Positions 1 through 64,000 of a stretch of DNA of 64,000 bases are shown piece by piece. The notes under the pieces are model-generated. The model saw only the letters and a program-made list of their open reading frames with translations. It had not been told where the DNA came from and did not search any database. Origin of the DNA: Cytophagales bacterium (lineage in GTDB: Bacteria > Bacteroidota > Bacteroidia > Cytophagales > Spirosomataceae); NCBI GenBank assembly GCA_013298025.1, contig JAAFJE010000001.1, positions 310,001 to 374,000 of the forward strand. The letters run 5' to 3'. Every line of letters begins with the position of its first letter. The stretch's first letter is position 1. A program made the translations under genes and the position numbers.

Positions 1-2
1 CC

Positions 3-1208
3 TACCGCACGCAAGTTGATTTACAACAATTGGCTTTCAAATGCTCATGTCCTTCTTTCAAATTTCCTTGCAAACACGGTTTAGGCTTGCTACTGGCTTT
101 TGCTTCGCAAGCTACTGCTTTTGAAGCTGATGCAAGCGAACCCGATTGGGTAAAAGAATGGCTCGACAAGCGTCAAGCCAAAGCCGAAAAAGAAGAAAAA
201 AAAGCGGAACAAACACCCGAAAGCACCGAAGCCAACGAGGCAAAAGCCCAAAAAGCCAAGGAAAAACGCCAGCAACAACGCCTCAGCCAAGTAGAAACAG
301 GCATAGACGAGCTACGCTTGTGGCTCAAAGATTTGGTACGAGTAGGGCTGCTCGATTTGCCCAACAAAAATACCCGTTTTTTCGACCAAGTAATTGCCCG
401 CATGGTCGATGCTAAAGCCACAGGATTGGCCGCCAAAATACGTGCCTTGCGTGAATTGAACTATACCAACGATGCTTGGCAAACACAGGCATTGGGCATT
501 ATTGCCGAAACGTTTCTGTTGCTAGAAGCGTACCGCAATCTCGATAAGCAAAACCCTGTTTTTCAACAAAATATCAAAAATCTGATTGGTTGGAGTCAAT
601 CGTCGAAAGATTTATTACAAGACGAGCAGGCCGAAACCATACAAGATACATGGGTTGCCCTAGGGCACGAAGAAGTAGAAACCGAGGGTATTCTTACACA
701 TCGCACGTGGCTTTGGGGCTTGCAGAGCAATCGCACGGCATTGGTTTTGCATTTTGTTACGCCTTATGCCCCACCGCCAGCGTTGATTCCGATAGGTCAT
801 ATTTTTAGGGCTATATTGGCATTTTTCCCAGCCGTTGTTCCACAGCGAGCCATCATCAAGCAAAGCTTGGAAAATGTAAAAACAATCCCACAATTGCCCC
901 AAAGTTGCTCGTCTTGGGAAGAAGCCCTCCAATACCAAAGTAAGGCTACGGCACTATTGCCCTTGGTCAGCGATTTGCCCGTTGTTGTTCAACAAGTGCG
1001 GCTCATGACGCATGAGCAACAACTGTATTTATGCGACCACACGTGGCGGTACTTACGCCTGAGTGCCAGCGTAGTCCCTAAAACCTTGCATAAGATGTTT
1101 GCCCATGCAGGCAATAATCCAGTGCTATTGGCAGGAATCTTGCGACAAGACGGCTTCTTGCCTTTAGGTTATTTTGAATCGAATCGCTATATTTTTCTTG
1201 CCTCATGA
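3..1208 (+). CDS. SWIM zinc finger family protein (5' truncated by window edge)
   Basis: CxC-x(n)-CxH SWIM motif 'FKCSCPSFKFPCKHGLGLLLAF'. The frame stays open to base 3 ('YRTQVDLQQLAFKCSC'), so the ORF-track start at 30 (TTG) is probably not the real start. Confidence 0.85.
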   Translation, partial: YRTQVDLQQLAFKCSCPSFKFPCKHGLGLLLAFASQATAFEADASEPDWVKEWLDKRQAKAEKEEKKAEQTPESTEANEAKAQKAKEKRQQQRLSQVETGIDELRLWLKDLVRVGLLDLPNKNTRFFDQVIARMVDAKATGLAAKIRALRELNYTNDAWQTQALGIIAETFLLLEAYRNLDKQNPVFQQNIKNLIGWSQSSKDLLQDEQAETIQDTWVALGHEEVETEGILTHRTWLWGLQSNRTALVLHFVTPYAPPPALIPIGHIFRAILAFFPAVVPQRAIIKQSLENVKTIPQLPQSCSSWEEALQYQSKATALLPLVSDLPVVVQQVRLMTHEQQLYLCDHTWRYLRLSASVVPKTLHKMFAHAGNNPVLLAGILRQDGFLPLGYFESNRYIFLAS

Positions 1209-2788
1209 TACCACATATCCTTCGCACAGCACTTTTTGGTACTGAAAAACAAAGCCTTGACACCCAAACTTTACCGAATGCCTTGCAAGCCTCGCTTGCC
1301 CGTATTGCTACGCAAGAAGCCGAAACCGTTCTTTTGCAAGCCATTACGTTGAGTCATTTTTATGAAGAATCGGGTAGAAAGCCCCCCATTTTTGAAGGCA
1401 ACCAAAACCCCGAAATCATTGTAGAAGAACAAGCCGAAGCCCCCGAAGTATATCAACAATTGTACCCAAGCATCAAAGAGCTACCACCCTTTGCTCGCTT
1501 TGCTTGTATGTATGCTTGGCTCGATGGTTTTGTACGCCTCGGTGCTATTCCTTCGCCCGACAATACCATTACGCTTTTGAGCGATTTTACAAATTATCCG
1601 CAACACATTCAAGCCAAAATTGCTTTGTGTTTAGGCAAAAAAGGGCGAATGCTCTTGCCTTTTTATAGCGATTTTCAAGCAGAAGAAACCCAACCCGATG
1701 CCCAAATATGGGAAGAAGGAAAGCTAAAAGAACGAAGACTTGTTTTTCAAAAATTACGGCAACAAAATCCAGCAGAAGCCATTGCTTTATTAGAAAAAAC
1801 ATGGCAAACCGAAACCCTTCCTGAAAAAAAAGCTTTTCTCGAAGAAATTGCTAAAACGTTGGTTTCAAGCGATATAGCTTTTTTAGAAAATCTTTGGTTG
1901 ATGTTTGCCTTTAAAAGTCAAGAGAAAAAAGCCCACAAAGAAATCCGTTGGCTGCTCACGGGCTTACTCATGCGTTTTACCACATCAAATGTATATCAGC
2001 AATTGACAAACGAGCTAAAAACGTATGTACAAGCTGAAAAAAGCAAAGGCGTATTGGGCTGGGTGGGTAAAACCGAACTAAGCTTTGCCTTGCCCACCAG
2101 CGACGATGCCTTTTTCAATGCCCAAAGTATGGAAGAGCGTTGGGGCTTGCTTACGCCAAAAGACTACGACAACCTGCCTTCGGCACATACCTATTGGCTG
2201 AGTAATTTGTTGGAGATTATACCCATGAATTTCTGGGAAAATGTTTTACAAAAAAATACCGAAGAAGTGGTAAAATACTGGCAACAAGACCTTTATTGTC
2301 ACAGCATAGACCGAAAGAAATATCCTTTTTTGCAAAAAGCACTCATCCAAAACGCCTTACATTTTGGTAATCAGCACTTGGCATCAGTTTTATGTCAGCA
2401 AAAAGACTGGGTAAATTTTGCGTCGGTCCTACCCTTATTGTCGCAAGCCGAGCGAGAAAAGTTGATACTCCAACACAAAGTACATACCGATGCGTTTATC
2501 CTCAATACTTGTTTTGAAGGTACGCAAGAAATATGGTCGATTCATTTTTCAAAAGAAATCATCAAAGCTTGTCATGAGCTTATATTCAAAAGAAGTGGTT
2601 ATATTTCAGAAGCACTTATAGCCCTGTTATCGGCACACTTACACCCGTCGAGTATTGCATTTTTAGAGAGCCTCGACACATCCATCGGACAGCATCAGCA
2701 TTTGCGGTTGCATTGGCAACAACGCATCGTCGATACATTAGTAATGAATTCAGCAATCAGAGAAAAAATAGCAACCCTCACACAATGA
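1205..2788 (+). CDS. DUF5691 family protein
   Basis: 527 aa ORF with 4-bp ATGA overlap to the SWIM gene; position and character match DUF5691 in SWIM/MoxR/VWA operons. Confidence 0.65.
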   Translation: MIPHILRTALFGTEKQSLDTQTLPNALQASLARIATQEAETVLLQAITLSHFYEESGRKPPIFEGNQNPEIIVEEQAEAPEVYQQLYPSIKELPPFARFACMYAWLDGFVRLGAIPSPDNTITLLSDFTNYPQHIQAKIALCLGKKGRMLLPFYSDFQAEETQPDAQIWEEGKLKERRLVFQKLRQQNPAEAIALLEKTWQTETLPEKKAFLEEIAKTLVSSDIAFLENLWLMFAFKSQEKKAHKEIRWLLTGLLMRFTTSNVYQQLTNELKTYVQAEKSKGVLGWVGKTELSFALPTSDDAFFNAQSMEERWGLLTPKDYDNLPSAHTYWLSNLLEIIPMNFWENVLQKNTEEVVKYWQQDLYCHSIDRKKYPFLQKALIQNALHFGNQHLASVLCQQKDWVNFASVLPLLSQAEREKLILQHKVHTDAFILNTCFEGTQEIWSIHFSKEIIKACHELIFKRSGYISEALIALLSAHLHPSSIAFLESLDTSIGQHQHLRLHWQQRIVDTLVMNSAIREKIATLTQ

Positions 2789-3864
2789 ACCTTTTACGTC
2801 AACACGCCGAAGAGCAATTTGCTCACGAATTAGCCGAATTAAAACGCCATGATTCGGGTCATTTACCACCCAATTGGCAACTTTCGCCTCAATCTGTAGT
2901 GACCTATCTGATGGGAGGAAAATTGCGGAATGGCTTCGAGGTAAGTTCCAAATACATTGGCGACCGCCGTTTGATGGAAATAGCCGTAGCAACCCTTACC
3001 ACCGACCGAGCCTTGTTGCTCTATGGCTTGCCAGGCACAGCCAAGTCGTGGGTATCAGAGCATTTGGCGGCCGCCATTTCAGGCAATTCTACTTTATTGA
3101 TACAAGGTACGGCTGGCACAAGCGAAGAATCCATCCGCTATGGTTGGAATTACGCCCGATTATTGGCAGAAGGCCCTTCGGAAAACGCTTTGGTAGCAAC
3201 GCCTATGATGAAGGCGATGCAAACAGGTAAAATCGCTCGTATAGAAGAACTTACCCGTATTGGTTCTGATGTGCAAGACACGCTGATTACGATTTTATCG
3301 GAAAAAACCTTGCCCATTCCTGAGCTCAATAGCGAGATACAAGCAGTGAAAGGATTCAATGTAATAGCCACGGCAAACAACCGTGATAAAGGTGTAAATG
3401 AACTTTCGGGAGCCTTGAAACGTCGTTTCAATACAGTTATTTTACCCGTTCCCGACTCTATTGCCGAAGAAGTTGCCATTGTTCGTCAGCGTGTAGCAGG
3501 CTTGGCGAGTAGCCTAGAAATTCCAGCTCAAGCCCCCGCTTTACAAGAAATTCAACGCATTGTAAGAATTTTCAGAGAACTGAGAAATGGCGTAACAGAA
3601 GACGGTAAAACCCGACTCAAAACACCTAGCAGTACTTTGAGTACGGCAGAAGCCATTTCGGTTGTCAACAACGGACTCGCCCTTGCCGCCCATTTTGGCG
3701 ATGGTAAAATGAACGCCCACGACCTAGCTTCTGGTATCATCGGTGCAGTAATCAAAGACCCTGTACAAGATAGCGTTGTGTGGAAAGAATACCTAGAAAC
3801 GGTCGTAAAAACACGTGACGACTGGAAAGATATTTATAGAGCCTGTAGAGAAATATCAAGATAA
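2785..3864 (+). CDS. MoxR-type AAA+ ATPase (YehL-like)
   Basis: Walker A 'LLYGLPGTAKS', 'VIATANNRDKGVNELSGALKRRF'. Start placed at ATG 2785, overlapping the previous stop by 4 bp; the ORF-track start at 2713 is inside the upstream gene. Confidence 0.88.
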   Translation: MNLLRQHAEEQFAHELAELKRHDSGHLPPNWQLSPQSVVTYLMGGKLRNGFEVSSKYIGDRRLMEIAVATLTTDRALLLYGLPGTAKSWVSEHLAAAISGNSTLLIQGTAGTSEESIRYGWNYARLLAEGPSENALVATPMMKAMQTGKIARIEELTRIGSDVQDTLITILSEKTLPIPELNSEIQAVKGFNVIATANNRDKGVNELSGALKRRFNTVILPVPDSIAEEVAIVRQRVAGLASSLEIPAQAPALQEIQRIVRIFRELRNGVTEDGKTRLKTPSSTLSTAEAISVVNNGLALAAHFGDGKMNAHDLASGIIGAVIKDPVQDSVVWKEYLETVVKTRDDWKDIYRACREISR

Positions 3865-3939
3865 AGCTTTGATTTACAAAGCGTTTAAATAGACAAATGA
3901 TTTCACATTTAAAGTGTCTTTTTATTATTGACAAAAGTG

Positions 3940-3947
3940 TAAATTTG
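3940..3947 (+). promoter_or_regulatory. Candidate Bacteroidota -7 element TAAATTTG (TAnnTTTG) upstream of the triplicated genes
   Basis: Exact TAnnTTTG match 18 bp before the ATG at 3966, in the ~100 bp gap after the MoxR gene. Confidence 0.4.
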
Positions 3948-3965
3948 TCTAAAGAATGGTGAGTT

Positions 3966-5483
3966 ATGATACAGAAATATCCAGTAGGCATTCAAGATTT
4001 TGGTGAGATACGTACAGGTGGATATTTGTACGTGGACAAAACGGCGTTTGTCCATACGCTCGTAACGCAAGGGAAATATTACTTTCTTTCTCGTCCACGG
4101 AGATTTGGCAAGTCTTTGTTTATTAGTACTTTAGAATATTTGTTTCTGGCTAAAAAAGAACTTTTCAAAGGCTTATTCATCGAAGATAAATGGAATTGGG
4201 AACAAACTTTTCCGATAATCAGGATTTCTTTTAGTAATATCGGACACAAAGAAAAAGGGCTTTATCGGGCTATCGACGAGCAATTGGATAACCTCGCAGA
4301 GAGTTACGAAATTGTTTTGCGAGAACAGATTATCAGTGGAAAGTTTAAAGAACTCATTGAAAAACTTTCAGAAAGTCGGGGCAAAGTGGTAGTGCTAATC
4401 GACGAATACGACCGTCCCATCATTGATTATTTGGGAGAAGACACCGCCAAAGCCATTGAGAATCGGGACATCATGAAGGTATTTTATTCCATTTTGAAAG
4501 ATGCCGATCCTCATTTGAAATTGGTCTTTATTACGGGCGTTTCTAAGTTTTCGAGGGTGAGTATTTTTTCTGATTTGAATAATTTAGATGATATAACCAT
4601 TGACTATCGTTTCGCTGGTTGTTGTGGAATCACCGAACAAGAATTAGAAAATAATTTTGCAGAAGAGCTTCAAATATTTGATAAACAGGGGATTAAAGAA
4701 TGGTACAATGGTTATTCTTGGGATTTGGAAGTGAGTGTTTACAATCCATTTTCCTTGTTAAATTTCTTTACCAAAAAGAAATTTCATAACTACTGGTTCG
4801 ATACGGGCACGCCTACGTTTCTCATCAAACTCGCCAAGCAAATTCATTTATATGATTTCGAGAACAAAGAGACAAGCCTTTCTCATTTGAACTCCTACGA
4901 CCTCGAACGCTTGGAGTTGATACCGCTGATGTTCCAAACGGGTTATCTTACGTTCAAAAGTTACGATGAAGAAGGCGATATTTATACCTTGGGTTTTCCC
5001 AATAAAGAAGTCAAAAAGTCGTACTTAGAAGTGCTGTTAGATGCCGTGCGAGAATACCCCAGCGACCAAGGCATTGTATTTGTCAATGAGTTAAGGAAAA
5101 CACTTTTGGCAGGCAATATCGACAAATTGGAAAGTATTTTGAACTCCCTTTTCAAATCGTTGCCTTATGAACTTTGGCAAAAGGAGAATGAACATTTTTA
5201 TCATGCCATCATTCATTTAGCGTTCACGTTGTTAGGCGTTTATGTACAATCAGAAGTACAAACTTCCGACGGTAGAATGGACGCATTAGTACGGCTGAAG
5301 GAGTATATTTATTGCTTTGAATTTAAGTTGGATGGCTCGGCAGAGGAGGCTCTCAAGCAAATCAAGGACAAAGGTTATCTGCAACCCTTTGCCCAAGAAG
5401 GGAAGAAATTGATAGGCATAGGCATTAATTTTTCTACTGAAAAGAAGAGGGTAGAGGCATTGAAGTGGGAGGAAATAGCATAA
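3966..5483 (+). CDS. AAA-ATPase-like / PD-(D/E)XK nuclease family protein, copy 1
   Basis: 'YPVGIQDFGEIRTGGYLYVDKT', P-loop 'RPRRFGKSL', Walker B 'VVVLIDEYDRPI', C-terminal 'GRMDALVRLKEYIYCFEFKL' nuclease-type motif. Confidence 0.9.
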   Translation: MIQKYPVGIQDFGEIRTGGYLYVDKTAFVHTLVTQGKYYFLSRPRRFGKSLFISTLEYLFLAKKELFKGLFIEDKWNWEQTFPIIRISFSNIGHKEKGLYRAIDEQLDNLAESYEIVLREQIISGKFKELIEKLSESRGKVVVLIDEYDRPIIDYLGEDTAKAIENRDIMKVFYSILKDADPHLKLVFITGVSKFSRVSIFSDLNNLDDITIDYRFAGCCGITEQELENNFAEELQIFDKQGIKEWYNGYSWDLEVSVYNPFSLLNFFTKKKFHNYWFDTGTPTFLIKLAKQIHLYDFENKETSLSHLNSYDLERLELIPLMFQTGYLTFKSYDEEGDIYTLGFPNKEVKKSYLEVLLDAVREYPSDQGIVFVNELRKTLLAGNIDKLESILNSLFKSLPYELWQKENEHFYHAIIHLAFTLLGVYVQSEVQTSDGRMDALVRLKEYIYCFEFKLDGSAEEALKQIKDKGYLQPFAQEGKKLIGIGINFSTEKKRVEALKWEEIA

Positions 5484-5498
5484 AACGTAGCTAAGACA

Positions 5499-7016
5499 AT
5501 GATACAAAAATATCCAGTAGGCATTCAAGATTTCGGTGAGATACGTACAGGTGGATATTTGTACGTGGACAAAACGGCATTTGTCCATACACTCGTGACA
5601 CAAGGGAAATACTACTTTCTCTCTCGTCCACGGAGATTTGGCAAATCATTGTTTATTAGCACCTTAGAATGTTTATTTCTGGCTAAAAAAGAACTTTTCA
5701 AAGGCTTATTCATAGAAGACAAATGGAATTGGGAACAAACTTTTCCGATAATCAGGATTTCTTTTAGCAATATCGGACACAAATCGTTAGGCTTAAATGA
5801 GGCAATAGATACACATTTAGAAGAAATCGCAAAAGAGTATGGCATTGTATTTTCTGCTAAAACCATTGACCAAAAGTTCAAAGAATTAATTGTTTCTCTT
5901 TCGGCAAGTCGGGGCAAAGTGGTAGTGTTAATCGACGAATACGACCGCCCTATCATTGATTATTTGGGCGAAGACACCGCCAAAGCTATTGAGAATCGGG
6001 ATATTATGAAGATATTTTATTCGATTTTGAAAGATGCCGACCCTCATTTGAAATTGGTCTTTATCACAGGCGTTTCTAAGTTTTCGAGGGTGAGTATTTT
6101 TTCTGATTTGAATAATTTAGATGATATAACCATTGACTATCGTTTTGCTGGTTGTTGTGGAATTACTGAACAAGAATTAGAAAATAATTTCGCAGAAGAG
6201 CTTCAAGTGTTTGATAAACAAGGAATTAAAGAATGGTACAATGGTTATTCTTGGGATTTGGAAGTGAGTGTTTACAATCCATTTTCCTTGTTTAATTTTT
6301 TTACCAAAAAGAAATTTAAAAACTATTGGTTCGATACAGGCACGCCTACGTTTCTCATTAAGCTTGCCAAACAAATATATTTGTATGATTTTGAAAACAA
6401 AGAGACAAGCCTTTCGCACCTTAACTCTTACGACCTCGAACGCTTGGAATTGATACCCTTGATGTTCCAAACGGGCTATCTTACTTTCAAAAGTTACGAT
6501 GAAGAAGGTGATATTTACACTTTAGGATTTCCGAATAAAGAAGTCAAAAAATCGTACTTAGAAGTGCTGCTAGATGCCGTGCGAGAATACCCCAGCGACC
6601 AAGGCGTTGTGCTAGTTAATGAGTTAAGAAAGACACTTCTAGCTGGCAATATCGACAAGTTGGAAAGTATTCTAAACTCCCTTTTCAAATCGTTGCCGTA
6701 TGAACTTTGGCAAAAGGAGAATGAACATTTTTACCATGCGATTATTCATTTAGCGTTCACGTTATTAGGTGTTTATGTGCAATCAGAAGTACAGACCTCC
6801 GATGGCAGGATGGATGCGTTGGTGCGGATGAAGGAGTATATTTATTGCTTTGAATTTAAGCTAGACGGCTCGGCAGAGGAGGCACTAGCACAAATCAAGG
6901 ACAAAGGTTATTTGCAACCTTTTGCCCAAGAAGATAGGAAAAAGATAGCTGTGGGGATTAATTTTTCGAGTGAAAAGAAGAAGGTAGAAGCCCTGAAGTG
7001 GGAGGAAATAGCATAA
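5499..7016 (+). CDS. AAA-ATPase-like / PD-(D/E)XK nuclease family protein, copy 2
   Basis: Same 505 aa length as copy 1, very high identity, starts exactly 1533 bp after copy 1. Confidence 0.9.
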   Translation: MIQKYPVGIQDFGEIRTGGYLYVDKTAFVHTLVTQGKYYFLSRPRRFGKSLFISTLECLFLAKKELFKGLFIEDKWNWEQTFPIIRISFSNIGHKSLGLNEAIDTHLEEIAKEYGIVFSAKTIDQKFKELIVSLSASRGKVVVLIDEYDRPIIDYLGEDTAKAIENRDIMKIFYSILKDADPHLKLVFITGVSKFSRVSIFSDLNNLDDITIDYRFAGCCGITEQELENNFAEELQVFDKQGIKEWYNGYSWDLEVSVYNPFSLFNFFTKKKFKNYWFDTGTPTFLIKLAKQIYLYDFENKETSLSHLNSYDLERLELIPLMFQTGYLTFKSYDEEGDIYTLGFPNKEVKKSYLEVLLDAVREYPSDQGVVLVNELRKTLLAGNIDKLESILNSLFKSLPYELWQKENEHFYHAIIHLAFTLLGVYVQSEVQTSDGRMDALVRMKEYIYCFEFKLDGSAEEALAQIKDKGYLQPFAQEDRKKIAVGINFSSEKKKVEALKWEEIA

Positions 7017-7031
7017 AACGTAGCTAAGAAA

Positions 7032-8549
7032 ATGATACAAAAATATCCAGTAGGCATTCAAGATTTCGGTGAGATACGTACAGGTGGATATTTGTACGTG
7101 GACAAAACGGCGTTTGTTCATACACTGGTGACTCAAGGAAAGTATTACTTTCTTTCTCGTCCACGAAGATTTGGCAAGTCTTTGTTTATTAGCACTTTAG
7201 AATGTTTATTTCTGGCTAAAAAAGAACTTTTCAAAGGCTTATATATCGAAGACAAATGGAATTGGGAACAAACTTTTCCCATAATCAGAATCTCTTTTAG
7301 TAATATCGGACATAAATCGTTAGGCTTAAAAGAGGCAATAGACACCCGTTTAGACGAAATTGCAAAAGAGTATGGCATCACGTTTTCTGCTAAAACTATC
7401 GACCAAAAGTTCAAAGAATTAATTGTTTCTCTCTCCGCAAGTCGAGGCAAAGTGGTGGTATTAATCGACGAATACGACCGTCCTATCATTGATTATTTGG
7501 GTGAAGACACAGCCAAAGCTATTGAGAATCGGGATATTATGAAGATATTTTATTCGATTTTGAAAGATGCCGACCCTCATTTGAAATTGGTCTTTATCAC
7601 AGGCGTTTCTAAGTTTTCGAGGGTGAGTATTTTTTCTGATTTGAATAATTTGACCGATATAACGCTTAGTCATCACTTTTCAGCAAGTTGTGGTATTTCA
7701 GAAACTGAATTAGAAACTTATTTTCAAGAAGAATTAAAGATTTACGACAAAGAAAAAATACGAGCGTGGTACAATGGTTACTCGTGGGATTTAGCCGTGC
7801 GTGTATATAATCCTTTCTCTTTGATGCACTTTTTTAGAGAAGGTAAATTTCATAATTACTGGTTCGATACGGGCATGCCTACGTTTCTCATCAAACTCGC
7901 CAAGCAAATTCATTTATATGATTTCGAGAACAAAGAGACAAGCCTTTCGCACCTTAACTCTTACGACCTCGAACGCTTGGAGTTGATACCCTTGATGTTC
8001 CAAACGGGTTATCTTACGTTCAAAAGTTACGATGAAGAGGGCGATATTTATACCTTGGGTTTTCCCAACAAAGAAGTCAAAAAGTCATACTTAGAAGTGC
8101 TGTTAGACGCTGTGCGAGAATACCCCAGCGACCAAGGTGTGGTACTTGTAAACGAGCTACGGAAAACACTCTTGGCAGGTAATATCGACAAATTGGAAAG
8201 TATTCTAAACTCCCTTTTCAAATCGTTGCCGTATGAACTTTGGCAAAAGGAGAATGAACATTTTTACCATGCGATTATTCATTTAGCGTTCACGTTATTA
8301 GGTGTTTATGTGCAATCAGAAGTACAGACCTCCGATGGCAGGATGGATGCGTTGGTGCGGATGAAGGAGTATATTTATTGCTTTGAATTTAAGCTAGACG
8401 GCTCGGCAGAGGAGGCGTTGGCACAAATCAAGGACAAAGGCTATCTGCAACCCTTTGCCCAAGAAGGAAAGAAATTGATAGGCATAGGCATTAATTTTTC
8501 GAGTGAAAAGAAGAAAGTAGAAGCCTTGAAATGGGAATTTATTGGATAG
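7032..8549 (+). CDS. AAA-ATPase-like / PD-(D/E)XK nuclease family protein, copy 3
   Basis: 505 aa, starts exactly 1533 bp after copy 2; divergent central block. Confidence 0.9.
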   Translation: MIQKYPVGIQDFGEIRTGGYLYVDKTAFVHTLVTQGKYYFLSRPRRFGKSLFISTLECLFLAKKELFKGLYIEDKWNWEQTFPIIRISFSNIGHKSLGLKEAIDTRLDEIAKEYGITFSAKTIDQKFKELIVSLSASRGKVVVLIDEYDRPIIDYLGEDTAKAIENRDIMKIFYSILKDADPHLKLVFITGVSKFSRVSIFSDLNNLTDITLSHHFSASCGISETELETYFQEELKIYDKEKIRAWYNGYSWDLAVRVYNPFSLMHFFREGKFHNYWFDTGMPTFLIKLAKQIHLYDFENKETSLSHLNSYDLERLELIPLMFQTGYLTFKSYDEEGDIYTLGFPNKEVKKSYLEVLLDAVREYPSDQGVVLVNELRKTLLAGNIDKLESILNSLFKSLPYELWQKENEHFYHAIIHLAFTLLGVYVQSEVQTSDGRMDALVRMKEYIYCFEFKLDGSAEEALAQIKDKGYLQPFAQEGKKLIGIGINFSSEKKKVEALKWEFIG

Positions 8550-8598
8550 CTACATACATATTGATGCGAGCAATCAGGAAAGTTTTTGACAAAAATTT

Positions 8599-10809
8599 AT
8601 GCCATTACATATTTTAGGTATTCGCCATCATGGCGTGGGGTCGGCTCGATATGTAGCCGAACGCATAGAAGCATTACAACCCGATTTAATTCTGGTAGAA
8701 GGACCTCCTGAAATGACAGAGGCATTACAAGTCATTGGTCACGAGGCACTCAAACCGCCTGTTTCGGTGATGCTATATAATATTGATAATCCACAACAGG
8801 CTGTTTTTTATCCTTTTGCAACGTTTTCTCCAGAATGGGTAGCGGCTTTGTATGCCAATAAAAATCGTATTCCTCTTAGGGCAATAGACTTACCCGTCGC
8901 TATCAGTTTTCAGCAAGCTTTAGCCGAGAACGATACAACATTGTCAGCACCAGTGCGTGACCCGCTCGACTACCTCGCAGAGGTCGATGGCTTTGCTTCT
9001 GGCTCGGCTTTATGGGACCATTATTTTGAAAACCATTTTCAAATTCATACTTCTGCCGAACATTTTGAGGCCGTGATGCTTACGATGAAAACGCTACGCC
9101 AAGCAGCGATTCCTTCGCTTTTGGAAGAAGAAAATACCCTGCGAGAAGCCTATATGCGTGAGTGTATTCGCAAAGCCCAAAATGAACTTTACCAAAATAT
9201 CGTAATAGTATGTGGTGCTTGGCACGCTCCAGCGTTAGTACAAGTTGACACGACTGCCAAAGCCGATGCCAAACTGCTCAAAACTTTACCCAAAACCAAA
9301 ATTAAACCTTTAGCCACGTGGATTGCTTGGACGGCACAACGCTTGGCTTTACAGTCGGGATATGGTGCGGGCATTAGCTCGCCCGGTTGGTATGCTCATC
9401 GTTGGAAGTACCCACAAGATACCGCCATGCTATGGCTTACGCAAGTGGCTGGTTTGTTCAGAAGCAAACAAGCTGATATTTCTACGGCACACGTCATCGA
9501 AGCCTATCGCTTGGCTTGTACCCTAGCCTCGCTCAGAAATCGTCCACAACCAACGCTCAACGAACTCAACGAAGCTGTTATTTCGGTGATGTGCATGGGC
9601 GATGCTGTCCTTTTTCAATTGGTTGAACAAGCCCTTATCATAGGCAACAAACTAGGAAAAGTACCAGAAGATATACCAAAAGTACCTTTGCAAGAAGATT
9701 TTGAAAAGAAAATCAAAAGTCTTCGGCTATCTCTTACAGCCAATGCCAAACAATATGATTTAGATTTACGACAAGAAAATGATTTGAAACGAAGCGTTTT
9801 TTTACATCGTTTGGCTATGCTCTCGGTCACTTGGGGAAGAACAGTAGAGAATCGGAACAAAGGAACTTTCAAGGAATCATGGGTGCTAGAATGGTCGCCT
9901 GCCATGATATTGGAGCTTATCGACAAAGCCTATTATGGCAATACGGTACAGATTGCCGCCCAGCAAGTTATTCTCCAACAACTACAAGCAGAACAAAAAC
10001 TAGGTAATATTACGTCCTTGCTGTCGAGGGTTATTCCAGCAGAATTGTTTGAATGTATAGAAGCTTTGTTGTTGGCTATTCAAAATTTGGCAAGTGTGTC
10101 GGCCGATGTGGTCGATTTGATGGCAGCGTATCCAACTTTAGTGCAGGTGAGTCGGTATGGCAATGTACGAAAAACAGACCTGTCGATGATGCAAAAAATT
10201 GCCGACGGACTTTTCACACGCATTTCCATTGGGCTGGGCAATGCCTGTTATGGCCTCGATGAAGCCAATTCCGAACAAATGTTTCGGCATATCGTAGCCG
10301 TTAATGAAGCCGTTCGTTTAAACCAACAAGAAGAAGCACAAACACTGTGGCTCAATACCTTACAACAATTATTGGCTCGCACGGGTATTCATCCACTCAT
10401 TTTGGGCTGCACAAGCAGGCTCTTATTCGATGCCCAAATCTGGACTACCTCCGAGGCCGAACAACACTTTGCGTATGCCCTTTCTCCTGCCAATCCACCA
10501 AGCGATGTGGCTGCATGGATAGAGGGATTTTTGAAAGGAAGTGGTGCTATTTTAATTTATGACGATACACTTTGGAATTTATTATACGCTTGGGTTGCAT
10601 CGTTGTCGGAACAACATTTCACGGAGTTACTTCCTATTTTACGCAGAACTTTTTCGCAATTTGAATATGCTCAACGCAAACAAATCGGAGAAAAAGCTCG
10701 TAAAGGCTTGGTCGCTATCAGTGCTTCAACTCTTGGAGCATCGCCTGACATAGACGAGCCGAGAGCCGAGATGATTTTGCCGATACTAGAACAATTGATG
10801 GCTGTTTAA
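8599..10809 (+). CDS. DUF5682 family protein (YehM-like)
   Basis: 736 aa; N-terminal 'LHILGIRHHGVGSARYVAERIEALQPDLILVEGPPE' typical of the family. Confidence 0.8.
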   Translation: MPLHILGIRHHGVGSARYVAERIEALQPDLILVEGPPEMTEALQVIGHEALKPPVSVMLYNIDNPQQAVFYPFATFSPEWVAALYANKNRIPLRAIDLPVAISFQQALAENDTTLSAPVRDPLDYLAEVDGFASGSALWDHYFENHFQIHTSAEHFEAVMLTMKTLRQAAIPSLLEEENTLREAYMRECIRKAQNELYQNIVIVCGAWHAPALVQVDTTAKADAKLLKTLPKTKIKPLATWIAWTAQRLALQSGYGAGISSPGWYAHRWKYPQDTAMLWLTQVAGLFRSKQADISTAHVIEAYRLACTLASLRNRPQPTLNELNEAVISVMCMGDAVLFQLVEQALIIGNKLGKVPEDIPKVPLQEDFEKKIKSLRLSLTANAKQYDLDLRQENDLKRSVFLHRLAMLSVTWGRTVENRNKGTFKESWVLEWSPAMILELIDKAYYGNTVQIAAQQVILQQLQAEQKLGNITSLLSRVIPAELFECIEALLLAIQNLASVSADVVDLMAAYPTLVQVSRYGNVRKTDLSMMQKIADGLFTRISIGLGNACYGLDEANSEQMFRHIVAVNEAVRLNQQEEAQTLWLNTLQQLLARTGIHPLILGCTSRLLFDAQIWTTSEAEQHFAYALSPANPPSDVAAWIEGFLKGSGAILIYDDTLWNLLYAWVASLSEQHFTELLPILRRTFSQFEYAQRKQIGEKARKGLVAISASTLGASPDIDEPRAEMILPILEQLMAV

Positions 10810-10848
10810 AACTACATATATCGTTAAAAATGAATACCATATAAACTT

Positions 10849-12027
10849 ATGTCGAACGAACAAGAATTAAAAAAATGGCGATTGATATTGGGGGGTGACG
10901 AAGCCGACGGCACTGGATTTGTACTTTCGGAAGAAGAAAAACAACTCGACCACGCCCTTACGGTTTTGTATGATTTTGATAAAAGACAACGCTTCGACTA
11001 CAAGGCCGAAAAAGGAAAAGGCGGACGAGAAAGTTCGAGTCCTAGCGTAGCACGCTGGCTAGGAGATATTCGTAAATATTTCCCCCAAACGGTTGTGAAT
11101 GTCATGCAACAAGATGCCCTCAAACATCCTGATTTGCAGCGTAAAATGATGCTAGAACCAGAAATTTTAGCCCAAACAACCCCAGATGTGCATTTGGTGG
11201 CAACCCTCATGGAACTTGGTAAACTGATTCCGAGCAAGACCAAAGAAACGGCTCGAAAAGTAGTGAGCCAAGTAGTAGATGAACTCATGCAAAAACTCGA
11301 ACAACGCACCATTGCAGCCCTCAAAGGAGCATTGAATCGTTCGACAAGAAGCCGTAATCCTCGCTACAATGAAATAGATTGGCACACGACTATTCGTAAA
11401 AACCTCAAACATTATCAACCTGATTATAAAACGATTATCCCTGAATTACGCATTGGTTACGGAAGAAAAGCCAAGCGAACGTTGAAAGATGTTGTGCTGT
11501 GTATCGACCAAAGTGGCTCTATGGGCACATCGGTGGTGTATTCGGGTATTTTTGGGGCGGTGATGGCTTCTTTGCCGCAAGTAAAAACCCGTATGGTGGT
11601 GTTCGACACGCAGGTATCTGACCTCACCGAAATGCTACAAGACCCCGTAGATTTGCTGTTTGGTGTACAGTTGGGCGGTGGTACCGACATCAACCTCGCC
11701 TTGAACTATTGTCAGGGCATTATCAACAAGCCCAACGATACTATTTTGGTATTGATTACCGATTTATACGAAGGCGGCAACCTCGAACAAATGAAACGAC
11801 GCACCTTAGAAATTGTAGCCTCTGGCGTACAGATGATTTGTTTGCTTGCCCTCAACGACGAAGGTAGCCCGTCGTATGAACGAAATTTGGCAAAATTCAT
11901 GGCCGAAAATGGCGTACCAGTATTTGCTTGTACCCCCGACGTTTTTCCCGATTTGATGGCGGCGGCTATTCAAAAACAAGATATTACACAATGGGCTGCC
12001 AGCAATGAAATTGTACTCAAAAGTTAA
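10849..12027 (+). CDS. VWA domain-containing protein (YehP-like)
   Basis: MIDAS-type 'VVLCIDQSGSMGTSVVYSGIFGAV' and 'GGGTDINLAL'. Confidence 0.88.
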   Translation: MSNEQELKKWRLILGGDEADGTGFVLSEEEKQLDHALTVLYDFDKRQRFDYKAEKGKGGRESSSPSVARWLGDIRKYFPQTVVNVMQQDALKHPDLQRKMMLEPEILAQTTPDVHLVATLMELGKLIPSKTKETARKVVSQVVDELMQKLEQRTIAALKGALNRSTRSRNPRYNEIDWHTTIRKNLKHYQPDYKTIIPELRIGYGRKAKRTLKDVVLCIDQSGSMGTSVVYSGIFGAVMASLPQVKTRMVVFDTQVSDLTEMLQDPVDLLFGVQLGGGTDINLALNYCQGIINKPNDTILVLITDLYEGGNLEQMKRRTLEIVASGVQMICLLALNDEGSPSYERNLAKFMAENGVPVFACTPDVFPDLMAAAIQKQDITQWAASNEIVLKS

Positions 12028-12236
12028 ATAAAATACCGATGGATAGAAAAACAATCCTAAATTTAATACATCCATCATTTACCATAAATCCCTTAAAAAC
12101 AAACACTTAAAACAGAAAACGCCATTCTTCAACGTACTTTCTTACTTCGTTCTTGACTTTGGGCTAAAAAAGTTGTTTCTTGCTAAAAACACCATTTTTA
12201 GCAAACACAAAACTTTTCTCCCCATACGCATCAACA

Positions 12237-13670
12237 ATGGAAAAATCTATAAAAGTTTCGACAGAAGTAGGCAGACTGAAACGACTACTCATTCATAGTC
12301 CCGACAGCGGTTTAGGTAAAGTAGTGCCTTCTAAGGCCCAAGATTGGCTTTTTGAAGACATCATTCACCTCGACACCATGCGTAAGCATGAGTATGATTA
12401 TTATGTAAAAACCTTGCTGTATTTTCTCGACCCTGCTAAAATCAAAGGTCGATTGGCAGCCATTGATGCCGACGAGGCACGTAATTTTTTCAAGCCAGAA
12501 CATCCCGATTACTTTCATTCCGATAAAGTAATAGAAGTACAAAAATTATTATCTGATGTACTTTCCGACCGCAGTACTTGCACCCGATTGGTAGCAGCCG
12601 TATGTGCCATAGAGCATTGTTCCTTTACAACCCAAACCGAATTACTGCAATATCCTGCCAGCGAATTGGCGAAAATTTTGATTTCGGGCATGACACCCGA
12701 AAAGCAAATGCTCTTCGCTCCTATTCCCAACTTTATTTTTACCAGAGACATTGGTATTACCATCAACGAACATTTGTTGCTCAACAAACCAGCCAAAAAT
12801 GCCCGTTCGAGAGAGGCTTTGCTGATGCAATACATTGTTTTTTACCATGCTATGTTTGCTGAAATTCGGAATAATATTATCGAAATTCCAGAAAATGAAC
12901 ATCATTTTTTGATGCCCGAAGAACAAAAAAATGGCAATGCCGCAACGCTAGAAGGAGGCGACGTAATGATGGTTGCCCCCAATCATTTGCTCATTGGTAT
13001 TTCGGAAAGAACAACGGTGTATGCTGCCAAACAAGTGATTCAGTTGCTTTTTGAAAAAGCAGTTTTAGATAAAGTCACCTTGGTAAAAATTCCGAAAAAG
13101 CGAGATTATATGCACATTGATACCGTTTTTACGCAGGTCAAACGCAATATGTGGGTGCTGTTGGGGTCTTTAGGTAAAAAAGCCAAACAAGAAGATGAAA
13201 CCTACATCAAACTTGGCTTGATTAAACCCAAAGCTTCAGAAGAATTAAAGATTATTCAGTTTAGAAGAAATGAAAAAGAACCCAAAACAATCGCTTATTT
13301 AGAAGATTTGCTCACCGAAATTTCGGTAAAAGACTTGGGCTGTAACCCCGCCGAAGTGCAATTTGTGTATTCGGGCAACAACGAATTTCCGTATGGCGAC
13401 CGTGAACAATGGACTGACTCTTGCAATTTGTTGGCTTTGAAAGAAGGCGTAGTCATTGGCTACGACCGCAACGACAAAACCTTAGAGGCATTCAAAGCAT
13501 TGGGGTTTGAGGCTATCAAAACGGCTGATTTATTGCAAGATTTTGAAAGTGGTAAACGTTCGCCCGATACCATCGAAAATACCTTTATTTTGTTGCCTTC
13601 CGCCGAATTATCAAGGGCCAGGGGTGGCTCACATTGTATGTCGATGCCCTTGTTAAGAAGCGACTTTTAA
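12237..13670 (+). CDS. Arginine deiminase-like (guanidino-group modifying) family protein
   Basis: 'EVGRLKRLLIHSPD', 'TLEGGDVMM', C-terminal Cys motif 'ARGGSHCMSMPL'. Start taken at ATG 12237. Confidence 0.8.
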   Translation: MEKSIKVSTEVGRLKRLLIHSPDSGLGKVVPSKAQDWLFEDIIHLDTMRKHEYDYYVKTLLYFLDPAKIKGRLAAIDADEARNFFKPEHPDYFHSDKVIEVQKLLSDVLSDRSTCTRLVAAVCAIEHCSFTTQTELLQYPASELAKILISGMTPEKQMLFAPIPNFIFTRDIGITINEHLLLNKPAKNARSREALLMQYIVFYHAMFAEIRNNIIEIPENEHHFLMPEEQKNGNAATLEGGDVMMVAPNHLLIGISERTTVYAAKQVIQLLFEKAVLDKVTLVKIPKKRDYMHIDTVFTQVKRNMWVLLGSLGKKAKQEDETYIKLGLIKPKASEELKIIQFRRNEKEPKTIAYLEDLLTEISVKDLGCNPAEVQFVYSGNNEFPYGDREQWTDSCNLLALKEGVVIGYDRNDKTLEAFKALGFEAIKTADLLQDFESGKRSPDTIENTFILLPSAELSRARGGSHCMSMPLLRSDF

Positions 13671-13741
13671 GCCATTAAAAAACTCATAATAAGCATTTTA
13701 CAAAAAACTTATTGTACTTCATTTTCAACAACTATTGTACT

Positions 13742-14671
13742 ATGCGTTCTCAAACAACGGCTCATATACTGATGATTCGCCCTGTTCGTTTTGGATTCAA
13801 CGAGCAAACGGCTACGTCTAATGCTTTTCAAAACATAAGTTTTGGCGAAGCTACCCAAGCAAATGCCCAAACAGAAGCTTTGCAAGAATTTGACCAGATG
13901 ACGCAACACCTCAAAAGATTGGGCGTTGACGTAATTGTGATAGACGATACCCCCGAACCGCATACGCCCGATGCTATTTTTCCAAACAATTGGGTTTCTT
14001 TCCATAACAATGGTACTGTGATTACGTATCCGATGCAGGCCGAAAATCGTCGTTTGGAAAGACGAGAAGACATTATTACTACATTAGAAAAACAATTCTA
14101 TATCAATCGTCGGGTCGATTTGTCTGGGTTTGAAGCCCAAGAAGCATTTTTGGAAGGCACAGGCTCGATGGTGTTGGACAGAAAGCATAAAATTGCCTAT
14201 GCGTGCTTGTCGCCTCGCACGCACGCCTCCGTACTCAAAGCCTTTTCGATACAAATGAACTACGATATTGTATCGTTTACGGCCGTTGATGCCCAACAAC
14301 GACAAATTTACCATACCAATGTATTGATGTGTGTAGGCGATATGTTTGCGGTAATATGCCTAGAAGCGATACCCGACCTCGACGAGCGTATCATGGTACG
14401 CAATACTTTAGAACAAACAGGCAAGCAAATTGTGGAAATCAGTTTGGCACAAATGAACCAATTTGCTGGCAATATGCTAGAAATCAAAAACTTGCAAGGC
14501 GACAAGCTATTAATCATGTCTGATGCCGCTTATTACTCGCTCACGCCTGAGCAAATCGGTACGCTGGGTGATTATTGCAGTATTCATCATTTCGACCTAA
14601 GCATGATTGAGGGCAATGGCGGCGGCTCGGCTCGATGTATGATGGCAGAAATACATTTACCAGTACGCTAA
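13742..14671 (+). CDS. ctlX: Citrulline utilization hydrolase CtlX-like / arginine deiminase-related protein
   Basis: 'HILMIRPVRFGFNEQTA', 'DAIFPNNWVSFH', 'GGGSARCMMAEIHLP'. Confidence 0.78.
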   Translation: MRSQTTAHILMIRPVRFGFNEQTATSNAFQNISFGEATQANAQTEALQEFDQMTQHLKRLGVDVIVIDDTPEPHTPDAIFPNNWVSFHNNGTVITYPMQAENRRLERREDIITTLEKQFYINRRVDLSGFEAQEAFLEGTGSMVLDRKHKIAYACLSPRTHASVLKAFSIQMNYDIVSFTAVDAQQRQIYHTNVLMCVGDMFAVICLEAIPDLDERIMVRNTLEQTGKQIVEISLAQMNQFAGNMLEIKNLQGDKLLIMSDAAYYSLTPEQIGTLGDYCSIHHFDLSMIEGNGGGSARCMMAEIHLPVR

Positions 14672-14775
14672 GTTTCGGAACTTTTCAGCAACGAAATTTG
14701 TACTACAGCTAAGGCTTTAGGCACAGAAATTTTGTACCTTTGTTGATATTTTGATACGTAAAAAATCTTTACATC

Positions 14776-15102
14776 ATGGTAACAGTAACTGACACAGCAG
14801 CAAATAAAATCAAAGAACTTCGTGATAAAGAAGGACTTAGCAATGAATATAACGTAAGAGTAGCCGTAGAAGGTGGGGGTTGCTCTGGCTTGATGTACAA
14901 CCTCGACTTTGCTTCTGAAATGAAAGCTTCCGATATGATTTTTGAAGACAAAGGCGTTAAAATCATGGTTGATAAAAAATCTATTTTATACTTGGCTGGC
15001 ACCGAACTTGATTTTTCTGATGGCTTGAATGGAAAAGGCTTTCAGTTCAAAAACCCTAATGCTACTCGTACTTGTGGCTGTGGCGAAAGTTTTGCGGTAT
15101 AG
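14776..15102 (+). CDS. HesB/IscA family iron-sulfur cluster assembly protein
   Basis: 108 aa; 'GGGCSGLMYNLDF' and C-terminal 'TCGCGESF'. Confidence 0.9.
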   Translation: MVTVTDTAANKIKELRDKEGLSNEYNVRVAVEGGGCSGLMYNLDFASEMKASDMIFEDKGVKIMVDKKSILYLAGTELDFSDGLNGKGFQFKNPNATRTCGCGESFAV

Positions 15103-15122
15103 TCGATGCTATTGATACGCAC

Positions 15123-15162
15123 AAAAAAGCCTAGTTTAACAAGCTTAAACTAGGCTTTTTTT
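15123..15162. terminator. Bidirectional intrinsic terminator
   Basis: GCCTAGTTTAA/TTAAACTAGGC stem flanked by A-run and T-run, between convergent genes. Confidence 0.9.
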
Positions 15163-15204
15163 ATGACTCAGCCATTTTTAAAACAGCTTTATTTTTCTAT
15201 TCCG

Positions 15205-15666
15205 TTATCCTTCGTTTACTTCCATTTTGGGGCTTGCGTCTTGTTGGTTGATATAGCTCAATTTATGTGCCCAAGCATTGGCAATATTATAGGCCCTCGT
15301 CTTGGCTTCTTCGGCTTTTTCACCTTCAAAATTCTCTTCGATGGTTTGATAAAAAAGCACCAACCACTGTTCAAAATGCGGAATCGTCAATTGATGTACA
15401 CTGTTGATAATCAGGTGTGGTCGCAACGGATGGCCGTCGTAATCGTCTTTTCCAAACAAAATCATTTCCCAAAAATTATACATTTTAGGCAAGTGTTTTT
15501 CCCAATTTACCCGTGCTACGCCATCAAATACATGACCAAGCATAGGATTTTCTCGCACTTTTTCGTAAAAACGATTCACGAGCAATTCTACATCTGCACG
15601 GGTTTCTAGCTTACGCTTGACCGACTGCCCAGCTTGTGATGGTGGCATTTGTTCCATACATTTCAT
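15205..15666 (-). CDS. Group III truncated hemoglobin
   Basis: 'VNRFYEKVRENPMLGHVFDGVARVNWEKHLPKMYNFWEMILFG...HFEQWLVLF'. Confidence 0.85.
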   Translation of the reverse strand: MKCMEQMPPSQAGQSVKRKLETRADVELLVNRFYEKVRENPMLGHVFDGVARVNWEKHLPKMYNFWEMILFGKDDYDGHPLRPHLIINSVHQLTIPHFEQWLVLFYQTIEENFEGEKAEEAKTRAYNIANAWAHKLSYINQQDASPKMEVNEG

Positions 15667-15723
15667 TGGTTATTTTTCCAGTAAATAACACTTTTTTCTA
15701 CTAGATTCATTCCCGTAACTACC

Positions 15724-16542
15724 TTATTTTTGCACAATTTTTGCCAATTTATGATACAAAGGCGTTTTGCTCTTTTCATTTTTAGGGCTGTACTTGCCTT
15801 GAATAATCGGGAAATACATGACCCTACGGCGTGATTTTTCGCCCACAAAAGGACAAACCTCTACCCTATGCCACAAGTCACCATCGTGTACCGTGAGGTC
15901 GCCAGCTTCGATGTTGAGGCCTACTTCGTTGGGGTCGGGGTTGTGGTCGATGAATTGTTTTTTCAAAAACAATACCTTCATTTTACTCAAATTATGCGTA
16001 CCGGGCAGTACACGCAAACCACCATTTTCAAAAGGACAGTCGTCGAGGTGCGTCCCAACATTGAGCATTTTCAAGATTTTTTGTCCTAAAAACAAATCCC
16101 TTGGGCTATCGGTATGCCAGCCCATTTGCGAAAACTTACTGTTGTCTTCGTTGATATAATGATTGAATACCAAGCCATCTTTCTCGGTTTCGCCAATACG
16201 ATTGTTGTTGGGGTCGAGCAAGGTAAGTAAAGCCTTCAAACGAGGGTCTTGTAAATACTCATGCAACGCAGGGCTGTATTGCGACAAGAAGCACATCCGC
16301 TGAATCATGGGTTGACCGTTGGCATCTTTCCCAAATTTCAAAGGTGTACCATTAACCTTATCAATGCCTTTGTTCAGCCATTCTTTCTCGACACGATGTG
16401 CCTCCGCTAAGAACGTTTTGACCGTTTCTTTAGAAAGAAAATTTTTAAAATGTAAAAAGCCATATTTATTGAAATAGGCTCTTTGCTCGTCTGTAATGGT
16501 TTCGCCAAGGGTAAACGTTTTGGCTTCAAAGTTTTCTAGCAT
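15724..16542 (-). CDS. Phytanoyl-CoA dioxygenase (PhyH) family protein
   Basis: 'YGFLHFKNFLSKETV', 'GWHTDSPRD', 'VHDGDLWHR' Fe(II)/2OG residues. Start chosen at MLENFEAKTF (16542); the upstream ORF extension is repeat-like sequence. Confidence 0.8.
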   Translation of the reverse strand: MLENFEAKTFTLGETITDEQRAYFNKYGFLHFKNFLSKETVKTFLAEAHRVEKEWLNKGIDKVNGTPLKFGKDANGQPMIQRMCFLSQYSPALHEYLQDPRLKALLTLLDPNNNRIGETEKDGLVFNHYINEDNSKFSQMGWHTDSPRDLFLGQKILKMLNVGTHLDDCPFENGGLRVLPGTHNLSKMKVLFLKKQFIDHNPDPNEVGLNIEAGDLTVHDGDLWHRVEVCPFVGEKSRRRVMYFPIIQGKYSPKNEKSKTPLYHKLAKIVQK

Positions 16543-16644
16543 AACACCTCTATGTTTATATATTGGGGTGGTTGATTGTGAGTCAGTGAATTGTGAATGA
16601 GTGAGTTGTGAGTAAATTATTTTCAAAAATTTATTTCTATAATT

Positions 16645-16688
16645 CACCACTAACTCATGCACAACTCACCATTAACTCATGCACAACT
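16645..16688. repeat. 22-bp direct repeat x2 (CACC[A]YTAACTCATGCACAACT)
   Basis: CACCACTAACTCATGCACAACT followed immediately by CACCATTAACTCATGCACAACT (one mismatch). Confidence 0.9.
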
Positions 16689-17434
16689 TACATATAATTC
16701 AAGTCGTTATTTTTCTTCAACTTAATGATATGCAAGGCATTGAGTATCAAAATAACAGGATACGTAGGGTCAAATTCGTGCCATTTTACACCAAAGTTGG
16801 CTCTTCCGCCTAATTTGTGGTGGTTGTTGTGATACGACTCGCCCATCATCAAGAAATCGAAAGGCAGCAAGTTTTTGGCTGTATCGTTTACTTTAAAATT
16901 CACATAGCCATATTTATGAGCAAACCAGTTGATTACTACGCCATGCACAGGCCCCATCAAATAGTGAATTGGCAACAAAGCATATTCCCAGCCGTGGGTA
17001 GCGTATTTCATGTAAAACAACGTGTAGAGCGTTCCCCACGCAATTCTAATCAACCACGAATCGCCTAGTTTTTCCATAAACATCCAGTTGGGTACATTTT
17101 TCTTGAACTTAGGCTCAACGTTGGCACGGTCGTACAAGAAATCATTGTAAATGTTTTTGGTTTTCCACATCATATCGAACAAGTTTTTAGAATAACTCGG
17201 CGAATGTGGGTCTTTTTCGGTATCGGCATAAGCGTGGTGTAAGCGGTGCATAATGCCATAAGCTTTCGGACTCAAAAAGGACGAACCTTGGGTAATGAAT
17301 GTAACCACATAAAAGAACTTTTCCCAGCCTTTAGACATCGTAAACATCTGATGAGCAGCGTATCTATGTAAGAAAAACGTCTGTGAGAAAAGCGACAAAT
17401 ACCAATGTGCTACAAAAAAAATAAGAATTTCCAT
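16688..17434 (-). CDS. Acyl-CoA / fatty acid desaturase
   Basis: Histidine boxes 'HRYAAH', 'HRLHHAYAD', 'HNNHH'. Confidence 0.88.
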   Translation of the reverse strand: MEILIFFVAHWYLSLFSQTFFLHRYAAHQMFTMSKGWEKFFYVVTFITQGSSFLSPKAYGIMHRLHHAYADTEKDPHSPSYSKNLFDMMWKTKNIYNDFLYDRANVEPKFKKNVPNWMFMEKLGDSWLIRIAWGTLYTLFYMKYATHGWEYALLPIHYLMGPVHGVVINWFAHKYGYVNFKVNDTAKNLLPFDFLMMGESYHNNHHKLGGRANFGVKWHEFDPTYPVILILNALHIIKLKKNNDLNYM

Positions 17435-17500
17435 GAAAAAGGGGATGATTAAATTATCTACAAAATTAGTCGAGTAAAAGCTGCTTTAGGCTGACAAAAG

Positions 17501-19894
17501 TCATTCATCGAATTGATATTTACCACGCCAAATCATACCTACCGAAGTAATCAAAACCATTGAGGCCGAGCTAATAGGCATCAATACTGCTGCAACCACA
17601 GGCGACAAATCGCCTGTAATGGCAAAACTCAATCCGATGAAATTATAGATAAGCGATACCACAAAACTTAGGCGAATCACTTTCAAAGCATATTGGTTGT
17701 AAGCAAAGAATTTAGGTAACATTGGCAATGCCTTGGCTTCTAAAATGGCATCGCTCGATGGCGTAAAATTGAGCGTATCGTCGGTGATGGCAATGCCCAC
17801 ATCTGCCTGTTTTAAGGCTCCTGCATCGTTGAGACCGTCGCCAATCATTACTACTTTTTTACCTTGTTCTTGCAATTTTTTGATAAAATCAAGCTTTTGC
17901 TGAGGCGTACAATTAAACTGTAAATGCTGTGCGTCTGCAAACCAGCCTTGTAATTGTTTTTTCTCCGACTCATTATCACCCGATAACAAATAGGTGTCGT
18001 ATCGCTGCGTAATGGTTTGCAGTAAGGCTTCTATATTGGTTCGGTAATGGTTGGGCAAGGCAAAATACCCAAGGTATTCTTGGTCGATTTGTACATGGGC
18101 TACACTGGTTTGGTACGCCTTTTTATCGGCTTGTAGGTATGGGGCTACAAAGTCTGTCGAGCCTAATTTGATGGCGTAACCATTGCAAAGTCCTTTGATG
18201 CCCTTACCTGTAATTTCGGTAAAATTATTGATTTCTAAATACAGCGTATCGTCATACAACTGCTTGATTTTCTGCGAAACAGGGTGCGTAGAATTACGTA
18301 CCAAAGAGGCTACTAGGGTTTCTTCAAAGGCAGTCAGCGGACGTTTGCCATGAAACACTGGCAGGCTTCCTTCGGCCGTAGTGAGTGTACCCGTTTTGTC
18401 GAAAACAACGGTATCGCATTGGGCCATTGTTTCGATGACCCCAGCGTTTTTGAGGTAGAATTTTTGTTTGCCCAATATCCGTAAGCCATTGCCCAAGGCA
18501 AAAGGATAGCTCAACGATAAAGCACAAGGACAAGCAATAATCAAAATAGCCGTAAAGGCATTCATTACCTTGTTGCCATCATGAAAAAACCAATACGTTG
18601 CCACGATAGTCGCCAAGCTTAAAACCGTCAGCGTAAAGTATTTACCTACCAAATCGGCAAAAGTTTTGATACGGCTTTGTTGTTGTTTCTGGAAAGTATC
18701 GTTGTTCCAAAGTTGGGTTAAATAGCTTTGTGATACTTCTTTCAAAATTTCTAGTTCGATGGTTTCACCTATTTGTCGGCCACCAGCATACAAGAAATCG
18801 CCCAGTTTTTTGCTTTCCAAAGCCGACTCGCCCGTCACAAAACTGTAGTCGATTTGGGCTTTTCCTCTGTACAAAAGAGCATCAGCAGGAATCAATTCGC
18901 CATTGCGTACCAAAATTTTATCACCTTTTTTCAAAGCATTGAGCGAAATGGCTTCTTCTTTTCCTTGGTTCAATTTGGTTACAGCCAAGGGAAAATAGGA
19001 TTTATAATCTCGTTCAAAAGACAAAAAATGATAGGTTTTTTGTTGAAACCATTTTCCTGCTAATAAAAAGAAAATCAAGCCCGTAAGCGAATCGAAATAG
19101 CCAGCCCCATGCAGAAAAATCACCTCGTAAGTGCCTCTAAAAAAAGCGACCAAAATACCCAGCAAAATAGGAAAGTCGATATTAATAATACCTTTTTTCA
19201 AACTCTTCCAAACCGACTCGAAATACCCCGAACCTGCATAAAACACCACGGGCAACGACAGCACAATATTGAGGTAGCCAAACAAATGTTTGTACATGGC
19301 ATCGTCGAGTCCCAAGTATTCGGGAAAGCTAAAAAGCATAATATTGCCCGCACAAAAGCCTGCTACGCCAATTTGCGTCAGTAATTTTTGGTACGAAGGT
19401 TTATTTTTTTCTTTGACAACATCGTTCAAACTAATCAATGGTTCATAGCCAACCGAAGCCAGCAATTCGGCCAATTGACGCAGCGACAAAGCGTTATAAT
19501 CGAAGGTAACGGATACCTGTTTTTTCAGAAAGTCAACCTTAGATACATGAACGCCCTCATGCAGTTTGTATAAATTTTCGAGTAAATACAAACAAGAGCT
19601 ACAATGAATAGCAGGAATATAAAAACTTATTTTAGCAATGGTATCATTCTTAAAATCAAACAATTGCGTAGCAATTTCGGCATTATCTAAAAACTCGAAA
19701 TGAGCCAATTGCGGGCTAATTCCTGCTTTTTCATCCAAAGCATAATAATTGCATAAATTGTTTTGGTCGAGTATTTCATAAACCGTTTTACAGCCTTCGC
19801 AGCAAAAATGTTTGTCGTCTATATGTAAATGGTCATCGGCGCATTCATTGCCACAGTGATAACACAGTAATTGACTTTCGGTAAGGGTTTCCAT
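17501..19894 (-). CDS. Heavy-metal translocating P-type ATPase, FixI/CcoI type
   Basis: N-terminal CxxC zinc-binding-like and HMA 'HCSSCLYLLENL' domains, 'CPCALSLSYPFAL', 'FDKTGTLTT', 'MIGDGLNDAGALKQADVGIA'. Confidence 0.88.
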   Translation of the reverse strand: METLTESQLLCYHCGNECADDHLHIDDKHFCCEGCKTVYEILDQNNLCNYYALDEKAGISPQLAHFEFLDNAEIATQLFDFKNDTIAKISFYIPAIHCSSCLYLLENLYKLHEGVHVSKVDFLKKQVSVTFDYNALSLRQLAELLASVGYEPLISLNDVVKEKNKPSYQKLLTQIGVAGFCAGNIMLFSFPEYLGLDDAMYKHLFGYLNIVLSLPVVFYAGSGYFESVWKSLKKGIINIDFPILLGILVAFFRGTYEVIFLHGAGYFDSLTGLIFFLLAGKWFQQKTYHFLSFERDYKSYFPLAVTKLNQGKEEAISLNALKKGDKILVRNGELIPADALLYRGKAQIDYSFVTGESALESKKLGDFLYAGGRQIGETIELEILKEVSQSYLTQLWNNDTFQKQQQSRIKTFADLVGKYFTLTVLSLATIVATYWFFHDGNKVMNAFTAILIIACPCALSLSYPFALGNGLRILGKQKFYLKNAGVIETMAQCDTVVFDKTGTLTTAEGSLPVFHGKRPLTAFEETLVASLVRNSTHPVSQKIKQLYDDTLYLEINNFTEITGKGIKGLCNGYAIKLGSTDFVAPYLQADKKAYQTSVAHVQIDQEYLGYFALPNHYRTNIEALLQTITQRYDTYLLSGDNESEKKQLQGWFADAQHLQFNCTPQQKLDFIKKLQEQGKKVVMIGDGLNDAGALKQADVGIAITDDTLNFTPSSDAILEAKALPMLPKFFAYNQYALKVIRLSFVVSLIYNFIGLSFAITGDLSPVVAAVLMPISSASMVLITSVGMIWRGKYQFDE

Positions 19895-19965
19895 CTGCTC
19901 TACGAATTTTTTTCAAAATTTGCCCCAAAGTACCAAAGGTTACATGAGTACAGTGAGGAGAAATC

Positions 19966-19979
19966 CTGATAAAAATCAT
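19966..19979. promoter_or_regulatory. FNR-box-like palindrome CTGATAAAAATCAT
   Basis: Matches TTGATnnnnATCAA at 8 of 10 defined positions; 72 bp from the ATPase start and 69 bp from the FNR start. Confidence 0.5.
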
Positions 19980-20047
19980 ATTTTCAGATAGTGACCTTTT
20001 GCAACTTCGCAGAGTGATTTTTGTCAATCCTAATCTCTGTTGTTATT

Positions 20048-20752
20048 ATGAAATCGCAAGCACCAGTATGTAAAAGCTGTCAATTTAAAGATAATTCGCT
20101 TTTCAAAAACTGCCTTCTGAACGAGCTAGAAGAGTTGGCAGAAAGCAAATGCTTTAATACCTATAAAAAAGGACAAGTGATTTTCCATGAAGGAAACCGA
20201 CCACTTGGCATTTTTTGTGTGTATAGTGGCAAAGTAAAAGTGAGCCGCATGGGTTCTGATGGCAAGGAGCAAATCATTCGTTTGGCCAAAAAAGGCGATA
20301 CTTTGGGCTATCGGTCGTTGATTGATAACACCAAATACACCGCCTCCGCCATTGCCCTCGACGAAACAGAAGTATGTTTTATTCCGAGTAACGAATTTAA
20401 CAAGCTCATCGACCAAAACGTAAAAGTATCGACCGACCTCATGCGGATGCTGGCAAGAGCCTTGGGCGATACCCAAGACAAGCTCATTCATTTGGCAATG
20501 AAGCCCGTTAGAGAGCGTTTGGCAGAAGCCCTGCTCCTGCTCAAATCGACGTATGAAGAAGAAGAGGCAAAAAAACCGTTTTCCATTGCCATTTCGAGAG
20601 AAGACCTCGCTTCGATTGTAGGTACAGCCAAAGAAACCGTTATCCGCTTTTTATCAGAATTTAAAGAAGATGGCATTCTTACGACACATGGCAGCGAAAT
20701 CACGCTGATTAATACCGATAAATTGGTCAAAATTAGCAGTATGTATGATTAG
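20048..20752 (+). CDS. Crp/Fnr family transcriptional regulator with FNR-type cysteines
   Basis: cNMP-binding fold plus C-terminal HTH 'ISREDLASIVGTAKETVIRFLSEFKEDGIL'; N-terminal C8-x2-C11, C22 and C110 in 'EVCFIP'. Confidence 0.88.
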   Translation: MKSQAPVCKSCQFKDNSLFKNCLLNELEELAESKCFNTYKKGQVIFHEGNRPLGIFCVYSGKVKVSRMGSDGKEQIIRLAKKGDTLGYRSLIDNTKYTASAIALDETEVCFIPSNEFNKLIDQNVKVSTDLMRMLARALGDTQDKLIHLAMKPVRERLAEALLLLKSTYEEEEAKKPFSIAISREDLASIVGTAKETVIRFLSEFKEDGILTTHGSEITLINTDKLVKISSMYD

Positions 20753-20845
20753 TTGAGGTGCAAATCACTTTGACGAGTGACTATTGTCATTGGAGGAGCT
20801 ATAGATTTAGGCTAAATTAGCATTTCCATGTTAAGCAACTGAACA

Positions 20846-21211
20846 ATGTTAGAAACCGAAAGAAAAATACTGGCAAGTGGTATAGAGTTACATTTCAAAG
20901 GCGGTGAATACTTGTATCGGAAAGGACAAGAGGCGGAATTTGTTTTTTATTTAAAAGATGGGAAATTTGAACTAGCTGACGAACGACACAAGCCTATCAT
21001 TTTGGATGGTTTTCGGTATTTTTTAGGCTTAGAAGAGATTTTATCTGACAAACAACACCGTTATAGTGTAAAAGCCCTCTCAAACGCTCAAGTATTAGTT
21101 TTTGAAAAATCTCTCTTGCATACCTTATTATACGAATACGATTTGGCACAACGCTATTTTATGCTTAAAATGTGCGATTATATGAGCTTTCAAGAACACG
21201 TGTATGAATAA
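20846..21211 (+). CDS. Stand-alone cyclic-nucleotide-binding-like domain protein (no HTH)
   Basis: 121 aa; 'GGEYLYRKGQEAEFVFYLKDGKFEL' cupin-like CNB pattern; protein ends before any DNA-binding domain. Confidence 0.65.
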   Translation: MLETERKILASGIELHFKGGEYLYRKGQEAEFVFYLKDGKFELADERHKPIILDGFRYFLGLEEILSDKQHRYSVKALSNAQVLVFEKSLLHTLLYEYDLAQRYFMLKMCDYMSFQEHVYE

Positions 21212-21250
21212 AAAACGCCCCATTACAAGGCTTTGTAATGGGGCGTTTTT
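21211..21250. terminator. Bidirectional intrinsic terminator
   Basis: AAAAACGCCCCATTACAA...TTGTAATGGGGCGTTTTT perfect stem between convergent genes. Confidence 0.92.
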
Positions 21251-21879
21251 TATTCCAAAATCTTAATTTTAATATCTTTGAAATAAGCTACACTTTTCGG
21301 GTCGTGTCCTTGTAGGGCGATTGTGCCTGAGCTTAATTTTTTTAAACCTCGGTCGGCAGGAAGGGTTTCGGGTTCGGTATAATCAACCGCTACTTTATCG
21401 TTGATTTTGATGATAATTCTTTTGTCTTTTACAATGATATGGTATTCGTACCACTCGTTGTCGTTTGCCAAATTTTCTTTCACATCGCTAAAACTATACA
21501 GACTTCCTGTTTTACGCCAATCGGTATGTGTCTGATTTACTTGTACTTCATAGCCTTTGTCGGGCCAGCCAGAAGCTTGATAAGCCGTATGAATAAAAAT
21601 ACCTGAATTAGAGCCAGGCAAGGTTTTTGCCTTTATTTTCAACTCAAAATTTTTAAAATCGTGCTTGCCTACTTTTCCTTCATAAAAAAGATGTGTACGT
21701 TCGCCTGCTACCTTTATCGTTCCATCTTCGATAGAAAAGGTGCTTGGATTTTCTTCATTTACTTTCCAGCCAGCAAATGATTTTCCGTCAAAAAGTGAAA
21801 TCCAGCCCTTTGCTTTTTTCTGTGCAAAAGTCGTTTGCATTGATACCACCAACAAGAGTAGTAATGATAGTTTTTTCAT
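21250..21879 (-). CDS. DUF1080 (3-keto-disaccharide hydrolase-like) secreted protein
   Basis: Signal peptide 'MKKLSLLLLLVVSMQTTFA', 'WISLFDGKSFAGWKV', 'SNSGIFIHTAYQ'. Confidence 0.85.
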   Translation of the reverse strand: MKKLSLLLLLVVSMQTTFAQKKAKGWISLFDGKSFAGWKVNEENPSTFSIEDGTIKVAGERTHLFYEGKVGKHDFKNFELKIKAKTLPGSNSGIFIHTAYQASGWPDKGYEVQVNQTHTDWRKTGSLYSFSDVKENLANDNEWYEYHIIVKDKRIIIKINDKVAVDYTEPETLPADRGLKKLSSGTIALQGHDPKSVAYFKDIKIKILE

Positions 21880-22173
21880 GGTTGCATTAATTAATTGAGT
21901 TGCTAAAGATACAAATACATTTTGGTAATTAATGCTCAAAAAAAGAGTGTGCGTATCTATAGGGTAAGGCATTCAAGCGAGCGATTAGGCTATTGTACAA
22001 CAAGGATTGTAAAAGTAAAGATTAATTATTATTTTAGTCATTTGTAAGTGAATGACTAAATAAGTGGATGAGTAAATTACACATTAAGCTTTTCATTTTC
22101 AAATATGTATAAAAAAACTACTCACTCATTGACAATTTCACAATTTTACATTGGTACTTAACACTTATGATTT

Positions 22174-23391
22174 ATGAGAAAAATACATATCGTTATATTA
22201 CTACTCCTGTCGTTTCCTGCTGCATTTTCCCAAACGAAAGCAATCAAAGGCGATACTACTTTTTGGTATAAAATCAATATTGAATCTCAAAAAACTTTCC
22301 ACCTAAAAGATTTTGAAAAATCTACTGATGAGTTTAATTTCAGGTTCAGAAATCAAGGACAAATCGTAGAAATATCAAAAGATAGCACTGCCTTTTCTGG
22401 CACTGTAACCAATTTCATTTATCATACCAAAAACACAAACACTAATAAACCGGACACTTTATCGAATACAGTTGTTTTATCAGCCAAACAGGCCGAGCAT
22501 ATTTATACTATCGTTCAAAATTCTACCATTTTAACGTTGCCTTCAGAAAATAATATAAAAAAATGGCTTAAAGGATTAGATGGAATAACCTACATTATTG
22601 AGTATGCTGACCAAAAAAATTATTGGCTAAAAAGCTATTGGACACCCTCAGCCCAAAAATCAATTCCAGAAGCCGTAATTGTTTTAGATTTAGTACAACA
22701 CCTATCCGATACACTAAAGCTAAAGCAATTATACGACTCATTTAAAAGTGCATTACCCAAAAAAGGCTGTTATAATTCGGGAGGGATGGTAATAAACTGC
22801 TATAAGTCGAACGCTTTAGTACTGGGCATTAGCGGTGCTACAAAATTACCTTTAGGCTTTTATTCTTCTTATGCTACCGCCTATATTGGCAAGGCAAAAG
22901 TAAACGGAGGTTTTGCCTTACAATATAATTTTGACAATAGAGGGTTTCATCACGTCAATTGGCAAGTAAATAAATGGAATATCTTTTATAAAAATTCAAC
23001 TTTATCGGATTTTATCGCATATAATTATCAAAATAGACGCTTAAAAATTGAGGATGCAGCAAACGCATTTGTGAATCATCAACTTAAATATGGTTTACGT
23101 CTAAAAAAATATATTAACATAGCCATTGGGTTCGATTGCCTCAGCAACAACGATAACAATAGTAGTGAAGTGGGCGGACTTTTCTACGCTGACAAATGGT
23201 TTTCAAAATCCAATATCAGTACGGTTGTGACAAGCTCAATATTTGCTCATAGAATCAATTATAAAGCTGAACTGTTCAAATCATTTAATTTTAACCCTAG
23301 ACATCTCATTAGTCGCATATCCATTGGCGTGACTTATGAAGATTTTGAAAAGTATAAAGACTGTTATTTTAGCGTTCGTTTAGAACGTTGA
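22174..23391 (+). CDS. Hypothetical secreted protein
   Basis: 405 aa ORF with signal peptide 'MRKIHIVILLLLSFPAAFSQ'; no family recognised. Confidence 0.7.
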   Translation: MRKIHIVILLLLSFPAAFSQTKAIKGDTTFWYKINIESQKTFHLKDFEKSTDEFNFRFRNQGQIVEISKDSTAFSGTVTNFIYHTKNTNTNKPDTLSNTVVLSAKQAEHIYTIVQNSTILTLPSENNIKKWLKGLDGITYIIEYADQKNYWLKSYWTPSAQKSIPEAVIVLDLVQHLSDTLKLKQLYDSFKSALPKKGCYNSGGMVINCYKSNALVLGISGATKLPLGFYSSYATAYIGKAKVNGGFALQYNFDNRGFHHVNWQVNKWNIFYKNSTLSDFIAYNYQNRRLKIEDAANAFVNHQLKYGLRLKKYINIAIGFDCLSNNDNNSSEVGGLFYADKWFSKSNISTVVTSSIFAHRINYKAELFKSFNFNPRHLISRISIGVTYEDFEKYKDCYFSVRLER

Positions 23392-23539
23392 CATTTGAAG
23401 CGTTTAATGGTGTTAAGTCATGGATTGAACTTTAAGTTAAATATTTATATCTGAAACACTTACAAGTCAAATTAACTAAAATTACCCAGTTGCCCTAAAA
23501 CCCAAATCTAAATAATATCATCATAAACTCTACCATAAT

Positions 23540-24217
23540 ATGACACCCGTAAGAATACTTTTATACCTTATCTTTTGCTTAGGCTTTTTGAGTTCTTGTG
23601 TACCTGTAGCACTCACATCGCATGTTGCACCAACAGAAATCGGCGATATGCAGAAGTTTGAAACATTTTCTTACATTGCTTTGATTGAAGGAGGCAATAG
23701 AGGAAAAATAAATGACACGCTTTCCAAACAATCAAAAGCGATTTTCAATGAGGCATTGGCTGAATTTACCAGTATTCCAGTAACAGGCACGATTACTGTA
23801 ACAGACACTTCTACAAAAAACCGTATAGAAGAAGCCGTAGCCTATTTGTTTTTATCGGCCCGCAAACAGCAAAGCATTGAAGCACTCGTCATACCGTCAG
23901 TACTAGACTCATTACTTGAACTAAACGGAAAAAGGTTTGGCTTGCTTACCATGACCACAGGCTTTACAAGAGTTAAAGGAAATTATGCAGGGCAAATCGC
24001 TAAAGGCGTAGCGATGGGGATATTGACATTAGGTACGTTTTACCAAACCCCGATTAAATCCAATTCGACAGTTTATATCATGATTGTGGATGCACAAGAT
24101 AACAATGTTGCGTTTTTCAATGATTTTTCGTTGCAAGACAAAGACCCCTTGAACAAAGCGATACTGACGAAACAAATCCAAAAATTGTTTAATGGCTATT
24201 TTTGGTCTTCACCCTAG
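23540..24217 (+). CDS. Hypothetical lipoprotein
   Basis: 225 aa; lipobox 'CLGFLSSC'. Confidence 0.7.
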   Translation: MTPVRILLYLIFCLGFLSSCVPVALTSHVAPTEIGDMQKFETFSYIALIEGGNRGKINDTLSKQSKAIFNEALAEFTSIPVTGTITVTDTSTKNRIEEAVAYLFLSARKQQSIEALVIPSVLDSLLELNGKRFGLLTMTTGFTRVKGNYAGQIAKGVAMGILTLGTFYQTPIKSNSTVYIMIVDAQDNNVAFFNDFSLQDKDPLNKAILTKQIQKLFNGYFWSSP

Positions 24218-24335
24218 CGTTTTGATGTAACCGTTGTCTTTTGAGAGAAAAAATAACTGATAAAAAATACCTAAAAATAAAAAGATTAACCCACAAACCA
24301 CTCAATAACTTAGCCAGCCATAAAAGCCATCAACC

Positions 24336-24770
24336 ATGCAACGATTTCTTCCCAATTTCAAAACCACTTATACGCTTATAGGTACAACATTCATCCTGTT
24401 GTCGGTAAGCCTTTTTGCCAAAGGACTTATCCCTAGTATGGCGGCGTTTCAAGTGCCAGCGGTGGTATTGCAGTCGCCTCATTATTTCGATGCCTTGCTT
24501 TGGGTGTATGTACACATGACGGTTATAGGCATCCTCCTCGTCTGCCTAGGACAAGCCGTAAACGACCAGAGCAAACAGCAATGGATTACCGCCCTGTTGT
24601 GTTGCATCATGGCGTTTTATACCTATTTAGACTTCCGTAGTTCCGACTCGGCTTTGGGCAATGCCCTCTACAAAGGCGAATCGTCTGTAGCACCAGCATT
24701 TATTGGGTTGTTGGTTAGTTTGTTGTTGCTGCAATTATTGATACGATTGGTTTGGAAGAGGGTAAGTTGA
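24336..24770 (+). CDS. Hypothetical small integral membrane protein (4 predicted TM)
   Basis: 144 aa with four hydrophobic segments. Confidence 0.65.
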   Translation: MQRFLPNFKTTYTLIGTTFILLSVSLFAKGLIPSMAAFQVPAVVLQSPHYFDALLWVYVHMTVIGILLVCLGQAVNDQSKQQWITALLCCIMAFYTYLDFRSSDSALGNALYKGESSVAPAFIGLLVSLLLLQLLIRLVWKRVS

Positions 24771-25149
24771 GCTAGGGCAAACACAAGAAATGAGGCAAGG
24801 GATAATAGATTGAAAACAAAGTTATTTTAACAAAACTGAATCAAGAATCTCGTATCCATCCATCGCATAGCATTGAACACCCCAACAGTATTCCACAAAC
24901 AACGGGGTTACTACTCTCATAATCATACGCTATGCTCTTCTTGGTACTGGAAGCAATGCCGTATTATTCCTACAAAGGCATTGCTTCGAGGGCTATTTTT
25001 CGTATTTTTGCCCCTTATTCGTAAGGTTTTTTACCTTACACAACGATAGCATTCTTTTCCTACATGCCGACTGAACCATTTCATGTACGCTGCATGGCTA
25101 TTGTAAAGGTCTTTCATTTGTACTGACAGGTACGTTTTTCATACAAACA

Positions 25150-27180
25150 ATGACAACATTCAAAAGAACCACCGTTACGGCCGCTTTGATTTATGCCAAC
25201 GGCCCTATACATATCGGCCACCTCGCTGGGTGCTATTTACCTGCCGATATTTATGTACGCTATTTGCGTTCGATTGGGCATGATGTAAAGTTTATTTCAG
25301 GCACCGACGAGCATGGTGTGCCTATTACTATCAAAGCCAAAAAAGAGGGCATTACGCCTCAACAAGTGGTTGATAAATACTATACCATTATCAAAGATGC
25401 GTTTGAAGAATTTGGTATTTCGTTCGATATTTATTCCAGAACATCCAATGCCATTCATCACGAAACTTCGCAAGAAATCTTTAAAAATTTATATGATAAA
25501 GGGCAATTTGTAGAAGAAATCACGGAACAATACTACGACGAAAAAGCCCAAACATTCTTGGCCGACCGCTATATTATCGGTACTTGTCCGAAATGTGCTA
25601 ACGAAAATGCTTATGGCGACCAATGCGAAAAATGTGGCACAACGCTTTCGCCTACTGAATTGATTAATCCTCGCTCTGCTTTGAGTGGCGAAAAACCAGT
25701 CATGAAACCAACCAAAAACTGGTATTTGCCCCTCGATAAAATGCAACCAGCTTTGGAAGCCTACGTAAACAGTCATCCCGAATGGAAAACCAATGTGATG
25801 GGACAAGTGAAATCGTGGCTCAACGACGGCTTGCGTCCTCGTGCCATGACCCGAGATTTGGACTGGGGCGTAAAAGTCCCCTTGCCCGATACTGATGGCA
25901 AAGTACTGTATGTGTGGTTTGATGCCCCAATTGGGTATATCTCGATGACCAAGGAGCTAACCGACCAATGGGCTACGTATTGGCAAGACCCCGAAACACG
26001 CTTGGTACATTTTATTGGAAAAGATAATATCGTGTTTCACTGCCTCATTTTCCCTGCGATGTGCATGGCGGATGGGCGTTTTATCCTTGCCGACAACGTG
26101 CCAGCCAATGAGTTTATGAACCTTGAAGGAGATAAAATTTCGACCTCAAGAAACTGGGCGGTATGGCTGCATGAATACCTCCGAGCGTTTGAAGGACAAC
26201 AAGACGTATTACGCTATGCCTTGGCAGCGGCAGCACCCGAAAGCAAAGATTCAGATTTTACGTGGGGCGACTTCCAAACCCGCAACAACTCTGAATTGGT
26301 AGGTATTTTGGGTAATTTTGTCAACCGTGCTGTAGTACTCACCCAAAAGAACTTCGATGCACAAGTGCCAGCCCGAGGCGAACTCAGCGATTTTGACCAA
26401 CAAACCTTGACTACTTTAGCCGAATTGCCTTCAAAAATTGGCGATGCCATTGCACAATACAAGTTCAGAGAAGCCTTGGCATTGATGATGGACGTAGCAC
26501 GCTTGGGCAATAAGTATTTGGCCGATACCGAACCTTGGAAAGTGGTCAAAACTGACCTAGAACGTACTGGTACCATTTTAAATATTGGCTTACAAATTGC
26601 GGCTACCTTAGCCATTGTTTCTGAGCCATTTATGCCATTTACAGCCCAAAAACTTGCCAAAGCACTCAAGCTTGGACAACGGACGTGGGCAGAGGCAGGA
26701 CAAGCCGATTTGCTTGCTACAGGCACGAGCATCGAAACGCCAGGTTTACTTTTTAGTAAAATAGAAGATGCCACCATTCAGGCACAAATTCAAAAATTAC
26801 AAGACGCTAAAAAAATGAATGAACTCGCTGGCAAAGAAGTACAGGCCATTAAAGATACGACACAATACGACGATTTTGCCAAAATGGATATTCGGATTGG
26901 GACAATCGAAGCGGCTGAAAAAGTAGCTAAATCAAAAAAATTACTCAAACTTACAGTAAACGACGGCATCAAACAACGGACTATTTTGAGTGGCATTGCC
27001 GAACACTTTACAGCCGAAGAAGTGGTAGGCAAACAAGTGACGTTCCTCGCCAACCTTGCTCCTCGCCCGATGATGGGTATGGTGTCGGAAGGGATGATTT
27101 TGATGGCAGAAGACAAAGATGGCTCTTTGGCCTTTGTGCAGCCTTCAAAAGAAGTGTGGAATGGTGCAACTGTAGCATAA
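25150..27180 (+). CDS. metG: Methionine--tRNA ligase
   Basis: '[29 protein letters not shown]', zinc-knuckle '[18 protein letters not shown]', KMSKS-equivalent '[13 protein letters not shown]', C-terminal tRNA-binding (Trbp111-like) domain. Confidence 0.97.
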
Positions 27181-27207
27181 AACGTATTACCGTTGAAGGA
27201 AAAATCA

Positions 27208-27258
27208 ACCGCCAAGTTTCAAGAAGCATCCTTGAAGCTTGGCGGTTCAATTTTTTTA
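27208..27258 (+). terminator. Intrinsic terminator after metG
   Basis: AACCGCCAAG..TTCAAG/CTTGAA.CTTGGCGGTT stem followed by T-run. Confidence 0.88.
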
Positions 27259-27340
27259 TCCGATACAGGACAGTATTTTTTCTTTTTTTTTATCTCTTTA
27301 CCAATAAACTAATCTTTTCCATTTCTTTATAACCAATTGA

Positions 27341-27778
27341 ATGATGAAAAATATTTGCATGACTTTATTCTTTTGCCTGTTTGGCACAACTTTGACAATG
27401 GCTCAATCAAAAGATGAAGCAGACGTAGCGGCAGCGGTAGAAAATTTACGCAAAACCATGATTGACCCAAGCAAAGAAGCCCTAGAAGACCTTGCGATGA
27501 ATGAATTGACTTACGGGCACTCGGGCGGAAAAATAGAAGACAAAGCCGCATTTATGGAAGCCTTTATCAGTGGAAAATCTGATTTCAAAAGCATCGAACT
27601 CAAAGACCAAACCATTACGATAGTTGGCAAAACTGCCATTGTGCGTCATAAATTATTTGCTGAAACACTCGACGGCGGTCAGCCCGGCACGGTAAAATTG
27701 GCTATTATGACGGTTTGGCAAAAATCTAAAGGTAAATGGCGTTTGTTGGCTCGCCAAGCTGTAAAACTTCCTGCGTAA
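27341..27778 (+). CDS. Secreted nuclear transport factor 2 (DUF4440-like) family protein
   Basis: 145 aa; signal peptide; 'VAAAVENLRKTMIDPSKEALEDLAMNELTYGHSGGKIEDKAAFMEAF', 'TVWQKSKGKWRLLARQA'. Confidence 0.8.
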   Translation: MMKNICMTLFFCLFGTTLTMAQSKDEADVAAAVENLRKTMIDPSKEALEDLAMNELTYGHSGGKIEDKAAFMEAFISGKSDFKSIELKDQTITIVGKTAIVRHKLFAETLDGGQPGTVKLAIMTVWQKSKGKWRLLARQAVKLPA

Positions 27779-27785
27779 TACCTTT

Positions 27786-27877
27786 GGTACTGTACGAAAG
27801 CGTTTGCCGATATTGGATTGTAAATGTTGGAAAAAACTTTATTTCTCAGCCCTTTCTTTTCGCTTTCGTACAGTACC
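27786..27877. repeat. 17-bp perfect inverted repeat, 58-bp spacer
   Basis: GGTACTGTACGAAAGCG (27786-27802) and CGCTTTCGTACAGTACC (27861-27877). Confidence 0.95.
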
Positions 27878-28428
27878 ATGATAGGTTTTTTCAGCATAGT
27901 TCAACAATCTTTTTCTACGAAAGCAAACAACTCAACTCTGATAAAACCCCACTCCTCCTCCATTTTCTCAAGTAAACTTTATTCCCTCACAGTAGCACAT
28001 CGCTCCGTTGATATGCCATGCTTTCTTGCTTTTTAGAGGTAAATGCTTCATTTAAGGCATATCCAAAAATAATGTTTTTATTACTTTATCTGTATTATTC
28101 TGCATTTATACTATATACAAAAACTAAACGTTGACACATAAAGCTATTTGGAGATAAGTATTAAAAAATCTATACAAACAAGAGAATATTATTTTTTAGG
28201 CAAAAACCAAATACTCCATAATAAATAGTTTTACTTTATTTTTATCAAATAAAAAACATTAATATTTATACGTAAAAAAACAATTAAATATTTTTTTTGA
28301 CTTAAATCATGAAAAAACAACGTCTAATTACGATTTTAAAAAAAATATTAATCAGTGTTAAATTTAAAAAAATGTAGTATTTTTACCACAACACAATCAT
28401 CCATTCCATTTCTTATCCAAACACCGCT

Positions 28429-31047
28429 ATGAAACTCAAATTTCTTGCTATGTTCTTGGGAAGTTTTCTTTTACTCTCCAACGTGCATGCCCAAAGCTGT
28501 AATTGTTCGGTAACAATCACCAAAAGCGGAGCTTATACGCCCTCCAACCTCAATGTACCTGCTGGAGGCACCATTTGCATTCAGGCTGGCACTTATACCA
28601 ACCTCGCTTTTAATGGTTTTCAAGGCACTGCAACACAGCCTATTACCATTAAAAATTGTTCGGGACAAGTGATTATTCAAAATACCACCAATGCCACCTA
28701 CCCTATTTCGTTTGGTAACAGAACGAGGTTCGTCAAACTCAGTGGGAAAGGCGATAGCAACTATACATTAGGAATTAAAATTGCAGGTACAGGTACAAAT
28801 GGACGAGGCATTTCGATAGCCGACCGCAGCAGTAATATTGAGGTAGAAAATGTAGAAATTGCCAATGTAAAAGGTATTGGAATATGGGCTCGTTCGGAAT
28901 TGGGTTGTGATAGTACTACTTGGGGCAACTATTATAGCATGAATGGTATAAAGGTTCATCATAATTACATTCATGACTTAGAAGGGCCAGGGGTGATAGC
29001 AGGAGAAGCTTTCTTCGGAACTGGTAAAACCATCACGTGTAGTGGCGTTGCCATCACCAAAAATACACCTCAGTTGTATGGCTTAGAAATCAACCACAAC
29101 AAAATTGAAAGAACTGGCGGACAAGCCATTGGTTATGCCGCAGCACCCGATGCTAAATTACACCACAATTATATATTGAGCTGTGGCAAACTCGCTACCA
29201 GCACAACTCTCAACCATGCCATTGTACTGGGTGGTGGAGCCGGTGGCGATGTTTATAACAATACCATTGTTAATGCTCAAGGCTCTGCTTTTTTTATGCT
29301 TGGTTTTCTGGGTAATCAAAAGTTTTACAATAACCTGATTATCAGACCTACTGGAGGAGTCATGTTTGCCGACGCTCGTCCCGGTACTATTGCAGATTCT
29401 TATCTGCTTTTTGCCAACAATACTGTAGTATCACCTGCCCAAGGAGGACTTACGCTCTATAGTAGCTTGCACAATCATATTGTAGTAAATAATGTGATGC
29501 TCAACTCAGGAAGCGGTCCTTTTATCAAAACCTTGTCTTCTTCGGTGAAGGTGTCGGCACGTAATAATTACTTCAATGGTGTAATTGATGCCACTTTTTT
29601 TGAAGACACTACTGCGTTTAATTATCGACCTAAGAGCTTTACGCCTTTACTCAACAAAGGAGAAGACCTACGAAGCTGGGGTATCAATAGCGATATTAGC
29701 GATAAACCTCGTCCCAATGGAGCGGCGTTTGATATAGGCTGTTTTGAATCAAACGACAGTGTTGCTACAACAAACCCTAATGCCTGTGATTATACCATTA
29801 TACAAAGTGGTACTTATTCGCCCAATAACCTTACAGCAACGGCAGGAAATACGGTTTGTATCAAAGCTGGCAACTATACGGGACTTACTTTTAACGATAT
29901 GACAGGCAGTGCTACCCAGCCTATTGTATTTAAAAATGTAGGAGGACTGGTAAATATTCAAAACACCACAACCAATTTGAATGGCGTAGCTTTTTTGAAT
30001 TGTCGTTACTTCAAGCTGACAGGTGCTGGCGATAATACACTTGTGTATGGTATTAAAGTAGCAAGTACAGGAGCAGGTGGCATGGGCATCAAAGTAGATG
30101 CCAAAAGTAGTGATTGCGAACTCGACCACTTGGAAGTATCGAATACTGGCTTTGCTGGAATCATGGCAAAAACAGACCCCAATTGTGATAGCACTACTTG
30201 GCGTGGCAATTTTGTGATGTACAATGTGAAAATCCATGATAACTATATCCACGACGTGAAAGGCGAAGGCTTGTACATTGGCAACTCTTTTGCTAGTAAC
30301 GGAATGACTGTCACGTGTAATGGTGTGAGCAAAAAAGTGTATCCGCATACCATTGTGGGCTTAGAAGTATATAACAACCAACTCGAACGTACAGGCTGTG
30401 AAGGCATTCAATATGGGTGTTCAACTGATGCCAAGGTACACCACAATACCATGATTGACACAGGTATCAGTCCTTTCGATGTGTTTCAAGCCAATGGCAT
30501 TCAAATTGGTGAAGGCTCTGGAGGCGATTGTTATAACAATACGGTGGTCAACGCTCGTGGTACGGGCTTAATTATTTTGGGGTTCTTGGGCAACCAAACG
30601 ATTTATAATAATTTAATTATTAATTCTGGTTATAATGGCATTTTTGCCGATTCCAGACCAAGCTCTATTCCTAATACTTACTTACGAATTGTGAATAATT
30701 CGATTATTACGTCGCAAAGCGATGCCATCAAATTGTATAGCCTTATCCATACCCACGTGGTTGCCAATAATTTGCTTTTAGCCCCTGCTACAGGCAAATA
30801 TATTGTCAAGCTTGGCTCGCCCGTGATTGTAAACGAATACAATAATTACAAAAATACCGCTATCAGTACAGCTATGCTCAACAATGTAGCCGCAGGAAAT
30901 TACTACCCTCTTGCAGGCTCACCTTTGATTAATGCAGGCATGAATGTGGCTTCTTGGGGCATCAACAAAGACCGTGACGATAACGCCAGACCCCAAGGAA
31001 ATGCCTATGACATTGGCTGTTTCGAATACATCGCACCAAGCAATTAA
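28429..31047 (+). CDS. Secreted right-handed parallel beta-helix repeat protein with internal duplication
   Basis: 872 aa; signal peptide; N/G-rich helix coils; two ~430-aa halves sharing 'YTxxNLxxxAGxTxCIxAGxYTxLxFNxxxGxATQPIxxKN' and 'IGCFE' ends. Confidence 0.85.
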   Translation: MKLKFLAMFLGSFLLLSNVHAQSCNCSVTITKSGAYTPSNLNVPAGGTICIQAGTYTNLAFNGFQGTATQPITIKNCSGQVIIQNTTNATYPISFGNRTRFVKLSGKGDSNYTLGIKIAGTGTNGRGISIADRSSNIEVENVEIANVKGIGIWARSELGCDSTTWGNYYSMNGIKVHHNYIHDLEGPGVIAGEAFFGTGKTITCSGVAITKNTPQLYGLEINHNKIERTGGQAIGYAAAPDAKLHHNYILSCGKLATSTTLNHAIVLGGGAGGDVYNNTIVNAQGSAFFMLGFLGNQKFYNNLIIRPTGGVMFADARPGTIADSYLLFANNTVVSPAQGGLTLYSSLHNHIVVNNVMLNSGSGPFIKTLSSSVKVSARNNYFNGVIDATFFEDTTAFNYRPKSFTPLLNKGEDLRSWGINSDISDKPRPNGAAFDIGCFESNDSVATTNPNACDYTIIQSGTYSPNNLTATAGNTVCIKAGNYTGLTFNDMTGSATQPIVFKNVGGLVNIQNTTTNLNGVAFLNCRYFKLTGAGDNTLVYGIKVASTGAGGMGIKVDAKSSDCELDHLEVSNTGFAGIMAKTDPNCDSTTWRGNFVMYNVKIHDNYIHDVKGEGLYIGNSFASNGMTVTCNGVSKKVYPHTIVGLEVYNNQLERTGCEGIQYGCSTDAKVHHNTMIDTGISPFDVFQANGIQIGEGSGGDCYNNTVVNARGTGLIILGFLGNQTIYNNLIINSGYNGIFADSRPSSIPNTYLRIVNNSIITSQSDAIKLYSLIHTHVVANNLLLAPATGKYIVKLGSPVIVNEYNNYKNTAISTAMLNNVAAGNYYPLAGSPLINAGMNVASWGINKDRDDNARPQGNAYDIGCFEYIAPSN

Positions 31048-31088
31048 GTAGGTTACGTTACTCAAAAACTGATTTACAATTCAAGTTG

Positions 31089-31120
31089 GTTGCTTACTGG
31101 TAAAATATCCAGTAAGCAAC
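31089..31120 (+). terminator. Stem-loop after the beta-helix gene
   Basis: GTTGCTTACTGG-taaaatat-CCAGTAAGCAAC perfect 12-bp stem; weak T-run. Confidence 0.65.
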
Positions 31121-31238
31121 TTTATAGCTGAAATCTTTATGCAACGTTAATGACTAATTTACAATACGATACTATCTTGAGGCGTTAATCAGAAAATCAA
31201 CCCAATTATTTTTATCCTCTCCAACTTACTCGACGTTT

Positions 31239-32147
31239 ATGAAAAAACTACTCCTTGTAGCGTGTTTGTTCCTGCATTTGTATGCAAAAGCTCAAAACCC
31301 AACCGTCTATTACGCAAAACCAGACTCTACTAATGCTAAAATTGGCCTTAATGAGTACCTCATTACCCTCAAAGACCATACAACCATCAGAGGTACGATT
31401 ATCAGCCAAAATACCCAAGAGGCTAAAATTCAAACCGCCAATATGGGTATCGTTACAGTGCCTACCAACCAAATTATGAGTATGAATTTGCTTGTGCGTA
31501 CCAATCGGCTTTCTCGTGGTAGTATGGCTTCTAATGTGTATTACGAAAACCGTTTTGTCAACCGTTTTTTCTTTACTCCTTCGGGCTTTGCATCAGAAAA
31601 AGGGTCTTTTGAATACCACAACCACGCAATTTACCTAAGTGAGCTTACGTATGCTCCTGCCAAAAATATCAGTCTTGGGGCAGCTTTCTTTACTTTTGCT
31701 CCAAGTCTTCTCTACAATTTTAAGCTAAAAGCGAGTTTGTATCAATCAGAACGGATAAACTTTTCGGCAACGGGCACTTTCTGGAATAGCGAGCATAATG
31801 CTGGCGTTTTTGCCATTATTCCTTCGTTGAGTATTGGTAAAAAAGAAGCTTTTTTTAATATTAGCCCTATTATTTTAACCGAAAATAGTGGAAGTGGCTA
31901 TGGATTATCGTTAGGATATATGAAAAAAGTATCACCATTAATGAGTGTTTTTACAGAAAATTTCTTTGCGGTATCAAATGGCACAGAAATCAGCGATACT
32001 TTTATGCTCACGGGAGGATGTCGTTTTGACAGAGCCAATCACGCTTTTGATATAAGTGTAATGATACCTGCAATAAACGGAGGATTTTCACCTAGGATAT
32101 TTCTTATACCACTGGCATCTTATCATTTGAAAATCAATAATTTATAA
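31239..32147 (+). CDS. Hypothetical secreted/outer-membrane protein
   Basis: 302 aa; signal peptide 'MKKLLLVACLFLHLYAKAQ'. Confidence 0.7.
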   Translation: MKKLLLVACLFLHLYAKAQNPTVYYAKPDSTNAKIGLNEYLITLKDHTTIRGTIISQNTQEAKIQTANMGIVTVPTNQIMSMNLLVRTNRLSRGSMASNVYYENRFVNRFFFTPSGFASEKGSFEYHNHAIYLSELTYAPAKNISLGAAFFTFAPSLLYNFKLKASLYQSERINFSATGTFWNSEHNAGVFAIIPSLSIGKKEAFFNISPIILTENSGSGYGLSLGYMKKVSPLMSVFTENFFAVSNGTEISDTFMLTGGCRFDRANHAFDISVMIPAINGGFSPRIFLIPLASYHLKINNL

Positions 32148-32160
32148 AAATAGAAAACAT

Positions 32161-32189
32161 AAGCCAACCAAACATTCTTTGGTTGGCTT
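32161..32189. terminator. Intrinsic terminator between convergent genes
   Basis: AAGCCAACCAAA-cattc-TTTGGTTGGCTT. Confidence 0.8.
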
Positions 32190-32202
32190 ATGGATAAAAT
32201 TG

Positions 32203-33339
32203 CTATGCAAAGGCTTTCTTCATTCGAGCGATGCCTTCCAGCAAAGTCGCTCTCGGACAAGCGAAATTGACCCTAAAAAAGCCTTCTCCTTGAAACACCT
32301 TTCCATCAACAATCCTTACGCCGTTTTCGAGTAATACTTGTGCAATATCTTGTACGCCCGTTGCTCGTGCGTCTATCCAAGCCAAATAGGTTGCTTCTAG
32401 CTTGTTCATTTTCAAGCCCTTCATGCCATTGATGGCTTCGTATAAAATATCGTGGTTTTCTTTCAAATACGCCACTAAGGCTTTACGCCAAGGCTCACAG
32501 TCTTTATAAGCAGCATAAGCCGCCTGAATCCCAAAGCGATTGAGTTCAGGGAAAAAGCCTGCTTTTGCTTGTATGAATTTCTGTCTTAATGCAGGGTTCG
32601 CAATGATGGCTACCGAACAACCCAAGCCAGCAATATTAAAGGTTTTACTGGGTGCCATCAATGTAATGGTAAGGTCGGCAGCTTCTGGACTGATACTGGC
32701 AGTTGGGATATGTTGGAGATTTTCTTCTAAAATCAAGTCGCAATGAATTTCGTCGGAGCAAATGACAACGCCATGTTTATGACAAATTGCCACCAAGCGA
32801 GCCAGTTCGTCTTTCCGAAACACCGTTCCACCCGGATTATAAGGATTACACAACATAAAAAGCTTGGTATCAGGCGTAATGGCTTGTTCTAAAGCTTCAA
32901 AATCGAACGTCCAACGACCGTCGATTTCAACAAGTTGGGTCGTAAGCAAACGTTTATCGGCCCAAGTAGGAGCTAAATGAAACGGAGCATATACGGGTAG
33001 CGTTGTCAATACGGCATCGCCAGCTTGGCCAACAGCCCTATAACTCGCCGTAATACCTGGCACTAAACCGGGAATCCAGACTTGCCATTCGTTTTGTATA
33101 GACCAGCCATACAGGTTTTTCATTCGTTCGGTAAACAAATCTTTCAGCGAATCGGGCACAAACGAATAGCCCATAATGCCATGCTCGGCTACTTCGTGCA
33201 AAGCCTGAATGATAGGCTCAGGACATCGGAAATCCATGTCGGCTACAGGCATCGGAATCACATAGGCGGGGTCTCGGTTGAAATCCCACTTGGTTGAATC
33301 TGTATTTTTTCTGTTGATGATTTCGTCAAAATTATACAT
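32203..33339 (-). CDS. MalY/PatB-type PLP-dependent aminotransferase / C-S lyase
   Basis: 'NTDSTKWD', 'VPMPVADMDFRCPEPI', 'LCNPYNPGGTVFRKDEL', 'CSDEIHCDLI', 'APSKTFNIAGL'. Confidence 0.9.
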   Translation of the reverse strand: MYNFDEIINRKNTDSTKWDFNRDPAYVIPMPVADMDFRCPEPIIQALHEVAEHGIMGYSFVPDSLKDLFTERMKNLYGWSIQNEWQVWIPGLVPGITASYRAVGQAGDAVLTTLPVYAPFHLAPTWADKRLLTTQLVEIDGRWTFDFEALEQAITPDTKLFMLCNPYNPGGTVFRKDELARLVAICHKHGVVICSDEIHCDLILEENLQHIPTASISPEAADLTITLMAPSKTFNIAGLGCSVAIIANPALRQKFIQAKAGFFPELNRFGIQAAYAAYKDCEPWRKALVAYLKENHDILYEAINGMKGLKMNKLEATYLAWIDARATGVQDIAQVLLENGVRIVDGKVFQGEGFFRVNFACPRATLLEGIARMKKAFA

Positions 33340-33411
33340 AGAGAAAGAAAAAATAATGGTTAATGGGGATGAAATTATCTTACAAAAAACACTTAGGAGC
33401 TACTTAAAATA

Positions 33412-34620
33412 TCAATCATGTGTTTGCTCTACTCTCTTACACACAACGATGATTTTTTTGCCTTGGCTGTCGGTAGTTGCCAACAAATAGGTATCGCCAC
33501 CTTCTTGCAATTTAAGTTTTTCTCTGATTTGTTGCACGGTCATCGGAAAGTTTCTTACCGTAATATTGGCTTTGTTGGCAGGCACAAAGGGTTTGAGTTC
33601 TTTTTTATCCAATTTTGTCACCGCCAATACTTCAAAACTTCTTCCAATAAAGTTTTTTTCGAGGTTTTCTGAGGTATAAAGATGGCTATTGGAGGCGATT
33701 TTATACAAATGCCATTGATGGGCAATTTGCTTAAACAAGCCCGTTTTGAGCAATGCTACATTGGGTTCATACACATACCGCAAAGGCGAATGCCACGCCA
33801 AAGGACTGTATGCCTCTTGGCTTTTGATGCCTTCAAATACTTGCTGGGTATTGTTTTTGGTAAGCGCCACCGCTTTGATAGATGGCTCAAGCACCATTTG
33901 ATTACTCAGGTGGAATAAAATTTCTTTTACCTCATTCTCTACCGCCACAACCCAAACGGCTACGGTTTCGGGCATGGCACGCAAGGCTTGGTCGATGTCG
34001 AGCATGGGCGATGCTTTCAACAAGAGATTGTCGGCACGACGCAACAGGGCATCTTTGCAAGCAAGTATATTGGGTTCGCAATCTTGCAAACGCACAACTT
34101 TTTGTCCTACATCATCTCGGCGATGCGGGTCTAAATATATCCATGAAAAATGTTGCGACGAAGCCAAACTATCAAGCCAAACAAGGGCATCGGCATGGAC
34201 AAAACGAACATTATTGATACCCATTACCCCAAAATTATGGGCTGTTAATGCCTGTAATTCGGCTTGGCGTTCGATATGATACACTTCCTTGAATCGAGTA
34301 GCAAGAAAGGCGGTATCAACACCCATGCCTCCCGTCAAATCGGCCAAGCTTTCCCCTTGCATCAAACTAGCCTTAAACATGGCTGTTTGTTGCGAAGAGC
34401 CTTGTTCGAGCGATAAGCTCGGCGGAAATACTACATCGGGATATTTACACCAATCAGGTAGCTTGGTTTTAGCTTTCTGGCGTGCCTGTATTTGGGCAAC
34501 CAACTCGGCTACAGGCAAATGCGGATAGCGATGTGCTTTGAAAAGAAGCGTAGCAGCTTGCTCATGACTATGCTCTTGAATAAATGCCTTTGATTCGTCT
34601 GATAAAGGATAGATGGGCAT
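33412..34620 (-). CDS. Class I SAM-dependent methyltransferase with THUMP-like domain
   Basis: 'ESLADLTGGMGVDTAFLA', 'WIYLDPHRRD'; typical of the Bacteroidota THUMP-like protein family. Confidence 0.75.
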   Translation of the reverse strand: MPIYPLSDESKAFIQEHSHEQAATLLFKAHRYPHLPVAELVAQIQARQKAKTKLPDWCKYPDVVFPPSLSLEQGSSQQTAMFKASLMQGESLADLTGGMGVDTAFLATRFKEVYHIERQAELQALTAHNFGVMGINNVRFVHADALVWLDSLASSQHFSWIYLDPHRRDDVGQKVVRLQDCEPNILACKDALLRRADNLLLKASPMLDIDQALRAMPETVAVWVVAVENEVKEILFHLSNQMVLEPSIKAVALTKNNTQQVFEGIKSQEAYSPLAWHSPLRYVYEPNVALLKTGLFKQIAHQWHLYKIASNSHLYTSENLEKNFIGRSFEVLAVTKLDKKELKPFVPANKANITVRNFPMTVQQIREKLKLQEGGDTYLLATTDSQGKKIIVVCKRVEQTHD

Positions 34621-34662
34621 ACTACGCTAACGGAAGGTTGATTTATTACAATGAATTTATGC

Positions 34663-35880
34663 TTAATTTTTTGCGGCAATGGCCCGTTGGGCTGGAAAAT
34701 ACGATGCCAACAAAGTCATGATAATCACCACAATAGCCGTAAAGAAAAAATCGCTAAAGTGCATTTCTACAGGATAGGCATCGACCAACGACCCCACAAT
34801 TCCCATCGAAATAAAACCAAACGTTTGTTGCAACCAGCATATCAAAAAGCCAATTCCTAAGCCCACAATTGCCCCACCAAAAGCCACAATAGCTCCTTCA
34901 AATAAGAAGATTTGCTTAATCATGCGTACCGGTGCCCCCATAGCAAAGAGGGTTTTTACATCTGCTTTTTTCTCGATGGCAAGCATCGACAAAGAGAAAA
35001 AGATATTAAAACTTGCAATACCAATGATGAAGGAAAGCGTCAGAAAAACAAAGAGCTTTTCTATTTTAATGGCCCTGAGCAAACTAGCGTGCTGTTCGTC
35101 TTGGTTTTGCACCAAAAAATCTTTTCCTAACGCTTGCTGTAATGCTTCTTGCACGACAGGTATTTGTTGCGGCACTGGCACTTGTATTTCTAGCGAGGTG
35201 CGTTTGTCGCCATATTCTAATAACTCTTGGGCAAAATCTAAGGGTACAAATACAAAATTATTGTCGTATTCTTGCTCAATGGCAAACACACCTATGGGTG
35301 TGATATTCAAGCGATTGAAGGCATTGGCGGCGTGTAAATCAAGGGTTTTGCTATGCGTATTGTGCGGATACCACACTTCGAGTGGCACAAAGAAGGCATC
35401 TACATCTATGCCCAAGGTAAAGGCAATACCAGAGCCTACAATGGCAAAATTGATACCTTGGTTTTTCAAAGCCATATCGCCCTCGATGATGCTTTCTTTG
35501 AGGCGTTGTTGCTTCAAGAAGTTTTCGTCAACGCCTTTGAGCGTTACAACCATTTGGGCATCCTTATAGCGTATCAAGGCACTTTCCTGAATCACCTGCG
35601 TAATGCTCCCAATGCCTTTGATGGCCTGAATACGTTGCAGAAAAGCTTGATTACATACAAAATTTTTCCCTTGTACGGCACTCACTTTGAGGTCGGCATC
35701 GAAGCTTTTAAATAAATTTTTTTGAAAAGCTTCTAGCCCATTAAACACCGAAAGTACGATGACCAAGGCCATCGTACCCACACATACACCCAACATTGAA
35801 ATCAATGAAATAAGCGAAATAAAAGAAGTCTTTTTTCTAGCAAAAAAATACCTTTTGGCAATAAACAATGGCACATTCAT
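34663..35880 (-). CDS. LolC/LolE-type ABC transporter permease (FtsX-like)
   Basis: 'FIAKRYFFARKKTSFISLISLISMLGVCVGTMALVIVLSVFNGLE'. Confidence 0.88.
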   Translation of the reverse strand: MNVPLFIAKRYFFARKKTSFISLISLISMLGVCVGTMALVIVLSVFNGLEAFQKNLFKSFDADLKVSAVQGKNFVCNQAFLQRIQAIKGIGSITQVIQESALIRYKDAQMVVTLKGVDENFLKQQRLKESIIEGDMALKNQGINFAIVGSGIAFTLGIDVDAFFVPLEVWYPHNTHSKTLDLHAANAFNRLNITPIGVFAIEQEYDNNFVFVPLDFAQELLEYGDKRTSLEIQVPVPQQIPVVQEALQQALGKDFLVQNQDEQHASLLRAIKIEKLFVFLTLSFIIGIASFNIFFSLSMLAIEKKADVKTLFAMGAPVRMIKQIFLFEGAIVAFGGAIVGLGIGFLICWLQQTFGFISMGIVGSLVDAYPVEMHFSDFFFTAIVVIIMTLLASYFPAQRAIAAKN

Positions 35881-35894
35881 AGGCGTACACAGTA

Positions 35895-36275
35895 CTAATC
35901 CTCGATTTCTTCTCCTTCTTTGAGCGGTGGAATATCGAGTTGAGAAATGATTTGATCCATTTTGGCCGCATATTCTGCGGTATCGTCGAGGTAAAATTCT
36001 AAATCAGGAATAATGCGTGCCTGATGTCTGATTTTATGGCCAAGTATGCCTCTGATATGTTTGGCTTTTTCTCTGATGTCGGCAATAAGTCCTTCTTTAT
36101 CGGCTGCCAACATAAAGCTCAAATAAGTACGGGCAATCGACAAATCGGGCGTTACTTTCACATCTGTAATCGTAATAAAGGCATTCCCGAAGGTACTACG
36201 CATATCTTTTTGAAAAATCTCACTCAAATCTTTTTGTATCAATCGAGCAAATTTTTGTTGTCTTTTTGAATCCAT
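35895..36275 (-). CDS. rbfA: Ribosome-binding factor A
   Basis: 'MDSKRQQKFARLIQKDLSEIFQ...FITITDVKVTPDLSIARTYLSFM...IRHQARIIPDLEFYLDDT'. Confidence 0.93.
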   Translation of the reverse strand: MDSKRQQKFARLIQKDLSEIFQKDMRSTFGNAFITITDVKVTPDLSIARTYLSFMLAADKEGLIADIREKAKHIRGILGHKIRHQARIIPDLEFYLDDTAEYAAKMDQIISQLDIPPLKEGEEIED

Positions 36276-36544
36276 TTCCGCTTCTCATTTACAAATCCTT
36301 TCTACAGCAAGTAAAAGGATTATGGTCTAATTATTTTGCAAATTTCGGGAATTTAATTTGATTAAGCGTAATTTCGTGACAAATAAGTATAAGTTAGTCA
36401 TCCGATGAAGCCTCGTACTGCTATTGGCTTGAGGATTTTAGATAGCATTGTACCAATACACGTTGCATATACCATTGCTTTTACCCAAAATCTGTAAGCA
36501 GGCGTTTATAAGGATGTTTGTGGTAAGCTTAAAAGACCACGACA

Positions 36545-37084
36545 ATGACAAAGTCACTCAATGAGATATTTAAGTCAGAAGACAACAACCAGTTTGACGA
36601 GGTTTTTGTCGCATATTCTGACCTTTATAATACGGACAAAAACAATTACGAAGTTTGGAAGCACTTTTATTTTTTCTTGTGGACCGCAATTGAAGATGCT
36701 CCAAGCAGTTTTCATGACAAAATAAACTTGCGACATTTGCTTCAAGGAATGTTTGACGAAGGCAAGAAAGCCTTTCCCGGCAATGCTGATTTCAATTTCA
36801 TTGCTGGTTATACTGTTTCCATATTTCCTTACGAGTATGGTGACTATGAAGACTTGGAAAAAGAAGGGAATGAAATGCTTCTCAAGGCGACAAAACTTCA
36901 ACCCGACAATCTGATTTATAAAATGGCTTATTTAGGTAGCGTTGCAGATGTTGACCAACAACTATACAGACAAGCAGAAATTGACGCAGCCTCTAAGGTG
37001 CTAGAGACATTTAGTGGGACTGGAACATTGAATAGATATTTTAGACAAGTGTTGTATCGGTTGGACAAAAAAGCCTACCACTAA
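36545..37084 (+). CDS. Hypothetical accessory protein (179 aa, helical/TPR-like)
   Basis: Complete ORF; no family recognised; followed directly by an attC-like palindrome. Confidence 0.65.
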   Translation: MTKSLNEIFKSEDNNQFDEVFVAYSDLYNTDKNNYEVWKHFYFFLWTAIEDAPSSFHDKINLRHLLQGMFDEGKKAFPGNADFNFIAGYTVSIFPYEYGDYEDLEKEGNEMLLKATKLQPDNLIYKMAYLGSVADVDQQLYRQAEIDAASKVLETFSGTGTLNRYFRQVLYRLDKKAYH

Positions 37085-37203
37085 CACGGGTTTTACATCA
37101 GGCGGGCTGACGTACAGACTTGGAGTTTTGTGCATTGAACGAACTTTAGTAATAGCATTTGTGCTTGGAAACTCGCCCGAACGCAAAGCCCTATCCGTTA
37201 TGC
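37081..37203. other. attC-like imperfect palindrome A
   Basis: CTAACaCGGGtTTTaCaTcaGGCGGGC ... GCCCGAACGCAAAGCCCtatCCGTTATGC; long imperfect inverted repeat bounded by CTAAC and GTTATGC. Confidence 0.45.
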
Positions 37204-37264
37204 CCAATGCTACCATGCAACAGTGCTAACTTCAACAGACCAAATTTTTTAGTAAATTTGACCC

Positions 37265-37469
37265 ATGACAGTAAAGGAAAAAGAGAAATATAAAGCGGAC
37301 TTTAAAAAAGCACTTGGCAATTTCACGACCACGTTAGAAAAATACGTTTCTACCGATAATGGTCAAAGAAGGAAAAACCACAAAAATTACCAACCTCAAA
37401 GATTTTTTGGAATTTAAAGGCAGAACGGATTTGTGGAATAAAATTGTAACAAGAACTTCAAAAGAGTAA
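37265..37469 (+). pseudogene. Degraded small ORF abutting a Dam-type methylase; possible type II restriction endonuclease remnant
   Basis: N-terminal frame 'MTVKEKEKYKADFKKALGNFTTTLEKYVSTDNGQ' and a different frame '..VKEGKTTKITNLKDFLEFKGRTDLWNKIVTRTSKE*' ending 4 bp before the methylase ATG. Confidence 0.5.
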
Positions 37470-37473
37470 GCCT

Positions 37474-38400
37474 ATGAAAGTCATTGTACCACCCATAAAA
37501 AGTCAGGGTATTAAAACCAAACTCGTTCCTTGGATAAAGGATTTGGTAAACAGAGCCAATCAAAAAGGAAAATGGATAGAGCCGTTTTTAGGAACTGGTG
37601 TAGTCGCATTTAATTCGGGTTATAAAAAGGCAATTCTAAACGATACCAATCCTCATATAATTGGCTTTTACAAAGGAATACAAAACAAGACAATTTCTGC
37701 ACCTTTAATGAAGCAATATTTGGAAGAAGAAGGTAAACTATTAAGCGAAGCTGAAAATAACGGCTATGAACATTATTTAAAAGTTCGTACTCGTTTCAAC
37801 AGTGGGGAGTTTTCGCCTTATGATTTTATTTTTCTTTCACGAGCAGGCTTTAATGGAATGATGCGTTTTGGAAGTAAAGGAAATTGGAATATTCCATTTT
37901 GTAAAAAACCCGACCGTTTCGCACAAGCATATATTACGAAAATAACCAACCAAGTTGCAACCGTTTCGCAAATTATCCAACCTGAACCTAATTGGGTATT
38001 TCACAACAAGTCATTTGCTGATATCATTCCTCTGGCGACAGAAAACGACATCATTTATTGTGACCCACCTTATTATGGCAGACACGTTGACTATTATAAC
38101 GGCTGGACAGAACAGGACGAAGAACTACTGTTTAAACTGCTTTCAGAAACCAAAGCAAAATTTATTCTCTCAACGTGGCATCATAACGACTGGCGAGAAA
38201 ATGAAATGATTAATAAGTTTTGGAGCAAATTCAACATTGTTACCAAAGACCATTTTTATCACAATGGCGGCAGCATCGAAAACAGGCGGACAGTTGTGGA
38301 AGCTCTTGTTTGTAATTTTGACACAGACCAAATAGACCAACACAATCACGGACAGAAAACCAAACCAAAAGAACAACAATTGGAACTGGTTTGGGCCTAA
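37474..38400 (+). CDS. D12-class N6-adenine DNA methyltransferase (Dam family)
   Basis: 'WIEPFLGTGVVAFN', 'DIIYCDPPYYGRHVDYYNGW' (DPPY). Confidence 0.92.
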   Translation: MKVIVPPIKSQGIKTKLVPWIKDLVNRANQKGKWIEPFLGTGVVAFNSGYKKAILNDTNPHIIGFYKGIQNKTISAPLMKQYLEEEGKLLSEAENNGYEHYLKVRTRFNSGEFSPYDFIFLSRAGFNGMMRFGSKGNWNIPFCKKPDRFAQAYITKITNQVATVSQIIQPEPNWVFHNKSFADIIPLATENDIIYCDPPYYGRHVDYYNGWTEQDEELLFKLLSETKAKFILSTWHHNDWRENEMINKFWSKFNIVTKDHFYHNGGSIENRRTVVEALVCNFDTDQIDQHNHGQKTKPKEQQLELVWA

Positions 38401-38551
38401 CGACAAGAAGCACTGGGCAAAACGTTTAACCCTGATGAAGCATTGCAAAGAGGCTCTTTTGTGTAGCGCTAAGAAGCTAATATGTGATGTCGTAGCCGTC
38501 ACACATCAGACAGACCATATCAAATAATATTGTTTACAACCATCCAAACGT

Positions 38552-39952
38552 ATGTTAAGTTTTTTTAGGGTAAATGCCCTGTACCAAATTTTTAGTTTAC
38601 TCATTTTATTGGTACTTTCTCGAATACCTAGTTATCTTTTCGGTTTGCCCAATTTGATACCCGAACTGCAATGGATGTTGGTAGGCGAACAAATCAATAA
38701 GGGCTTTGTGATGTATTCCGATATTTGGGATAATACCGCCCCTTTGTCGGCATTGGTGTATGCTGGCATCGACAAGGTGTTTGGGCGTTCGGTGGCGGCG
38801 TATCAGCTATTAGCCTTGATGGTCAGTGCTTTTCAGGTGATTTATTTCAACGTGGTGATTAACAACCGAGATATTATGCCCAAACGCAATTACCTGCCGG
38901 GGCTGATGTATATTGTATTTTTGAACGTGTCGTTCGACTGCTGTACGTTGTCGCCTGTGTTGATGGGTAATAGCTTTTTGCTGTTGGCTTTTGGTACGAT
39001 TGTCAAACAAATCAACCGCTTGGAGGCAACCGATGAGGTGTTTGAAATCGGCTTTATGATAGGCATTGCAACCTTGTTTTATCCGCCAGCTTGTGTATTT
39101 ATTACGTGGGCTACGGCATCGTTGTTGTTTTTTAGTGGGGCTACAATCCGCCAGCATTCCTTGGCTCTTTTTGGCTTTATTTTTCCTTTGTTTCTGACTG
39201 CCTTGTTTTTTTATATCAATGGTACTTACGAAGACTTTTCTCGCAACTTCATTTCTTCGGTACTCGAAATTCGCCAGTACGACCTCAACGACTTCAAAGC
39301 CTTATTGGCTACTTTATTATTGCCTTTGAGCATTGGTGTTTTGGGCTTTTTGCGGCTGGTCAATGTAACGGGCTTTGTCAATTTTCAAATTCGTTGCCAA
39401 CAAGTCATGATGCTTTGGGGTCTTACAGGAGTATTATCTATAGGCTTGATGCCTTTCATTGCACCGATGCAGTTCATTTTATTTGTGCCTGCTATCGCTT
39501 TCTTTGCGGTAAACTTTTTCAATAGTTTTAAAAAACAATGGTTAGCCGAGCTTACCTTTTTGGCATCGTTGGGTTTGATTGTGTTTTTATACTATGAAGG
39601 AGCGTATGGCGACAAAGATTCGTTTGCTAATTTGAGTAATTTGAAACTACAACGCAAGGTTGATTGGCAAATCAAAAATCAAAAAGTGCTGGTTTTGGGT
39701 AATGGCATGGAAGAATACCTCGACAACTATGCAGCTACGCCTTATCTCAACTGGAATTTGGCTAAATATGAACTAGAAAATCTCGATAATTACGAAAATG
39801 TGATTAGTATTCTCCGAAATTTTGAGAAAGATACGCCCGATGTTATTATTGATAAAGCCAAACTAGCCCCCAAATTGTTTAAGAGGATTCCTGCTTTGGC
39901 CCGCAAATACCAAGAAACGACTAAAGGTGTGTATATAAAGGTGAAAGGATAA
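38552..39952 (+). CDS. Multi-pass membrane protein (DUF6427-like)
   Basis: 466 aa with many hydrophobic segments; 'SRIPSYLFGLPNLIPELQWMLVGEQINKGFVMYSDIWDNTAPL'. Confidence 0.65.
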   Translation: MLSFFRVNALYQIFSLLILLVLSRIPSYLFGLPNLIPELQWMLVGEQINKGFVMYSDIWDNTAPLSALVYAGIDKVFGRSVAAYQLLALMVSAFQVIYFNVVINNRDIMPKRNYLPGLMYIVFLNVSFDCCTLSPVLMGNSFLLLAFGTIVKQINRLEATDEVFEIGFMIGIATLFYPPACVFITWATASLLFFSGATIRQHSLALFGFIFPLFLTALFFYINGTYEDFSRNFISSVLEIRQYDLNDFKALLATLLLPLSIGVLGFLRLVNVTGFVNFQIRCQQVMMLWGLTGVLSIGLMPFIAPMQFILFVPAIAFFAVNFFNSFKKQWLAELTFLASLGLIVFLYYEGAYGDKDSFANLSNLKLQRKVDWQIKNQKVLVLGNGMEEYLDNYAATPYLNWNLAKYELENLDNYENVISILRNFEKDTPDVIIDKAKLAPKLFKRIPALARKYQETTKGVYIKVKG

Positions 39953-39971
39953 CTCAAATGGTTGTACCAAC

Positions 39972-40290
39972 AGTCGTTTTTTTTACTCCTCCAACTTGAA
40001 ATACGCTTCCGACGGCTGTTTTTTTCTCCCTCCAAATTGGAGCATAAAAAAGATAGCCGTTTTTTTACTCCTCCAACTTGAAACACACTTCCGACAGCAG
40101 TTTTTTTCTCCCTTCAAATTGGAGCATAAAAAAGATAGCCGTTTTTTTACTCCTCCAACTTGAAACATACTTCCGACGGCTGTTTTTTTCTTCCTCCAAA
40201 TTGGAGCATAAAAAAGATAGCCATTTTTTTACTCCTCCAAATTGAAACACGCTTCCGACAGCCGTTTTTTTCTTCCTCCAAACAGAAAGA
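39972..40290. repeat. Tandem satellite, 82-bp period, ~4 copies, each made of two ~41-bp half-units
   Basis: 'ACTCCTCCAA' recurs at 39985, 40067, 40149 and 40231 (spacing exactly 82); half-units start with poly-T and contain TCCAAmTTGrA. Confidence 0.97.
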
Positions 40291-40353
40291 CCTAAAACTA
40301 TTCTAATCAAAGCTTGTGCTATCTTGTTTTGAACAAAAACTTTATTTCACAAA

Positions 40354-40403
40354 AAAATCCTATTGGTATTTCTTTTAACGGAAAGAAATACCAATAGGAT
40401 TTT
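40354..40403. terminator. Strong bidirectional intrinsic terminator
   Basis: AAAATCCTATTGGTATTTCTTT-taacgg-AAAGAAATACCAATAGGATTTT, 22-bp perfect stem. Confidence 0.93.
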
Positions 40404-40440
40404 GGAGCATTAAAGCCCTTATATAACAAAATATAGCTGC

Positions 40441-41190
40441 CTAAAACGCCATGTATTCACCTGCTGCTGTAATCGTGACCGTAGGCAATTGATGTTTGGT
40501 TTCAAAAATATCGTAACCCGGCTTCAACCAAGACCAAAACTTGAGCAATTCGCTATTGGTAGCATAACTTTCCTGCAAAGTTTTGTAATTACTATCGTTT
40601 AGTTTGGTCGGGAAAATATGCACGGGAATATCCTTGCCATTCGACTTGGCACGCACTGCCAGCAAGTACAATTCTTTCATCGAATCATCGCCAATTGGGA
40701 AGCATCCGATAGTCAGACAAGAACCATGAATAAAAATATTATCTCCTGGATTGATAGGGTCGGCAAATTTTAAGTCGGACGCATTGGGGTAGCTTACACG
40801 CATCGACAAATGATATTGGCTTTGTGGATTGAACAAATCGACGGTATAAAAACCTTCGGGCATTTGTCTGTCGCCCGATTTTCGTTTAGGGCCAAGCGTA
40901 CCCGAATTGGCACAAACCGCATACGTTTGAAGCAAGACAAAACGAGCATCGCCTTTGTTTCTGCCCCAGACTTCTAATTGTTGTTCTTTTTTAAAAATTC
41001 TAATAAACAACTCTACATTTGTCGGTTTAATTCCTTTGCTTGTCAACAAATCTTCTATAACTTTACTTTTAGCTTGTTGAGCGTCACGCACCTTGGCGTA
41101 TTTGAGTTGTGCCTGCAAGAACGACTGAGCGCTTGTGTTTAGGCTGATTAGCCCCAAAAACGCCGTGATTATACATAAGATTTTCTTCAT
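40441..41190 (-). CDS. L,D-transpeptidase (YkuD) family protein
   Basis: Signal peptide; 'IFIHGSCLTIGCFPIGDDSMKELYLLA' catalytic HGxxxxxGCxx(I) pattern. Confidence 0.8.
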   Translation of the reverse strand: MKKILCIITAFLGLISLNTSAQSFLQAQLKYAKVRDAQQAKSKVIEDLLTSKGIKPTNVELFIRIFKKEQQLEVWGRNKGDARFVLLQTYAVCANSGTLGPKRKSGDRQMPEGFYTVDLFNPQSQYHLSMRVSYPNASDLKFADPINPGDNIFIHGSCLTIGCFPIGDDSMKELYLLAVRAKSNGKDIPVHIFPTKLNDSNYKTLQESYATNSELLKFWSWLKPGYDIFETKHQLPTVTITAAGEYMAF

Positions 41191-41333
41191 AATAGTACTT
41201 TTTTTATGGGTATTTGTATTTGTGTAAAGATATTAAGTTAGTCTGTATTTTTTTCAATAATTTCTCCTGAAATTTACTTATGTTTAAAAAATAAAACACG
41301 ACCGCCTTCGTGTAACAATTGCTTTAGTAGCCT

Positions 41334-41630
41334 ATGATTACCGTACAAGAGTTTATTACCACGTTGCAAGAACCTCAGCCCCCGCAAGCATTTAGCCAAT
41401 TGCTCCAAGCACTTTGGTACGATGCCAAAGGAGATTGGAATGCCGCCCATGAAATCGCCCAATCGAAAGAAGGCACTAGAACGTATGATAGGCTACACGC
41501 TTATCTCCATCGAAAAGAAGGAGACAACTGGAACGCCAACTATTGGTACAGGCGTGCCAAAACTACCATGCCAACAATTTCACTAGACGACGAATGGAAC
41601 AACTTATTACAAGCATTTCAAAACCTTTGA
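41334..41630 (+). CDS. Conserved hypothetical protein (98 aa)
   Basis: 'FSQLLQALWYDAKGDWNAAHEIAQSKEGTRTYDRLHAYLHRKEGDNWNANYWYRRA'. Confidence 0.75.
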   Translation: MITVQEFITTLQEPQPPQAFSQLLQALWYDAKGDWNAAHEIAQSKEGTRTYDRLHAYLHRKEGDNWNANYWYRRAKTTMPTISLDDEWNNLLQAFQNL

Positions 41631-41635
41631 ATGCC

Positions 41636-42382
41636 ATGATTGAGCAAAAAACAATAGACGATATTCTCTTGTCGCTAGACGCAATCATAGCCAAATCACA
41701 AGCCGACAGTTCTCGCATTGGCTATTTTGCCTGTGTGTATAGAAAAATCGTGCGTGCCATGCACGAGCAAACCGAAGCGGAAGTCTTCGACGACGCTCCA
41801 CGTGTGCAACGCCTATTAATGGTGTTGGTCAGACGCTATTTAGACGCTTATAACGCTTACGCACACAAACACGAAACATCTGACTCTTGGCGGCTATGTT
41901 TTGAAGCGAGCAAACGAGATGACATCACCCTAATACAGCATATATTGCTTGGGCTAAATGCCTTAGTCAATGTAGATTTAGGCATTGCCGTTTCGCAGGT
42001 ATCAGTACATAAAAGCGTAAATACCATTGAGGATGATTTTCTTCGATTTATCCAAATTTTAGTAGCAGTAATCAATAGTATCCAAACCGAGCTAGAAGAA
42101 ATTTGGATACCGATGCGCACTTTGGATAAAATTTCCCTCAAAAATGTAGGTATCATTCATTTCAATATGCACTTGTCGAAAGAACACGCTTGGAACGTGG
42201 CACGAGAATTGTCGCATTTGAGGTTTAACCAGCATAAAACATTTATCGAGCATTTGGATAAAACGGTAGAATCGTGGGGACAAAAGATTTTGAAGCCTAG
42301 TCTTACCCAAAAACCTTATTTGAAGCTCATCAAATGGAGCGAATTACCAGAACCAACCCAAGTAATAGAAGTATTGAAATAA
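41636..42382 (+). CDS. DUF5995 family protein
   Basis: 'RIGYFACVYRKIVRAMHE'; start moved to ATG 41636, 6 bp after the previous stop; the ORF-track start at 41543 is inside the upstream gene. Confidence 0.7.
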   Translation: MIEQKTIDDILLSLDAIIAKSQADSSRIGYFACVYRKIVRAMHEQTEAEVFDDAPRVQRLLMVLVRRYLDAYNAYAHKHETSDSWRLCFEASKRDDITLIQHILLGLNALVNVDLGIAVSQVSVHKSVNTIEDDFLRFIQILVAVINSIQTELEEIWIPMRTLDKISLKNVGIIHFNMHLSKEHAWNVARELSHLRFNQHKTFIEHLDKTVESWGQKILKPSLTQKPYLKLIKWSELPEPTQVIEVLK

Positions 42383-42412
42383 AACGTTATTGTAGCAATA
42401 ACGTTTTATTTT
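42381..42412 (+). terminator. Intrinsic terminator
   Basis: AAAACGTTATTG-tag-CAATAACGTTTTATTTT. Confidence 0.88.
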
Positions 42413-42446
42413 GCTAGAGCAATCAGCTTCATATACCTATATTTTT

Positions 42447-42454
42447 TATCTTTG
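42447..42454 (+). promoter_or_regulatory. Candidate -7 element TATCTTTG upstream of metF
   Basis: Exact TAnnTTTG match 27 bp upstream of ATG 42482. Confidence 0.5.
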
Positions 42455-42481
42455 CAAGCATCATTTTGCAAAGAATTTATT

Positions 42482-43435
42482 ATGACAAAAATCACGCAAT
42501 ATATTGAAGAGGCAAAGGGTAAAACCCTGTTTTCTTTTGAAATCATTCCGCCTGTCAAAGGCGAAAGCATTCACACCTTGATGAACAACCTAGAGCCATT
42601 GATGGAGTTTAATCCACCTTTTGTTGAGGTAACTTACCACAGAGAAGAATTTATCGAAAAAATCATCAATGGCCGCATCGAACGCATTCCTACACGCAAA
42701 CGCCCCGGTACAGTGGGCATTTGTGCCTCGCTTATCAATCGCTTTAAAGTTGATGCCGTTCCCCACGTGATTTGTGGCGGATTTACCAAAGAAGAAACCG
42801 AAGATTTTTTGTTTGATTTGCATTACTTGGGCATCGACAACGTATTGGTGTTGCGTGGCGATCCCGTAAAAGGGAATCCTGCCTTTATCCCAGAAAAGGG
42901 AGGCCATGCTTATGCCAGCGAATTGCTCCAGCAAGTTGTACGAATGAATGAGGGCAAATTGCTGCATGATGAAACGGAGTCGTCGCCCACCAATTTTTGT
43001 ATTGGCGTAGCGGGCTATCCAGAAAAGCATTTTGAAGCACCCAATTTTCAGGTCGATTTCGATTATCTAAAGAAAAAAGTAGCACTTGGGGCCAATTATA
43101 TTGTGACACAGATGTTTTTTGATAACCAAAAATACCTTGACTTTGTGGCGAAATGTCGTGCAGAAGGGATTCTTGTACCTATTATTCCAGGACTCAAACC
43201 TTTGGCTACCAAAAAACAACTGACCGTATTGCCAAGGGTTTTTCATTTAGACATTCCACAAGATTTGGTGGAAGCCGTAAATGCTTGCGACAACGACAAA
43301 GACGTAAAGCAAGTGGGCATAGAGTGGTGCATTCAGCAATGCAAAGAACTGATGGCACTCGGAGCACCCGTCTTGCATTTTTATACCATGAGCAAATCGG
43401 AAAGCACTAAAAAAATAGCCCAAGCTATTTTCTAA
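42482..43435 (+). CDS. metF: Methylenetetrahydrofolate reductase
   Basis: 'FSFEIIPPVKGES', 'VEVTYHRE', 'NVLVLRGDP', 'ANYIVTQMFFDNQKYLDFV'. Confidence 0.95.
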   Translation: MTKITQYIEEAKGKTLFSFEIIPPVKGESIHTLMNNLEPLMEFNPPFVEVTYHREEFIEKIINGRIERIPTRKRPGTVGICASLINRFKVDAVPHVICGGFTKEETEDFLFDLHYLGIDNVLVLRGDPVKGNPAFIPEKGGHAYASELLQQVVRMNEGKLLHDETESSPTNFCIGVAGYPEKHFEAPNFQVDFDYLKKKVALGANYIVTQMFFDNQKYLDFVAKCRAEGILVPIIPGLKPLATKKQLTVLPRVFHLDIPQDLVEAVNACDNDKDVKQVGIEWCIQQCKELMALGAPVLHFYTMSKSESTKKIAQAIF

Positions 43436-43544
43436 GCGTATCGGCAACAGCTCATAAACCCAACATATCTACAACCGACGCATAAGAATACGAACTGAAA
43501 GATTTTTGCTGTAAAATAAGGCAAACGATAGATATTTAATATTG

Positions 43545-43552
43545 TATCTTTG
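43545..43552 (+). promoter_or_regulatory. Candidate -7 element TATCTTTG upstream of the EEP module
   Basis: Exact TAnnTTTG match 83 bp upstream of ATG 43635. Confidence 0.45.
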
Positions 43553-43634
43553 TTATAAAAAGTTCCTAACCAATAAAGCTTTGTTGGTTTATAGTATCTC
43601 ACTTGTTTATATGTCATAATTTTATACAACAGCA

Positions 43635-44498
43635 ATGGTTAAAATTATTAGTTGGAATACAAATAAAAAGAAAACAGCATTTATACAAAATGCCTTGACA
43701 GAGCTTGCTTTGGAACAAGAACCAGAGATTTTTGTATTTCAGGAATGCTTAGGACAATATGTAAACACCATATTAGACCCACATTATGAGGAAATTCCCT
43801 ATCCAGGTAATGGTATAAATCGACGAGTGAGAATTTTTCTAAAGCAAAATACTTTTATCAAATATGCCATTAAAACGGCTTTTCAAAATAAGTTGGTCTT
43901 TGTTCACTTAAAAAAAAGGGGAGGCTTAGAAGATTTTAATATTGCTGGCGTACATTTATACAGTAAACTCAACACAGAAAGGCAACAGCTATGGCAAAAC
44001 AAACCTATAGTTGAAACAATTGAGTTATACGAAAAACATCAAACCAACAATAATAGAACTATCTTAATTGGAGATTTGAATTACAATCCATACGACACAA
44101 CGCTTTCTGACCCTTTTGTATTTAATGCTATTGAGAACCAACATCTTATTCATAATTTTAGCATAAACCCTATTGGGCAGAGAAACCACAAAAACTATTG
44201 GTACAATCCTATGTGGAATCTTCTTGGCGATTATGATTTTAGAAACAGTTCTAACAAAATCGCTACTGGAACTTTTTTCTTATACAATGAATCTGAAGTT
44301 CCCTATTGGAATTTGATTGATGGAGCATTGCTAAGACCTAGTATCATGAATAGAGTAGATTACCAACAAACAGAAGTGTTGACAGCAACTGCCCAAAGAC
44401 AATTTTTAAAACCTTTTATCATACGACCTGATGAATCTTTCTTAGTTGATGATTTCTCAGACCACCTTCCATTAAAAATTACCTTAAATATACATTGA
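43635..44498 (+). CDS. Endonuclease/exonuclease/phosphatase (EEP) family protein
   Basis: 'IISWNTNKKK', 'FVFQECLG', 'ILIGDLNYNP', 'DDFSDHLPLKITL' match DNase I-like fold motifs. Confidence 0.82.
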   Translation: MVKIISWNTNKKKTAFIQNALTELALEQEPEIFVFQECLGQYVNTILDPHYEEIPYPGNGINRRVRIFLKQNTFIKYAIKTAFQNKLVFVHLKKRGGLEDFNIAGVHLYSKLNTERQQLWQNKPIVETIELYEKHQTNNNRTILIGDLNYNPYDTTLSDPFVFNAIENQHLIHNFSINPIGQRNHKNYWYNPMWNLLGDYDFRNSSNKIATGTFFLYNESEVPYWNLIDGALLRPSIMNRVDYQQTEVLTATAQRQFLKPFIIRPDESFLVDDFSDHLPLKITLNIH

Positions 44499-44499
44499 C

Positions 44500-44922
44500 A
44501 TGAGCAAAATATGGGAAATATCTGGGGAAGCACCTAAAACGGATGAAAACCCTGAAAAAATACTAAACGAATACGCAAGCCGACTGAAAGATGACACCGA
44601 TGGTAAATTTGTAGGTTTAGTCACAGAAACGATACAAGAAGATACGGCTTCGGCAACCTATGCCCTTTACATAGTTGTTCCAGCATTAAAGAGTTATATG
44701 TATAGGCTTATAGAAGTAAATAGTCAAGACCTTGTAGCACCGTATCCTGTAGAGCTACGATTGTTTGCAAAAGACCCCAAATACCACAAGAGCTTCTATG
44801 CACAAGACGCAAAAAGCTATAGGTTAAAACTAGAAGAGTTGATTAAAAGTGCCGCAACAAAAGCGATTTTAGTGCATTTAAAAACACTGATAGAGATAAA
44901 AAAAGAATACAGTAAAGAGTAA
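44500..44922 (+). CDS. Hypothetical 140 aa partner protein
   Basis: Starts 1 bp after the EEP stop codon; no family recognised. Confidence 0.7.
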   Translation: MSKIWEISGEAPKTDENPEKILNEYASRLKDDTDGKFVGLVTETIQEDTASATYALYIVVPALKSYMYRLIEVNSQDLVAPYPVELRLFAKDPKYHKSFYAQDAKSYRLKLEELIKSAATKAILVHLKTLIEIKKEYSKE

Positions 44923-44932
44923 TAAAATACCG

Positions 44933-45064
44933 CTAACAACAATAGGGCAAAAGGCAGACTAAGGTACTTTATAGAAGTTTTCAGCATTCATAACAGTGTG
45001 CAAGCAGTTGTAAAATTTTTATTCTTAGCCAAGCCATAAAATAGTACCTTACAGCCTGTTGTGT
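44933..45064. other. attC-like imperfect palindrome B
   Basis: CTAACAACA..GGC..TAAGGTACTttat ... ataaaatAGTACCTTAcaGCCTGTTGTGT; bounded by CTAAC and GTTGTGT. Confidence 0.45.
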
Positions 45065-45115
45065 TTTTACAAGATTTCCACTATTATAGATTATAGCACA
45101 CTCTTTTCTGATTGT

Positions 45116-48100
45116 ATGGTTACGTTTTTACGCACAACTACTCGATTTGCGTTAGCTCGATATAAGTTTTTCTTATTATTGGCTGGTTTTTGTTACGGAA
45201 TAGCCTATTTTCTGTATCATTTTTCTTCGGCACAAGACCAAACAGAAAAGTATATTGAAGATGTAAGAGAAAATATTCGCACAGCCGTGAGCGATTCTGA
45301 TAATGATTTTGCCAAAATAAAAGATATTCTCAGGAAAAACTTTAAGCCTTCTTCTTTAGATTCTGCCAAGGCGAAATACCCCTTTTTTATCTTTCATCAT
45401 GGTAAAATGGCGTATTGGTCAGATGCTAAATTTGTGCCTAGCTACGATTTACTGAAAAGCCCTAGTCCTTACATTGCCAAAGTGATTGTTGTGGGTGAAT
45501 ACACCTTTTTAGTGCGTCGTATTTCTTATCAATCAGAAAAAAACCGCCTTAATTACGAAATTTATTCCTTAATTGAGCTCAGTCACCCAACCGACTGGAA
45601 TGTAACGGAGCATCTCAATTACCATATATTTCCGAGTAACCTGAATATTTTTGCCAACAACCCTAGTATATCGCTTACGCCTAGTACAAACGACAAATTG
45701 AATATTCCAGACAAGGCTCATTTTTTATTTGCCATTGCTACCCAAAGCGATACCCAAACCCTTACGCAACTTCCTACAGACGTATTGATTTGGGCTTGTA
45801 TAGGGTTATTTTTTCTGAGTTTATTCATGGTTGGCTTGGTGCATCAGTTCAATCAAAAGCGTTTTTATGGTAGGTCGTTTCTCATTTTACTGGCTTATTT
45901 CGGCTTTATTAGGGGCGTGATGCTCTATTTTAATACGTATTCCTATTTCCAAGAATCGAGCAAGGTTTTCAATCCTAGTTACATGGGGTCATCGTTTCTT
46001 ACTCCAACCATAGGCGATTTATTGCTCAATTTGGTCGTGAGTATCACCTTACTACTTTTTTTGGTGACACATTACTACCGTTTTAGGATTTATTTTCAAA
46101 TATTACATTGGTCTAATCTCTATAAAATACTCATTGCAAACCTACTGATTTTTATCAGTTTTGGCGTGTTTTGTTTGTGCCATTCTTTGTTATCGAATTT
46201 GTTTATTTACTCTTATTTGACACTTGATTTATCGCTCAAAATAGATTTATGGACAGATGCCCTTGACTTTTCTTGTATTTTGGTATTCATTTTGGTTAGT
46301 TTTTGTTATTTTTTTAGCGTCCATTTATTATCCAATATCTTTATCAAACTCACCCGCCAGCAGCCTGTTGCCCAAGGTATTCAATGGTTACTTTTGAGCA
46401 GTGCGATTTCAATTATATTTTATTGGAAATTTTACGCCTTTTCTAGCAGCGAAAATCCGCAGAGTATTTACTTCGATATAGATATATGGCTGTTATGTTT
46501 ACACGCCCTTCTACTAATACTAATTTATACTTTTAAACTACCAAAATTCCTTTATACCTTTCGTTATCAGACCATTATATACTTGTTTGCCGTGGCGGTG
46601 GTATGCTCCATTGTGTCAACCAAGGTAAACCTCAATCGTTGGGTAGCACGAGATACCAAGTTTAAGCAGCTTTTTGGAGAAAAATACTTTTCACAAGGAG
46701 ATAAGTTTTCAGAGTTTTTACTACTAAAAATTTATGACCAAACCATTAGTAAAAACTTTACCAAAGTAAAAACATGGCTTACCAACACATCTGTTTCGGT
46801 AAAAGACATCAAGGCGATATTAGAAGAAGATGTTTATACAAAAAGTATCATTAAAAGCTATTTCAAATCGTATCAGTCAAAAATTTTAGTGTTCGATAGC
46901 CAAGGGCGTTCGCTCAATTCGGGCGATGCCAAAGGGCGTAATTTAGATACCTACCTGAAAAAATACCAAAAGCCTGTTCAACAAACCAACAATACAACTT
47001 TGTATTTGGTCAATGAGCCGAGCAAAGGTTTTTTCAAAGAATATTTTCAATTGATTCGCCTACAAGATGCCCAAGGGCTATACGGATATTTGGTCTTACT
47101 TTTTTCTGAATACGGCGAAACGTCAGGCTCGGGCAAAGTAACCCTCGGCGAAGGTGGCCTACTTGTACCCGAAATTGCCAGCTATGGTTATGCTATTTAC
47201 GAAGGCAAAAAACTCATCAGCATCGAAAGCAAGGGATACCCTTTTGATGCTAAATTGAGTAGCTTTTTACAGAAAAAAGACCTCTACACCACGGGGATTC
47301 TCTACGAAAACGTTCGGTATGTTGGCGGAAAAAGCGGGAATAAAACCATTATTTTTGCTTCTACGCCACCTTCTAATGCCGACATTTACGCCAATTTTTC
47401 TTACTTATTTTTGTATTTGGTTATTACAATTATCATTGGTATGTTGATTTACGCCACCAATTATGGGGTATCAATTGTACACATTAATTTTGCTACCAAA
47501 ATTCAGATTTATTTAAACCTCGCTTTTGTTTTGCCTTTAATCCTGATTATGGGTATTACGCTGAGTATTATTGGCTCTAAACTGAGCGAGAACCAACAAA
47601 AATCGTATTTTGAACAAGCCGAAGGCATAGGCATCAGTATTCGAGATGTTATTCAGCAATACACAGAAACGTCGTTGCAAAGTGATAGTTTATCGTATGC
47701 CCTCACGCAAATCAACAATATTCAGAAACATTATTTGAATATTTTTGACCCTACTGGCAATCTAATTACCAGTACAAGGGGTGTTGACGACGAAATGAAC
47801 AAAACCAATCAATATTTACCTCGTTCGGTATATCGTGCTATTGTAGAAGAACACAAAAACCAATATCATACCATCGACCAAGTAGGAAATATCGACTACA
47901 GTAACGTATTTGTTGCCATTAAATCGAATGAAGATAAGCTATTGGGCGTTCTCAACGTACCCTTTTACGATGCCAAGGTAGTGAACGAAAAAGAAGTACT
48001 GCCCTTGGTAAGTACTTTGCTCAATACCTTTACAACGCTATTTATGTTGCTCTTGGTATTGTCGTATTTTGCCTCTAATTTATTGACTGTACCGCTACGT

Positions 48101-48919
48101 TTCATTATTAATAAGCTTCGTAAAGTTGATTTCAGTAAAACCAATGAGCCTATTTTGTGGCGTTCTAACGATGAAATTGGTATGTTGATTAAAGCCTACA
48201 ACCAAATGCTCATCAAGCTCGAAGAGTCTAAAATTGCCTTGGCCGATTCAAATAAGCAGTCGGCATGGCAACAAATGGCCAAGCAAGTTGCACACGAAAT
48301 CAAAAATCCGCTTACACCCATGAAGCTTTCGTTGCAGTTGCTGCAACATAAGCTATCGAGAGGTACAACCATCAATACGGCATTAATCAAAGACCAAATC
48401 GAATCGCTGACGGGACAAATCGACAATCTCTCGTACATTGCCAATTCGTTTTCTGATTTTGCACGAATGCCCATTCCTAAAAGAGAGGTGTTTGATATTG
48501 TATCGGAAGCCAATAAAATTATTACATTATTCCAAGAAGACAGCAAGCTAAAATTGTTGAAAGACTTGCCTCCTAGTCCAACGTTTGTCATTGGCGATAG
48601 GCATTTGACAGGCAATATCATCAAAAATCTGGTTGTAAACGCCATTCAGTCGGTACCACCCGAACGCAATCCCGTGATTTCGATACGCATTTCAAAAGGC
48701 GTAGAAACCATCACTTTTAGCATTAGCGATAACGGTTCGGGCATCAACGAAGACGACCGAAGTAAAATTTTCTTACTCGACTTTAGCACCAAACAGGGCG
48801 GTTCGGGCGTAGGACTAGCCCTAGCCAAATGGGTTGTGGACAATGCCAATGGCAGTATTTGGTTCAATACCACTGCGAGTAAGGGTTCTACGTTTTATTT
48901 CACCTTGCATCTTGCCTAA
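45116..48919 (+). CDS. Large multi-TM sensor histidine kinase (NtrY-like: HAMP, HisKA, HATPase)
   Basis: 'WQQMAKQVAHEIKNPLTPMKLSLQLLQ' H-box, 'FSISDNGSGINEDDRSKIF', 'GGSGVGLALAKWVVDNANGSI'. Confidence 0.9.
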   Translation: MVTFLRTTTRFALARYKFFLLLAGFCYGIAYFLYHFSSAQDQTEKYIEDVRENIRTAVSDSDNDFAKIKDILRKNFKPSSLDSAKAKYPFFIFHHGKMAYWSDAKFVPSYDLLKSPSPYIAKVIVVGEYTFLVRRISYQSEKNRLNYEIYSLIELSHPTDWNVTEHLNYHIFPSNLNIFANNPSISLTPSTNDKLNIPDKAHFLFAIATQSDTQTLTQLPTDVLIWACIGLFFLSLFMVGLVHQFNQKRFYGRSFLILLAYFGFIRGVMLYFNTYSYFQESSKVFNPSYMGSSFLTPTIGDLLLNLVVSITLLLFLVTHYYRFRIYFQILHWSNLYKILIANLLIFISFGVFCLCHSLLSNLFIYSYLTLDLSLKIDLWTDALDFSCILVFILVSFCYFFSVHLLSNIFIKLTRQQPVAQGIQWLLLSSAISIIFYWKFYAFSSSENPQSIYFDIDIWLLCLHALLLILIYTFKLPKFLYTFRYQTIIYLFAVAVVCSIVSTKVNLNRWVARDTKFKQLFGEKYFSQGDKFSEFLLLKIYDQTISKNFTKVKTWLTNTSVSVKDIKAILEEDVYTKSIIKSYFKSYQSKILVFDSQGRSLNSGDAKGRNLDTYLKKYQKPVQQTNNTTLYLVNEPSKGFFKEYFQLIRLQDAQGLYGYLVLLFSEYGETSGSGKVTLGEGGLLVPEIASYGYAIYEGKKLISIESKGYPFDAKLSSFLQKKDLYTTGILYENVRYVGGKSGNKTIIFASTPPSNADIYANFSYLFLYLVITIIIGMLIYATNYGVSIVHINFATKIQIYLNLAFVLPLILIMGITLSIIGSKLSENQQKSYFEQAEGIGISIRDVIQQYTETSLQSDSLSYALTQINNIQKHYLNIFDPTGNLITSTRGVDDEMNKTNQYLPRSVYRAIVEEHKNQYHTIDQVGNIDYSNVFVAIKSNEDKLLGVLNVPFYDAKVVNEKEVLPLVSTLLNTFTTLFMLLLVLSYFASNLLTVPLRFIINKLRKVDFSKTNEPILWRSNDEIGMLIKAYNQMLIKLEESKIALADSNKQSAWQQMAKQVAHEIKNPLTPMKLSLQLLQHKLSRGTTINTALIKDQIESLTGQIDNLSYIANSFSDFARMPIPKREVFDIVSEANKIITLFQEDSKLKLLKDLPPSPTFVIGDRHLTGNIIKNLVVNAIQSVPPERNPVISIRISKGVETITFSISDNGSGINEDDRSKIFLLDFSTKQGGSGVGLALAKWVVDNANGSIWFNTTASKGSTFYFTLHLA

Positions 48920-48922
48920 AAT

Positions 48923-48960
48923 AAAAGGTGGTCGAATCCGTAAAATTCGACCACCTTTTT
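48923..48960. terminator. Bidirectional intrinsic terminator
   Basis: AAAAGGTGGTCGAAT-ccgtaaa-ATTCGACCACCTTTTT between convergent genes. Confidence 0.92.
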
Positions 48961-48975
48961 ATTGACAAACAAGCG

Positions 48976-50004
48976 TTATCCAATATAATACAACAAAGCT
49001 TCTCGCATTTCTTTGGCATTGACGGGTATGTCGTAGCCACATTTGCCTATACCTTCGAGCAAAGAAAATCTGATTTCTTTGCCTTTATTCTTTTTATCTT
49101 GGGCTGTGAGTGCTATAATCGCATCGAGGTCGTCGAGAGCAATGGAAGCTTTTCCATACACCGCAAAAATAAACTCTTCGATTTCAGCTAGTTCTGCTTC
49201 TGTTATGAGTCCTCTTTTTAAGGAAATAAATGCCTCACAAATCATACCCGCAGCAATTGCCTCTCCGTGTAGCAAATGTAGTTTGGGTTTACCTAAATAA
49301 AAGGTTTCGATAGCATGGCCTAGCGTATGTCCAAAATTCAAGATTTTTCTCAAGCCCTTTTCCGTTGGGTCTTGGGCTACCACCTGCTTTTTGATTTCGA
49401 CCGAATGAGCAATTAAATTCGTAAAGTTTTGGGCTTCAAAATCCACTCTTTTGATGGCGTTCCATTGCTGTGCATCGGCAATAAGGCAATGTTTTACAAT
49501 TTCGGCAAAACCCGAACGAAGCTCTACAAATGGTAAGGTTTTAAGGAAAACGGCATCAATCAACACCGCATTAGGAATCCGAAAAACGCCAATATGGTTT
49601 TTAAATCCATGAAAATCTATCCCTAACTTTCCTCCTACACTGGCATCTACTTGGGCCAAAAGCGTTGTAGGAATCTGAATAAAATCAATCCCTCTTTTGT
49701 AAGTAGCAGCACAAAAACCTCCCATGTCGCCAATCACGCCCCCTCCAACATTAATCACTAAACTATGACGGTCGAGCTCGGCATCGGTCATGCCTTGCCA
49801 TATTTTCTCGCAAGTAAGCAGGTTTTTTTCTTCTTCGCCCGACTTGATTTGGGTAAGGGTATGCTTAGGCAGCAAGGGTTTTACAAGCGGATAACAATGA
49901 CGCTTAGTATGCTCATCTACAATCACGTGGATTTTAGCATACTTATTTTCTGCTAAAAACTGACTTAAACTCTCCTCTATCGGGGCAATAACAACAACAG
50001 ACAT
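48976..50004 (-). CDS. aroB: 3-dehydroquinate synthase
   Basis: 'VINVGGGVIGDMGGFCAATYKRGIDFIQIPTTLLAQVDASVGGKLGID', 'ILNFGHTLGHAIE'. Confidence 0.96.
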   Translation of the reverse strand: MSVVVIAPIEESLSQFLAENKYAKIHVIVDEHTKRHCYPLVKPLLPKHTLTQIKSGEEEKNLLTCEKIWQGMTDAELDRHSLVINVGGGVIGDMGGFCAATYKRGIDFIQIPTTLLAQVDASVGGKLGIDFHGFKNHIGVFRIPNAVLIDAVFLKTLPFVELRSGFAEIVKHCLIADAQQWNAIKRVDFEAQNFTNLIAHSVEIKKQVVAQDPTEKGLRKILNFGHTLGHAIETFYLGKPKLHLLHGEAIAAGMICEAFISLKRGLITEAELAEIEEFIFAVYGKASIALDDLDAIIALTAQDKKNKGKEIRFSLLEGIGKCGYDIPVNAKEMREALLYYIG

Positions 50005-50101
50005 TTTTGAATTTGGTTAACAACATTGAAGTGCCAAAATTACCTATTTTACTTTAGTCTGTATTCATCAATTGCGAATAAAACCCTTTTATCACGCAAA
50101 A

Positions 50102-50174
50102 ATATTTTGATTTTACGCCCTAAAATCAAAATATCCGATAAGCTTTGAGAAATGATTCAAAGCTCATCGGATAT
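50102..50174 (-). terminator. Two overlapping stem-loops between glmS and aroB
   Basis: ATATCCGATAAGCTTTGA/TTCAAAGCTcATCGGATAT (50131-50174) and ATATTTTGATTTTA-cgccc-TAAAATCAAAATAT (50102-50134) share ATAT. Confidence 0.8.
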
Positions 50175-50196
50175 TTTAGAAACCAATCGAACGCTG

Positions 50197-52032
50197 CTAC
50201 TCTACCGTTACCGATTTTGCCAAATTGCGAGGTTGGTCCACGTTACAGCCACGCATCACCGCAATATGATACGACAGCAATTGCAAAGGCACCACCGACA
50301 CCAACGGAATGAGGGCTTCGTGCATGGCAGGAATTTCAATCACATAATCCGCCATGGTTGGAATCAGCTTATCGCCTTCGGTCACAATAGCAATCACTTG
50401 TCCTTTACGGGCCTTTACTTCTTGGATATTAGACACCACTTTGTCGTAAGAACTATCTTTCGTTGCGATAAACACCACAGGCATTTCGGCATCAATCAAG
50501 GCAATAGGGCCATGTTTCATTTCGGCAGCGGGGTAGCCCTCGGCATGGATATAGGAAATTTCTTTCAACTTCAAAGCCCCTTCGAGTGCCACAGGAAAAT
50601 TGTAGCCACGACCCAAATAAATGAAATTGCGTGCGTCTTTGTATTGTTCGGCAATGACCTTGATTTTTTCATCATTTTTCAATACCGCTTCAATTTTAGA
50701 AGGAATACGCTCTAATTCAAACAACAAGCGTCTGAAAGTATCTTCGTGCAAACTACCTTTCTTGCGAGCGGTAGCAATAGCCATTTGGGTAAGCACCACT
50801 ACTTGAGCCGTAAATGCCTTGGTAGAAGCCACACCGATTTCGGGGCCAGCGTGCGTATAAGCCCCTGCATGGGTAGCACGAGGAATTGACGAACCCACTA
50901 CATTACAAACCCCCAAAATAGTTGCTCCTTTCGATTTTGCTAGTTCGATGGCAGCCAATGTATCAGCCGTTTCGCCCGACTGCGAAATAGCAATTACCAT
51001 ATCGCCTTCTTTGATAATTGGATTGCGATACCTAAACTCTGAGGCATATTCTACCTCTACATTGATACGAGCCAATTCTTCAAAAACATATTCGGCCACC
51101 AGTCCAGCGTGCCACGACGTACCACAAGCCACAATCACAATACGCTTGGCTTTGGCGAGCTTATCCATGTATTCACGCAGCCCCCCCAAGGCCAAATGCC
51201 CGTTATCAGCATTTACCCTACCTCTCAAACAATCGGCTACCGAACGAGGCTGTTCGTAGATTTCTTTGAGCATAAAATGGTCGAAACCACCTTTTTCGAT
51301 GGCTTCCAACTCTAGCTCAACCGTTTGTATATAAGGCGATTGCAGGGCATTGTCGATATTTTTCACTGTAAATTCTCCTTCTCTCACCACCGCAATTTCA
51401 TAATCGTTGAGATACACCATTTCGTGTGTATATTCGATGATAGGCGTAGCGTCGGAAGCAAAGAAAAATTCATTTTCGCCTACGCCAATCACCAAGGGCG
51501 AACCTTTACGGGCAGCAATCAACTGCGTTGGTGCATTAGCGTCCATTACTACAATCGCATACGCTCCTACTACTTCTTTCATGGCAAGCCTCACAGCCTC
51601 TTCGAGCAAGCAACCTGTATTGGTTTGAATATCTTCTATAAAATGAATGAATACTTCTGAGTCGGTATCGGAATGAAAGACGTGTCCTTTTTTGGTGAGA
51701 TTTTTCTTGATGGAACTGTAGTTTTCGATAATTCCATTGTGAATAATCGCCAAATTGCTACTTGCCGAGTAATGTGGGTGAGCGTTGCGGTCGTTGGGTT
51801 CGCCGTGGGTTGCCCAACGGGTGTGTCCGATACCGATATGGCTACTCAAATCGACTGATACGATAGCCTCTTCTAAATCTTTTACTTTTCCTTTTTTCTT
51901 ATATACATTCAACCCTCCGTTCAATAAAGCGATACCCGCACTGTCGTAACCACGGTATTCCAAACGCTTTAGTCCTTTTAGAATGAGAGGTGCTGCTTCA
52001 CGATGCCCAACATAGGCTACAATTCCACACAT
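50197..52032 (-). CDS. glmS: Glutamine--fructose-6-phosphate aminotransferase (isomerizing)
   Basis: 'MCGIVAYVGHREAAPLILKGLKRLEYRGYDSAGIAL', SIS domains, C-terminal 'VDQPRNLAKSVTVE'. Confidence 0.98.
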   Translation of the reverse strand: MCGIVAYVGHREAAPLILKGLKRLEYRGYDSAGIALLNGGLNVYKKKGKVKDLEEAIVSVDLSSHIGIGHTRWATHGEPNDRNAHPHYSASSNLAIIHNGIIENYSSIKKNLTKKGHVFHSDTDSEVFIHFIEDIQTNTGCLLEEAVRLAMKEVVGAYAIVVMDANAPTQLIAARKGSPLVIGVGENEFFFASDATPIIEYTHEMVYLNDYEIAVVREGEFTVKNIDNALQSPYIQTVELELEAIEKGGFDHFMLKEIYEQPRSVADCLRGRVNADNGHLALGGLREYMDKLAKAKRIVIVACGTSWHAGLVAEYVFEELARINVEVEYASEFRYRNPIIKEGDMVIAISQSGETADTLAAIELAKSKGATILGVCNVVGSSIPRATHAGAYTHAGPEIGVASTKAFTAQVVVLTQMAIATARKKGSLHEDTFRRLLFELERIPSKIEAVLKNDEKIKVIAEQYKDARNFIYLGRGYNFPVALEGALKLKEISYIHAEGYPAAEMKHGPIALIDAEMPVVFIATKDSSYDKVVSNIQEVKARKGQVIAIVTEGDKLIPTMADYVIEIPAMHEALIPLVSVVPLQLLSYHIAVMRGCNVDQPRNLAKSVTVE

Positions 52033-52255
52033 AGTAGCAAAATTTCGTTTAAGTGATTATTTCGTTCATCAAATAGCCCTACGTTTGATTGAAAAGCTTG
52101 CGTAGTTAAGTTAAAATGCTACATTACAAATAAAAAAATATACTAGAAATATAACATTCAGAACCTATACGATTGGCTATTTGATTTTGTAAAAATAATG
52201 AAATTGTATATAGATTGATGCAATAGGGTAAAATTTTACGGCAATATATTACATA

Positions 52256-52299
52256 AAAAAAGGGTTTTTGTTGTAAAATCAACAAAAACCCTTTTTTTA
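52256..52299 (-). terminator. Intrinsic terminator after the DUF4270 gene
   Basis: AAAAAAAGGGTTTTTGTTG-taaaat-CAACAAAAACCCTTTTTTT. Confidence 0.9.
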
Positions 52300-52333
52300 A
52301 AATTTTATCTTTCACTATATCAACAACTTAGTA

Positions 52334-53827
52334 TTATTTATTGATATAGGTATAATACAATTTAAGCTTTATTTTTCTACTGTCAAACGACGCATTGGTT
52401 ATGGCCGAAAGCACAATTCTGGAGGAAGAAGCAACCGTTTTGGTAGTCGAAGTACTGCTTGCATAACCCGTTTGTGTTGGGGTGATAATCCAACCATTGT
52501 TGGCAATACGCCCTGATAAAATATTTTGAATAGCACTTGTTACATTGAATGTATAGACCTGTGCTTTGGGTTCAAAGGTAGAAATGCTTGTTTCGCTTGA
52601 TAAAAAGGCTAAAGCCCCTGAACTTACCCTAAGCGGACGATTCAGCCCATTGTCTTCTACCGCAATTAAATCAGGTGGACGGTTAAAGCCTGTGGGAAGA
52701 GCGTCTGGTTCAAAAATTAGTTCTGCTTTATTGATGGCTACGTTGTGCTGTTCTTTCAATTTTAGTAACGAAGGAAAGTTTACTTTGATAGCCAAGCCCC
52801 CAGCAGCATCGAGATACACCTTGTAGCCCGCTTCTACAGCCGTTACTTTTTGTCCAGGAGTGGTCAGTTTGGCGATTGCCCCTGTTCGTTTAGCAGTAAA
52901 TTGCGTATAGCGTGCATTTAGTTCAGGCGAATACAACATATAGAATGCCAGCGAATCTTTTGTTGTGACGGTCGTATCTACACCACTTTTCGGATATTTA
53001 TAGGTATAGTGGTAATACAACATCATGTCGCTTGTATAAGTTGAAAAACCTACGATGGCGGCATTACTAGGGCTTTCACTGACAAGCACCATTCCTTTCA
53101 CCACATCTTTAAATTTATCATACACCACCGCCGAAGCACTTGCTTTGTTACGGTAAGAAAAGATTTCTTCTTTCAAAGCAGCCGTAAGCGGAATCCTCAA
53201 AATCGCATATTTACCTGTATCGGTTGTAGCATAAGGATTTCTAATTGGACGAAGATTTTTGAGTGAAACCGTTCCGATAGGCGTTGGTTCGTATGCTGGC
53301 AAATCGGAAGTGTTGTTATAAATGGTACTAATACTACGAGATTCTGAGCTTTTTACACGATATACTTTAAAAGTTTGAGCCACGTTGGTATCGCCGGCTA
53401 CATACCTGTACAACAAACGTAAAACCAAAGAATCGGCTACTTCCACAACCGAGCTTTTGTACGCTTTTGTCCCCAACGTATCAATTTTAAGGGTATCGGC
53501 ATTGGTAATTTGGAAAAACGTTTTAGCACTAATTTCACCCAATTCAGGGTGTTTCATGTTTCCAACATACACCAAGGCATTAGCTGATGTTTGTAGCGAA
53601 TCTAACAAAACAGTAGCGCTATTGACGCTGAGTGTATCGGTGTATCGCACCCCAATTTCTTCGCCAAATACTTCTGTACCAATTTGTTGAGGGTCATCAC
53701 ATCCCCAAAGCAAGGTACTTAATAAAAGTACCCAAAGGCTAGGCGTTTGCCAACTCTGTGTAAAGATTGTAGTAAGTTTCAATACTTTGTTCTGGTACAA
53801 ACTCGATTTTCTTGTCTGGTAATTCAT
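52334..53827 (-). CDS. DUF4270 family lipoprotein
   Basis: Lipobox 'LWVLLLSTLLWGC'; 'QIGTEVFGEEIGVRYTDTLSVNSATVLLDSLQTSAN'. True start uncertain: ATG 53827, or TTG 53782 giving 'MKLTTIFTQSWQTPSLWVLLLSTLLWGC'. Confidence 0.85.
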   Translation of the reverse strand: MNYQTRKSSLYQNKVLKLTTIFTQSWQTPSLWVLLLSTLLWGCDDPQQIGTEVFGEEIGVRYTDTLSVNSATVLLDSLQTSANALVYVGNMKHPELGEISAKTFFQITNADTLKIDTLGTKAYKSSVVEVADSLVLRLLYRYVAGDTNVAQTFKVYRVKSSESRSISTIYNNTSDLPAYEPTPIGTVSLKNLRPIRNPYATTDTGKYAILRIPLTAALKEEIFSYRNKASASAVVYDKFKDVVKGMVLVSESPSNAAIVGFSTYTSDMMLYYHYTYKYPKSGVDTTVTTKDSLAFYMLYSPELNARYTQFTAKRTGAIAKLTTPGQKVTAVEAGYKVYLDAAGGLAIKVNFPSLLKLKEQHNVAINKAELIFEPDALPTGFNRPPDLIAVEDNGLNRPLRVSSGALAFLSSETSISTFEPKAQVYTFNVTSAIQNILSGRIANNGWIITPTQTGYASSTSTTKTVASSSRIVLSAITNASFDSRKIKLKLYYTYINK

Positions 53828-54548
53828 CCAAAATTGCGTTAAATTTCTCCGTAACATCTTCTTCTGAAGTAATCACGATGTCGGCGTACTCTGCTCCTAT
53901 CTTGATAAATCCTTCATAATCGGCAGTGCGTAAACTGCCCAACATAGAGTCTTCTATGTCCATTAGTTTTACTTTTTCATACAATTGACCTGCGTCAAAT
54001 TTATATGAAAAAGAACTATCAAACACCGAAAACACCACCTTAGCGTCTTTAAACATCGGGTCGTTTTTGTAGGTTGTTTTCAAGTACAACGGTACAAGTG
54101 CGGTCATCCAATCATTGCAATGCACAATGTCTGGCGACCAACCCAGTTTCTTCACGGTTTCTAACGAGCCTTTGCAAAAGAATATTGCTCGCTCGTCGTT
54201 GTCCGAGTAAAACTTGTCTTCTTTGTCTGTAAAAACAGTCTTACGCTGAAAGTAGTCTTCGTTATCAATGAAATACACCTGCAATTTAGCCGCAGGCAAA
54301 CTTGCCACTTTGATAGTCACAGGCTTGTCGTCGTCACCCACAGGAACGGTGAAGCCCGACAGTCTTACTACTTCATGAAGACGGTTTTTACGTTCATTAA
54401 TCAACCCAAATCTAGGCACTAAGATTCTAATCTCCATGCCTTTCTCTTGCATCGCTGCTGGCAATTTTCTGACAAATTCAGCCACCTGAGTAGTAGAAAG
54501 AAATGGGTCAACTTCACTAGCGACGTAAAGGATACGCAATTTAGACAT
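53739..54548 (-). CDS. Glycogen/starch synthase N-terminal (GT5)-like protein
   Basis: 'LRILYVASEVDPFLSTTQVAEFVRKLPAAMQEKGMEIRILVPRFG', 'DIVHCNDWMTALVPLYLK'; 269 aa, only the N-terminal GT5 lobe. Confidence 0.82.
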   Translation of the reverse strand: MSKLRILYVASEVDPFLSTTQVAEFVRKLPAAMQEKGMEIRILVPRFGLINERKNRLHEVVRLSGFTVPVGDDDKPVTIKVASLPAAKLQVYFIDNEDYFQRKTVFTDKEDKFYSDNDERAIFFCKGSLETVKKLGWSPDIVHCNDWMTALVPLYLKTTYKNDPMFKDAKVVFSVFDSSFSYKFDAGQLYEKVKLMDIEDSMLGSLRTADYEGFIKIGAEYADIVITSEEDVTEKFNAILDELPDKKIEFVPEQSIETYYNLYTELANA

Positions 54549-54876
54549 TGTTGTCGTAGTTAGGAGCTTAATGGTTGTTAAAAAGTGTTAATCTTACCAA
54601 ATTTCATTTGTCTTCTATGGCTCATAAAAAGCTTTTTGAAGAACATTTAATGGGTAAGGAAAGACCGACATTAACCAAAACAAGCAGATATTTCCGAAAA
54701 AAATTATGCAAAAATATAAAAAAAATATTGAATTTCCACAATTAAATGGTGAAGAATGTTGCGTTTGCTTGTAGTTTTGGTGCGTAAAAACCCTTTATCG
54801 GCTCAGTCAAAGTATTTTACAAGGTTCGATAAAATGTTTTTTTGATTTTTACAGACTACTAAAAAGATTGCTTAAT

Positions 54877-55740
54877 ATGTTGATTTTCGATACAATAGCC
54901 GCTTTTCAAGCCTACCTAAACGAACAGCGACTAGCCCACAAGTCTATCGGATTTGTGCCAACGATGGGAGCTTTACACGAAGGTCATCTTTCGTTGATTC
55001 GGACTTCCCTTCAAGAGAATACCATAACGGTTTGTAGCATTTTTGTCAACCCTACACAGTTCAACAATGCCCACGATTTGGCGGTTTACCCTCGTACTTT
55101 AGAAGCCGACTGTGCCTTGCTCGAAGCTACGGGCTGTCATGCGGTATTTGCTCCGTCGGTGCAAGAAATGTATCCTCAGCCTAGCTCGCTCAAATTTGAT
55201 TTCGGCGAGCTTGAACACGTCATGGAAGGAAAATTTCGGCCGGGGCATTTCAATGGCGTTGGCATCGTGGTGTCAAAGCTTTTTCATATTGTACAGCCTA
55301 CTCGTGCTTATTTTGGACAAAAAGACTTACAACAATGTGCCGTTATCAATCGCTTGGTGAAAGATTTGTCATTTAGCCTTTCGCTCGTGATTTGTCCAAC
55401 CCAACGAGAAGCCGACGGCTTGGCGATGTCGTCACGCAACCGTAATTTAAGTGCCGAACAACGCCACATTGCCCCTGTTTTACATGAATGTTTACAAACT
55501 GCCCAACAGCAACTTTTAGCCCAAACCACCATTGAGGTGGTCAAACAATGGGTCAGCAACCGCCTCCAACAACACCCCGAATTTACCTTAGAGTATTTTG
55601 AAATTGTTGATTTTGAAACTTTACAAAGCCTTTCTGGTGTTTTAGATACAAGCAAACAAACCCCTGCTGTAGCCCTGTGCATTGCAGCCTTTTTAGGCAA
55701 AACTCGCCTAATTGATAACCTGGTTATCAATCCGCAGTAA
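54877..55740 (+). CDS. panC: Pantoate--beta-alanine ligase
   Basis: 'IGFVPTMGALHEGHLSLIR', 'VSIFVNPTQFN'-like 'CSIFVNPTQFNNAHDLAVYPRT', 'YFGQKDLQQ'. Confidence 0.96.
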   Translation: MLIFDTIAAFQAYLNEQRLAHKSIGFVPTMGALHEGHLSLIRTSLQENTITVCSIFVNPTQFNNAHDLAVYPRTLEADCALLEATGCHAVFAPSVQEMYPQPSSLKFDFGELEHVMEGKFRPGHFNGVGIVVSKLFHIVQPTRAYFGQKDLQQCAVINRLVKDLSFSLSLVICPTQREADGLAMSSRNRNLSAEQRHIAPVLHECLQTAQQQLLAQTTIEVVKQWVSNRLQQHPEFTLEYFEIVDFETLQSLSGVLDTSKQTPAVALCIAAFLGKTRLIDNLVINPQ

Positions 55741-55763
55741 TGGTTTATTCAAAATACTTAGGT

Positions 55764-55771
55764 TATCTTTG
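55764..55771 (+). promoter_or_regulatory. Candidate -7 element TATCTTTG upstream of panD
   Basis: Exact TAnnTTTG match 83 bp upstream of the panD ATG. Confidence 0.4.
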
Positions 55772-55854
55772 CAAAAAAATCAGCCTCAGACCAAGCTCGG
55801 CCTTGTTTGAAGTATTTTCACATTTATCAATAAAGAGTCATGTTTATTCATGTC

Positions 55855-56190
55855 ATGAAGTCAAAACTTCACCGTGTCAAAATCACACAGGCGGAGTTAA
55901 ATTATGTAGGTAGCGTTACAATCGACGAAGATTTAATGGATGCTGCGGGGTTGATTGAGAACGAGAAAGTTCAAATCGTCAACAACAACAACGGTGAGCG
56001 ATTTGAAACATACGTTATCAAAGGCGAAAGAGGCTCTGGAACGATTTGTTTGAATGGTGCGGCTGCTCGTAGAGCCCAAGTTGGCGACATCGCTATCATT
56101 ATCGCTTATGCCATCATGACTCCAGAAGAGGCAAAAACGCATCAACCAAAATTAGTTTTTCCCGACCACAACAACAAATTAGTTGTATAA
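55855..56190 (+). CDS. panD: Aspartate 1-decarboxylase
   Basis: '[33 protein letters not shown]' with the GS cleavage site, '[28 protein letters not shown]'. Confidence 0.96.
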
Positions 56191-56212
56191 GCAACGTACT
56201 AAACACAACAAG

Positions 56213-56239
56213 AAAGCGATTGATACAATCGCTTTTTTT
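56213..56239 (+). terminator. Intrinsic terminator after panD
   Basis: AAGCGATTG-ata-CAATCGCTTTTTTT. Confidence 0.85.
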
Positions 56240-56250
56240 GTATCAAACCG

Positions 56251-57231
56251 ATGAAACAAGTCTTACAATATATCGTCTTTTTAGCCATTGGCATTGGGCT
56301 AATTTGGTATTCGGTTGCCACTGGCATCATCAATCCCACCAAACTTTGGGCCGACGTGTCGAATGCCCGTCTGGGCTGGGTACTGTCGATGGTTGCCCTG
56401 ATGTTTGTGGCACATGGCAGCAGGGCCGCTCGCTGGAAAATGCTCCTCGAACCGCTTGGCTATCATCCTTCTTTTGTACAAATCAACAATGCCGTATGGC
56501 TGGGGTATTTTGCCAACAACCTTGTGCCACGCTTGGGCGAAGTAACACGCTGTAGCCAGTTGTACAAAAGTGATAAAATCCCTATTGAAAAATCATTGGG
56601 CACGGTAGTAGTAGATAGGCTTTTCGATGTGGTAGCCCTTTTCACCCTACTTTTATTGCATTTAATCATTGATTTTGATAGACTTTGGCAATTTGTTTCG
56701 ATACAATTGGCACAGCGTTCAGCTACACAAAACCAAACGCCTTGGGGCTTGATTGTAGCCTTTGGCATATTGGTTGTCCTAGGCAGTTTAGGTATTGTAT
56801 TTCGACAAAAGCTTTTGCAGTTTTCTGTGATTAATGCTATTTTTCAAAAAGTAAAAGGATTGATAGACGGACTTCTTAGTATTCGCCAACTCAAAAACCC
56901 CTTGCTTTTTATCGTCTATACCATCATGATTTGGGGAACATACTGGCTGATGGGCTATGTGCTGTTTTTTGCGATTCCCAAATTTGCTGATTTGCCCATG
57001 ATGGCAAGCTTTACGGTATTGGTGTCGGGAGCATTGGCTATGATTTTGCCTTCGCCCGGAGGTGCAGGGGCTGTTACGGCCATCGTATCGCCCATTTTGG
57101 TGAGTATGTATGGCCTCAACAAAGACGATGCAGGTACGCTCTCGACTTTTATTCAAAGCTCTCAAATGTTGGCTACGTTGTTGGTGGGTACTTGTATTTT
57201 TTTGATTTCATTATTTATCAAACAAAAATGA
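56251..57231 (+). CDS. Lysylphosphatidylglycerol synthase transmembrane (UPF0104/YbhN-like) protein
   Basis: '[17 protein letters not shown]', '[15 protein letters not shown]', '[12 protein letters not shown]'. Confidence 0.85.
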
Positions 57232-57704
57232 CCGCAGATAAAATTCTTAGTTTGCCACAAGCCCTTGTTCAGGTAGCAAAATGGCAACAGGCAGGAGAAA
57301 AGATTGTGTTTACCAACGGCTGTTTCGATATTGTGCATTTAGGCCATATCGACTACCTAGAAAAAGCGAGGGCTTTAGGCGATAAACTTGTGCTAGGACT
57401 CAACACCGATGCCTCTGTTTCGAGGCTCAAAGGACCAACTCGCCCAGTTGTCAACCAGTATGCTCGTGCCAGAATGATGGCGGCCTTGGCATTTGTGGAT
57501 GCTGTCATTTTGTTCGACGAACCGACACCTTTACAGGTTATAGAACAAATAAAACCTGACATTTTGGTCAAAGGTGATGATTATACCGTAGAAAATATTG
57601 TTGGCTCAGATTTTGTCATCAGCAATGGCGGATGCGTACAAACGATTCCTTTAGTAAAAGGCTTTTCGACGAGTAGTTTAATTGAAAAAATCAAGCAGAT
57701 GTAG
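57228..57704 (+). CDS. rfaE2: D-glycero-beta-D-manno-heptose 1-phosphate adenylyltransferase-like nucleotidyltransferase
   Basis: '[46 protein letters not shown]', 'ILVKGDDY'; ATGA overlap with the previous gene. Confidence 0.88.
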
Positions 57705-57814
57705 TTGAGATTTTAGAATTGAGTATTGGATTTTTAGCATTTTACAATTCCTAGATAAGCTTGGAATATTTGCAAAGTTTCGGCTCTAAAAGAAAATTTT
57801 CGTAAATTGATTTC

Positions 57815-58846
57815 ATGGAATATTGGCAAGAGATAAATAAGAACCTAAAACCTTGGGTTGACACCGATTTAAACAAAACGGTGATTGACCTTTTTGCAGG
57901 TTGTGGAGGTTTATCCCTTGGTTTTGAAGCCAATGGATTTAAAACCATTGGTTATGAAATGGACGAAAACGCTTCTAAAACTTATAATAAAAATCTTTTA
58001 GGAACATGTGTTACAGGTAAATTAACGCCTGAATCAATTTACCCCAAAGCCGACATCGTGATTGGAGGGCCGCCTTGTCAACCTTTTAGTGTTGGGGGAA
58101 AACAGCTTGGGTTACAAGATTCGAGAGATGGATTTCCTATTTTTTTAGCGGCAATTCGCCAGTTAAATCCCGAGGTTTTTATGTTTGAAAATGTTCGGGG
58201 TATGTTGTACAAAAACAAGTCGTATTTGAAAGAAGTAATAGAGGCACTCGAAAAGTTAGGGTATTATGTTGACTATGCACTTTTGAATGCCGTAAACTAC
58301 GAAGTTCCTCAAAACAGAGAACGTGTGATTGTACTTGGTTCAAAGCAAAAAATCAAATTGCCAAACCCCATTCACAAAACAATTACAGCAGGGGCAGCAT
58401 TAGGCTCACTTGCATTTGATTTTGACGAGGATTCTAAATTTTTCACGGCATCAATGGACAGATACGTTGCTAATTATGAAAAAGCTTCTAAATGTATCAA
58501 TCCGAGAGATTTATATTTAGATAAACCTGCTCGAACGTTGACTTGCAGAAATTTGGCTGGTGCTACAGGAGATATGCACCGAGTAAAACTGAAAGATGGC
58601 AGAAGAAGAAGACTCACCATTCGGGAAGCAGCAAGACTGCAAAGTTTTCCTGATTGGTTTGAATTTCAGGGAACAGAAACGCAGCAATTCAACCAAATAG
58701 GTAATGCAGTTGCACCCAATTTTGCCTTCCATTTGGCAAAAAATATAAAAGCACACCTGATGGGGGCTTCCACAGAAGACTATTCCACAAGGGCTTTTCA
58801 ACAACTAAAATTATTCGAGCATGAAGCTGTATCTACGTTCAGATAG
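57815..58846 (+). CDS. DNA (cytosine-5) methyltransferase
   Basis: 'VIDLFAGCGGLSLGFEANGFKTIGYEMD', 'IGGPPCQPFSVGGKQ', 'MFENVRGM', 'ENRERVIVLG', 'RRLTIREAARLQSFPDWF'. Confidence 0.95.
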   Translation: MEYWQEINKNLKPWVDTDLNKTVIDLFAGCGGLSLGFEANGFKTIGYEMDENASKTYNKNLLGTCVTGKLTPESIYPKADIVIGGPPCQPFSVGGKQLGLQDSRDGFPIFLAAIRQLNPEVFMFENVRGMLYKNKSYLKEVIEALEKLGYYVDYALLNAVNYEVPQNRERVIVLGSKQKIKLPNPIHKTITAGAALGSLAFDFDEDSKFFTASMDRYVANYEKASKCINPRDLYLDKPARTLTCRNLAGATGDMHRVKLKDGRRRRLTIREAARLQSFPDWFEFQGTETQQFNQIGNAVAPNFAFHLAKNIKAHLMGASTEDYSTRAFQQLKLFEHEAVSTFR

Positions 58847-59833
58847 TTCAAAGACATTCAGCGAAAAACCAAAAGCTATTCAAGAGCTTATCAATATAGC
58901 GTTGTACATACTCGATACCTTTGGCATTCCGATAGAAGGAACACCACGAAGATTAGAGCGAATGGCTATTGTCTTTTTAGCGAGCGGAAATATCAAATCG
59001 CTAAAAGACCTTACCAATACAAAAGACTTGAATAGTGGATTTTCTTTAAAAACAAGAGATATTATCAATTTTGTCAACGAGCATTTCAACGAAAATATCA
59101 GCCTTGGCTCCTATGATGACATTAGAAGAAAGGATTTGAAACTACTAACCATCGCCGAGATTGTCTTGCAGTCAAGCCCAAATGCTGCCACCAACGACTC
59201 TACTCGTGGTTATGCAATCAATCCGATATATGGTGATTTGATGAGAAACTTTGATAAGAACAATTGGGAGAAATATATTCAAGAAAAGCTTGAAAAAATT
59301 GAACCCTTGAGTCGAAAATTCAAGCGAGAAAGACGACTATCCAAAGTTGAAGCTATTCTACCATCGGGTACAATTTTGACTTTTTCGGCAGGAGAACACA
59401 ATGATTTACAAAAAGCTATAATTGAGGAATTTCTCCCAAGGTACGGTTTTGGAGCCGAAGTTTTATATGTTGGAGATGCTACGGATAAGTACCTTTATCT
59501 TGAAAAGAAAAATTAGAAAAACTTCATTTCTTTGAAATTGCACACGAAGAACTACCCGATGTCATAGCCTATTCCGAGCAAAAGAATTGGCTTTACCTCA
59601 TTGAAGCAGTACATTCGTCGGGACCAATTTCAGAAATACGACTTTTACAACTTCAACGATTGACCCAAGCTTGTAAAGCGGCTATTGTGTATGTGACAGC
59701 TTTTTTAAATCGACCGAAGTTCAGACAATTTATAGCCGAAATTGCTTGGGAAACAGAGGTTTGGATAGCCGATAGTCCTGACCATTTAGTACATTTCAAT
59801 GGAGATAAATTTCTAGGTCCCTACAAAAAATAA
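58821..59833 (+). pseudogene. BsuBI/PstI-type restriction endonuclease split by a -1 frameshift
   Basis: ORF 58821-59516 ends '..YLYLEKKN*'. The next frame continues directly: 'LEKLHFFEIAHEELPDVIAYSEQKNWLYLIEAVHSSGPISEIRLLQLQRLTQ...FIAEIAWETEVWIADSPDHLVHFNGDKFLGPYKK*' to 59833. Confidence 0.85.
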
Positions 59834-60007
59834 AGATATATGAGCAATGGTTAGTATAAGTAAGAATTTATTTTACCCAAAATGAGGCTTTCAACGAACA
59901 AATAGTAATAGCGTATTTTGGAAGTATCAGAAATCTTTTTCTTGTTTATCAATACAATAACATTTTAAGTTAGTCTTTTTCAATTTACCTAAAACAATAA
60001 GAACACG

Positions 60008-60700
60008 ATGGGTGGTATTTGGTTAATTTCTTTGGTTTTTGCTGGTATCGGGATGTTGGTGAGCTGGCAATTGAAAAGTAAATTCAGGGAATATGCACAG
60101 ATTGGTTTGGCAAACGGGCTTTCAGGGCGTGAAATTGCCGAACAAATGTTGCGTGACAATGGTATTTACGATGTACGCATTACGGCGGTAGAAGGTGAAC
60201 TCACCGACCATTATAATCCGGGCGATAAAACCGTCAATCTCAGCCCTGATGTCTATTATGGCAGAAGTGCGGCAGCAGCGGCCGTAGCAGCCCACGAATG
60301 TGGTCATGCCGTACAACACGCCAAGGCTTATTCGATGCTACAACTACGCAGTGCTATGGTACCCGTGTTGAGCATTGCCAGTAACTTTACGCCCATGTTG
60401 CTTATGATTGGCGTAATGGTACTGTACTCTACAGGTAACAGCCTGTTGCTCAGTATTGGGGTGGCTCTTTTTGGTATTGCAACCTTGTTTAGTTTTGTTA
60501 CACTTCCTGTTGAGTTCGATGCGAGTAATCGGGCTTTGAAATGGATGGAACAACGAGGCATGGTGACAAAAAGAGAACATGAAATGGCAAAAGATGCCCT
60601 CAAATGGGCAGCGCTTACCTACGTTGTAGCAGCCCTTGGGATGCTCGCACAATTGCTGTATTACCTCAATATGCTTTCGGGCAGAAGAGAGGATGAATAA
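60008..60700 (+). CDS. Zinc metallopeptidase (YugP-like, membrane)
   Basis: 'AAAAVAAHECGHAVQHAKAYSMLQLRSAMVP' HExxH-type motif; four TM segments. Confidence 0.88.
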   Translation: MGGIWLISLVFAGIGMLVSWQLKSKFREYAQIGLANGLSGREIAEQMLRDNGIYDVRITAVEGELTDHYNPGDKTVNLSPDVYYGRSAAAAAVAAHECGHAVQHAKAYSMLQLRSAMVPVLSIASNFTPMLLMIGVMVLYSTGNSLLLSIGVALFGIATLFSFVTLPVEFDASNRALKWMEQRGMVTKREHEMAKDALKWAALTYVVAALGMLAQLLYYLNMLSGRREDE

Positions 60701-60740
60701 AAACGTTGGGCATGATAAAAATGCCCAACGTCCATTTTTT
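60701..60740. terminator. Intrinsic terminator between convergent genes
   Basis: ACGTTGGGCAT-gataaaa-ATGCCCAACGT then T-run. Confidence 0.88.
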
Positions 60741-62116
60741 CATTTCCTCAAAATTCTGATAAACACTTCTTCCAACTTGGCAGCCATGTTAATTTTGATG
60801 GTATAAGCGTCTGGATTGAGTCCTTTGGCGTTAAATTTTGAAATCCATATTTCTTTGAATCCCAACTTTTGCGCCTCGGCAATGCGTTGCTCAATACGAT
60901 TGACCGCCCTGATTTCGCCCCCCAAACCTACTTCGGCCGCAAAACAAATCGTACTCGGAATGCTGATGTCTTCATAAGAAGACACAATAGACGTACAAAC
61001 AGCCAAATCAATAGCGGGGTCTTCTACTTTCAAGCCTCCAGCAATATTTAAAAATACATCTTGATTGCCTAGTCTAAAACCGCCTCGTTTTTCTAATACC
61101 GCCAACAACATATTGAGCCGTTTGGCATCGAAACCAGTAGAGCTTCGTTGAGGTGTGCCGTAGGTAGCAATTGACACAAGCGACTGTATTTCAATCAATA
61201 AAGGGCGATTTCCTTCAAGCATTGCCCCAATGGTAATCCCTGAAAAATCTTCTTCTCGTTGCGAAATCAATATTTCAGAAGGATTGTTTACTTCTCTTAG
61301 CCCCGACTCTAGCATTTCGTAAATACCCAACTCGGAGGTACTGCCAAAACGGTTTTTGATTGTCCGCAAAATCCGATACGCCAAGTGCCTATCGCCCTCA
61401 AACTGTAAAACCGTATCAACCATGTGTTCCAATACCTTCGGTCCAGCCAAAGAGCCATCTTTGGTAATATGCCCGATGATAAACACTGGCGTACCCGATT
61501 CTTTGGCAAATTTCATCAATTCGGTGGCACATTCTTTTACCTGCGAAACACTGCCAGCTCCTGCCTCAATAAAAGCCGATTGAAGCGTTTGGATAGAGTC
61601 TATGACCAAAATATCAGGCTCAAACTGTTCGATTTGCTTGAAAATATTTTGTGTTGACGTTTCCGTAAGAATATAACAATTTTCGCTTTTATGAGCCAAT
61701 CGTTCGGCACGCATTTTAATTTGTTGCTCCGATTCTTCGCCCGACACATACAGCACCTTATGCTGTCGCAACGTAAGGGCAATTTGTAGCATCAGCGTCG
61801 ATTTTCCGATGCCCGGTTCTCCGCCAATCAGTACCAACGACCCAAGCACAATGCCTCCGCCAAGCACACGATTGAGTTCTTGGTCTTTTGTGATAATCCG
61901 AGGTTGTTCTTCGTAATTAATTTCATGAATAGCCCTTGGTTTAGCCGCAACTTTCAACGAAGTACTCGTTTTCCAAGAGCCTTTACTTGGCTCGTCTTTT
62001 TGGACAAGTTCTTCTACGATGGTATTCCATTCGCCACAAGACGGACAACGCCCTAGCCATTTGGGCGGTTGATGACCACAATTTTGACAGAAAAAAGAGG
62101 TTTTTGTTTTTGCCAT
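60740..62116 (-). CDS. radA: DNA repair protein RadA
   Basis: Zinc finger 'CQNCGHQPPKWLGRCPSCGEWNT', Walker A 'GEPGIGKSTL', 'KNRFGSTSELGIYEM' (KNRFG). Confidence 0.96.
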   Translation of the reverse strand: MAKTKTSFFCQNCGHQPPKWLGRCPSCGEWNTIVEELVQKDEPSKGSWKTSTSLKVAAKPRAIHEINYEEQPRIITKDQELNRVLGGGIVLGSLVLIGGEPGIGKSTLMLQIALTLRQHKVLYVSGEESEQQIKMRAERLAHKSENCYILTETSTQNIFKQIEQFEPDILVIDSIQTLQSAFIEAGAGSVSQVKECATELMKFAKESGTPVFIIGHITKDGSLAGPKVLEHMVDTVLQFEGDRHLAYRILRTIKNRFGSTSELGIYEMLESGLREVNNPSEILISQREEDFSGITIGAMLEGNRPLLIEIQSLVSIATYGTPQRSSTGFDAKRLNMLLAVLEKRGGFRLGNQDVFLNIAGGLKVEDPAIDLAVCTSIVSSYEDISIPSTICFAAEVGLGGEIRAVNRIEQRIAEAQKLGFKEIWISKFNAKGLNPDAYTIKINMAAKLEEVFIRILRK

Positions 62117-62549
62117 AAAATAAATCAAAAAATGCGTCTGCTTGAAAAAACTTAACTAACTGATTGTTAAACGAATAATCAAGCCTTCGGTAAATTATTG
62201 CATTTATTAGTTTGATTAGAATTTTTCTAATAACTAATTGCCATTCACTAAATATTATGAAAAAATGCTTCAGAATCGTATGAGATAAAGCTTTTCTATC
62301 GTTATCTTGCCGTTGCTAAGGGCATTTGAACAGTACACCTTTGCCATACATCGCATAAAATTACCTTATTATGATAGGAATATTGCAAGGTAAACGACAA
62401 ATCCTTAGTAAAGTTTTAAACCTTGTTGGTACAACAAGCAAGTAGTGGTAAAAGCCAAGTTAGGTGTCTTTAGCTTAACGCATCTTTTACAGACACAATC
62501 TTTAGTACTAAAACTCAATTTCCATTTTAATCTTTTAAAAAATTTCACA

Positions 62550-63182
62550 ATGATGAAGAAAAAACTTAGCACATTACTCGCTTTGCTTTTGATGGTAACA
62601 TTTGCTTCGAAGGCACAATTGATCGTAGTTGGTTTGAAAGGCGGTGTCAACCTTTCACAATTAAGCCTAGGTTCTAATTTCAGCACAAACGTGCAAGAAA
62701 GCTTGAAAACGCAAACAGGTTATGTAGCGGGGGTTTATGCCAGAGTAGGAAAATTGTTATTTATCCAGCCTGAGCTACTCGTTTCTGCCAAAGGTGGTTC
62801 TGTGGATGTTTTAAAGTCTGGTACGCCCACTTCAGTAAACATTCAATACACCAACATTGATGTACCTGTATTGATTGGCTACAAATTCGGATTGCTCAGA
62901 ATCAACGCTGGCCCTATTGCCTCTTTCAATGTAAGTAGCTCTAATGAACTTGCTACACAATTTGGAAGCATCATCGGGTCGAGTGGCAACAACGTGGGCG
63001 ATACTTTTAAGTCGGCTGCTTGGGGCTATCAAGCTGGGGGTGGTGTCGATATTGGCTCACTTTCATTGGATGTACGTTACGAAGGTAGCTTATCGAATGT
63101 AACAGCCTTGAGTGCTACTGGACTTACATTCAGCCAGAAAGCTAGTGTATGGCAAGTGACGTTAGGATTGAGAATTTTGTAA
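62550..63182 (+). CDS. Outer-membrane beta-barrel (porin/PorT-like) protein
   Basis: Signal peptide 'MMKKKLSTLLALLLMVTFASKAQ'; 'GLKGGVNLSQLSL'; ends in aromatic/hydrophobic 'WQVTLGLRIL'. Confidence 0.82.
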   Translation: MMKKKLSTLLALLLMVTFASKAQLIVVGLKGGVNLSQLSLGSNFSTNVQESLKTQTGYVAGVYARVGKLLFIQPELLVSAKGGSVDVLKSGTPTSVNIQYTNIDVPVLIGYKFGLLRINAGPIASFNVSSSNELATQFGSIIGSSGNNVGDTFKSAAWGYQAGGGVDIGSLSLDVRYEGSLSNVTALSATGLTFSQKASVWQVTLGLRIL

Positions 63183-63190
63183 TTGCATAA

Positions 63191-63224
63191 AAAAACACCC
63201 TCCTGAAAATTTCGGGAGGGTGTG
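63191..63224. terminator. Stem-loop between convergent genes
   Basis: CACCCTCC..GGAGGGTG stem with an A-run 5', so the T-run is on the minus strand. Confidence 0.7.
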
Positions 63225-63375
63225 AGTTATTCACCTAACCACTAAAATAGTTCTTTTTATATGTGCTGTTCGCTTATCAGCTACTTATATTTCTTTTCAA
63301 AGTAAGGACTAGCCTTTTGTTATACTTCATTGTGGGTTTAGAGGCTTTTCACCAAAATTTTTAGTTACCATAGAA

Positions 63376-63765
63376 CTAAATTTGTCTTCTAATAAATTCG
63401 GCTACTTCAAGCTCAAAATCTTGCCTTCTTCTTCTTGATATTTCAATCCGAGTGCCGTTCATCAGTGTTACGAATGGGTCAACTTTGGTTTGGTACGACA
63501 TCACAAAGTGCATATTTACCAAATAAGATTTATGGATTCTTACAAAATCATTGGCTAAACACGTTTCGGCAAATTCCTTCAATGTCTTTGAGAGTAAGAC
63601 TGTTTTACCATTGGCAAAATGAAACAAAGTATAATTGCTTACTGCTTCGAGATACAATATTTCTGATAGTTCAAATGAAGTTTTCTTTCTATCAATTGCG
63701 AGTTGAGCTTGTGCCTTTTTTTTATACTGACCAAAAAGCGGCATATTCATCAGGGTACTTTGCAT
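63376..63765 (-). CDS. LytTR DNA-binding domain protein without a receiver domain
   Basis: 'ILYLEAVSNYTLFHFANGKTVLLSKTLKEFAETCLANDFVRIHKSYLVNMHFV'; start uncertain (63816 or 63765). Confidence 0.82.
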   Translation of the reverse strand: MQSTLMNMPLFGQYKKKAQAQLAIDRKKTSFELSEILYLEAVSNYTLFHFANGKTVLLSKTLKEFAETCLANDFVRIHKSYLVNMHFVMSYQTKVDPFVTLMNGTRIEISRRRRQDFELEVAEFIRRQI

Positions 63766-64000
63766 ATTGTTCTTTGGGCTAAGTAATTTATCTATTTTGA
63801 TGATACAAAGTAACAACAGCCAACGCAGGATTTTTAGCGTAGATATACCAGTTTTATAAAAACAGGTATTTATACGCTAAACTACGTAATTACGCTTCAC
63901 GCTTATTTTACCAGTAAAAATTGGGACTACGGCTCTTTTTTCAATAGAATCTTTTGCAAAAGTGCCAATGGAAGCATACCATTGCTGAGGAGTGTATCAT

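Follow-up and report, generated by a model that had tools for sequence, protein, structure and literature searches.

Why do three genes for nuclease-type proteins lie inside a MoxR–VWA operon, and do they belong to it? The question arises in the window, the whole 64,000-nucleotide stretch of Cytophagales DNA that was analysed (contig JAAFJE010000001.1, positions 310,001 to 374,000). The first-pass annotation had described a SWIM–DUF5691–MoxR–DUF5682–VWA operon split by such a triplet, and all genes were recovered at the positions it gave. The operon genes themselves are the following:

3–1208, + strand: SWIM zinc-finger protein, 3' part, operon gene 1 (PF04434, 1.6e-5)
1205–2788, + strand: DUF5691 protein, operon gene 2 (PF18944, 2.7e-45)
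2785–3864, + strand: MoxR-type AAA+ ATPase, YehL-like, operon gene 3 (AAA_5/MoxR PF07728, 7.5e-36)
8599–10809, + strand: DUF5682 protein, YehM-like, operon gene 4 (PF18934, 1.5e-232)
10849–12027, + strand: VWA/CoxE-like protein, YehP-like, operon gene 5 (VWA_CoxE PF05762, 2.1e-46)

The SWIM gene overruns the start of the window; its complete frame starts 183 bases upstream and encodes 463 aa, and the protein is 40–41% identical to homologs from the same operon in relatives. The DUF5691 gene is present in one copy genome-wide. An open reading frame artefact was ruled out, as the frames are all intact, the family matches are strong and homologous operons occur across many phyla. The tight coupling proposed for the operon holds for genes 1/2 and 2/3, which share 4-bp ATGA overlaps (1205–1208 and 2785–2788), but it is lost around the triplet, where successive spacers measure 101 bp (MoxR to the first triplet gene, T1), 15 and 15 bp (within the triplet), 49 bp (T3 to DUF5682) and 39 bp (DUF5682 to VWA). 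Despite the insertion, the order MoxR, DUF5682, VWA_CoxE is retained on one strand. Also, the DUF5682 protein carries the motifs HHG, E and GAWH, from which a suspicion of membership in the TIKI/TraB/EreA/ChaN superfamily arose. A search with its structural model (pLDDT 90) returned no solved fold below 1e-3, and this superfamily was absent from the top list.

The three inserted proteins were expected to combine an AAA-ATPase-like and a PD-(D/E)XK domain, and each one does. They are 505-aa DUF1703 proteins with AAA-ATPase_like PF09820 (5e-63 or better) and PDDEXK_9 PF08011, scoring 213–215 and 70–73 bits against cut-offs of 26.1 and 25.5, respectively:

3966–5483, + strand: T1, DUF1703, haplotype A-b-1
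5484–5498, + strand: T1–T2 linker, 15 bp, AACGTAGCTAAGACA
5499–7016, + strand: T2, DUF1703, haplotype A-a-1
7017–7031, + strand: T2–T3 linker, 15 bp
7032–8549, + strand: T3, DUF1703, haplotype A-a-2

To our knowledge, no DUF1703 protein has been assigned a function. The family is large, and many bacteria carry expansions of it, insect symbionts among them. R45-R46-F47-G48-K49-S50, D146-E147-Y148-D149, D439, E452 and K454, i.e., Walker A (RPRRFGKS), Walker B (DEYD) and the nuclease D...E-x-K, were invariant in 62 sequences. As judged from sequence, the DUF1703 product is thus most likely a nuclease controlled by its ATPase module. Upstream of the DUF1703 copies, a complete match to the Bacteroidota-type promoter TTG-N17-23-TAnnTTTG was found at one locus only (C23a); T1 is preceded by only the TAAATTTG portion, 26 bases ahead of its start, and a putative promoter for these copies is weakly indicated.

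If the triplet were the payload of the operon, with MoxR, VWA and DUF5682 regulating or assembling the nucleases and slot effectors varying by genome, the MoxR–DUF5682 junction should hold other effectors elsewhere. The triplet does lie within the operon on the same strand, and MoxR–VWA conflict systems are on record (Kaur et al., 2020, PMC7159879). However, the junction is uninterrupted in G001, G002, G004 and G023, and a survey of 53 operons found it so in 48; the five interrupted ones all lack DUF1703 in this slot. As the first-pass annotation had anticipated, another nuclease was found at the same place, a YhcG PD-(D/E)XK nuclease in G031, yet about ten YhcG matches are scattered over that genome (eight occur in the window's genome), and therefore the slot YhcG too looks like a passenger. 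Further occupants are unrelated: DUF4132, a CTP-transferase-like protein and one unmatched protein. None of the eight proteins matched a PADLOC 2023 defence model at E 1e-5.

The distribution of the family points the same way. Ten intact DUF1703 copies lie at five unrelated loci of the window's genome, and the four loci outside the operon, next to a TonB receptor, an M23 peptidase (overlapping start), MoeA and an unknown gene, have no MoxR or VWA. Four congeners contain 0, 0, 0 and 1 copies, the lone copy sitting elsewhere. The second DUF1703 locus, the MoeA/epimerase site, is empty in all four congeners (G001–G004), the empty-site comparison covering two of the five loci, this one and MoxR–DUF5682; around C1b and C23b, congeners lack the flanking genes or have them out of synteny. 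Uninterrupted relatives and a scattered family are what the first-pass annotation had itself named as signs of a chance insertion, and because of them we reject the payload idea, which we regard as very unlikely. The host operon is old, widespread and normally uninterrupted, and its interruption by the triplet looks accidental from the genomic comparison. DUF1703 genes most likely entered it in this lineage, as they did four other unrelated loci, and then multiplied in tandem. A near-identical 15-bp linker recurs in two further tandem pairs of the same genome.

What distinguishes the ten paralogs is their mosaic structure. On a constrained backbone, three AAA+-module blocks each occur as interchangeable alleles, combined almost freely. 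The blocks, located by paralog alignment and clusters, are:

4002–4076 (T1), 5535–5609 (T2), 7068–7142 (T3), + strand: V1 block, aa 13–37
4242–4376 (T1), 5775–5909 (T2), 7308–7442 (T3), + strand: V2 block, aa 93–137, between AAA+ core strands 2 and 3
4587–4799 (T1), 6120–6332 (T2), 7653–7865 (T3), + strand: V3 block, aa 208–278, after sensor 1, lid region

Amino-acid diversity was 0.313 within the blocks and 0.025 outside (0/479 circular shifts), the same ten genes having served both to define block borders and hand-called alleles and for the analysis. Allele pairs V1 x V2, V1 x V3 and V2 x V3 were all found. Automatic clustering gave 10/10 distinct V1-V2-V3 combinations and hand-called alleles nine; the surplus over free shuffling was not significant (P 0.14). 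Recombination among the ten DUF1703 paralogs is strongly supported by their alignment (PHI 0.334 vs 0.602 +/- 0.005, 0/2000), and the three blocks most likely move as cassettes between paralogs, with crossovers falling in the conserved motifs that separate them. In the eight-copy clade, the backbone showed dN 0.013 and dS 0.583 (dN/dS ~0.02); different alleles reached dN 0.59 in V1 and 0.31 in V3 (two usable pairs). The backbone and the catalytic residues (RPRRFGKS, DEYD, D439, E452-x-K454) are thus under strong purifying selection. Also, allele classes V1-A and V3-2 turn up again in single G004 and G013 copies, which are nearer to the matching allele than to other alleles at equal backbone distance. 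Two independent expansions, in G116 and G122, displayed a similar but weaker pattern, with discrete clusters in V2 only in G116 and a block enrichment that was not significant in G122 (52/479 circular shifts).

Chimeric joins of near-identical repeats during assembly could in principle have produced the triplet or the mosaic, as the assembly comprises 53 contigs and the copies are 80–96% identical, some of them sharing exact stretches of ~300 bp. Such chimeras would, however, require two switches at the same positions inside many genes; shared alleles are usually several bases apart (same-allele dS ~0.2–0.4), PHI is also significant in both unrelated assemblies, G116 and G122, and every frame is intact. 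We consider an assembly artefact extremely unlikely. Starting from the observed placement, scatter, empty sites, mosaic structure and selection contrast, we put at roughly 0.8 the probability that operon and triplet are co-located without a functional tie and that the triplet consists of cassette-shuffled, ATPase-controlled nucleases whose blocks may carry specificity.

As to what the blocks do, the AlphaFold2 model of DUF1703 (pLDDT 88, pTM 0.86) places V1, V2 and V3 all inside the AAA+ module. Its best solved match in a fold search was Orc1/Cdc6, with the defence ATPase Avs4 lower and weak; sequence searches gave no relative of solved structure, and the viral structure library gave no match under 1e-3. 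We infer a role of the blocks in recognition or assembly specificity: the exchanged blocks would set the recognition target or assembly partner of each copy, and recognition may switch the nuclease on in a defence-like reaction. The broader proposal, advanced only tentatively, is that of a combinatorial DUF1703 recognition repertoire in which recombination between paralogs reshuffles three sensor blocks per gene around an unchanging nuclease engine, and which would serve bacteria as a set of innate-immune or kin-recognition receptors.

In many AAA+ rings, subunits meet their neighbours through the lid region and the stretch that separates strands 2 and 3. The blocks, which all lie in the AAA+ module and include both of these parts, could then be subunit interfaces, and paralogs would diversify to prevent mixed oligomers, yielding insulated complexes and not new target specificities. 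Copies nevertheless have alleles in common at one or two blocks, so that partial cross-assembly would remain, and we find this explanation doubtful. Alternatively, DUF1703 genes might be selfish or gene-converting multigene elements, mosaicism being a passive by-product and the blocks having no selected specificity. Their patchy distribution, with 71 plasmid and 33 phage-collection records, their tandem arrays, their position within operons of other genes and the DUF1703 homolog reported in the MEDEA selfish element of Tribolium (PMC6387759) fit such elements. By contrast, the backbone dN/dS indicates strong selection for function, diversity is limited to AAA+-module blocks, and old allele classes persist across species. 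Moreover, no transposase adjoining the arrays and no terminal repeats were seen; flanks differ across the five loci, the sole common piece being the 15-bp tandem linker. Selfish spread with passive mosaicism therefore appears rather unlikely to us.

Under the preferred reading of one engine with three traded blocks, the blocks would point experimenters to specificity, with natural swap variants at hand, and the building-block assembly of the ten copies may help to reveal what DUF1703 proteins recognise. The survey also indicates that nuclease genes within a MoxR–VWA operon are not, alone, evidence of a defence operon.

Several known systems resemble parts of this locus. The kinship with the E. 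coli yeh genes held for YehL, YehM and YehP, which match MoxR (1e-80, 41% identity), DUF5682 (9e-37) and VWA (4e-71, 33% identity) in K-12, but YehQ has only its SWIM annotation in common: the window protein has a SWIM domain, and blastp gave no match between the two at E 0.01. The yehI-yehK-yehL-yehM-yehP-yehQ cluster has the same MoxR–DUF5682–VWA order, with SWIM and DUF4132 genes close by; unlike here, SWIM comes last, no DUF5691 was seen and the DUF1703 insertion is absent. The host operon is of the YehL/M/P kind and encodes a MoxR–VWA chaperone-type ensemble, plus DUF5691 and a SWIM protein; by analogy with other MoxR–VWA pairs this ensemble may remodel a client protein. The MoxR-vWA ternary conflict systems likewise pair a MoxR ATPase with a VWA protein, but the window MoxR falls under the curated cut-off for bpMoxR, their dedicated MoxR subfamily (24.5 vs 27 bits), and DUF5682, SWIM and the yeh genes go unmentioned in their description (PMC7159879). 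Avs-type STAND nuclease-ATPases also join an ATPase to a PD-(D/E)XK nuclease, and Avs4 is among the weak fold matches; DUF1703 differs in having no sequence match to them, no large sensor repeat domain and no PADLOC hit.

In its two-domain architecture, its unusual Walker A (RPRRFGKS), its Walker B (DEYD) and its D...ExK nuclease signature, the triplet agrees with the published description of the family (PMC1913061); what sets it apart is that the paralogs show a resolved cassette structure. The closest comparison is with Cardinium cCpun and the midge Rickettsia, in which DUF1703 paralogs recombine (PMC6387759), and with which our case shares lineage-specific expansion, horizontal spread and intragenic recombination. 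There, mean identity among the copies is 39% and exchange at fixed positions was not described; our literature search yielded no account of DUF1703 cassettes being shuffled at fixed positions. The window genome, in contrast, represents a free-living relative whose copies have an almost invariant backbone and exchange only a few blocks.

Reading frames and Pfam matches showed that the window starts with a five-gene operon encoding SWIM, DUF5691, MoxR-type AAA_5, DUF5682 and VWA_CoxE proteins, broken between MoxR and DUF5682 by three near-identical genes (T1, T2, T3), each composed of PF09820 (AAA-ATPase_like) and PF08011 (PDDEXK_9), which together form the former DUF1703 family. The window opens inside the operon, as the SWIM gene begins 183 bases ahead of it. 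The tightly coupled MoxR/VWA operon of the first-pass annotation was borne out by these five families and by both of its ATGA overlaps. The spacing widens to 101 and 49 bases at the triplet edges, and the copies are separated by 15-base linkers. The proposed resemblance to the yeh genes also held for three of them: E. coli K-12 YehL (1e-80), YehM (9e-37) and YehP (4e-71) match window proteins, and yehL-yehM-yehP follow the same order. Downstream of the operon, two adjoining reading frames (window 12180-14671) appeared by eye to be arginine deiminase- or amidinotransferase-like.

In our survey, the order SWIM-DUF5691-MoxR-DUF5682-VWA was common at DUF5682 loci of many phyla, such loci being found in Bacteroidota, Cyanobacteria, Chloroflexi, Proteobacteria, Verrucomicrobiota and Actinomycetota. 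The operon is patchily distributed, with DUF5682 present in 9 of the 61 relatives examined and missing from congener G003. A YehI-related DUF4132/HEAT protein was observed within the operon of relatives at two different positions, between DUF5682 and VWA in Flectobacillus and between MoxR and DUF5682 in L036, and alongside the operon in E. coli. This protein appears to be a genuine optional partner of the operon, and the window lacks it.

Features at surveyed DUF5682 loci (L numbers)
L025:12229-15180, DUF4132/HEAT protein
L026:2050-4986, DUF4132/HEAT protein
L042:12274-15198, DUF4132/HEAT protein
L036:434-3448, DUF4132/HEAT protein
L037, DUF4132/HEAT protein, 951-aa ORF after DUF5682
L028:7273-8346 (genome G031), YhcG/DUF1016 PD-(D/E)XK nuclease in the MoxR/DUF5682 slot

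The triplet had been proposed as a functional payload of this operon, and our data speak against it. MoxR directly adjoins DUF5682 in 48 of 53 loci with both genes on one strand and at most 8 kb apart; individual gap sizes are approximate, since gene starts in GC-rich genomes were at times misassigned by the survey's simple caller. In the other five loci the junction is filled by YhcG, by DUF4132, by a CTP-transferase-like protein, by a 241-aa protein without a match or, in L086, by several unrelated genes in a row, and in none of them by DUF1703. The flanking regions surveyed contained a single DUF1703 match, a Bacteroides cellulosilyticus gene (L049:21237-22208) that lies outside the operon, about 9 kb downstream of DUF5682. 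Also, the window's genome carries ten PF09820 genes at five loci (the triplet, three pairs and one single), next to unrelated neighbours: a TonB-dependent receptor, MoeA, an M23 peptidase and an unmatched protein; the peptidase gene runs at its end into the start of the adjoining DUF1703 gene. DUF1703 is absent from congeners G001-G003, and G004 has one copy at a different place. The MoxR-DUF5682 junction is without insertion in G001, G002, G004 and G023, and the MoeA-epimerase junction, occupied by a DUF1703 pair in the window's genome, is free in G001-G004. An uninterrupted junction in relatives, together with a family scattered over unrelated loci, is the pattern that the first-pass annotation had named as refuting the payload reading, and it is thus the pattern observed. 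Another nuclease, YhcG, does fill the same slot in G031, in an operon near which no VWA, SWIM or DUF5691 gene was found, but YhcG is itself scattered and multicopy, with ten YhcG_C matches across many contigs of G031, some broken, and eight in the window's genome. A fair reading is that YhcG and DUF1703 are two roaming families, each with one landing in this junction.

The ten DUF1703 paralogs of the window's genome are mosaics. Outside three variable blocks of the AAA+ module, dN is 0.013 and dS 0.583 in an eight-copy clade, a near-invariant protein with varying DNA, which indicates strong selection on the backbone.

Variable blocks, and hand-called haplotypes (V1-V2-V3) of triplet copies and other DUF1703 loci (C numbers)
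V1, aa 13-37, two types
V2, aa 93-137, two types in the eight-copy clade, with the C50 pair adding a third (automatic clustering)
V3, aa 208-278, three types
T1, A-b-1
T2, A-a-1
T3, A-a-2
C1b_1, B-a-3
C1b_2, B-b-1
C23a_1, B-b-3
C23a_2, B-b-2
C23b, A-b-2
C50_1, B-b-3
C50_2, A-b-3

With these hand-called alleles, every pairing was found (V1-V2 4/4, V1-V3 6/6, V2-V3 6/6), which is impossible on any recombination-free tree; PHI was 0.334 vs 0.602 +/- 0.005 under shuffling (0/2000). T1 and C1b_2, about 90% alike elsewhere, share one identical 300-base stretch across V3, which is what a recent conversion tract would leave. The C50 copies (95.9% DNA identity) carry opposite V1 types, most of their differences falling in V1 and the 3' end. 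In backbone, the single copies of G004 and G013 stand at the same distance (75-80%) from all ten paralogs, but they are closer to V1 type A (69-73%) than to type B (42-54%), and to V3 type 2 (74-78%) than to the other types (51-64%). Judging from these sequences, the V1 and V3 allele types are old.

Recombination was also evident in two genomes of the same order whose expansions are independent: G116, with 13 close paralogs, and G122, with 10 (PHI 0/1000 each). Diversity inside vs outside the same blocks was 0.207 vs 0.084 in G116 (0/479 shifts) and 0.224 vs 0.147 in G122 (52/479 shifts, not significant). By a 75% clustering rule, V2 forms three discrete types in each genome and V3 two in G122, with one four-combination square (V2-V3) in G122 and zero in G116. 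V2 reuse is thus the firmest shared feature, the pattern being weaker in these two genomes, and the complete three-block pattern is established for the window's genome only. Within this order, PF09820 expansions are very large in G116 (35 matches), G122 (35, including a weaker-scoring second subfamily) and G161 (23), many in tandem.

In the structure model of T1 (pLDDT 88, pTM 0.86), V1 lies in the helices that lead up to strand 1 and Walker A, V2 in the helices linking strand 2 to strand 3, and V3 in the lid region past sensor 1; the nuclease domain lies outside the shuffled blocks. The likeliest arrangement would be an ATP-dependent switch controlling the C-terminal nuclease, in which swappable ATPase-side blocks may set the sensed target or the subunit partners.

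Among solved folds, the model was closest to Orc1/Cdc6 AAA+ proteins, and the match to Avs4 was weak. Among the papers that the literature search covered, none was found to report exchange limited to fixed blocks combined near-freely on a constrained backbone. DUF1703 was defined in 2007 as AAA+ plus PD-(D/E)XK (PMC1913061). Recombination within the family is not new, since a 2019 study of Cardinium and midge Rickettsia described expanded sets of paralogs, their horizontal spread and recombination inside the genes (PMC6387759).

Follow-up and report, generated by a model that had tools for sequence, protein, structure and literature searches.

Three tandem genes in the window, by which we mean the whole 64,000-nucleotide stretch of DNA that was analysed, belong to a family of predicted nucleases whose paralogs almost certainly exchange segments by homologous recombination of a gene-conversion-like kind, also between loci. 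On the reading we prefer, to which we assign a probability of roughly 0.52, conversion would keep the motor and the nuclease of these proteins and reassort their recognition modules.

The three open reading frames measure 1518 bp each (505 aa) and, as the original prediction had it, their starts lie exactly 1533 bp apart and the 15-bp spacers between them are near-identical (AACGTAGCTAAGACA and AACGTAGCTAAGAAA, one base different). The array and its flanks comprise the following features, with the basis of the assignment in brackets:

2788..3864, + strand: MoxR-type AAA_5 ATPase gene, left flank of the array (profile match)
3966..5483, + strand: copy 1, module type a-x-A, AAA-ATPase_like + PDDEXK_9, 505 aa (ORF, profile match, alignment)
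3999..4076, + strand: VB1 of copy 1 (aa 12-37), type a, E14/K37 (alignment)
4005-4007 and 4074-4076, + strand: residues 14 and 37 of copy 1 (alignment)
4092..4115, + strand: variant Walker A RPRRFGKS of copy 1, at the same offset in copies 2 and 3 (alignment)
4248..4373, + strand: VB2 of copy 1 (aa 95-136), allele x (sliding-window identity, structure model)
4578..4811, + strand: VB3 of copy 1 (aa 205-282), allele A (sliding-window identity)
5274..5327, + strand: PD-(D/E)XK core of copy 1, GRMD...EFK (profile match, motif check)
5484..5498, + strand: 15-bp spacer between copies 1 and 2 (sequence)
5499..7016, + strand: copy 2, module type a-y-A (ORF, profile match, alignment)
5781..5906, + strand: VB2 of copy 2, allele y (sliding-window identity)
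6111..6344, + strand: VB3 of copy 2, allele A (sliding-window identity)
7017..7031, + strand: 15-bp spacer between copies 2 and 3 (sequence)
7032..8549, + strand: copy 3, module type a-y-B (ORF, profile match, alignment)
7314..7439, + strand: VB2 of copy 3, allele y (sliding-window identity)
7644..7877, + strand: VB3 of copy 3, allele B (sliding-window identity)
8599..10809, + strand: DUF5682 gene, right flank of the array (profile match)

The MoxR and DUF5682 genes adjoin in three congeners and in another genus (~0-90 bp apart, the empty site), which means that the array was inserted into an operon. The apparent operon spans window positions 30-12027 with SWIM-domain, DUF5691, MoxR AAA_5, DUF5682 and VWA_CoxE genes, interrupted by the nuclease array; next to it, at 12180-14671, two adjacent ORFs appear by eye to be relatives of arginine deiminase or amidinotransferase. 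No target-site duplication or common flank was seen by eye at the five loci of the genome that carry the family. The immediate neighbours of homologs are mostly diverse housekeeping genes, and ~3 of 103 (raw count) match defence models, on which ground a defence-island location was rejected. We likewise discarded the idea that insertion always takes place behind a co-directional gene, as co-directional neighbours occur upstream in 42 of 66 and downstream in 36 of 71 cases, with no clear bias.

Profile searches place the same two domains in all three proteins, PF09820 (AAA-ATPase_like) at aa 6-201 with 213-215 bits against a gathering score of 26.1, and PF08011 (PDDEXK_9) at aa 407-496 with 70-73 bits against a gathering score of 25.5. 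This architecture has been named DUF1703 (PMC1913061), and judged by their sequence the array proteins are of this type, predicted ATP-dependent PD-(D/E)XK nucleases. The published definition of DUF1703 features the same RPRRFGKS variant of Walker A, DEYD Walker B and PD-(D/E)XK motifs and the same four-domain layout, and the accessible text of that paper does not mention within-genome variation (Knizewski et al., 2007; PMC1913061). RPRRFGKS, DEYD and the D..ExK nuclease motif with the Q that follows it are present in 10 of 10 copies of the genome, and the catalytic residues are practically invariant across 138 proteins. The array proteins matched no NCBIfam or PADLOC model (PADLOC cut-off E <= 1e-3), and sequence search returned no credible solved homolog.

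Pairwise nucleotide identity in sliding windows, the check put forward with the original prediction, excludes uniform divergence of the three copies. At aa 95-136 copy 1 stands apart from copies 2 and 3, with 51-58% identity against 90-97% in most flanking windows, and at aa 205-282 it is copy 3 that differs from copies 1 and 2 (60-70%); both blocks had been anticipated, as had the C-terminal GKKLIGIGINFS, which is found in copies 1 and 3 and absent from copy 2. The description of the copies as almost identical is accurate for the proteins but not for the nucleotides, where overall identities are 87.9, 84.6 and 88.2%. Similarly, the term triplication is apt for three tandem copies at 1533-bp spacing, but the event is not recent, because the conserved parts show differences at a third or more of their silent sites (0.33-0.52 synonymous differences per site, mean over the eight close copies of the genome).

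Altogether the genome holds ten family copies in five loci, seven of them outside the window array: besides the triple in the window there is a pair 110 kb off on the same contig (L002), a pair (L003) and a single gene (L004) on contig C23, and a diverged pair on contig C50. The modules were set from the eight close copies as VB1 (aa 12-37, alleles a/b), VB2 (95-136, x/y) and VB3 (205-282, A/B/C); VB1 is not detectable from the window alone, where all three copies have one allele. By alignment, window copies 1, 2 and 3 are axA, ayA and ayB, the L002 genes byC (first) and bxA (second), the L003 genes bxC and bxB, and L004 is axB, which makes eight different VB1/VB2/VB3 combinations in eight copies. 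As evidence of selection this distinctness was rejected (P = 0.18 under free assortment); it shows mixing, not repeat avoidance. In the C50 pair, nucleotide identity is 98% apart from VB1 (b vs a) and the last residues, and an identical tract extends over more than 700 nt. In the tandem pair at L005:1501-4591, a natural module-swap pair, the second half is practically identical in nucleotides and VB1 is different. All family copies of the genome are complete and in frame in the alignment, and a search of the genome for silent or partial cassettes found none, only chance-like matches of 21-36 nt.

The gene conversion proposed in the original prediction is backed by the PHI test, match runs, AU tests and single-module replacements in near-identical paralogs elsewhere. 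PHI was 0.339 versus 0.589 +/- 0.006 in 1000 permutations (z = -41; 305 biallelic informative sites), and the longest match run exceeded all 2000 permutations in 16 of 28 pairs of close copies. The longest run overall, 391 identical nt at nt 546-936, is shared by copy 1 and the second L002 gene, 110 kb apart, and spans VB3, where the neighbours copy 1 and copy 3 are only ~60-75% identical. In AU tests with seven segment trees, the VB1, VB2 and VB3 data each reject the topologies of all other segments; for the conserved segments, the core2 topology alone is not rejected by the core1 data, and the remaining comparisons are rejected. Different alleles are separated by dN of 0.27-0.57 and dS from ~1.9 to saturation, and copies of the same allele by dN <= 0.05 and dS of 0.19-0.33; dN is ~0.006-0.029 and dS 0.45-1.06 in the conserved parts, and the last 35 aa have a dN of 0.09.

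When paralogs are compared within each of 14 other genomes, their divergent segments lie at VB1, VB2, VB3 and VB4, a fourth variable region (~287-390) defined in these genomes, with almost none in between. Module replacement between near-identical paralogs was found in at least 7 other genomes, including two near-complete assemblies (G152 with 2 contigs, G802 with 3). In young duplicates whose backbones are 97-99% identical, one or several tracts have been replaced, mainly over VB1 (L155, L153/L159, L168), VB2 (L155, L098, L162, L120) or VB4 (L235, and together with part of the nuclease L181/L182). L181 and L182, ~15.6 kb apart in a 2-contig genome, are 100% identical over their first 900 nt (aa 1-300) and differ at ~310-475, a replacement that takes in VB4 and the greater part of the nuclease domain, and in L235, from a 3-contig genome, the difference is limited to ~261-395. 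At least 90% of a module predefined from the window's genome was covered by 6 of 10 tracts versus 2.1 by random placement, with a P of 0.003 that is indicative, the ten tracts having been hand-picked by the analyst. At the nucleotide level, replaced tracts in these recent duplicates often overrun the module edge and continue in conserved sequence, so that the edges are not exact crossover sites; a first segmentation, with tracts confined to the modules, was dropped when a more sensitive setting showed them entering conserved parts. The swapped block matches another paralog of its own genome at 84-100% in G110, G104, G027 and JAAFJN, and a comparison with its own paralogs found no donor for that of JAHDHB. 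One homolog, L239 in genome G727, is a decayed copy with three internal stops (TGA, TAG, TAA).

A comparison with 100 proteins from other genomes bears on the age of the alleles. VB1-b, VB2-y and VB3-C are nearest to L045, from a Spirosomataceae MAG and itself of type b,y,C, and VB1-a, VB2-x and VB3-B are nearest to L018 (same genus) or L017 (another genus of the same family), both a,x,B; VB3-A has no close match in this set. With axB and byC shared across genera, the alleles are, on sequence comparison, older than the genus, and because they match L017/L018 and L045, two or more old haplotypes (axB, byC) have been mixed in the recombinants. Both haplotypes are still present in the genome, as L004 and the first L002 gene.

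VB1 contains a linked residue pair. E14 with K37 occurs 58 times and K14 with a residue other than K37 42 times, with 3 discordant proteins; 54 further proteins contributed 12 E14/K37, 17 K14/not-K37 and no discordant case, and overall the two-state linkage holds in 129 of 132 proteins. Among the further 54, K14 is mostly paired with Q37 or N37, and there is a third pairing of T14 with R37 or K37; both the K/Q and the T/R pairing are seen in a further genus. On the core tree, which is itself affected by recombination, the VB1 type changes 32 times versus 32.2 +/- 2.6 times with shuffled labels and thus has no phylogenetic signal, and column 14 has the top relative rate among all two-state columns. 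Scanning all columns against the VB1 type revealed no strong partner column outside the module. A direct contact between residues 14 and 37, for example a salt bridge, would account for the linkage but not, alone, for the frequent flips.

AlphaFold2 models of copies 1 and 3 have high confidence (pLDDT 88.7 and 87.9, pTM 0.85 and 0.84); in them both allele types have the same predicted fold and the secondary structure of the modules is nearly the same. VB2 is modelled as helices, preceded by strand 84-88 and followed by the Walker B strand 141-146; VB3 comes after sensor 1 and takes in the helical lid, and helix 318-324 and hairpin 329-343, which may be winged-helix-like, fall within VB4. The nearest structural neighbours, at low similarity, are archaeal ATPase_2 (PF01637) and Orc1/Cdc6 AAA+ proteins, the best PDB entries being Orc1/Cdc6 proteins and the archaeal ATPase 2qen (2v1u, 2qen, 2qby; Foldseek E 2e-4, TM only ~0.25-0.35). 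Orc1/Cdc6 proteins are not known to have a nuclease domain, unlike the array proteins. In archaeal Orc1-type proteins the AAA+ domain is described as joined by an initiator-specific motif and a winged helix (PMC9738581), and we would guess that VB2 and VB4 correspond to these two elements.

Copy-to-copy exchange has reassorted a small stock of old VB1, VB2 and VB3 alleles (in other genomes VB4 too) and has left the catalytic framework alike. Homologous gene conversion is the probable route because tract ends vary in conserved sequence and strong inverted repeats and silent cassettes were not found, and crossovers would fall in conserved motifs since these supply identical anchor sequence. The modules would carry the working difference between copies, most likely recognition of a target nucleic acid or a partner, so that few alleles could yield many specificities with ATP motor and nuclease constant, and old alleles would persist because diversity is selected. 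That the modules are such recognition elements we consider an even bet; their coincidence with regions that are variable across the family anyway, the mainly housekeeping neighbourhood, the weak structural link to DNA-binding initiators and the tracts that overrun the modules all count against our reading. As a first guess, the target could be mobile-element or phage nucleic acid. A bolder version, in which old cross-genus alleles build a combinatorial nuclease repertoire and the VB1 pair acts as a binary assembly code against mixed oligomers of co-resident paralogs, is doubtful.

The coincidence of the modules with the family's variable regions would be expected under the main rival explanation, in which similar paralogs convert passively, diverged islands resist and move only inside a spanning tract, and the blocks merely tolerate change and do not determine specificity. 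Variable tract ends fit this as well, as do tracts in conserved parts (copies 2/3, W2/W3, run nt 1183-1404). The enrichment of young-duplicate tracts over predefined modules (again with its indicative P = 0.003), the allele classes common to several genera, and the repeated switching of VB1 between its two fixed, linked states with no phylogenetic signal speak against passive survival of the islands, and we regard it as a serious but less probable account.

The distribution of the family could suggest that the mosaics recombined elsewhere and arrived separately by horizontal transfer. A sample of 243 genomes from the order contained 48 with the domain, often in multiple copies, and most relatives of the window's genome are without it; matches include 71 records of plasmids as well as 33 faecal 'Bacteriophage sp.' records that carry no annotation, and, as described, alleles match those of other genera. 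However, the long identical tracts between non-allelic copies of the genome (391 nt; over 700 nt in the C50 pair) and the shared 15-bp tandem spacers demand recent exchange or duplication inside the genome, which leaves separate arrival an unlikely source of the mosaics. Chimeric joining of repeated genes comes to mind for a draft genome of 53 contigs (5.4 Mb) with nearly identical repeats of up to ~0.9 kb; but the array sits inside a 443-kb contig, its copies differ along their whole length, and an assembly artefact is very improbable because the same module replacements occur in the near-complete G152 and G802, and the pattern is also seen within contigs of 7.5 Mb and 2.2 Mb from other genomes. 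Least probable of all is a site-specific system in which a recombinase draws on silent cassettes, be it for cassette switching or for phase variation, the strict sense of the originally predicted cassette shuffling, since the block-wise alleles resemble hsdS shufflons in outline but the block edges have no strong inverted repeats, partial cassettes are lacking, tract ends vary and every copy is complete and in frame.

Target-recognition-domain shuffling of hsdS in Type I restriction resembles the array in its constant enzyme, exchangeable modules and recombining duplicates (PMC7394358). The array differs in that its modules lie within the ATPase-nuclease, there is no methyltransferase among the neighbours, and we found near it neither hsdM/hsdR partners nor strong inverted repeats, the marks of Type I specificity shuffling. 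The general phenomenon, recombination among DUF1703 paralogs, is already known: in the DUF1703 expansion of Cardinium cCpun and a midge Rickettsia, intragenic recombination was detected by RDP4 and PHI (Siozios et al., 2019; PMC6387759). These proteins are like the array in being AAA-ATPase_like + PDDEXK_9, multi-copy and recombining, but they belong to endosymbionts, have a mean amino acid identity of 39% and in part carry predicted signal peptides (PMC6387759), whereas the window's genome is of 5.4-Mb Bacteroidota type with tandem arrays and few old alleles at defined modules. The family described here further stands out by a module map that recurs across genomes and by the VB1 two-state pair; the main text of PMC6387759, as far as accessible, contains no module map, and we found no earlier account of the map, its cross-genome recurrence or the VB1 pair in the open-access literature.

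DUF1703 is widespread and multi-copy, and the module map makes its function directly testable with near-identical natural pairs. The C50 pair for VB1, L098 and L120 for VB2, and L235 for VB4 each offer a one-module comparison of substrate, partner or phenotype. If the modules set specificity, the family would constitute a combinatorial nuclease repertoire maintained by gene conversion.
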